From a bacterium (GTDB lineage: Bacteria; Blakebacterota; Blakebacteria; Blakebacterales; Blakebacteraceae), in the NCBI GenBank assembly GCA_025774615.1, contig JALGVQ010000001.1, positions 1-37,641 on the forward strand: a stretch of 37,641 bases of DNA, read 5' to 3'. The first letter of the stretch is position 1. Every line of letters begins with the position of its first letter. This document shows, one piece after another, positions 1 through 37,641 of the stretch. A program made the translations under genes and the position numbers. Below the pieces are notes generated by a model, which did not search any database, was not told the origin of the DNA, and saw nothing but the letters and a program-made list of their open reading frames with translations.

Positions 1-2
1 CA

Positions 3-1430
3 ATGGTCGTCTGCATGTCGCGTCGTATCTGCGTGGAAATGTATAACGCGCTCACCAGGCTGCGGCCACAGTGGCACAGCGATGATGACGCGAATGGCGT
101 ACTCAAGATCGTCATGAGCGGTTCAGCCTCCGATGAGCCTTCATGGCAGTCTCACATCCGTACCAAGGCAGCCCGGGAAGCCATCGCAAAACGGTATAAA
201 GATTCGGAAGACGGGCTGAAAGTAGTGATCGTCCGAGACATGTGGCTGACCGGATTCGACTGTCCGAACATGCACACCATGTATCTGGACAAGCCCATGC
301 GCAGCCACAATCTCATGCAGGCTATCGCGCGAGTGAACCGGGTCTTCAAAGACAAGCCCGGTGGCCTTGTAGTTGATTATCTCGGTATCGCCGACGCCCT
401 CAAACAGGCTCTGAACACATACACAACCAGTGGTGGACGGGGCGAAGCCACGGTCGACCATGAGCAGGCCGTCGCCGTAATGATGGAAAAGTATGAGGTT
501 GTGCAAGACATGATGCACGGCTTCGATTACAGGGCGATTCTGACAACTGAAGCGTCAAGACGGATGAGTGAAATCGCTCGGGCAATGGAGTTCATCCTCG
601 AGCTGACTGACGGCAAGAAACGCTACTTTCAGGCCGTCTCGACCCTGTCGAAAGCCTTTGCGTTAGCGGTACCCCACGAGCGAGCGCTGGAGATTAGAGA
701 CGAAGTGGGACTGTTCCAGGAGTTCCGTTCGGCGCTTGTCAAAACAACGGTTCCCGAGTCGGAGAGGACACCGTATGAGATGGAGTCAGCAATCCGGCAG
801 CTCATATCACGCGCGGTCTACTCTACCGAGGTAGTGGACATTTTCGCTGCGGCAGGTCTAGAAAAGCCGGACATTTCGATCTTATCCGACGAGTTTTTGA
901 AGGAAGTACGAGAACTGCCGCAACGAAACCTGGCACTGGAACTACTGAAAAAACTGATCAACGATGAGATCAGAACCCACATGCGCAAGAACATCGTCCA
1001 GGCTCGATCATTTGCCGATATGTTGGAGCAGGCCGTTCGAAAGTATCAGAATCGTGCTGTTGAGGCAGCCCAGGTAATCGAAGAACTCATCCAGTTGGCG
1101 AAGGATATTCGGGAGTCGCACACTCGTGGAGAGGAACTCGGTCTGACGAATGATGAAGTGGCGTTTTACGACGCACTGGCTGAGAATCAAAGCGCTCGGG
1201 ATGTGATGGGGGACGAGCAACTCTGTTTCCTGGCGCAGGAACTGGTTGACCGCGTGAAGCAGAATGTGACGATAGACTGGCAGATTCGTGAAAATGCGCG
1301 TGCTCAAATCAGAGTTCTGGTGAAACGCATTCTACGCAAATACGGGTACCCTCCTGACATGCAGCAGCGCGCGACGGAATTGGTGCTTGAGCAGACCGAG
1401 GTGCTCTGTCAGGAATGGGTGGCTTCGTAG
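3..1430 (+). CDS. hsdR: Type I restriction enzyme R subunit (HsdR), C-terminal part; 5' end outside the window
   Basis: Translation contains SF2 helicase C-terminal motifs ([52 protein letters not shown]) followed by an HsdR-type C-terminal domain. The ORF is open at the window edge. Confidence 0.9.
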
Positions 1431-1446
1431 GCGGCCTCTGCCCTCC

Positions 1447-2433
1447 ATGCCAATGAATAAGCCTTCCCTTCAGCGTGTTGCAGGCATCGATCTTGGATCG
1501 AACAGTCTGAAGATGGCTGTTGCCGGCCTGAGAAAAAGCGGGATCCCTGAGGTCACCCTCAGGGAGAGGATCCCGCTTCGGCTCGCCACCGATGCCTTCG
1601 ACCGTGAGGAATTCAGTGATGAGACCGTCGACAGGCTGATCGAAGCATGCTGGCGATTCTCCGAGATCCTTGAGCGGGTGCAAGTCGGATGCTACCGGGC
1701 CGTTGGCACAGAGGCATTCCGCCGGACGGAGAACGCAGAGCAGACCGTATCCCGCATTCGCGAAGGGAGTGGTCTGCAGGTTGAGATCCTCACTGCTGAG
1801 ATGGAGGCCTGGCTGGTGCTGCAGGCCATCAGAGGCCAGATGATCGGTGGGCGGGAGCCTGACATCATCATCGATCTGGGCGGAGGAAGCCTTGAGATCA
1901 GCGCACCGGCCGGAGAGGAAGAAGTCGGCCTGAGGCTTGAAAGCCACTCACTCGGGCTTGCTGCCCGATTCGCGACCTTCATCGAGTCCCGCTTACCAGA
2001 CAGGGAAACCCGCCTGCAGCTTCGTCTCAAGGCGGCGAATCTGGCTTCTGAGCTGGCATCCGACCTTCTGGACAGCGGAGGAGTGGATACCATCGTCATA
2101 ACGGGCGGGCAGGCAAGCATGCTCGATTCTCTGGCAGTGCAATGGGGGATGTGGGGTGAGGAATATTCCTCGCTCAATGGCATTACCCCAGGGGAACTCA
2201 ATCAGCTCTGTGATAAAACCGTCTTTCTGGAGACAGATTCATTGATCGCCTGTGGAATACCGTCCGATCGCGCGCCGATGCTTTCCGGTGCAGCCGCATT
2301 CTACCATGCGATCGCCGTTCGCGCAGGTGCCTCACGCATCATAATCCCCCGAACCGGTCTCATGGATGGTGTCCTGCTCACACTGCCGGAAGAGGGGCAT
2401 CTCTGGCCTCCTGGTGAGGAAAGCAGTAGTTGA
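1447..2433 (+). CDS. Ppx/GppA family phosphatase (exopolyphosphatase-like)
   Basis: ASKHA motifs GIDLGSNSLKMAV and IDLGGGSLEIS. The ORF opens at 1387, but that start lies inside hsdR; ATG at 1447 or 1453 fits the conserved N-terminus better. Confidence 0.85.
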   Translation: MPMNKPSLQRVAGIDLGSNSLKMAVAGLRKSGIPEVTLRERIPLRLATDAFDREEFSDETVDRLIEACWRFSEILERVQVGCYRAVGTEAFRRTENAEQTVSRIREGSGLQVEILTAEMEAWLVLQAIRGQMIGGREPDIIIDLGGGSLEISAPAGEEEVGLRLESHSLGLAARFATFIESRLPDRETRLQLRLKAANLASELASDLLDSGGVDTIVITGGQASMLDSLAVQWGMWGEEYSSLNGITPGELNQLCDKTVFLETDSLIACGIPSDRAPMLSGAAAFYHAIAVRAGASRIIIPRTGLMDGVLLTLPEEGHLWPPGEESSS

Positions 2434-2435
2434 CA

Positions 2436-2590
2436 ATACTACCGTCTCATAGCTTGTTATTAAAGCTGGTCACTATTCGACATATGGTGGGCCTGGAACG
2501 AGGGTAGATGGACCGTCGAGCGAGAATACATAGACGAGGCAACCTCGTTTCCGCAGCAGAGTGCACCCTGGCCCGGGTGCATTTTTTATT
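2436..2590 (+). ncRNA. Candidate intergenic small RNA or structured leader ending in an intrinsic terminator
   Basis: Roughly 150-nt non-coding gap with a TTGACA -35-like box at 2430-2435, an ACGAGG-CAA-CCTCGT hairpin and a terminator-like hairpin with T-run. No convincing -10 and no recognised family. Confidence 0.3.
2562..2590 (+). terminator. Rho-independent terminator
   Basis: TGCACCC-TGGCCC-GGGTGCA stem-loop followed directly by TTTTTTATTT. Confidence 0.75.
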
Positions 2591-2610
2591 TGTGGGAAGG
2601 GGGGATCTCA

Positions 2611-3720
2611 TTGGCATTGCCTGCTGAGATATATGCGGCTCTGAATGACCGCTACCCGTTCTCATCTGCCTACGAGTGGGACAACAGTGGCTGGCAGGTG
2701 ATGTCTGGCAGGGAGGTCGAGAGGTGCCTTTTCGCCCTCGACCCATCCCCGGAAGCCCTCAAGCGGGCAATCGATCAGGATGCCCAGCTCATCGTCACCC
2801 ACCATCCTCTCATTCTTCCATCCATTTCAGCCATCGATACTACAACTGTTCAGGGCTCTATCGCGAAGCTGCTCCTTGTTTCCGATATCGGACTCCTTGC
2901 CGCTCATACAAACGCTGATCGCCAGATCGATGGAATCAGTGGAGCACTGGCAGATCTGATCGGGCTTGAGGAACAGCAGATCCTGGCACCGGACGAGCAG
3001 GGCACCTTCTACAAGCTGGTCACCTTTGTACCCGATAATTATACGGAGGTGCTGCGTGCCGGACTCGGAGCGGCCGGCGCCGGTGTGATCGGGAACTATG
3101 AGGAATGCAGCTTTACGATCGCGGGTATCGGATCGTATCGGCCAACATCAGGCGCTCGACCACTCGTGGGCGAAGTCGGACAGATGGAGCATGTGAATGA
3201 ACAGCGCCTGGAGATGCTGGTACCCGGAGCGGCAGTTGACCAGGTCATCGAGGCTCTGAAGCTCCATCATCCTTACGATGAAGTGGCGTTCGATCTTTTC
3301 CAGACGTTCGGACAGGGGGGTGCACTCGGCTCCGGTGTCATCGGTGTCCTGCCTGAACCGGCGGAGACCATGGACGTTCTCGCGAGCGTGAAAGAAGTAT
3401 TCGGGGGGATAGACCTGCAGGTGGCCGGACCTGAAGAAGGTGAGGTGCAGCTGGTCGCCGTTGCCGGCGGCAGCACATCGAACCTGCTGGCAGTTGCCGC
3501 GGCCCGCGGTGCCCAGCTCTTCATCGGAGGCGACCTGAAATACCATGATATCATGGATGCGGCGGGTTCGATGGTGTGTGTGGACGCCGGACACAGAGCA
3601 ACAGAACAACCGGGAGTCGCACGACTGGCAGATGTCGTCCAACGCGCTGCGGCCCGCAATCACTGGGAGCTTGAAGTGGAAGTGTTTCTGGAGGATGCGG
3701 CAGTGAGCCGAGTCTTCTGA
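2611..3720 (+). CDS. Nif3-like dinuclear metal center protein (YbgI/YqfO type, with middle insert domain)
   Basis: DNSGWQV, LIVTHHPLI, AAHTNAD and C-terminal GGDLKYHDIMDAAGSMVCVDAGHRATEQPG motifs. TTG at 2611 is preceded by the SD-like GGAAGGGGGG; the listed ORF opens at 2590. Confidence 0.88.
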   Translation: MALPAEIYAALNDRYPFSSAYEWDNSGWQVMSGREVERCLFALDPSPEALKRAIDQDAQLIVTHHPLILPSISAIDTTTVQGSIAKLLLVSDIGLLAAHTNADRQIDGISGALADLIGLEEQQILAPDEQGTFYKLVTFVPDNYTEVLRAGLGAAGAGVIGNYEECSFTIAGIGSYRPTSGARPLVGEVGQMEHVNEQRLEMLVPGAAVDQVIEALKLHHPYDEVAFDLFQTFGQGGALGSGVIGVLPEPAETMDVLASVKEVFGGIDLQVAGPEEGEVQLVAVAGGSTSNLLAVAAARGAQLFIGGDLKYHDIMDAAGSMVCVDAGHRATEQPGVARLADVVQRAAARNHWELEVEVFLEDAAVSRVF

Positions 3721-3759
3721 TACCGAACCTTTAATCTGACATGACAGGGATACATACGG

Positions 3760-4479
3760 ATGCGCGAACAACTCACTGAGTTGGCCAGACTGCAGGAAAT
3801 AGATGACCAGCTGGCAAAGTTGGAACGATCGAAAGGCGATTATCCGCAGAGGATAGATGAACTTGAATCTGAACTGACGAGACGTGTGCAGCTTCAGCAG
3901 GGCATGGAGGAAGAGGAGAAGGACCTCCAGAAGGAGCAGCGGAACCTGGAACGCCAGATCAAGGATCATCAGGCCAGGGTCGCCAAACTCCAGGATCGTC
4001 TGGGCGAGGTGAAGACGAACAAGGAGTGGGACGCACTTCAGAAGGAGATGGATGCCGCCAAGGGGGAGCTGTCAGGCGTGGAAGACCATCTGCTCGAAAT
4101 CATGGAGAAGATCGAGGGAGCAGGAGATGATCCTGAGACCGATGGTGAAGAGCTCGATGATTTCAAGCCTCACGCTGAAGCCGAGATCAAGGATCTGAAA
4201 GTAAAACTGAGCGGCGTCGATTCCAAGATGGCCAGGATCAGAAGTGAGCGGGACGCTCTGACGGTACATCTGGATGACGGCCTCAAGCGTATCTACAACA
4301 GGGTCAAGGAAGGTAAACAGGGCACAGCGGTCGTACCGGTTGTCCGGGGTGCCTGTGGGGGCTGCTACAATCGCATTCCACCTCAGACCATCACCGAGAT
4401 CCGAAGAGCCGAGCGGCCGATCACCTGTGAGAACTGCGGACGCATCATGTTGTGGTTCGGTGAGGATGAGGGATCGTGA
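3760..4479 (+). CDS. C4-type zinc ribbon / coiled-coil protein (DUF164 type)
   Basis: Long coiled coil followed by CGGCYNRIPPQTITEIRRAERPITCENCGRIMLW. Confidence 0.88.
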   Translation: MREQLTELARLQEIDDQLAKLERSKGDYPQRIDELESELTRRVQLQQGMEEEEKDLQKEQRNLERQIKDHQARVAKLQDRLGEVKTNKEWDALQKEMDAAKGELSGVEDHLLEIMEKIEGAGDDPETDGEELDDFKPHAEAEIKDLKVKLSGVDSKMARIRSERDALTVHLDDGLKRIYNRVKEGKQGTAVVPVVRGACGGCYNRIPPQTITEIRRAERPITCENCGRIMLWFGEDEGS

Positions 4480-4916
4480 CGACCGGGGGAACGCAGGTAT
4501 CGGCATGGGTTGATGGTGGAGCCCGGGGGAATCCGGGACATGCCGGATTTGGTGTACTCATCACGCTGGATGGTGTCGGTGAGATATACAGGCGGGCTTC
4601 CTATCTCGGTGAGACGACCAACAATCAGGCCGAATATCGCGCTCTGATCCACTGTTTACAGGCGCTGGAGGAGATGGGCCTCAGCAATGGTGTCATCTAT
4701 TCCGATTCTGAATTACTGGTGAAACACCTCTCGGGCGAGTATCGTGTAAAGAATCAGCAGTTGAAGCCTCTCTATGATGACGCTGTCGAGAGGCTGAAGC
4801 GGCTGGATGGAATAAGCGTGAAACATGTCCGCCGGGAGATGAATGTCGAAGCTGACAGACTCGCTAACGCGGGAATCGACTGGGGACTGGCAGAAATTGA
4901 GGAGACGGCCGGGTGA
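4476..4916 (+). CDS. RNase HI-like (reverse-transcriptase-like RNase H fold) protein
   Basis: WVDGGARGNPGHAGFGVLI, TNNQAEYRALI, YSDSELLVKHL, RREMNVEADRLAN (D-E-D-D pattern). GTG start overlaps the upstream stop (GTGA). Confidence 0.88.
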   Translation: MTTGGTQVSAWVDGGARGNPGHAGFGVLITLDGVGEIYRRASYLGETTNNQAEYRALIHCLQALEEMGLSNGVIYSDSELLVKHLSGEYRVKNQQLKPLYDDAVERLKRLDGISVKHVRREMNVEADRLANAGIDWGLAEIEETAG

Positions 4917-5268
4917 TCACGCGTTTCCTCCTTCGGGAGGGAGACGTGAGGAAAGTCCGGACTCCACAGGACAGGATGCTGGGTAACTCCCAGGCGGGGT
5001 GACCCGACGGAAAGTGCCACAGAAAATAAACCGCCAGCCTTCGGGCAGGTAAGGGTGAAAAGGTGGGGTAAGAGCCCACCGCCGTTCCGGGCGATCGGAC
5101 GGGCACGGCAAACCCCATCCGGAGCAAGGTCAAATAGGGGAGCAGAGGTGGTCCGCCTCACTATGACTCCCGGGTAGGCCGCAGGAGGCGTCGGGTAACC
5201 GGCGTCCCAGACAGATGATCGCCGCCGACCCTCGGGTCGGTACAGAATCCGGCTTACAGGCCGTCTCC
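4901..5268 (+). ncRNA. rnpB: RNase P RNA, bacterial class A
   Basis: GAGGAAAGTCCGGACTCC, ACAGAAAATAAACCGCC, GGTGGGGTAAGAGCCCACCG, AGGTCAAATAGGGG, CCCGGGTAGGCCGC, AGATGATCGCC, ACAGAATCCGGCTTA. P1 GGAGACGGCC (4901-4910) pairs perfectly with GGCCGTCTCC (5259-5268). P2 GGTGATCA (4912-4919) pairs with TGATCGCC. Confidence 0.96.
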
Positions 5269-5309
5269 CTGTTATTACCAGATCGATATGGTGGAGGTAC
5301 AAGGCGTAC

Positions 5310-7016
5310 GTGAGCTACCAATGGCAGATCCAGGAACCGGCACCTGCAGAGGCCGTCAGAGATCTCGCCGGCCAGATCGACCTCAGCCCTGAAATTCTTT
5401 CAATCCTCTACCAGCGCGGTCATGTATCGATTGCCGCGTTGGACGAGTTCCTCACTCCCGATCTGAGCAGTGGGCACGATCCTTTCCTGATGCACGGCAT
5501 GGATATTGCGGTCGACAGGATCCAGGGAGCTCTGGATGCAGAGGAACGGATACGTGTGCATGGTGACTATGATGTCGACGGTGTTACAGCCGCGGCACTG
5601 CTCGTGCGCATTCTACGCCTCCTCGGTATCGAAACCGACGCGCGCATTCCCCACCGGACTTCCGATGGTTACGGCCTCAGCATGGAGGCTGTAGAACAGG
5701 CAGCTGATGATGGCATTTCCCTGATTATAACCGTCGATTGCGGGATCAGTGCCATCCCGGAGGTAGAGAGAGCAGGAGAGCTTGATATTGATGTGATCGT
5801 GACCGATCACCACAAACCAGGCCCTCAGGTACCGCACGCCGTTGCGGTTCTCAATCCCCACCAGAATGACTGCTCCTATCCCTTTACCGACCTGTGCGGT
5901 GTCGGGATTGCCTACAAACTGGCATGCGCGCTCAACCCAGCAGGGACAGAATCCTCCCTCCTTGAATACCTCGATCTCGTCGCGCTCGGTACGACAGCCG
6001 ATGTCGTACCGTTAAAAGGGGAGAACCGTGTATTCGTGAAATACGGACTCCCCCAGTTGGCCAGAACGAGATGGCCCGGCCTGAAGGCGCTCATCGACCG
6101 GGTCGGCCTGAAGGGGCACCAGGTGAGCGCGGGAGAGGCGGTCTTTTCACTCGCTCCACGTATCAATGCCGCCGGCCGTATGGGCGATGCTCGTGACGCC
6201 TTTGATCTTCTGCTCACCGACAACGAATTTGAAGGCGCCGAACTGGCTATGCGCCTCGACGACTACAACAAAGAACGCCGGCTTGCTGACAGGAGCACCC
6301 TGCAGAGCGCTGAGGAGCTGCTGGATGCTGAGGATGCCCTGGATGATCGGCACTCACTGGTGCTCTGCGCTGAGGACTGGCACCCGGGGGTGATCGGTAT
6401 TGTGGCAAGCCGTCTGGTTGAACGCTACCACCTGCCGACGGTTCTGGTAGCAATGGACGGAGATGAGGGGAGAGGCAGCGCACGGAGTATCGAAGGATTC
6501 GATCTGTATAATGCCCTTGTTGAGTGCGCCGAACACCTGGTGGAATTCGGTGGGCATCCGCGGGCGGCAGGTCTCTGCATAACAAGAGAGAATTTCGATC
6601 AATTTTCCGAGGCGTTCGATACTATAGCGCGCAACAAATTACAGGAATGCGATATAGAGCCATCTATTAAAGTAGATTGTGAGATTAATGCTGACAATCT
6701 GGATACCGTTTTTCTCGGTGAACTGAAATTGCTGGAGCCGTTCGGTGCCGGGAACCGCCGCCCGACGCTCCTCCTGAGAAAAGCACAGGTCCTCGGTTCC
6801 CCAAAGAGAGTGGGCGGGGATGGCGCGCACCTCAAGTTCATGGTGGACATCGGAAATGGTAACGGAGTCGATGTTATAGGATTCAACCTTGGTGACCGGA
6901 TCGATGACCTTGCAGCCGGTGCGATCGACCTGGTTTTCGCCTTTGAAGAGAACGAGTTCAGAGGTGTTCGCCGCGCCCAGATCAGATTGAAGGACATGCG
7001 CCCCGCCACTCCTTGA
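5310..7016 (+). CDS. recJ: Single-stranded-DNA-specific exonuclease RecJ
   Basis: DHH motifs HGDYDVDGVTAAALL and VTDHHKPG, plus GGHPRAAG (DHHA1). GTG start with upstream GGTGGAGG. Confidence 0.93.
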   Translation: MSYQWQIQEPAPAEAVRDLAGQIDLSPEILSILYQRGHVSIAALDEFLTPDLSSGHDPFLMHGMDIAVDRIQGALDAEERIRVHGDYDVDGVTAAALLVRILRLLGIETDARIPHRTSDGYGLSMEAVEQAADDGISLIITVDCGISAIPEVERAGELDIDVIVTDHHKPGPQVPHAVAVLNPHQNDCSYPFTDLCGVGIAYKLACALNPAGTESSLLEYLDLVALGTTADVVPLKGENRVFVKYGLPQLARTRWPGLKALIDRVGLKGHQVSAGEAVFSLAPRINAAGRMGDARDAFDLLLTDNEFEGAELAMRLDDYNKERRLADRSTLQSAEELLDAEDALDDRHSLVLCAEDWHPGVIGIVASRLVERYHLPTVLVAMDGDEGRGSARSIEGFDLYNALVECAEHLVEFGGHPRAAGLCITRENFDQFSEAFDTIARNKLQECDIEPSIKVDCEINADNLDTVFLGELKLLEPFGAGNRRPTLLLRKAQVLGSPKRVGGDGAHLKFMVDIGNGNGVDVIGFNLGDRIDDLAAGAIDLVFAFEENEFRGVRRAQIRLKDMRPATP

Positions 7017-7085
7017 TTCGAAGCGAGCTGACACGTACATTGCGACGGCCCTCCCGTGCGTCACCACCTGGCCGAGGAACGCATC

Positions 7086-8228
7086 GTGCAACTTACCGAC
7101 GAAGCCAAGATGGTTCGAGAGATGGTCCGCGGATTCGCCGAGAACGAATTACGGCCCATCGCCGCTGAGATAGATCGGGATGAGCGCTTCCCCCATGAAA
7201 GTATCAAGAAGATGGCTGAGCTTGGATTGCTCGGTATCACTATCCCTGAAGAAGAGGGTGGCAGTGGTATGGACACCCTCTGTTACGCGATTGCGGTCGA
7301 GGAGACCGCTCGTGTCTGCGGTTCCACCGCACTGATCCTCGCGGCACACATCTCACTTGCATGTCAGCCGATCCATCTTTTCGGTAGTGCCGGGCAGAAG
7401 GAAAAATATCTCCAGCCGCTTGCTTCCGGAACAGTCCTCGGAGCGTACGGACTCTCAGAGGCCGATGCCGGTTCGGATGCAGGAGCCACAAAGACCACCG
7501 CCCGCCTCGACGGTGACGTATGGGTGATCAATGGCGCAAAGATGTGGATCACGAATGCCCTGCAGGCCGACACCATGGTGTTTACCGCCCGCACTGGCGG
7601 CGACAAGGATGGAACCCGCGATATCAGCTCGTTTATCGTTGACCCCCGTACAGAGGGTGTCACCGTCAATCCGATCACGGGAAAGCTCGGGGTTCGCGGT
7701 TCAACGACCTGCGAAGTGGTGTTCGAGGATGTCCGGATCCCTCCTGAAGACCTTCTCGGTGATCCGGGGAAGGGATTCAGGCAATTCCTGACCATCCTCG
7801 ACGGCGGCCGCATCAGTATCGGAGCCATGGCTCTTGGACTGGCCCAGGGGGCATACGAGGAAGCCCTACGGTTTACGCAGGAACGGGAACAGTTCGGGCG
7901 CAAGATCGCGAAATTCCAGGCCGTCGCCTTCACCCTTGCCGAGATGGCCACACGGATCGAAGCCTCCCGGCATCTCATTTACAGCGCCGCCATCAAAAAA
8001 GAGGCCGGGGAGAACATCATCTCGGCTTCGGCAATGGCCAAATACTACGCCAGCGAGACGGCTCAATGGGTAACCACAAAAGCGATCCAGCTTCATGGAG
8101 GGTACGGGTATACAAAGGAATATCCCGTTGAGCGGATGTGGCGGGACGCCAAGCTCACGACCATTGGTGAGGGAACAAGCGAGATACAGCTGCTGATCAT
8201 ATCAAGGGAGATCCTGACAGAATTATGA
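7086..8228 (+). CDS. Acyl-CoA dehydrogenase
   Basis: [67 protein letters not shown]. The ORF opens at 7056, but GTG at 7086 is preceded by GAGGAA. Confidence 0.92.
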
Positions 8229-9172
8229 GCTGGGAACCGTCACAGATGGATCTTGGCGGGCTGAGCCTCACCATCGTAGATGGGGGCACGTTCCGCCTGG
8301 ATGGGGCCGCGCTCTATGGTATTTATCCTCGAGTGTTCTGGGAGAAGCTAAACAGTCCCGATGAAGACAATCGGGTCGTGCTGGGGCTTGCTCCGGTTAT
8401 CGTGAACACACCGGAAGGCATTATTCTCATTGATCCCGGTATCGGTCACAGCTGGAAGCCCCAGACAATGGACCGGTACGATATCCTCGGTGTGAGACCT
8501 CTCGCTGAACTGCTGGAAGACGCCGATGTTTCACCCTCTGATGTGATCGCGGTGATTGCCACCCACCTCCACTTCGATCACATCGCAGGGGCTGTGAGTG
8601 CCCCGACCGGCACCAATGAGGACCAGGCTATGCTTTCAGATCTCTCAAACGGGGGTAGTGAAAGCCTGGTACCCGCATTGCCTGAAGCCAGACTCTACCT
8701 GCAGAAGATGGAGCTGGGGGCATCACGCCAGCCTGATCTCAGGACAGCCGCATATACGGCATCTCTCGCAGCGCACGCCTACGAACGTGAAGACCGGCTC
8801 GTCCTCCTGGAAGGCAGCTGCGAACCCTTTCCCGGTATCCGGGTCGAGCATACCGGTGGACATACTGCCGGACACCAGGCGATCTGGCTGGAAGGTTCCG
8901 AGGCATCGGTGCTCATCACGGGTGATCTGATTCCTACGACATCGCATGTACGCAGTGAAGTGCTGGAGGGCGTCGATTTCGAACCGGCGGTAACCGCCAG
9001 AGTGAAGGCGGCCCTTCTGGCGCAGGCAGTGGCAACAGGTGCCTATCTTACCTTCTACCATGCTCCCCGTGTCCGGTGGGGACGTATCCGCACCGGTCCA
9101 TCGGGCAGCTACAAGCTGGATGAAAAACTCACGGTCACACCCGGCGCATCTTCCCGAAAACCGGAAGCATGA
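8225..9172 (+). CDS. MBL-fold metallo-hydrolase
   Basis: [38 protein letters not shown] overlap with the upstream gene. Confidence 0.85.
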
Positions 9173-9203
9173 ACTTCAACATGATACAGGAAGAGAGTCA
9201 GGA

Positions 9204-10400
9204 ATGAGCTCCGTCAACACTGAACCGGTCATTCTGAGTGCTGTTCGTACGCCGATCGGTAATTTCCAGAAAACCCTGAGCAGATTTACGGCACCGCAAC
9301 TGGGCGCGATCGTCATCAGGGAAGCCGTCGATCGGGCAGGGATCGATGGCAGTGTGATCGACGAGGTCATCATGGGGCAGGTCCTCCAGGGAGGCTCCGG
9401 CCAGGCTCCGGCTCGACAGGCAGCTATCGGTGCCGGGCTTCCCGAGAGCGTACCGGCAACCACGGTGAACAAGGTGTGCGGTTCGGGTCTCAAGGCGGTG
9501 ATGTTGGCCGCTGGCATGATCAAGGCAGGCGATGGTTCGTTCTTTGTCGCCGGCGGACAGGAGAGCATGAGCAATGCTCCCTTCATCCTGAAGACGGCCA
9601 GAGCGGGGATGAGACTCGGTCACGCCGAGGCGACGGATGTGCTGATCGGTGACGGCCTCTGGTGCGGTTTCAACGACTGCCATATGGGCGAACTGGCCGA
9701 ATACACCGCTGAGAAGGCATCCCTGACACGTGAAGAACTTGATGCCTATTCCGCCAGCAGTCAGATAAAAGCCGCCGAAGCACAGGAGGCGGGCAAGTTC
9801 AAAGCCGAGATCGTTCCGGTGGAGATACCCCAGAAGATCGGTGACCCACACCAGTTCACCGAGGATGAATTCATACGACCTGGTACAACCGCTGAATCAC
9901 TCGGGAAGCTGCGTCCGGTCTTTGTCCGGGATGGTATCGTCACCGCGGGCAATGCTTCCGGTATCAACGACGGGGCGAGCGCGCTTGTCGTAGCATCCAG
10001 GGAAGCAGCAGAGGAGACTGGAGCGCCGATCATGGCCCGTATCACCGGATACGCACAGGCCTCGGTGGATCCCAGGGATCTTTTCTTCGCGCCGATCACG
10101 GCCGCACGGAAACTGATGGAGAAACTGGGCTCATCGATAGGGGACTTCGATCTTATCGAGGCCAATGAGGCGTTCGCCGCCCAGGCGCTTGCCAACGGGA
10201 ATGAACTGGGCTGGGACTGGGAGAAGGTGAATGTCCATGGAGGCGCAATCGCGATCGGTCATCCGATAGGAGCCAGCGGAGCCAGGGTGCTCACGACTCT
10301 GCTGTATGCCCTCAGGGACCGGGGTGAGAAGAGCGGGCTGGCGACGCTCTGTCTTGGAGGAGGAGGCGCGGTAGCGCTGGCTGTTGAGATCGAAGACTGA
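9204..10400 (+). CDS. Thiolase / acetyl-CoA C-acyltransferase
   Basis: AVRTPIGNFQKTL, TVNKVCGSGLKAVMLAA, NEAFAAQAL, GGAIAIGHPIGASGARVL, CLGGGGAVAL. The ORF opens at 9039 inside the MBL gene; ATG at 9204 has SD CAGGA. Confidence 0.93.
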   Translation: MSSVNTEPVILSAVRTPIGNFQKTLSRFTAPQLGAIVIREAVDRAGIDGSVIDEVIMGQVLQGGSGQAPARQAAIGAGLPESVPATTVNKVCGSGLKAVMLAAGMIKAGDGSFFVAGGQESMSNAPFILKTARAGMRLGHAEATDVLIGDGLWCGFNDCHMGELAEYTAEKASLTREELDAYSASSQIKAAEAQEAGKFKAEIVPVEIPQKIGDPHQFTEDEFIRPGTTAESLGKLRPVFVRDGIVTAGNASGINDGASALVVASREAAEETGAPIMARITGYAQASVDPRDLFFAPITAARKLMEKLGSSIGDFDLIEANEAFAAQALANGNELGWDWEKVNVHGGAIAIGHPIGASGARVLTTLLYALRDRGEKSGLATLCLGGGGAVALAVEIED

Positions 10401-10424
10401 TCAACAGAAGAGGAGAGAATCTAC

Positions 10425-11276
10425 ATGGCCATCGAGCACTATGCGGTAATAGGCGCCGGCACAATGGGTAACGGTATCGCGCATGTCGCTGCACTGCAGG
10501 GACGCGCGATAACCCTGATCGACGTCTCTCAGGAGTATCTCGACCGCGCTGTCACCGCGATCGAGAAGAACCTCAGCCGTCAGGTGAAGAAGGAGATCAT
10601 CGACCAGGAAGCAGCCGACAAAGCTCTCAGCCTTATCACGCCATCGCTCTCGATCGAAGATGTCAGCGGGGCGGATCTTATCGTCGAAGCGATCATTGAG
10701 CGATTCGACGTGAAAGCAGACCTGTGGGGCAGGATCGACGCAGTCGCTGGTGAGGGCGCGATCCTTGCCAGTAACACCTCGAGTATCAGTATCACCCGGC
10801 TTGCTGCGCTGACGAGTGCTCCTCACCGGTTCATCGGCATGCATTTCTTCAACCCGGTTCCGATGATGAAACTGGTCGAAGTCATCCGGGGACATCAGAC
10901 AGATGACGAGACCACGCAGACCGTGATGGCCGAAGCGACAGCTCTGGGTAAGACTCCGGTCGAAGTAAATGACTACCCGGGATTCGTGGCCAATCGCGTA
11001 CTGATGCCGATGATCAATGAGGCGGTGTATGCGCTCATGGAGGGCGTAGCGGATGCCGAGGCGATCGATACGGTCATGAAGCTGGGTATGGCACACCCGA
11101 TGGGACCGCTCACACTGGCGGATTTTATCGGTCTCGATGTCTGTCTCGACATACTGGAAGTACTGCACAACGAAATGGGTGACCCGAAGTACCGGCCATG
11201 TCCGCTTCTCAGGAAGATGGTTGCGGCAGGACATCTCGGCAGGAAGACCGGAACGGGTTTCTACGACTACACCTAG
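10425..11276 (+). CDS. 3-hydroxyacyl-CoA (3-hydroxybutyryl-CoA) dehydrogenase
   Basis: [65 protein letters not shown]. Confidence 0.93.
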
Positions 11277-11285
11277 GAGAGCAAC

Positions 11286-12431
11286 GTGGACTTTCGACTG
11301 ACCGAAGAGCAGGAATTCATCAAGCAGGCAGCCCGCGATTTCGCACAGAAAGAGATCAAGCCGGGGGCGGGCGAACGTGATGAGAAGGCTGAGTTTCCCG
11401 CAGATATAGTCAAGAGCATGGGAGAACTCGGCTTCATGGGAATCGCCATCCCGGAGGAGTACGGCGGAGCTGGAACGAGCAACCTCTCCTACGTCCTGGC
11501 GCTTGAGGAGATATCGAAGGCTGATGCCGGTGTGGGCGTGATCATGTCGGTGAATAACAGTCTCTGCTGTGATCCCATCTACCATTTTGGAAATGATGAC
11601 CTGAAAAAGAGATACCTCACCAGACTAGCTTCCGGAGAACAGTTGGGTGCCTATGCCCTCACTGAACCGGGCGCGGGAAGCGATGCTGGTTCTCTGACCA
11701 CAACCGCGGTGAAAGATGGGGATGAGTACGTCCTGAACGGCACGAAGGCATTTATCACCAATGGTGATTCGTGCGACCTGCTGGTCACCTACGCCAAAAC
11801 AGATCCGGACGCGCCGAGTGGAAAGGGGATCACCTCCTTCGTTATTGAGAAGGGTACCCCGGGTTTTATCGTGGGGAAGCATGAAGACAAACTGGGCATA
11901 CGCTGTTCGGACTGTGTCAGCATCATTTTCGAGGATTGTCGGGTGCCGGCCGCGAATATCATCGGAGAGGAAGGGAAGGGATTCAAGGTAGCCCTTGCCA
12001 CGCTCGATGTCGGCCGGATCGGGATCGGCGCCCAGGCCCTGGGTATCGCGCAGGCGAGTCTTGAAGAGAGCCTCTCCTACTCGAGTGAGCGTGTGCAGTT
12101 CGGCAAGCCTATTGCTGCTTTCCAGGCTATCCAGTGGAAGATCGCTGACATGGCCATGGAGATAGCAGGCTCACGACTTCTGCTTCAGCACGCCGCCTGG
12201 ATGCGTGATGAGGGTATGCGCCACACGCTGGAATCGAGTATGGGGAAGCTCTTTGCCAGTGAGACTGCCATGCGGGCAGCGCTTCAGGCTGTTCAGATAC
12301 ATGGCGGTTACGGGTACATCAGAGAATATCCGGTGGAACGCCACATGCGGGACGCCAAGATCACCGAGATATACGAAGGGACGAGTGAAATACAGCGACT
12401 GGTGATAGCGCGCAACCTGATGGCGGAGTGA
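11286..12431 (+). CDS. Acyl-CoA dehydrogenase (short-chain/butyryl-CoA type)
   Basis: MDFRLTEEQEFIKQAARDFAQKEI, YALTEPGAGSDAGSL, RVQFGKPIAAFQAIQWKIADMA, QIHGGYGYIREYPVERHMRDAKITEIYEGTSEIQ. Confidence 0.93.
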   Translation: MDFRLTEEQEFIKQAARDFAQKEIKPGAGERDEKAEFPADIVKSMGELGFMGIAIPEEYGGAGTSNLSYVLALEEISKADAGVGVIMSVNNSLCCDPIYHFGNDDLKKRYLTRLASGEQLGAYALTEPGAGSDAGSLTTTAVKDGDEYVLNGTKAFITNGDSCDLLVTYAKTDPDAPSGKGITSFVIEKGTPGFIVGKHEDKLGIRCSDCVSIIFEDCRVPAANIIGEEGKGFKVALATLDVGRIGIGAQALGIAQASLEESLSYSSERVQFGKPIAAFQAIQWKIADMAMEIAGSRLLLQHAAWMRDEGMRHTLESSMGKLFASETAMRAALQAVQIHGGYGYIREYPVERHMRDAKITEIYEGTSEIQRLVIARNLMAE

Positions 12432-12457
12432 CCAGTTCTCACTCCGGGGGGAATGCC

Positions 12458-13255
12458 ATGAGTGATGAATCGAACATGCCTGACTCCGAGGTGCAGGTTG
12501 ATCGTGACGGGCATGTCGCCCGCGTGACAATCAATCGACCTGCAGTGATGAATGCCCTCAGCGTGAACACGCTGGATGAGTTGGAAAAGGCGATCGACAC
12601 ATTGGCCGGCGATGATGAGATCAGGGCTATCGTCATCACTGGAGCAGGTGAAAAGGCGTTCGTTGCGGGTGCCGACATCACCGAGATCCGGGATCTGGAC
12701 AGCGCTGGTGGTGAGGCATTCGCGCGTCGGGGACAGGATCTGTTCCGCAAGATTGAGATGATGCCGAAGGTGGTCATCGCAGCGGTGAACGGTTTCGCCC
12801 TGGGGGGCGGATGCGAACTCGCCATGGCGTGTGATATCCGGGTCGCGTCGGAAAACGCGAAGTTCGGTCAACCTGAGATCAACCTGGGTATTTTGCCCGG
12901 GTATGGGGGCACCCAGCGATTCACGCGCCTTCTCGGATATGGAAAGGCCGCCGAACTGCTGATGACAGGTGTCATGATCAGCGCTGAACAGGCGAAGGAG
13001 ATGAAGCTTGTTGAGCGGATCGTACCCGAGGGATCTGCCGTGAAGGAAGCGACAGATCTCGCCCGAGCCATCGCCGGCAAGGCACCGCTCGCGATCGCGG
13101 CCATCAAGCGTGCCATGGACGCGAGTCAGGGCGATCACTCCGACGGATACCTGCACGAAGCTCAGGAATTCGGAGCGATCATGGAGAGTGAGGACAAATC
13201 GGAAGGACTGGACGCATTCATCGAGAAACGAACCGCCGACTGGAAGGGCAGGTAG
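12458..13255 (+). CDS. Enoyl-CoA hydratase/crotonase
   Basis: [50 protein letters not shown]. Start placed at ATG 12458 after GGGGGG; the ORF opens at 12428. Confidence 0.92.
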
Positions 13256-14868
13256 TGTCTCAGGAGAAACCTGAAGGGCGGTCCTTCGAGACGTCAAGCG
13301 GTACTCCGCTCGAACGGAGATATGGGCCTGAGCATCTATCAGGGCACGATCCCGAGAGCGCCCTCGGTGAGCCGGGAGCCCCTCCGTACACCCGCGGTAT
13401 ATATCCCGACATGTATCGAGGACGTCTCTGGACGATGCGCCAGTACGCCGGTTATTCGACCGCGAGCGAGAGTAATGAACGTTACCGGTATCTCCTTGAA
13501 CAGGGAACGACCGGCCTTTCGGTAGCGTTCGATCTACCCACCCAGATGGGTTATGACTCCGATCATGAACTCGCCAGGGGTGAAGTGGGTAAATCGGGAG
13601 TCGCGATCGATTCGATCAGTGACATGGAGGTCCTGTTCAGGGAGATTCCGCTCGATCAGGTCTCGACTTCCATGACGATCAACTCGACCGCAATTATCCT
13701 GCTGGCCTTCTATGCGGTTGCGGCCAGACGCGCCGGCATACCGCTGGCATCACTGTCCGGAACCATCCAGAACGACATCCTGAAGGAGTATTTCGCACGG
13801 GGCACCTGGATATACCCGCCGGTTCCCTCGATGCGTCTGATCACCGACATCTTCGCGTTCTGCGCCCGTGAAATGCCCAGATGGAATACGATCTCGATAT
13901 CGGGGTATCACATCAGGGAAGCCGGAGCTACCGCGGCACAGGAGATCGCGTTCACGTTCGCCAATGCGATCGCCTATCTTGAAGCTGCCCGCGCGGCCGG
14001 TCTCGATCTCAATGTTGTCTGCAGGCGCGTGTCCTTCTTCTTCAACGCCCACAATAATCTGCTGGAAGAGGTAGCAAAATTCAGGGCGGCAAGACGGCTG
14101 TGGACCTCCATTGCCCGTGATCGGTTCGGCGTTTCAGATCCGGAGGGCTGGCGACTCCGATTCCACACACAGACAGCCGGTTCGACACTCACCGCACAGC
14201 AGCCGGCAAACAACATTGTTCGGGTCACCCTCCAGGCCCTTGCTGCAATCCTCGGCGGCACACAGAGCCTTCACACGAACTCGATGGATGAAGCACTGGC
14301 CCTGCCTACTGAAGAAGCGGTCACGATCGCCCTGCGGACTCAGCAGATCATCGCATACGAAAGTGGTTCTGCGGATACGGTCGATCCCCTGGCAGGCTCC
14401 TACGCGATTGAAGCGCTTACCGATGATCTTGAGGAGCGGGCCCGCGTGTACATTTCGGAAGTGGATGAACTGAACGGAGCTGTGGGCGCCATCGAGGCAG
14501 GTTACTTTCAGCGCGAAATCCATCGATCGGCCTATGAGTACCAGCGTTCGGTGGAGAGAGGCGAGCGCTCTGTCGTGGGTGTGAACCGGTTCCAGCAGGA
14601 TGAGGATGAGCAGACCGCCAGCGCCACCCTGCGTGTCGATCCTGAACAGGAAGCACAGCAGGTCGTCGCCCTTCACCGATTCCGTGATGCGCGGGATGCC
14701 GGCAGGGTGAAAGAGGTCCTCGACAACATCCGTCAGAGGGCGGTGACCAGTGATAACCTGGTCCCGGTGGTGATGGAAGCAGTCGAGGGGAACGCGACTC
14801 TCGGTGAGATCAGTGACGCGTTCCGGGATGTCTGGGGATCGTATCAACCTCCAGGGGGTCTCTCGTGA
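13255..14868 (+). CDS. Methylmalonyl-CoA mutase catalytic (large) subunit, without B12-binding domain
   Basis: [96 protein letters not shown]. The protein ends after about 537 aa. Confidence 0.93.
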
Positions 14869-15317
14869 CCGTAGAAGCGCCGGGCGGAAAGAGGCTGGAT
14901 CACGTGGCTATTGCGGTCGAGGATCTCGACAGGGCAGTGGAGATCTACACCACTCTGCTTGGTTCTCCTCCCGATCAGATGGAAACAAACCGGGAGTTCG
15001 GGGTCCGTGTAGCGATCTACAGACTTGGCGACGTGAAGATCGAGCTGATGGAGGGACTCGATCCGGATACAACCATCGCCCGATTCGTCGAGAAGCAGGG
15101 ACCGGGTCTGCATCATCTCTGTTTTGCTGTCGCTGATCTGAAGAAGACGATCGACAGGCTCTCGCTGGAAGGATTTGAAATCATCGGTGGTGGTGACGAC
15201 ATTGGTGTCGAAGGGTACCCGGTCGCGTTCGCCCACCCGAAAAGCACCGGTGGTGTACTCACTGAATTCATCGAAGAAGCCGGCAACATCCAGAACGACG
15301 AAGAGAATCGGAGCTGA
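14865..15317 (+). CDS. mce: Methylmalonyl-CoA epimerase (glyoxalase/VOC fold)
   Basis: [50 protein letters not shown] overlap with the mutase. Confidence 0.92.
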
Positions 15318-15322
15318 TCAAG

Positions 15323-16525
15323 ATGTCAGACGCACACGACGCGGACATGAAACGGTGGGGATTCGCAACGAAAGCCATCCATGGGCCGGGAGGCCCCGAC
15401 CCACGTACAGGTGCGGTCAGTCAGCCGATATACCAGACCAGCACCTTCGCGTTCAAGAATGCCGAAGCCGGGGCCGGGATCTTTGCCGGTGAGGAGGATG
15501 GGTACGTCTATACCCGTATCAGCAATCCAACGGTCAACGCCCTGGAACAGACCATGGCTCTCCTGGAAGGCGGGGAGGCAGGTGTCGCCTTTGCCAGTGG
15601 TATGGCTGCTACCAGTGCCGTGATATTCGCCCTCTGCAATGCGGGACAGAATATCGTGCTCTGTGAGCCGGTCTACGGCGGAACTCACTCCCTCGCGGAA
15701 TCAGTCCTTCCGCGTGTCGGCATTAAACCTCGTATGATCGATGCTCTCGATCTCGACCTGGTTCGTGACTCTATCGATGAGAATACCGGTCTCATCTGGA
15801 TCGAGACACCGGCAAATCCGACCCTGAAGGTCGTCGACATCGCCGCAATCGCACAGATAGCGGCCGAGAAGAGCGTTCCGATGGCGGTGGACAACACCTT
15901 TGCCACACCCTTCTACCAGAATCCGCTCGACCTTGGTGCTACACTCGTCATCCACAGCTGCACCAAGTACATCTCCGGCCACGGCGATGTTGTTGCCGGC
16001 ATGGTGGTCACCGACAAGGCGATGGGCGAAAAGATCCGTATGGAATCTCTGCGCGAGATAGGGGGATGTCTCGGTCCCTTCGACGCGTTCCTGCTGATCC
16101 GGGGTCTCAAGACTCTGCCGATCCGGATGATTCATCACTCCGAGAACGCGGCCCTGATCGCCGACTACCTCGCGGCGAATCCAAAAGTCGAGCGGGTCGA
16201 CTACCCGGGCAGGAACGACCATCCCCAGCACGAGATCGCTGCCAGACAGATGAGCGGATTCGGCGGCATGGTGACCTTCTACATAAAGGGTGGCCGTGCT
16301 GAAGGGGCCAGGTTCCTCAACAACCTCAGACTCTGTACCCTGGCAGTGAGTCTTGGAGACGCTGACACGCTTATCGAGCATCCGGCCAGCATGACCCATT
16401 CGACCTATGCGGCAGATGAACTCCTCCAGTTCGGCATCACCGAGAATCTCATACGTATCTCGGTCGGGCTGGAATCGATGGATGATATCAAGGAGGATCT
16501 CGATCAGGGGTTCTCTATGATCTGA
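15323..16525 (+). CDS. Cys/Met-metabolism PLP-dependent lyase, methionine gamma-lyase-like
   Basis: GDGYVYTRISNPT-like segment, IETPANPTLKVVDI, HSCTKYISGHGDVVAGMVV, LAVSLGDADTLIEHPASMTHSTY. The exact substrate cannot be fixed from sequence alone. Confidence 0.82.
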   Translation: MSDAHDADMKRWGFATKAIHGPGGPDPRTGAVSQPIYQTSTFAFKNAEAGAGIFAGEEDGYVYTRISNPTVNALEQTMALLEGGEAGVAFASGMAATSAVIFALCNAGQNIVLCEPVYGGTHSLAESVLPRVGIKPRMIDALDLDLVRDSIDENTGLIWIETPANPTLKVVDIAAIAQIAAEKSVPMAVDNTFATPFYQNPLDLGATLVIHSCTKYISGHGDVVAGMVVTDKAMGEKIRMESLREIGGCLGPFDAFLLIRGLKTLPIRMIHHSENAALIADYLAANPKVERVDYPGRNDHPQHEIAARQMSGFGGMVTFYIKGGRAEGARFLNNLRLCTLAVSLGDADTLIEHPASMTHSTYAADELLQFGITENLIRISVGLESMDDIKEDLDQGFSMI

Positions 16526-16580
16526 CAGCTCCCCGCGTTCGCCCTGAACGCAACATGGCCTCCCGTAAGGAGAGGGCGGC

Positions 16581-18593
16581 GTGCCGCCTGCTGCCATCTG
16601 GGGAATCACTGCCTCATGGACGATCGGCCTTCTACTGGGAGACCGGTTTCCGCTGTATGCGATATGGCTCCTGCTTCTCTTCTCGACACTGATCCTTCTG
16701 TGGCCCCGTGTTCCCGTACACGCGAAACGCCTCGGCCTGTTTCTCCTCTGCTTCCTGGCTGCTGTGCCCTCCTCAAGGAAACTGGATGTCTCCTCACCTT
16801 GGATCGACACTACCCATCAGAAAAGTGCTCATGAAGGACTGAGAAACCCGCACTACCGGCCACTCGTCACCATGACCCGGGACCCGATCGAAGAGACCGG
16901 GACTGATGATGAGGTCACGGCTTTTACAGACCGGCCAGAGTGGGCGTCAGAGCCGGTCTGGGGATTGATACAGGGAATCCTCCTGAACAGAAGAGACGCT
17001 GTCGATCGCACCTGGGTTGATGCGTTCCGCAGCGCCGGCGCGGCCCATCTTCTGGCGGTAAGCGGCCTGCATATAGCGATCCTTGTCATGACGATCCTGA
17101 TCGTGTTCAAACTGCTTCGGTCGGGAAGACGGGTTTCAGTAGCTTCGATCATTCTGGTGATCTGGATCTACGTCATCACGATCGGCGCGCCGCCTTCAGC
17201 CATACGGGCCGGACTCATGATCTCGGCCTGGATCACCCTGAAAGACACTCTGCGGAGAATCGATGATGGTCGACTCTTTCCCGTGGCCATCCTGACAGCC
17301 CTTGTGGTCAGTCCGGCACTCATCGCATCAACCGGTTTTCATCTTTCTGTGGCAGCGGTAGCCGGGATAACCCTTACCGGTCGGAAAGTGGGGGGCCCGG
17401 AGAGGAAGAGTATCCGTGAACGATCACTTGGCATCATGCGGGTAACAATGGGAGCTCAGTCCGGGGTCCTGCCCGTACAGGTACTCGTCTTCGGAACCGT
17501 AACACCGCTGGCCCTGCTGGTGAATATCCTGGCAGTGCCGATCCTGAGTATCTGGCTTCCGTCGGTCCTTGCCGCGCTTGCCCTGGGATTGACCGGAGGG
17601 ATCCCCGAACAGCTGGTCGGGGCGTTCTGTGAGGGAACAGGCCGATTGTTGCTCTGGTGGATATATCTATGGGGAAAGATACCGGGCATCATGCAGCCGG
17701 CGCAGCCCTGGACATCGCTGGCAGCCCTTGCCGGGCTGATCGCATGGGGAAGAGGTGGAAGAAGCAGACTGGTCGCCCTGCTCCTGCTGGCCCTGGTAAC
17801 CTGGAGTCCCGTCCTCACCCCTGGCGCGCCGCGTATAGCATTCCTGGACGTGGGGCAGGGGGACTCGATCGTCATTGAAACACGACATCCGTCACGGGTG
17901 ATCGTGATCGACGCCGGACCGGCCTGGGATGTGTGGGATGCCGGTGAGAGCGTTGTAGCTGCCTACCTGCGTTCACGAGGGATCATCAAGATAGACCTCC
18001 TGGTCGCATCGCACTCCGATGCCGATCATATCGGTGGAATGCCGGCCCTTCTTGAACGATTCGAGGTCGATCTTTTCATGCGTGGAGAATGGAGGATCCA
18101 GGAAGAGGGAGCAGCGCAGGCCCTTCTCTCACAGCTCTCTGCGACTCGAACCCGGTCTCTCATCCCGCGATCCGGTGCAAGGCTGGATCTGGCGCGTGAC
18201 GCCTGGTTCGACGTACTCCACGGGCTTCCCGGGGGTGCAGAGGGCAGGGTGACACGGGAAGAGAATGACCGGTCACTTGTACTGAGACTGGAACTGAACG
18301 GACTGTCGGTGCTCTTTCCCGGTGATCTGGAGATCTCCGGTGAACGCTACCTGCTGCATTACGAGGATCAACTCCGTTCTCAGGTACTGAAAGTGTCACA
18401 TCACGGAAGCGGCGATTCCACCTCCCCGGAATTCCTTGGGAAGGTGCAACCCTCCCTGGCAGTGATTTCGGTCGGTAAGCGAAACCGGCACGGTCATCCC
18501 GCTCCCCGGATACTCGAGGATATTAGATCTTCGGGCGCGATGGTCTGGCGCACCGACCTGTCGGGAGCGCTCATTCTGCGTCCAGGTCATTGA
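16581..18593 (+). CDS. comEC: ComEC/Rec2-type DNA internalization protein with C-terminal MBL domain
   Basis: AHLLAVSGLHIAILV, GAPPSAIRAGLMI, FLDVGQGDSIVIE, ASHSDADHIGGM, LKVSHHGSGDSTSPEFL. GTG start after AAGGAGAG. Confidence 0.9.
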   Translation: MPPAAIWGITASWTIGLLLGDRFPLYAIWLLLLFSTLILLWPRVPVHAKRLGLFLLCFLAAVPSSRKLDVSSPWIDTTHQKSAHEGLRNPHYRPLVTMTRDPIEETGTDDEVTAFTDRPEWASEPVWGLIQGILLNRRDAVDRTWVDAFRSAGAAHLLAVSGLHIAILVMTILIVFKLLRSGRRVSVASIILVIWIYVITIGAPPSAIRAGLMISAWITLKDTLRRIDDGRLFPVAILTALVVSPALIASTGFHLSVAAVAGITLTGRKVGGPERKSIRERSLGIMRVTMGAQSGVLPVQVLVFGTVTPLALLVNILAVPILSIWLPSVLAALALGLTGGIPEQLVGAFCEGTGRLLLWWIYLWGKIPGIMQPAQPWTSLAALAGLIAWGRGGRSRLVALLLLALVTWSPVLTPGAPRIAFLDVGQGDSIVIETRHPSRVIVIDAGPAWDVWDAGESVVAAYLRSRGIIKIDLLVASHSDADHIGGMPALLERFEVDLFMRGEWRIQEEGAAQALLSQLSATRTRSLIPRSGARLDLARDAWFDVLHGLPGGAEGRVTREENDRSLVLRLELNGLSVLFPGDLEISGERYLLHYEDQLRSQVLKVSHHGSGDSTSPEFLGKVQPSLAVISVGKRNRHGHPAPRILEDIRSSGAMVWRTDLSGALILRPGH

Positions 18594-18646
18594 CAGGTCA
18601 GAGGAGGATTCCCCGTCCCTGTCGTTGACAGGTCGGAGGAGGATTC
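18590..18646 (+). repeat. Direct near-duplicate of a 22-bp segment containing an SD sequence, 35-bp period
   Basis: TTGACAGGTCAGAGGAGGATTC (18590-18611) and TTGACAGGTCGGAGGAGGATTC (18625-18646), one mismatch. Confidence 0.9.
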
Positions 18647-18647
18647 T

Positions 18648-19658
18648 ATGTTGAGACACATGAACAGCAAGAAACGCATCCTCAGTGGAGTACAGCCCAC
18701 CGGTAAGCTGCATATCGGCAATTATGTCGGCGCGCTTTCCAACTGGGTCAAGCTCCAGCATCAATATGATTCATTCCACTGCGTCGTGGACTGGCACAGT
18801 CTGACAGTGACCTACGATCAGACGGAACGGATCGCGGACGATACGCTCGAAGTGTTCATCGATCTGCTTGCCATCGGGCTTGATCCCTCAAAAGCCACGA
18901 TCTTTCTGCAGTCGATGGTTCCCGAGCATGCCGAGCTCCACCTGCTGCTCAGCATGCTGATAAACCTGGGACGGCTGGAACGTAATCCCACGTTCAAAGA
19001 ACGTGTCAAGGATCTCGACCTCAGAGGTGAAGTCTCCTACGGTCATCTGGGCTATCCGGTTCTGCAGGCCGCTGACATTCTCGTCTATCGCGCTCATGCC
19101 GTACCGGTGGGAGAGGATCAGGCTCCGCACCTTGAACTCACCCGGGAACTGGCACGCAAATTCAATGCGACATATGCGGAGATATTCCCGGAGCCGGACA
19201 CTCTGCTCACACCGTTCCCCCGCGTGCCCGGACCTGATGGCAGAAAGATGTCGAAAAGTCTGGGAAACCACATCCTGATGAGTGACGAGCCGGATGTGAT
19301 CACGAAGAAGGTCATGTCGGCCATCACTGATCCTGAGAAGATCAGGAAGGATGATCCCGGTAATCCGGAGATATGCAACGTCTATGCATGGCATATCATC
19401 TTCTCGCCCGATCAGGTTGAAACGATCGCTGCGACCTGCCGTTCAGGTGAGAGGGGTTGTGTAATGTGCAAACAGGAGGCTGCGGCAGTTATCAGCAACC
19501 ATTTCGGAGAGTTCCGGGAAGAGCGGAAGCGGCTCGAGGCAGACCCCGACACCGTAAAGGATGTCATCATCACGGGAACGAGAAAAGCTTCAGAGGTCGC
19601 GAAAGAGACCATGGGACTGGTTCGGGATTCGATGGGCCTCCTGAGGCCGGGAGCCTGA
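18648..19658 (+). CDS. trpS: Tryptophanyl-tRNA synthetase
   Basis: SGVQPTGKLHIGNYVGAL (HIGH-like), MVPEHAEL, DGRKMSKSLGNHI (KMSKS). Confidence 0.95.
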   Translation: MLRHMNSKKRILSGVQPTGKLHIGNYVGALSNWVKLQHQYDSFHCVVDWHSLTVTYDQTERIADDTLEVFIDLLAIGLDPSKATIFLQSMVPEHAELHLLLSMLINLGRLERNPTFKERVKDLDLRGEVSYGHLGYPVLQAADILVYRAHAVPVGEDQAPHLELTRELARKFNATYAEIFPEPDTLLTPFPRVPGPDGRKMSKSLGNHILMSDEPDVITKKVMSAITDPEKIRKDDPGNPEICNVYAWHIIFSPDQVETIAATCRSGERGCVMCKQEAAAVISNHFGEFREERKRLEADPDTVKDVIITGTRKASEVAKETMGLVRDSMGLLRPGA

Positions 19659-19664
19659 GCCGGA

Positions 19665-20399
19665 ATGGGCTACGCGGTACGCATAGAAGCATTTGAAGGT
19701 CCACTCGATCTCCTGCTGTTCCTCATCCGCAAGAATGAAGTGGAGATCCACGATATCCCCATCGCTCACATCACCCGGCAGTACCTCGATTATATCGAGG
19801 TGATGCAGCTCCTCGATCTGGAGATGGCCGGCGACATGCTCGTCATGGCAGCGACCCTGATGCAGATCAAGGCACACATGCTCCTGCCCTCACAGGTACT
19901 CGAGGACGAGGAAGACCCGCGTCTGGAGCTTGTACGACAGCTTGAGGAATACCAGGTCTTCAGGAAGGCGGCCGAGACACTGGCCGAGCGCGAAGACATC
20001 TTCACGAAATACTACCTTCGAGGGAGCGGCCCCGGTCCGGTTGACCTGCCGGAACCGGATGAGATCATCCTCGATGTTACCCTCTTCGACATGCTCAAGG
20101 CGTACCAGGAGGCGCTTGAGCGGATACAGGAAGAGGGCAGGTATCAGGTACATGGTCCCGAGGTTAAAGTGGCAGACCAGATCGAGTATCTCCGTGGACT
20201 GCTGAGAGGAACCGAGAGGCTCAGTCTTGTGGATATACTCGTGAATTATGACAATCGCCTCGTCATGGTGGTCACGATCGTCGCGATCCTCGAGCTCGCT
20301 CGACTGGGAGAACTGGCCCTTGAACAGTCTGAACTGTATGGTGACCTCTGGCTTAACAGGAAGACCCCTGCGGTCAACTTCCAGCCCGGAACATTCTGA
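19665..20399 (+). CDS. scpA: Segregation and condensation protein A
   Basis: FEGPLDLLLFLIRKNEVEIHDIPIAHITRQYLDYI, AATLMQIKAHMLLP; followed directly by scpB. Confidence 0.93.
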   Translation: MGYAVRIEAFEGPLDLLLFLIRKNEVEIHDIPIAHITRQYLDYIEVMQLLDLEMAGDMLVMAATLMQIKAHMLLPSQVLEDEEDPRLELVRQLEEYQVFRKAAETLAEREDIFTKYYLRGSGPGPVDLPEPDEIILDVTLFDMLKAYQEALERIQEEGRYQVHGPEVKVADQIEYLRGLLRGTERLSLVDILVNYDNRLVMVVTIVAILELARLGELALEQSELYGDLWLNRKTPAVNFQPGTF

Positions 20400-21229
20400 T
20401 GGATGAGAACATCGAAAACAGTCTCAGGAACGCACTGGAAGTCATCCTCTTCTCCATATCGGAACCGATCTCTTCCTACCAGATCGGCAAGATACTCGAA
20501 GAGAGCGGATGGGCATCAGGCGGAGAGAGCATCACTCCGGGCCAGGTCGAAAAGTATATAGAACTGCTCGTAAGCAACTGGGACACCGAAGGACGTCCAC
20601 TGACCGTTCTGAAGATCGTTGGCGGGTTCCAGATGGCCACCAGGCCCGAATGGGTCGATCTCGTTGCGAAACTGCAGGAGGACAAACGGAGTCACCGGCT
20701 GTCACGGGCGTCCCTGGAAACACTGGCGATCGTGGCATATAAACAACCGGTCATACGTCCCGATATCGACGCGATCCGGGGAGTGAGCTCCGACAGTGCC
20801 CTCAAGACACTTCTCGAAAGAGGTCTCGTCGCCATAGCCGGTCGTGATGAAGGACCCGGAAGACCACTTCTCTACCGGACAACCCCCGGTTTCCTGAAAT
20901 ATTTCGGGTTGAACAGGGTCGAGGATCTCCCCGATCCCGATGAACTGGTTGCGATACTGGGGCTGAACGAACGACCTGAGATCGGAATGGAGGAGGGAGA
21001 GGATCCCGCCGAATCAGATATCCAGGCCGAACTCGTTCTGCCTCACCCGGTTATCGAACCTCTTCCCGATGTGGACACCCTGGAATTCCTTGAAGAGGAG
21101 AATGACGACGACGAGGAGGCTGATACCCAGGTCGAGCCTCTCCCGGATGATGATGTGCTGGAGACTCCCAAGGAGGAGCTCGATGACGACCCGAACCCCG
21201 ATAGTGATCGATTCACACCTGAAGCGTGA
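20399..21229 (+). CDS. scpB: Segregation and condensation protein B, acidic C-terminal tail
   Basis: RASLETLAIVAYKQPVIRPDIDAIRGVSSDSALKTLLERGLVAIAGRDEGPGRPLLYRTTPGFLKYFGL. Confidence 0.93.
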   Translation: MDENIENSLRNALEVILFSISEPISSYQIGKILEESGWASGGESITPGQVEKYIELLVSNWDTEGRPLTVLKIVGGFQMATRPEWVDLVAKLQEDKRSHRLSRASLETLAIVAYKQPVIRPDIDAIRGVSSDSALKTLLERGLVAIAGRDEGPGRPLLYRTTPGFLKYFGLNRVEDLPDPDELVAILGLNERPEIGMEEGEDPAESDIQAELVLPHPVIEPLPDVDTLEFLEEENDDDEEADTQVEPLPDDDVLETPKEELDDDPNPDSDRFTPEA

Positions 21230-21948
21230 GACTCAACAAGTACCTCGCGGCTGCGGGAGTCGCATCCCGACGTAAGGCGGATGATCTCATCCGGAGCGGC
21301 CTCGTCATGGTGAACGGTAAGCCGGCTACCGAACCATGGATAGATGTGCATCCGGAGCGGGACCTGGTGGAGTTCGAGGGACGACGGATCGAACAGCCCC
21401 TGGACCGTATCTATATTCTCATGAACAAGCCACTCGGGGTCATTACGACCGTTTCAGACCCCCACGACAGGCCAACTGTGATAGCACTGCTCGGTGACGA
21501 GTACACCGGCAGCGGTATCAGTCCTGTCGGACGGCTGGACGCGAACACAACCGGCGCGCTCCTGCTCTCAAATGATGGTGAACTCGCGTACCGGTTGACA
21601 CACCCGAGTTTTGAGTCACAGAAGGTCTATCAGGTTCGGTGCGCGGAATCAGTCGATGGCAGCAGCCTGAAAAGACTCGAGATCGGCTTCGACCTGGAGG
21701 ATGGGCCGGTCATTGTTGATACTGTGCAGAGGATTGATGCATATTCCGTGGAATTGACCCTTCATATCGGTCGGAAAAGAATCGTAAGGCGGATGTTCGA
21801 TTCCCTGGGTTACACTGTAGTTACACTCCATCGTTCCAGGTTCGCGGGACTTTCCGCAGATGATCTTGAATCTGGTGCCTGGCGTAAGCTTGCACCTGAT
21901 GAGGTGAATGACCTGAAGAAAAGCGTCGGTCTGGTACCGGGCGCCTGA
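21226..21948 (+). CDS. Pseudouridine synthase, RsuA/RluB family
   Basis: RLNKYLAAAGVASRRKADDLI (S4), MNKPLGVITTVSDPHDRPTV, PVGRLDANTTGALLLSNDGELAYRLTHP. Confidence 0.93.
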   Translation: MRLNKYLAAAGVASRRKADDLIRSGLVMVNGKPATEPWIDVHPERDLVEFEGRRIEQPLDRIYILMNKPLGVITTVSDPHDRPTVIALLGDEYTGSGISPVGRLDANTTGALLLSNDGELAYRLTHPSFESQKVYQVRCAESVDGSSLKRLEIGFDLEDGPVIVDTVQRIDAYSVELTLHIGRKRIVRRMFDSLGYTVVTLHRSRFAGLSADDLESGAWRKLAPDEVNDLKKSVGLVPGA

Positions 21949-21961
21949 AAGGATACGTTAC

Positions 21962-23653
21962 GTGGATATCAGCGGGCGTCGAATCCTGGTTCTCGGCGGA
22001 TTCGGTATGGTGGGGCGGGCTATCTGTCGTGACCTGCTCGAGCAGGAACCGTCACATCTCACAGTATCGAGCCACCTGCAGCAGGAGGCAGAAGATGCCA
22101 GAAACGATCTGAAGTCCCTTTTTCCCGATGCATCCATCGATGCCGCCTGGGGAAATATATTTGTGCGGGAATCGTTCAAGGATCTCTCGCGCGGTGAATT
22201 GCTTCAGGATCCTGAGCACAGGATATTGTTTTTGGAAGATGTGTTCAATGAATTAGATGATGAATCACTTCAAGGACAGGCTCTCTATCGCCTTATCAGT
22301 GATACCCGGCCCGATCTGGTGGTCGATGCGATAAACACTGCGACTGCGCTCGCTTACCAGGATGTCTATTTAGGCAGCAAAGAGGTTCTGAACACCATCC
22401 AGAGCGGTGACCAGGAACGCATGACGGATGCCACCATCAGGCTGGTGGCAACACAGTACACTCCTCAGCTGGTCAGACACGTTCAGGTACTCTATGGGGC
22501 CATGCGTGAAGCCGGAACAGGGATGTACATCAAGGTGGGAACGACGGGAACCGGCGGCATGGGGCTGAACATCCCCTACACACATTCAGAGGAACGCCCC
22601 TCAAGGGTCCTGTTGAGCAAATCGGCCATGGCAGGCGCTCACAGCATGCTTCTCTTCCTGATGGGACGCACACCTGATGGCCCGATCGTCAAGGAAGTGA
22701 AGCCCGCGGCTGTGATCGCCTGGAAGGGTATCGGCGTCGGCCCGGTCATGAAACATCATAAGCCGATCCCGTTGTTCGATGTCACGCCGGATGAGGCGCT
22801 CGAACCGCTGGGAGAACTTGCGCTGTCACTGCCTGAGGACGGATTCAGGCGACTCGGTGATGAGCGGGTTCTTGAATCGGTATATATCGATACCGGTGAG
22901 AACGGCTGCTTCTCACGTGGTGAATTCAGTGTCATCACCACGATCGGACAGATGGAATTCATAACTCCTGAAGAGATCTCCAGAGATGTCATCCGGGAGA
23001 TCATGGGCGGCAATACCGGCTTCGACATCGTGACCGCTCTCGATATGGCCGTCATGGGCCCGACCTACCGGGCCGGATCCCTGCGTGAGTCAGCGTTGGA
23101 ACAACTCCGCGGGCTTGAAGAAGAACATGGCATACGCTCTGTCGCTTTTGAAGTGCTGGGCCCGCCGCGTCTGAGCAAACTGCTCTACGAAGCAGAGCTT
23201 CTGCGGCGTACGGCCGGTACGTTGAAGGATATCGTCGCCTCGACGACCGATGACCTCTCCTCGGCCTGTCTCGACCTGATAGAGGAGGACAAGGAACTCA
23301 GGAGTGCCATCATATCTATCGGTATCCCCATACTGCTGCCCGATGGACGGCTCCTGCGCGGCCCGAGGGTGAAAATCCCACCGGCACGAGGATTGGATGC
23401 CGAGCCGATCAGCGACGAAAACCTTGAACAGTGGGCCTCTGACGGCTGGGTGGATCTGCGGGTAGAGAACATGACCCGTTGGCAGATGAGGGCCGGAGCC
23501 ATCATCGATGAGGTGGAGGCTATCCCTCACGAGGAGACGAGCAGTCGGTATCACCACGACAGGACATACTGGCAGCTCGACGACATGCTCGATATCGGCA
23601 AAACGGTCGGCTGGATTTTCATACGTGAGGATGAAGGGGAACGGATGAAGTGA
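21962..23653 (+). CDS. Uncharacterised 563-aa protein with N-terminal Rossmann (NAD(P)-binding) motif
   Basis: RRILVLGGFGMVGRAICRDLL at the N-terminus; remainder not assignable. GTG start; adjacent to rluB and cmk. Confidence 0.7.
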   Translation: MDISGRRILVLGGFGMVGRAICRDLLEQEPSHLTVSSHLQQEAEDARNDLKSLFPDASIDAAWGNIFVRESFKDLSRGELLQDPEHRILFLEDVFNELDDESLQGQALYRLISDTRPDLVVDAINTATALAYQDVYLGSKEVLNTIQSGDQERMTDATIRLVATQYTPQLVRHVQVLYGAMREAGTGMYIKVGTTGTGGMGLNIPYTHSEERPSRVLLSKSAMAGAHSMLLFLMGRTPDGPIVKEVKPAAVIAWKGIGVGPVMKHHKPIPLFDVTPDEALEPLGELALSLPEDGFRRLGDERVLESVYIDTGENGCFSRGEFSVITTIGQMEFITPEEISRDVIREIMGGNTGFDIVTALDMAVMGPTYRAGSLRESALEQLRGLEEEHGIRSVAFEVLGPPRLSKLLYEAELLRRTAGTLKDIVASTTDDLSSACLDLIEEDKELRSAIISIGIPILLPDGRLLRGPRVKIPPARGLDAEPISDENLEQWASDGWVDLRVENMTRWQMRAGAIIDEVEAIPHEETSSRYHHDRTYWQLDDMLDIGKTVGWIFIREDEGERMK

Positions 23654-24354
23654 TGGCAGGCTCCAGGGGCCTGATCGTGGCGATTGACGGTCCCGCCGGA
23701 TCGGGCAAAAGTACCACGGCCCGTCTCCTGGCTCGAAGGCTCGGATACCTCCATATCGATACCGGAGCAATGTATCGGGCCATGACGTTGAAGGTGATCC
23801 GCGCGGGGATCGATCCCCATGACCACGAATGCGTCTCCCGCCTTGCCATGGAAACCGATATCAGGCTTGAACCGCCTGAGAACGGCGTGCGTGTGTTCCT
23901 TGACGGCGAGGATGTTTCTGACGAAATTCGTATGCTTGAGGTTACCGCCCGGGCATCATTGGTGTCCGAGATCCCGTATGTCAGGGAGATCCTCGTTCGG
24001 GCCCAGCAGGATATGGGGCGCGAGGGTGGGGTGGTTCTGGAGGGACGGGATATCGGAACGGTCGTATTCCCTGATGCGGACGTGAAGATCTACCTGGATG
24101 CCGACCTGCAGACGCGTGCCCTCAGACGTCACCGGGAAATGATATCGACAGGTATCGAGATCCGACTGGAGACGGTGGAAAAGGATCTCGGAGCCCGTGA
24201 TGCATACGATTCAGAACGAGAGCATTCCCCGTTGCGGAAGGCTCCTGACGCGATCATCACCGATACAAGCGATCTTACCATTGATCAACAGGTCGATCGT
24301 GTAGAGGCTCTCGTGAAAAAGCTGATCGAGAGCGAGACGGACACTAACCAGTAA
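23650..24354 (+). CDS. cmk: Cytidylate kinase
   Basis: IVAIDGPAGSGKSTTARLLARRLGYLHIDTGAMYRAMTL, VVLEGRDIGTVVFPDADVKIYLDA. Confidence 0.95.
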   Translation: MMAGSRGLIVAIDGPAGSGKSTTARLLARRLGYLHIDTGAMYRAMTLKVIRAGIDPHDHECVSRLAMETDIRLEPPENGVRVFLDGEDVSDEIRMLEVTARASLVSEIPYVREILVRAQQDMGREGGVVLEGRDIGTVVFPDADVKIYLDADLQTRALRRHREMISTGIEIRLETVEKDLGARDAYDSEREHSPLRKAPDAIITDTSDLTIDQQVDRVEALVKKLIESETDTNQ

Positions 24355-24358
24355 CCTT

Positions 24359-24423
24359 GACCGGTAACACCGGTCGGCCGGGGGGGGATTATGTACCCTG
24401 CGGCCATGTGTAGTTCGAGGAGG
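24359..24423 (+). promoter_or_regulatory. Structured candidate leader of rpsA
   Basis: Hairpin GACCGGT-AAC-ACCGGTC (24359-24375), second pairing GGCCG (24376-24380) with CGGCC (24401-24405), then SD GAGGAGG. No T-run. Confidence 0.4.
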
Positions 24424-24433
24424 CACACGACTG

Positions 24434-26557
24434 ATGCCGGAAGAGAACACCATAACCCCAAACCCTGCCGCTGAGTCGAACATCGACGAAGAACAGATGT
24501 ACCTCACGGAGGAAGAGCTCGAAGCTTCGGAGTATACCGAAGAAGAATACGAACAGATGATGGCTCTGTACGACCAGACACTTGCCCTGATCGATGAGGG
24601 GCAGATCGTCTCCGGTGTCGTGCTGAGCATCGAAGATCGAGACGTTATCGTGGATGTCGGATTCAAGAGCGAGGGAATCATCCCCGTCGACGAATTCGGT
24701 GATCCCTCAGCCGTTTCAGTTGGCGATAAAGTTGAAGTCTTTCTTGAAAATATCGAAAATCAGGATGGCCAGATAGTATTGAGCAAGTCGAAGGCAGACT
24801 TCATGAAGGTCTGGCACAAGATCAAAGACGCCTATGATAACGGTGAAGTGGTGATCGGCCGGCCGAGCAGGCGTATCAAGGGCGGCCTGATGGTGGACCT
24901 CATGGGCGTTTCAGCCTTCCTGCCAGGCTCCCAGGTAGCTCTCAGGCAGGTGCGCGATTTCGACCAGTTCATCGAGCGTGATATCCGCGTACTGATCATC
25001 AAGATCAACAAGAACCGGCGCAATATTGTAGTCAGCCGGAGGATGGTACTCGAGGCCGAGCGCGCACGAATGCGCGCCGAAGTGCTCTCCAATCTCGTCA
25101 AGGGACAGATCCGGGAAGGAACAGTCAAGAACATCACCGATTTCGGGGCCTTCATCGACCTCGGAGGTGTTGACGGGCTGCTCCACATCACCGACATGTC
25201 CTGGGGCCGTGTGGCACATCCGAGTGAAGTGGTCAATATCAGTGATGTCGTCCAGGTGAAGGTACTCGATTACAATGAGGCACGGGACCGGATCAGTCTC
25301 GGTCTGAAGCAGCTCCAGCCGTACCCGTGGCGAGGAGTCGGGGATCGATACCCGATGAACGCCAAGGTGATGGGGAAGGTCGTCTCGATCACCGATTACG
25401 GCGCCTTTGTGGAGTTGGAAGAGGGTATCGAAGGCCTCGTGCACATCAGTGAGATGTCGTGGACGCAGCATATCAGACACCCCTCGAAACTCGTGAACAT
25501 CGGTGATGACATTGAAGTCGTCGTGCTCAGGGTTAACGCCGAGGATGAGAAAATCTCGCTCGGGCTCAAGCAGACGGAACCCGATCCTTGGGAGACCCTC
25601 GAAGTCCGATTCCCTATCGGCAGCAAACTCGACGGGAAGGTGCGGAATCTCACGAACTTCGGCGCCTTTGTTGAGATCGAACCCGGTATCGACGGACTCG
25701 TCCATATCAGTGACATGTCGTGGACCAAGAGGATCCGACATCCCTCGGAGATATTGCAGAAGGGCCAGGAAGTCGACATCGTGGTCCTGGGGATCGATAG
25801 AGAACAACGCCGGATCTCACTTGGTTACAAGCAGGCTCAACCGAACCCGTGGAATGATCTCGCGGCAACCTATGAGCCGGGCACCGAGACGACCGGAAAG
25901 ATCACCCGCTTCATCGACAAGGGCGTGATCGTCGACATCCCCGATGATGTCGAGGGATTCGTTCCGCTCCAGCATCTTGGTCGTGAAGATCTTTCGACGC
26001 CGGAAGAGGCGTTCGATGAAGGGGATGAACTGCCCCTGACTGTTATCGAATTCGATCGTGAAGGACGAAAGATCGTGCTTTCGGTGACCGAGTACTTCAA
26101 GAGCAAGGGTCAGAAGGAGCAGGACGCCTTCGTCAAGAAACACGAGAAGCGTGAGATCACGCTGGCCGATCATGAAGGTGCCGATGGGCTTGCCGGCTTG
26201 AAGGAGCAGCTCGAGTTCGCCGAAAAGGACTCCAAAGAAGAAGATTCATCTGAATCTGATTCAGCCGAAGAACCTGCAGAGAAACCCGACGCAGAGCAGG
26301 AGGAGGTCGACGCAGATTCCGAAAAGGCTGAAGAGACTGTAGAGGAAGCCGATTCAGAGCCCGAGAAAGCTGAAGAACCTGCCGAGGAACCGGAAGCAGA
26401 ACCGGAAAAGGCTGAAGAGACTGCAGAGGAACCAGTAGAGGAACCTGCTCCCGAGGCTGAAGAAAAGGTCGAATCAGGCAAGAAGAAGGCGAAGCCGAAA
26501 AAAACCGCCAAGAAGAAGTCGGCCAAGAAGAAACCTGTGAAGAAGTCTGACGACTGA
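24434..26557 (+). CDS. rpsA: 30S ribosomal protein S1 with six S1 repeats, acidic repeat region and Lys-rich C-terminus
   Basis: Six recognisable S1/OB repeats (for example GTVKNITDFGAFIDLGGVDGLLHITDMSW); cmk-rpsA adjacency; tail ends KKKAKPKKTAKKKSAKKKPVKKSDD. Confidence 0.94.
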   Translation: MPEENTITPNPAAESNIDEEQMYLTEEELEASEYTEEEYEQMMALYDQTLALIDEGQIVSGVVLSIEDRDVIVDVGFKSEGIIPVDEFGDPSAVSVGDKVEVFLENIENQDGQIVLSKSKADFMKVWHKIKDAYDNGEVVIGRPSRRIKGGLMVDLMGVSAFLPGSQVALRQVRDFDQFIERDIRVLIIKINKNRRNIVVSRRMVLEAERARMRAEVLSNLVKGQIREGTVKNITDFGAFIDLGGVDGLLHITDMSWGRVAHPSEVVNISDVVQVKVLDYNEARDRISLGLKQLQPYPWRGVGDRYPMNAKVMGKVVSITDYGAFVELEEGIEGLVHISEMSWTQHIRHPSKLVNIGDDIEVVVLRVNAEDEKISLGLKQTEPDPWETLEVRFPIGSKLDGKVRNLTNFGAFVEIEPGIDGLVHISDMSWTKRIRHPSEILQKGQEVDIVVLGIDREQRRISLGYKQAQPNPWNDLAATYEPGTETTGKITRFIDKGVIVDIPDDVEGFVPLQHLGREDLSTPEEAFDEGDELPLTVIEFDREGRKIVLSVTEYFKSKGQKEQDAFVKKHEKREITLADHEGADGLAGLKEQLEFAEKDSKEEDSSESDSAEEPAEKPDAEQEEVDADSEKAEETVEEADSEPEKAEEPAEEPEAEPEKAEETAEEPVEEPAPEAEEKVESGKKKAKPKKTAKKKSAKKKPVKKSDD
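26321..26446 (+). repeat. Three tandem 42-bp (14-aa) repeats within rpsA
   Basis: EKAEETVEEADSEP / EKAEEPAEEPEAEP / EKAEETAEEPVEEP read directly from the translation. Confidence 0.88.
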
Positions 26558-26579
26558 AGACCCGACACAGGACCATCTG

Positions 26580-26616
26580 CCGGGGCCCCGTTCAGCTGTT
26601 GAGCCGACCGGGGCCT
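26580..26616 (+). terminator. Possible hairpin terminator or processing element between rpsA and miaB
   Basis: GGCCCCG...CGGGGCC inverted repeat extendable with mismatches; no U-tract, so weak as an intrinsic terminator. Confidence 0.4.
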
Positions 26617-26637
26617 CACTGAACAAACCAACAGAAC

Positions 26638-27969
26638 ATGGCCGACACTCACCAATCAGACCTGCGACACACTGTCTACATCGAGACGTACGGGTGTCAG
26701 ATGAACGTTCGCGACTCCGAGATGCTGTGCGGCATATTCCGGCAGGCAGGTTGTGACATCATCGACACACCCGAGAAGGCCGACCTGATCCTCCTGAACA
26801 CCTGTGCTGTGCGCGAACGCGCCGAACAGCGGGTCATCGGTCGGGTAACACAGCTCTTCAGCCTGAAGAAACAGAGTTCAGTTCGTATCGGTATAGTCGG
26901 CTGTATGGCCCAGCATCTGAAGGATGCACTGCTCGAGTCACTCCCCGGACTCGATTTTATTCTCGGGCCCGATACCTACCGGACCCTTCCCGAGCTCTTC
27001 GACCTCGATCCGGGTGAACATCGAGCGGACTGGTCGACCAACAGGGACGAACTGTATGAAGGAATCCCTTCCTGGCGCCGAGACGGAAGCCCTGTTGCCT
27101 TTGTGACGGTCATGCGCGGATGTGACATGATGTGCACATTCTGCGTGGTACCGCATACCCGCGGACGTGAGCGATGCCGCTCCTGGCGGGACATCGTTGC
27201 GGAGGTCACGCAGCTGGCGGAGGAGGGCGTCATGGAGGTAGTCCTGCTCGGTCAGACGGTCAATGCCTGGCGGGAAGAGAAAGAAAAGATGGGATTCGGG
27301 GATCTGCTCAGGAAAGTATCGGCAACAGGGATCCCGCGCATACGATTCACATCACCACACCCGCTCTACTATGGTGAAGAGGAACTGAAGGCGATCGCTG
27401 AATGCGAAAATGTGTGTGAATCGATCCATCTTCCGGTTCAGGCAGGCAACACAGACGTGCTCAAAAAGATGAACCGGCGTTATACGCGGGAGGAGTATCT
27501 CGGGATCGTTCGGACCATTCGTCAGAGTATCCCCCATGTCACACTTTCAACTGACATTATCGTCGGGTTTCCGGGCGAGACAGAATCCCGGTTCGAAGAT
27601 ACACTCAGTCTGATAGCGGAATGCTCGTTCGATTCAGGTTACCTGTTCAAGTATTCTCCTCGATCCGGTACGAGGGCCGAACGCGAATTCGAAGATGACG
27701 TTCCTGCTGAAGAGAAACAGAGACGTCTTGAGCAGGTAATCGAGCTGCAGACAGAGCTCACCCGGCGATCCCAGCAAGCGATGATCGGTGGCCAGTACGA
27801 GATCCTTGTTGATGGCATCGGGGATCGGGGACCGAATCAGTGGACCGGCAGAACACGTGGAAATCGGACCGTCGTGATCGAATCTGAAAAGGAACTGATG
27901 GGCCGCCTGGTGAAGGTTATCATCGAAGAGGCAGGAACGTGGACCGTGAGGGGGCGTCTGATAGAGTAG
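26638..27969 (+). CDS. miaB: tRNA methylthiotransferase MiaB
   Basis: YIETYGCQMNVRDSE, RGCDMMCTFCVVPHTRGRERCRS (radical SAM CxxxCxxC), C-terminal TRAM-like segment. Confidence 0.94.
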   Translation: MADTHQSDLRHTVYIETYGCQMNVRDSEMLCGIFRQAGCDIIDTPEKADLILLNTCAVRERAEQRVIGRVTQLFSLKKQSSVRIGIVGCMAQHLKDALLESLPGLDFILGPDTYRTLPELFDLDPGEHRADWSTNRDELYEGIPSWRRDGSPVAFVTVMRGCDMMCTFCVVPHTRGRERCRSWRDIVAEVTQLAEEGVMEVVLLGQTVNAWREEKEKMGFGDLLRKVSATGIPRIRFTSPHPLYYGEEELKAIAECENVCESIHLPVQAGNTDVLKKMNRRYTREEYLGIVRTIRQSIPHVTLSTDIIVGFPGETESRFEDTLSLIAECSFDSGYLFKYSPRSGTRAEREFEDDVPAEEKQRRLEQVIELQTELTRRSQQAMIGGQYEILVDGIGDRGPNQWTGRTRGNRTVVIESEKELMGRLVKVIIEEAGTWTVRGRLIE

Positions 27970-27999
27970 CGGGATTCCCGAATGAAAGGATTTTGAAAG

Positions 28000-28329
28000 A
28001 TGTGGATCCTGAAATGGCTCGGTATCGCACTGCTCATGATCGTGATGCTCGGCTTCTCCATCATGAACATCGGACAGCAGGTCGATATCAACCTGTTCTT
28101 CTGGCAGTTCGAAGAGGTACCGCTGATCCTGGTCATCTTCGAGGCGTTCATTGCCGGAATGCTGGTCTGGTTCCTGATAGCGTTCATCAATGAACTCAAG
28201 CTGAGGGCAGACCTCAGGAACGCCAGGCGCGAGAGTGAAGAGCTCCATGAAGAGCTCCAGGCATTGAGGAACATGCCGCTGCAGGAACCGTTCGTCTCGG
28301 AACCGGAAGAGACTGATGACGCTGAATGA
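28000..28329 (+). CDS. LapA/DUF1049-type small membrane protein
   Basis: Two TM segments; NIGQQVDINLFFWQFEEVPLILVIFEAFIAGMLVWFL followed by a coiled coil. Confidence 0.75.
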   Translation: MWILKWLGIALLMIVMLGFSIMNIGQQVDINLFFWQFEEVPLILVIFEAFIAGMLVWFLIAFINELKLRADLRNARRESEELHEELQALRNMPLQEPFVSEPEETDDAE

Positions 28330-29407
28330 TATTCTCCTGATCACGGCCGGATTGCTTCTGGTCGTGCTCTTCCTGATCATTTCGGGAAGACGGCGCCTGG
28401 AGGCCGTCCGGAGTGAACGTGATCCATACGTCGAAGGACTGCGTCATCTCGTCGACGGCGAGAGCGATCTCGCATACGCGAGGCTGCTGGAAGTGGTAGA
28501 ATCGGATACCTCTAATATCGATGCGTATATACTCCTGGGAGACATCCTGCGCGGAAAAGGGAGTGGTGAGCGGGCCCTGAAAGTTCATCGCGACGTGACC
28601 GTCAGGAGCGATCTCACACCCCTCCTGCGGCGGATCGCCCTGAAATCGCTCGCTCTCGACCACATCTCCCTGCATGACTGGGGAGCCGCAGAGAAGACCC
28701 TGCTCGACCTGGATCGGATATGGAAGTCGAGCGACTGGGCACGTCTGCGCCTGATGGAGGTGTATGAAGCCCGGGGCAGCTGGGATGAAGCGTTCACTCT
28801 CGGGAAATCATTACTGGAAGATGATCAGATGACTGTCGAGCGTCTTGCCAGGTGCCGGATCGAAGAGGCCCGGCATCTGGTGACGGTCGGCGAGGGACAT
28901 AAGGCGAGGATCGCGCTGAAGGAGGCTCTGAAGCACGATCCGACGGCCTCAGAAGCATATATGCTGATCGCTGAGACCTATGCGGCTGAGAAGAAGACAG
29001 CAAGCGCCATTGAGTGGTGGGAGAAACTGGTTTCCACTGTGCCGGCTGATGCCGGGCCGGCACTGGCCAGGCTTGAAGACGCTCTCTATGAACTGGGTGA
29101 GTTCAACCAGATGGCGAACATCTATCATGGATATCTGGAATCGAATCCTGACAATCCCGATGCCGCTCTTGCACTGGCGCACTTCCATGAGAGGAGAGGG
29201 GAAGTACAGGAGGCGATGGATATCCTCAAGCGATACCAGGAGACCAGTGCTGCTCCTGACCGGCTTGAGCGCGCTCTTGCTCTGCTCTGCTACCGCTCGG
29301 GAGAGCCGGAGATCGCTCTTGAACTCGCCTTGAAGGCTTGCCGTGATCCGGAAGCCGTCGAGCTTCACACCATACATCCTGAAGAGGAGAAGGAGATGGA
29401 TCAATGA
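28316..29407 (+). CDS. N-terminally membrane-anchored TPR protein, LapB/YciM-like
   Basis: N-terminal TM helix followed by TPR-like repeats; overlaps and follows a lapA-like gene. Confidence 0.7.
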   Translation: MTLNDILLITAGLLLVVLFLIISGRRRLEAVRSERDPYVEGLRHLVDGESDLAYARLLEVVESDTSNIDAYILLGDILRGKGSGERALKVHRDVTVRSDLTPLLRRIALKSLALDHISLHDWGAAEKTLLDLDRIWKSSDWARLRLMEVYEARGSWDEAFTLGKSLLEDDQMTVERLARCRIEEARHLVTVGEGHKARIALKEALKHDPTASEAYMLIAETYAAEKKTASAIEWWEKLVSTVPADAGPALARLEDALYELGEFNQMANIYHGYLESNPDNPDAALALAHFHERRGEVQEAMDILKRYQETSAAPDRLERALALLCYRSGEPEIALELALKACRDPEAVELHTIHPEEEKEMDQ

Positions 29408-30555
29408 AGAGTGGAGCCGTCCTCGCTCCTGTTCAGGGCAGGTGTTATGTGATCGCCATGCTCCTGCTGATGACGCTCACTGTCACGACACCGGTCTCTG
29501 GGCGCCAGGATCCCGGGTACCAGGGTTCTCCATCGATAACCGCGGCCAGGGATCTGTATGATCGGGCTCACTACAATGAGGCCCGTGCAATGCTCGATGC
29601 GCTTATTGCGGCCGGGACCAGAAGCGCGGAGATACTCTACTATCGTGGGCTTGTAGAACCGGACAACAGCATCGCCATCGACCGGTATTTTATCCAGGTC
29701 CTCAACAGGTACCCGAGTTCCGGGTATGCCGACCAGGCGCGGTTCAGGATTGCCCAATGGCATTACAATTCTGGACTCTACATTGCCGCACGGAGAAATT
29801 TCAGTACTGTTGCCTGGCGGCAGGGTGATTCTCCACTTGGGCAGGAAGCCCGATACTGGCGGGGAATGACCTGGATCTACTCGCTTGGAGCCTCCTCTGT
29901 CGATACCGACAGCGTCAGGGTCGGTTTACGCAGGATAAAGCAGGTCGCGCGAAACGCTACAAATCCTGACCTCCTGGGTATGGCACATATTTCGATAGCG
30001 GAGATCAGCCTCCAGCTCGGTGAACCCGATTCCACGCTGTGGTATGCGCAGGAAGTCCTCGAGGCTCCCTACCTGGAAGACCATCACCCCCGCGCGCTTT
30101 CTCTGCAGGCCAAGGCATACGATCTTCAGAACAATCTGGAGCAGTCGAGAGCCCTCCACCAGATCGTCAGGAACCGGTATCCCGACACCTGGGAGGGCAG
30201 GCAGGCAAGAGAGTGGCTCTCTGAAGACCAGGAGCGGACCGTCCAGGCCCGTATCGACACCATGCGTGCAACCGGCACGCCCGCAACCGGAACTGAAGGT
30301 ATGGGAGAGGGGAACTGGACCGTTCAGGTGGGATCGTACCGTGAAATGAAGAACGCGACCGATATGGTATTGCGGCTTACCGGGGAGGGGTATCCGGCCT
30401 GGCATGAGAGCGGTCGTGTGAACAGAGTACTGTATATACGGGTTTTTGTAGGCCGATTCCCGACGCGCGCCGAGGCGAACGCATACGGTCGGACCCTGCG
30501 GAATGCCTCTGCCTGGGTCCCCGATTTCGTGCTCGTCGATCTTTCACGAGGCTGA
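29404..30555 (+). CDS. Exported TPR protein with C-terminal SPOR domain
   Basis: Hydrophobic N-terminus (CYVIAMLLLMTLTVTTPVSG), TPR-like repeats, WTVQVGSYREMKNATDMVLRL...YIRVFVGRFPTRAEANAYGRTL SPOR pattern. Confidence 0.8.
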   Translation: MKSGAVLAPVQGRCYVIAMLLLMTLTVTTPVSGRQDPGYQGSPSITAARDLYDRAHYNEARAMLDALIAAGTRSAEILYYRGLVEPDNSIAIDRYFIQVLNRYPSSGYADQARFRIAQWHYNSGLYIAARRNFSTVAWRQGDSPLGQEARYWRGMTWIYSLGASSVDTDSVRVGLRRIKQVARNATNPDLLGMAHISIAEISLQLGEPDSTLWYAQEVLEAPYLEDHHPRALSLQAKAYDLQNNLEQSRALHQIVRNRYPDTWEGRQAREWLSEDQERTVQARIDTMRATGTPATGTEGMGEGNWTVQVGSYREMKNATDMVLRLTGEGYPAWHESGRVNRVLYIRVFVGRFPTRAEANAYGRTLRNASAWVPDFVLVDLSRG

Positions 30556-30570
30556 GCGGACCGAATCCAC

Positions 30571-33156
30571 GTGGCCAAGTCGAACACTCCCGTCATGCAG
30601 CAGTACCTCAGTATCAAGGGGGACCATCCGGACGCGATCCTGCTCTTCCGCCTGGGTGACTTCTACGAGACCTTTTTCGATGACGCGAAGGAAACGGCTC
30701 GCGCGCTCGATATCGTGCTGACCAGCAGGAACGCTGGTGAGGGAAAGGACGCGATCCCGCTGGCAGGATTCCCCGCCCATGCCGCCGACACCTATATCAA
30801 TCGCCTTCTGAGAGCAGGGCACCGGGTGGCCGTCTGTGAGCAGGTGGAGGATCCGAAGAAGGCAAAAGGGATCGTGAAGAGGGAAGTGGTTGAAGTGCTC
30901 TCGACCGGTACCGCGCTGGCTGAGGGTTACCTCGAGGGGGAACGGAATAATTACCTGATGGCAATCTCCATGCCCGGCGATTCCGGTCAGACGGGGATCG
31001 CTGTTGCCGATGTATCCACGGGTGATCTCCAGGTCATGGAGGTCCCCGGGCAGCTGGTGCCTGACGAGATCCAGCGGTTCATGCCCGCCGAACTGATCGT
31101 GCCCGATACGACCGATACAGGATACCTGGATTCATTGCCCGGCTCCGATGGTCGGACCGTGACCACTCTCGATGCCTGGCAGTTCAGTTTCGACATAGCG
31201 GACCGCTCACTTCGAGAGCACCTCGGCGTGGGAACGCTGAAGGGTCTCGGACTTGATGGACTTGAGATCGGAACGGGCGCGCTCGGGGCGCTGATCTCCT
31301 ACCTGCAGAACAACCGGCTCGTGAGCCTGGCTCACTTGAAACGGATCACGATCAGGGGAACCGGCGAGGGGATGCTCCTCGACGCCGCGACACAGCGCAA
31401 TCTTGAACTGGTCGCCAATATCCGGGATGGCGGAAAGAACGGTTCTCTCCTCGGTGTCCTCGATCATACCAGAACGTCTATGGGCGCACGGATACTCAGG
31501 AATACACTTCTCAGTCCTTTGACAGCCTCCGCAGCGATCGAGAAACGACTCGATGCGGTTGAGTCGCTCGTCGAGGAATCCGATCTGAGGGATGATCTCT
31601 TCACCGCACTGGATGGCATGGGTGATCTGGAGCGGATCGCCGTGCGGGTTGAGACACGAAAGGCCTCACCCCGTGATCTGAAGGGTCTCTGTCAGGTGCA
31701 GGCAGCGATCCCGGAGCTGATTGATATCCTTGCTTCCTTCGGCTCTGAACTCTTCGATGAACTCGCCCGTTGTCTCGACCCCCTTACTGATATCACGACC
31801 GAACTCCAGCACGCGCTCGTGGATGATCCGCCTGTAGCTCTCACTGATGGCGGCATCATCCGTGAAGGCTATTCAGCAGACCTCGATCGTTTCCGCGATC
31901 TCATGAGTTCCGGCAAGCAGTGGATCGCCGACCTCCAGCAGGAAGAACGTGAACGGACCGGTATCCCGAGCCTGAAGATCGGATACAACAGGGTCTTCGG
32001 GTATTACCTCGAAGTAACAAAGACCCATTCGGACAAAGTCCCCGAAGACTACATCCGTAAACAGACGCTGGTTGCGGCCGAGCGATACATTACACCCGAC
32101 CTGAAAGTCAAAGAGGAAGAGGTACTGGGAGCCGAGGAAAAGGCCGCAATACTCGAGTACGAACTGTTCGACGGACTTCGTTCGACATGTGCCGGAAGTC
32201 TGGAGGTCCTTCAGAAGAACGCGTCAACACTGGCGGTGGTGGACATGCTCGCCTCATTCTCTGAAGTCGCGGTCCGCAACGGGTACGTTCGGCCTGAAAT
32301 CACCGATGATGGAACCCTGATTATCGAGGAGGGGAGGCATCCGGTCGTTGAGGCCCTTCTGCCGGGAGGAACGTTTATACCGAACGATGTACACCTCGAC
32401 TCAGAGAGACAGATAGCCCTGGTCACCGGACCGAATATGTCGGGAAAGAGCACCTACCTGCGGGAAATCGGCCTGATATGCCTGATAGCGCAAACGGGAT
32501 CGTTCGTCCCGGCCGCCAGTGCGCGCCTGCCTGTCCTCGACAGGATCTTCACCCGGGTTGGAGCAATGGACAACCTCGCGGGCGGCGAATCGACGTTTCT
32601 CGTCGAGATGCATGAAACGGCCAACATCCTCCACAACGCGACCTCTGATTCCCTGGTTCTCCTCGATGAAGTAGGACGGGGAACCAGCACCTATGATGGT
32701 CTTTCCATCGCCTGGGCGGTCGGGGAGTACCTGCACGAGGAGGTCGGGGCCAAGACCATCTTCGCGACACACTACCACGAACTCACCATTCTGGCTGAAC
32801 GTATGGATCGGGTATTCAACCTGAATGTCGCAGTCAAGGAATGGGGGGACCGTGTGATCTTCCTCCACAAGATCGTTCCGGGAGGATGCGACCATTCATA
32901 CGGCATCCATGTTGCCGAGCTGGCGGGAGTCCCCGATCCCGTGATCGGTCGTTCCCGGGAGATACTGCAGAACCTGGAAGAGGATCGGCCCCTGCCTGAG
33001 GAGAGCGGCCGGGAGAATCGGGCTCCCGATCCGCAGATCGATCTCTTCGCGCACAGGCCGGATGCTCTTGTGGAAGAGCTGAAAACCATCAATCCCGACC
33101 ACATTACTCCCATCGAGGCACTTGAGGTATTGATCCGTCTGAAGGATCTGCTTTAG
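30571..33156 (+). CDS. mutS: DNA mismatch repair protein MutS
   Basis: TPVMQQYLSIKGDHPDAILLFRLGDFYETFFDDA, LVTGPNMSGKSTYLREIGLI, LLDEVGRGTSTYDGLSIAWA, ATHYHELT. Confidence 0.96.
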   Translation: MAKSNTPVMQQYLSIKGDHPDAILLFRLGDFYETFFDDAKETARALDIVLTSRNAGEGKDAIPLAGFPAHAADTYINRLLRAGHRVAVCEQVEDPKKAKGIVKREVVEVLSTGTALAEGYLEGERNNYLMAISMPGDSGQTGIAVADVSTGDLQVMEVPGQLVPDEIQRFMPAELIVPDTTDTGYLDSLPGSDGRTVTTLDAWQFSFDIADRSLREHLGVGTLKGLGLDGLEIGTGALGALISYLQNNRLVSLAHLKRITIRGTGEGMLLDAATQRNLELVANIRDGGKNGSLLGVLDHTRTSMGARILRNTLLSPLTASAAIEKRLDAVESLVEESDLRDDLFTALDGMGDLERIAVRVETRKASPRDLKGLCQVQAAIPELIDILASFGSELFDELARCLDPLTDITTELQHALVDDPPVALTDGGIIREGYSADLDRFRDLMSSGKQWIADLQQEERERTGIPSLKIGYNRVFGYYLEVTKTHSDKVPEDYIRKQTLVAAERYITPDLKVKEEEVLGAEEKAAILEYELFDGLRSTCAGSLEVLQKNASTLAVVDMLASFSEVAVRNGYVRPEITDDGTLIIEEGRHPVVEALLPGGTFIPNDVHLDSERQIALVTGPNMSGKSTYLREIGLICLIAQTGSFVPAASARLPVLDRIFTRVGAMDNLAGGESTFLVEMHETANILHNATSDSLVLLDEVGRGTSTYDGLSIAWAVGEYLHEEVGAKTIFATHYHELTILAERMDRVFNLNVAVKEWGDRVIFLHKIVPGGCDHSYGIHVAELAGVPDPVIGRSREILQNLEEDRPLPEESGRENRAPDPQIDLFAHRPDALVEELKTINPDHITPIEALEVLIRLKDLL

Positions 33157-33178
33157 TGCCCTGAAACCGTAAGAGATC

Positions 33179-34108
33179 ATGATGGGACTCTCCAGAAAAA
33201 TCCTCCTCAGGGCTTCCACCAACCGGTGGATCTCCACTCATCTGCCCCGATATCGATTCATGCGACGAGCCGTGAAGCGGTTCGTACCCGGGGAAACTGC
33301 AGAAGAGGCCCTGGCTGAAGCGTTCCGTCTCGAACGGGATGGCTTTACTACCTTGCTCACCTTTCTGGGTGAGAACGTGACCGATGCCGCAGAAGCGTCT
33401 GCTGTCACCGACCGCTATCTCAAGCTCCTCGATCTGATAGATGAAAGAGGGCTTGATTCCCAGATATCGATAAAGCTTACACAGCTGGGTCTCGACATCG
33501 ATCATGACCTATGCTGCGACAATCTGATGCTGCTGGTTTTAAAAGCAGCCGATACCGGCAGTATGGTCTGGATCGACATGGAATCGAGCGCCTGCACTGA
33601 TGTTACCCTGGATCTTTTCAGGGGGTCTCTCGAGGCACATGAGAGCATCGGTATCTGCCTGCAGAGTTATCTCAGACGTACCGCCGGTGATCTTGACACC
33701 CTGCTGCATCTCCACCCTGCGATCCGTCTGGTCAAGGGCGCATATCAGGAACCAGCCGATATCGCATTTCCCTCCAGAAGTGATGTGGATGCCAATTTCC
33801 GGGATCTCGCTCTCCGGATCGTCGAAGAGGGAGCCGGGAGGGGCCTGCTGGCCCTGGGTACCCATGATGAAGGGCTGGTCGACGAGATCGTGGAATCAGC
33901 TGGAAAAGCCGGGGACGACGGATCAGGTCTGGAGATCCAGATGATCCATGGGATCGGTCGGCGGGCTCAGAGACGCTGGCTTTCAGAAGGGCTGAGGGTA
34001 CGTATCCTCCTCTGCTACGGTGATGCCTGGTACTCATGGTTCGTGCGCCGACTCGCTGAACGTCCCGCCAACATCTGGTTCGTCCTCAGGAACATCTTCA
34101 CCCGCTGA
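33179..34108 (+). CDS. Proline dehydrogenase
   Basis: ISIKLTQLGLD, WIDMESSACTDVTLDLF, ICLQSYLRRT, IRLVKGAYQEPADIAFP, ALGTHDEGLV, IQMIHGIGRRAQRRW, RILLCYGDAWYSWFVRRLAERPAN. Confidence 0.9.
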   Translation: MMGLSRKILLRASTNRWISTHLPRYRFMRRAVKRFVPGETAEEALAEAFRLERDGFTTLLTFLGENVTDAAEASAVTDRYLKLLDLIDERGLDSQISIKLTQLGLDIDHDLCCDNLMLLVLKAADTGSMVWIDMESSACTDVTLDLFRGSLEAHESIGICLQSYLRRTAGDLDTLLHLHPAIRLVKGAYQEPADIAFPSRSDVDANFRDLALRIVEEGAGRGLLALGTHDEGLVDEIVESAGKAGDDGSGLEIQMIHGIGRRAQRRWLSEGLRVRILLCYGDAWYSWFVRRLAERPANIWFVLRNIFTR

Positions 34109-34135
34109 CTGCGGACTTCCCGGCGGGCAGTACTC

Positions 34136-34164
34136 TTTCCAACCCCATGGCGCTCCTGTATATT
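34136..34164 (+). promoter_or_regulatory. Candidate sigma70-like promoter for the sulfotransferase gene
   Basis: TTTCCA (34136-34141), 17-bp spacer, TATATT (34159-34164); ATG 34171 lies about 7 nt downstream. Confidence 0.45.
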
Positions 34165-34170
34165 CGCACC

Positions 34171-34848
34171 ATGATCGTCTCCCATGAGCACAATTTTATT
34201 TTCGTACACATCTTCCGGACCGCGGGAAGGTCGTTCACAAAGGCCCTTTCGCAATTCGGACTGCAGGAGATTCCCGGACAGACCCACCGGCATCATACCG
34301 CTGCCGAGATCAGGGATCTTGTCGGTGCCGAATTCTGGGAACAGAGCTTCACGTTCGCCGTGATCCGCAATCCGTGGGAGCGGATGCTCTCCCAATACCT
34401 CTATCACATCCAGACGATCCGGGAGTTCAAATCACGTCACGGCCAGAAACCGACGAAAGTCGCCCGCCGGACTCAGAAGAAGATGAGGAGATTCCGGGAC
34501 TTCGACGCCTTCATCCACTGGTTCGCGGTAAAAGAGGAGCTGAACGAGTGGACCCGTCACAAACTGACTCAGAGTGAGTTCCTGTTCGATGAGTCAGGGG
34601 AACAGATGGTCGATTATATCATGCGTTTCGAGAACCTGAAATCGGACATGACGGTTCTGGAAGGAGAACTCGGCCTCGATATAGATCTGCCCTTCATCAA
34701 CCACCAGCCGCACCGGCATTATTCGGAATATTACACCGATGTAACCCGCAATATCGTTGCCGATGTCTGCCGGCATGAGATAGAGCAGTTCGGGTACACA
34801 TTTTCAACGCAACCTCCTTCGATCAAAAGGGATGGAGCGGGTGAGTGA
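34171..34848 (+). CDS. Sulfotransferase family protein (PAPS-dependent type)
   Basis: HNFIFVHIFRTAGRSFTKAL (5' phosphosulfate loop-like) and FAVIRNPWERMLSQYLYHI (3' phosphate-binding-like). The ORF opens at 34147; ATG 34171 is favoured. Confidence 0.8.
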   Translation: MIVSHEHNFIFVHIFRTAGRSFTKALSQFGLQEIPGQTHRHHTAAEIRDLVGAEFWEQSFTFAVIRNPWERMLSQYLYHIQTIREFKSRHGQKPTKVARRTQKKMRRFRDFDAFIHWFAVKEELNEWTRHKLTQSEFLFDESGEQMVDYIMRFENLKSDMTVLEGELGLDIDLPFINHQPHRHYSEYYTDVTRNIVADVCRHEIEQFGYTFSTQPPSIKRDGAGE

Positions 34849-35762
34849 CCGACAGACCTCTGCTGTATTACGACATCGGTGAACTCGGCTGGTCGATGTA
34901 TCTGGCTGCCCACCTGAAACACCTCCATCGGGGGGGGACATCTGTATCCGTCATTGCACCGGAGGCGAAAGAGGTTTTCTACCGGGACTGCACACGGGAG
35001 ATCCTGCCCATCCCGGAGGAATGGAATAACCGGTTCGGCCGTTACCCGTCTGATGGCACCCACCTGTATAATCCGCGCACCCGCAGAAGGATCAGAGATC
35101 AGCGTGTGCTGTCAGAACCATTCAGGGACGCTTACCCCGATCATGATATCGTCACCGCGTATTCAAGATTCGAAGGGGAGCGGATCTTCGAACCATACTG
35201 CCACAGCCGGGCGGCCGAAGAGCTCTGCGCCGAACAGCTCGGTGAATCACCGGTGATCCTGATCTTTCCCCGTCGACGCAGTGGGAAGTTCAAGGGGCGG
35301 AACATTCCCCGCAGCCAGTGGGAACATATCACAGATACCCTCTGTGAGGTATTCACCGACTGTACTGTGGTTGCGGTCGGCAGCGCCGGTGGTGCATGGA
35401 ATGATCTGCGGATCCGATCCTCCCGATTCATCGATCTGGTCGGATGGGATGACAGTCGGACGCTCGACATGATGGTTGCCCTCTGCAACACGAAGCAGGC
35501 AGTTGCCGCAGTCGGGAACCAGTCGGGAACCGTGAAGATCACCCTGCTGTGCGGTACTCCGACCTATATCTTCGGGCACGAGAGAGAACGTCATACGGTC
35601 GAGGAGAACTGGGCCGGCACAGCCGTCGGATTCTGGGAAGTCTCTTCCAGACTCGGCATCCGGCCCGGCGGTGACACGAAGGCGAACCTCAGCGGCTACC
35701 GGGTCGGTGACCTTGACGCCATGACCGGGGAAATCGTGTCATTCATCTCCGAGGCCCGATGA
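34845..35762 (+). CDS. Glycosyltransferase-like (GT-B/GT9-like) protein
   Basis: C-terminal half VILIFPRRRSGKFKGRNIPRSQWEHI...FIDLVGWDDSRTLDMMVALCNTKQAVAAVGNQSGTVKITLLCGTPTYIFG resembles heptosyltransferase-type donor domains. GTG start overlaps the sulfotransferase stop. Confidence 0.55.
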   Translation: MTDRPLLYYDIGELGWSMYLAAHLKHLHRGGTSVSVIAPEAKEVFYRDCTREILPIPEEWNNRFGRYPSDGTHLYNPRTRRRIRDQRVLSEPFRDAYPDHDIVTAYSRFEGERIFEPYCHSRAAEELCAEQLGESPVILIFPRRRSGKFKGRNIPRSQWEHITDTLCEVFTDCTVVAVGSAGGAWNDLRIRSSRFIDLVGWDDSRTLDMMVALCNTKQAVAAVGNQSGTVKITLLCGTPTYIFGHERERHTVEENWAGTAVGFWEVSSRLGIRPGGDTKANLSGYRVGDLDAMTGEIVSFISEAR

Positions 35763-36564
35763 CGATCACCGCGCCCGTACCCGCAGGCTGATACGCATCA
35801 CCGAACTCTGACCGGAAGAGCGCGATCGCCTCATCCCCCGTGCAGTGTGTCGGAGTGACATGCCTGACTCCAAGCCGCCTGAACTCCGAAACGACCTGCT
35901 CGAGTGAAGACGCGGGTTGTCCAGTCAGATGGAAGCCACCGATCACATGAAGCACCTCTCTGCCGAAATGTTCCTTCGCGGCCTCCACGATCTTCACGAT
36001 ACCCGGGTGCGCGCAACCGGTGAGCACGACGATCCCATCAGCAAGGGTGACCACAATGGCCTGTTCATTCACCGGACCACTGACCTCACCCGTTGTGTAC
36101 ACACCCTCCACGATCTGCTCCCAGGGAGAGGACTCTATCGCCTGACATCTCTCCACGATCGACTCCTTCAGCGCGAGGGGAAAGGAGGGGAGGAGATAGC
36201 ACTTCGGTCGCATGTTCCCGTCGAGCTGTCGGAACAATGATTCGAGCCCGCCCGTATGGTCGCCATGTTCGTGCGAGAGGAAGATGTGTTCCATGTGACT
36301 CAGGTCGAGTCCGAGATGGCCGGCGTTCGAGAGAAGTATCTCACCATTCGTGCCGGTATCGAACAGCACCTGATTCCCGTTGTATTCGAGCAGGGCTGAG
36401 AATCCCCAATCAGTCCGCATATCCAGGTCGTGGGCATAGTTATCGTAGATGATGGTGATGCGCAGGGTACCTCCGGGACCCTGTCGCCCTGTTTCCGTAT
36501 CGGATGAAGCGGGAGTGGTCCCTCCCGCAGTGAGGAGCGTAAGGAAGAGCAGGGTATTCATCAT
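35743..36564 (-). CDS. Exported MBL-fold metallo-hydrolase (dihydropteroate-synthase-related MBL type)
   Basis: Hydrophobic N-terminus, VLFDTGTNGEILLSNAGHLGLDLSHMEHIFLSHEHGDHTGGL, VLTGCAHPGIVKIV, VIGGFHL, VTPTHCTGDEA. SD GGGGGGATCCCTT before ATG. Confidence 0.85.
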   Translation of the reverse strand: MMNTLLFLTLLTAGGTTPASSDTETGRQGPGGTLRITIIYDNYAHDLDMRTDWGFSALLEYNGNQVLFDTGTNGEILLSNAGHLGLDLSHMEHIFLSHEHGDHTGGLESLFRQLDGNMRPKCYLLPSFPLALKESIVERCQAIESSPWEQIVEGVYTTGEVSGPVNEQAIVVTLADGIVVLTGCAHPGIVKIVEAAKEHFGREVLHVIGGFHLTGQPASSLEQVVSEFRRLGVRHVTPTHCTGDEAIALFRSEFGDAYQPAGTGAVIVIGPRR

Positions 36565-36682
36565 AAGGGATCCCCCCGGCTAACAATCATCTCTCACGGG
36601 CAGGACGGTATAGAGGCTTGCAGTACCAGCTGTCGGCCTCCACATTCCACGGCAGGGCAGATACTCCGATGATACGAACAGG

Positions 36683-37201
36683 ATGGTAACAATGTTTGAG
36701 GGATTCTCCAGGGAAGAACTTGAAGGGATGCTCGAAGACGCCGCCCTGAACTGGCTGGCGCATGATGGACTCTGGTTCCTGGCTGCGGAGGACCGGTTCG
36801 ACATGGAGACCGCCATCGATCTGGATACCAGGGCGTGGGAGAGTTTCACCGTCATCGAGGCCAGACGGATCATGAAACGCCACGGCATCGAGCAGGGGGG
36901 CGGCATCGAAGCGCTCGCGATCGCGCTCGGCTTCCGGCTCTATGCCTTCATCAACGAGCAGGAGATCGTTGAGCAGAGCGAGGACCGCCTTCTCTTCCGT
37001 ATGAACAGGTGCCGGGTGCAGGCCGCCCGTAAAAAGAAAGGGCTGCCTGACTTCCCCTGCAAGCCGGTAGGTCTCGTGGAGTACTCAGGATTCGCGAAGA
37101 CGATCGATCCGCGGATAGAGACATGTTGCGTCGGATGCCCGCCCGATGAGCATCCGGATGAATGGTACTGCGCCTGGGAGTTCACCCTGCGTGAAGAGTG
37201 A
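36683..37201 (+). CDS. DUF6125-like cytosolic protein
   Basis: NWLAHDGLWFLAAE, MNRCRVQAARKKKGLPDFPCKPVGLVEYSGFAKTIDPRIETCCVGCPPDEHPDEWYCAWEF, recalled as typical of that family. Confidence 0.7.
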   Translation: MVTMFEGFSREELEGMLEDAALNWLAHDGLWFLAAEDRFDMETAIDLDTRAWESFTVIEARRIMKRHGIEQGGGIEALAIALGFRLYAFINEQEIVEQSEDRLLFRMNRCRVQAARKKKGLPDFPCKPVGLVEYSGFAKTIDPRIETCCVGCPPDEHPDEWYCAWEFTLREE

Positions 37202-37241
37202 ATCCCCGGGCAAGACCGTATGATGGTCTTCCGTTGAGGCG

Positions 37242-37637
37242 CTACTGTCCGCCTCGTCCTCCTCTGCCACCCGATCCACCACCACTGTCCTTCTTCGCCT
37301 TTTCCACTTCTTTCTCACGGTCGAGCAGGGAGACACCCTCGGATATCCACTTTTCAGCCTCGTCACCTGTGAGATAGTGACCGAACCACTGCAGGATCCT
37401 GTTGTGGTAATCTATCTGGTTCGGTTTCTGCCGGAGGCCATGGTTCTCCCCGGGATATACCAGCATCACATACTCCTTGTCCTCCCGGCGGGCGGCGTTA
37501 TAGAGCTCGATCCCCTGGTGCCAGTCGACGGCTCCATCCTTGTCACCAAAGGCCACCAGCAGCGGTGTATTCAGGTCCTCGATGCTGAAGAGAGCCGAGT
37601 TATCCATGTACGCTTCAAGATCCTCCCATGGCGGCAC
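37242..37637 (-). CDS. C-terminal part of an S9/prolyl-oligopeptidase-type peptidase; N-terminus beyond window
   Basis: PLLVAFGDKDGAVDWHQGIELYNAARREDKEYVMLVYPGENHGLRQKPNQIDYHNRILQWFGHYL contains the Asp and His ends of the alpha/beta-hydrolase triad. Confidence 0.82.
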   Translation of the reverse strand: MPPWEDLEAYMDNSALFSIEDLNTPLLVAFGDKDGAVDWHQGIELYNAARREDKEYVMLVYPGENHGLRQKPNQIDYHNRILQWFGHYLTGDEAEKWISEGVSLLDREKEVEKAKKDSGGGSGGRGGRGGQ

Positions 37638-37641
37638 CTCC

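Follow-up and report, generated by a model that had tools for sequence, protein, structure and literature searches.

The RNase P RNA gene rnpB begins inside the coding sequence of the RNase HI-type gene rnhA in the 37,641-nt stretch of bacterial DNA analyzed here (the window): the last five codons and the stop codon of rnhA are also the opening bases of the ribozyme, comprising the 5' strand of helix P1 and the start of helix P2. We consider it likely that this arrangement reflects tight packing of rnpB behind rnhA, with a stop codon supplied by P2, an overlap dominated by the RNA, and probable transcriptional read-through. According to this explanation, rnpB, the last gene in an old order of zinc-ribbon gene, rnhA and rnpB, would have been packed tightly against rnhA, which would have lost its own stop codon and would now end at the one provided by the ribozyme helix. 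The RNase H domain ends before the shared bases, and the C-terminal tail of the protein would take whatever the ribozyme dictates.

The ribozyme gene and the bases it shares with rnhA

The Rfam covariance model RF00010 matched the forward strand of the window over model positions 1-367, with an E-value of 2.6e-103 and a score above the gathering score of 100 bits (Table 1). This is the only RF00010 copy returned by a covariance-model search of the whole genome, the assembly of which is fragmented and 82% complete. The conserved core segments of class A (GAGGAAAGUCC..., ACAGAA...CGGCUUA) and the closing helices P1 and P2 are all present in the alignment; by these features the gene is an ordinary class A RNase P RNA gene, with a predicted activity in tRNA 5' maturation. 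Since the match is this strong, the complementarity of the two P1 strands is not a chance 10-bp match. A preliminary description of this DNA had placed the start of rnpB within the end of rnhA, and its coordinates were right: the covariance model sets the 5' end of the RNA at 4901, not downstream of 4916. The P1 helix it had proposed is reproduced by the alignment, with all ten pairs Watson-Crick. The P2 helix, which it had drawn from 4912 to 4919, is recovered over 4912-4918 including the stop codon, as seven pairs of which one is a U.G wobble at the T of that codon, but the further pair A4919-T5216, although possible, is not used by the covariance model.

Table 1. Features of the window around the junction of rnhA and rnpB.
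Feature	Positions	Strand	Evidence or remark
DUF34/NIF3 gene, opens the same-strand run	2590..3720	+	Pfam DUF34_NIF3, E 9.7e-60
Coiled-coil / C4 zinc-ribbon gene (CT398-like), conserved neighbour	3760..4479	+	Pfam CT398_CC, Zn_ribbon_9
RNase HI-type gene rnhA, 146 aa, GTG start, TGA stop	4476..4916	+	ORF; Pfam RVT_3, RNase_H
rnpB, class A bacterial RNase P RNA	4901..5272	+	RF00010, 317.4 bits, full length
Overlap of coding sequence and ribozyme, GGAGACGGCCGGGTGA, 16 nt	4901..4916	+	ORF end against RF00010 start
P1 helix, 5' strand (last rnhA codons)	4901..4910	+	Pairs with 5259-5268
P2 helix, 5' strand, includes rnhA stop TGA (4914-4916)	4912..4918	+	Covariance-model alignment
P2 helix, 3' strand	5217..5223	+	Covariance-model alignment
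P1 helix, 3' strand	5259..5268	+	Covariance-model alignment
recJ, 37 nt past the RNase P RNA match	5310..7016	+	Pfam DHH, DHHA1, RecJ_OB

The rnhA product matches the Pfam families RVT_3 (E = 1e-20; 74.3 bits, cut-off 21.6) and RNase_H (E = 7.6e-12; 46.0 bits, cut-off 25.8). Four genomes of the family are in the database, the window genome and three others (G001, G002 and G003), and rnhA and rnpB share exactly 16 nt in all three that hold the junction. These are the window genome, its congener G001 (locus L212), whose contig ends within rnpB, and G003 (loci L213/L008), in which the rnhA stop is TAA. The remaining genome, G002, is 72% complete and yielded neither an RNase H nor an RNase P match, so that it counts neither for nor against the overlap.

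Between the window and G003, 14 of the 16 shared bases are identical, compared with 21 of the 40 nt of rnhA that precede them, and both differences are compensated on the partner strand. In P1, A4905 is replaced by G together with U5264 by C, which turns an A-U pair into a G-C pair and the codon from Thr to Ala. In P2, the change of G4915 to A is accompanied by that of C5220 to U, and the stop codon UGA becomes UAA; at the same helix, G5221 to A converts the U.G wobble of the stop codon into a U-A pair. Complete RNAs from the family number two, and the case for covariation accordingly stands on few events. The C-terminal tails of rnhA in the three genomes read EETAG, EETAG and KEAAG, beyond the RNase H domain.

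On this comparison, the nucleotides of the overlap serve both a protein gene and a ribozyme, and the dual use is real and conserved. RNA structure is, by the same evidence, the stronger constraint on the 16 shared bases, because the protein tail is not conserved, and the protein constraint is weak, given that the tail lies outside the RNase H domain and that one of the compensated changes alters an amino acid. The dual constraint put forward in the preliminary description thus holds for the ribozyme, with its compensated substitutions, and carries little weight for the protein.

Gene order and overlaps among bacteria

Our census of rnpB comprised 130 loci from many families, mostly best-scoring RF00010 matches, which are neither random nor independent, some of the genomes being related. 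Of the 130 loci, 43 have rnhA as their immediate same-strand neighbour upstream, 57 have a zinc-ribbon-like gene upstream, and 62 have one or the other. In 13 of the 130, the RNase H stop codon is located 7 nt or more within rnpB, and in 19 it is between -15 and +110 nt relative to the start of the RNA. A second sample consisted of 80 named RNase H loci, and may omit the window's own relatives; about 20 of these have an Rfam-confirmed rnpB at most 250 nt downstream on the same strand, on contigs whose labels include Chloroflexi, Deltaproteobacteria, Nitrospirae, Ignavibacteria, Margulisiibacteriota, Omnitrophica and Latescibacterota. By these counts, the order zinc-ribbon gene, rnhA, rnpB is widespread; overlaps with rnpB arose repeatedly, with different lengths and different upstream genes. 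Conservation in relatives, to which the preliminary description had looked, holds in the three genomes of the window's family that contain the junction; in other phyla, the gene and rnpB are often apart. In the open-licence literature we found no description of rnhA-rnpB linkage or of overlap with rnpB, an absence that is weak evidence.

The length of the rnhA/rnpB overlap ranges from 2 to 107 nt across loci. One family has an overlap of 75 nt in four genomes and values of -18 and -67 in two further members, and a second family has overlaps of 79, 79, 31 and 31 nt. In four census genomes (L007, L014, L054, L122) and a Latescibacterota contig (L138), the reading frame crosses P1, P2, P3 and the 5' strand of P4, and in the four deep-overlap loci that were aligned it stops in loop L8 or L9. 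At L214-L217, L007, L220 and L138, RNase H frames enter rnpB by 71-79 nt and stop at a UAA around loop L8; these frames translate the 5' strand of the ribozyme core and are kept within families. Genes other than rnhA also enter rnpB, namely those for RsfS (L004, L062), an EamA transporter (L103) and zinc-ribbon proteins (L005, L052, L127). At L004, L062, L103 and L031, a set that includes RsfS, the EamA transporter and a 130-codon frame, the frame runs 71-83 nt into rnpB and ends in an EESPxxTxQ-like tail. Unrelated proteins gain a similar tail (...EESPGSTGQG...) because the conserved ribozyme core is read in one frame.

Overlap geometry and partner are therefore not conserved beyond close relatives, as both the length and the upstream gene vary. 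In each of the overlapping loci examined, P1 keeps 7 or more paired positions, and usually 9-11. Among the 87 rnpB loci without rnhA upstream, 17 have a stop codon at RNA positions 14-16, which indicates that P2 often supplies a ready-made stop. These observations fit a process of compaction in which genes would repeatedly have lost their own stop and captured one present in rnpB.

Transcription of rnpB and competing explanations

The genes for DUF34/NIF3, the zinc-ribbon protein, rnhA, rnpB, recJ and an acyl-CoA dehydrogenase form a same-strand series, separated by gaps of less than 45 nt or overlapping. The zinc-ribbon gene and rnhA share four bases (GTGA, 4476-4479), like translationally coupled genes. 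Immediately before the DUF34/NIF3 gene, at 2558-2585, there is a strong terminator-like hairpin followed by a T-rich stretch, which is likely the edge of a transcription unit. A consensus scan of the + strand gave no terminator match between 2585 and 8301, the nearest being those at 2558-2585 and 8301; there is none in 4300-5500, and hence none between rnhA and rnpB or between rnpB and recJ. Since the genes from DUF34/NIF3 to recJ share a strand, are closely spaced or overlapping, and have no recognised terminator between them, read-through is marginally the more probable course.

With co-transcription and processing of this kind, some or all of the RNase P RNA would be cut out of the rnhA mRNA, to which we assign an even chance or marginally better. 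Cleavage at 4901 would strip the stop codon from the upstream rnhA message, and one transcript would give either a complete rnhA message or a mature ribozyme, not both after cleavage. The preliminary description had argued that a transcript carrying both genes must choose between ribosome transit to the stop and folding of P1 and P2. The deduction is sound for a single full-length transcript, should one be made, but transcription reaches the 3' strand of P1 about 350 nt further on, so that leading ribosomes would have time to finish.

The most serious competing explanation, whose probability we place somewhat short of one half, is that rnpB is transcribed independently from its own promoter within the rnhA coding sequence, in which case the sharing exists at the DNA level only and no transcript has to choose. 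A -10-like hexamer, defined by agreement at 5 or more of 6 positions, stands just ahead of rnpB in 36 of the 111 loci that neither overlap nor abut, made up of 8 of the 24 in which rnhA is farther away and 28 of the 87 that lack it. Among the 19 loci that overlap or abut, 1 has such a hexamer (one-sided Fisher p ~0.01). The presence of this box directly upstream of about a third of free-standing rnpB genes, compared with 6% of control windows, speaks for a dedicated promoter as such, but the overlapping loci as a group are without -10 enrichment, which suggests that many overlapping rnpB genes have no promoter at the usual place.

Individual overlapping loci do carry good -10 elements within the upstream coding sequence, namely TATAAT in L122, TAGAAT in L062 and TATATAA in L031, and the one in L062, where RsfS overlaps rnpB, stands at the right distance for rnpB. 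The rnhA gene of the window may well contain a promoter of this sort too. In the family with the 75-nt overlap (L214, L219), TATAAT occurs inside the 3' end of rnhA in one member. In the sister species L219, where the two genes are separated, the rnhA stop TAA lies inside a TTATAAT placed as an rnpB -10 box, and stop and promoter may share bases. Against an independent promoter in the window's own family, no -10-like hexamer is conserved near the rnpB 5' end across the three family genomes. A sigma-70 consensus scan of the window returned promoter-like sites no more often than in shuffles anywhere; such a scan is without power here, and its failure to find a promoter is thus not evidence of absence.

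A broader form of the processing explanation, which we regard as improbable, would hold that across many phyla the mRNA of the upstream neighbour is the source from which RNase P RNA matures. Ribosomes would end inside P1/P2 or, in some families, would first translate the 5' strand of the catalytic core and end in L8, and ribozyme supply and upstream translation would be mutually exclusive for each transcript, thereby setting RNase P levels.

Slightly harder still to credit is a selected regulatory device, in which ribosome transit to the stop would be set against P1/P2 folding in a reciprocal control of RNase H translation and RNase P maturation. The preliminary description had called a coupling of the two genes in one transcript attractive as a regulatory or processing arrangement, and both the identical overlap length in three family members and the widespread rnhA-rnpB linkage favor a regulatory device. 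However, the three are close relatives in which the equal length may be inherited, lengths change freely elsewhere, both from family to family and within the two families with deep overlaps, and the upstream gene that overlaps can be a zinc-ribbon, RsfS or EamA gene. This variety of lengths and upstream genes argues against an RNase H-specific switch, and a regulatory coupling of RNase H to RNase P is not supported. Lastly, a mis-assembly or sequencing frameshift extending the RNase H frame into rnpB, as might be feared in a fragmented assembly that is 82% complete, was rejected as extremely improbable, given that three separately assembled genomes agree on the same 16-nt overlap with intact frames and that the changes between genomes are structure-compatible.

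Relation to known systems

The probable read-through that we favor has a precedent in the SA1279 (gpsB)-rnpB unit of S. aureus, where the RNase P RNA derives partly from a long, processed transcript that begins ahead of the neighbouring protein gene, with a further contribution from a possible start site at the mature end (PMC3937233). According to the same authors, P1 protects the 5' end and forms only once the whole RNA has been made (PMC3937233). The window resembles that unit in having no terminator match between rnhA and rnpB; in S. aureus, however, the gpsB reading frame ends before the RNA and gives no P1 or P2 strand, whereas rnhA gives both. The stable RNA MalH of E. coli, one of a class of mRNA-derived small RNAs, arises from the malG mRNA, and its 5' part consists of the end of the coding sequence and the stop codon (PMC8081044). 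Both RNAs include the stop of the upstream gene, but MalH is a regulatory sRNA and the window RNA a highly structured ribozyme that is essential. Free-standing class A rnpB genes with their own -10 box belong to the same family and have the same P1/P2 architecture as the window gene, but share no coding nucleotides. Short overlaps, for example of 1 and 4 nt, between consecutive same-strand genes are known (PMC10666635), and represent a compact operon packing of the kind found at the 4-nt zinc-ribbon/rnhA junction of the window. Such overlaps join two reading frames, whereas the bases shared by rnhA and rnpB are held by base pairing.

At this junction a stop codon doubles as a base-paired element of an essential ribozyme, which makes it a clean natural example, and compensated changes are seen between relatives. 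The recurrent zinc-ribbon/rnhA/rnpB linkage and the shared ribozyme-encoded tails amount to natural replicates of an encounter between ribosome traffic and RNA folding, and the same replicates bear on whether rnpB expression can do without its own promoter. They also carry a warning for annotation, since rnpB sequence is the source of some C-terminal protein tails, ...EESPGSTGQG among them.
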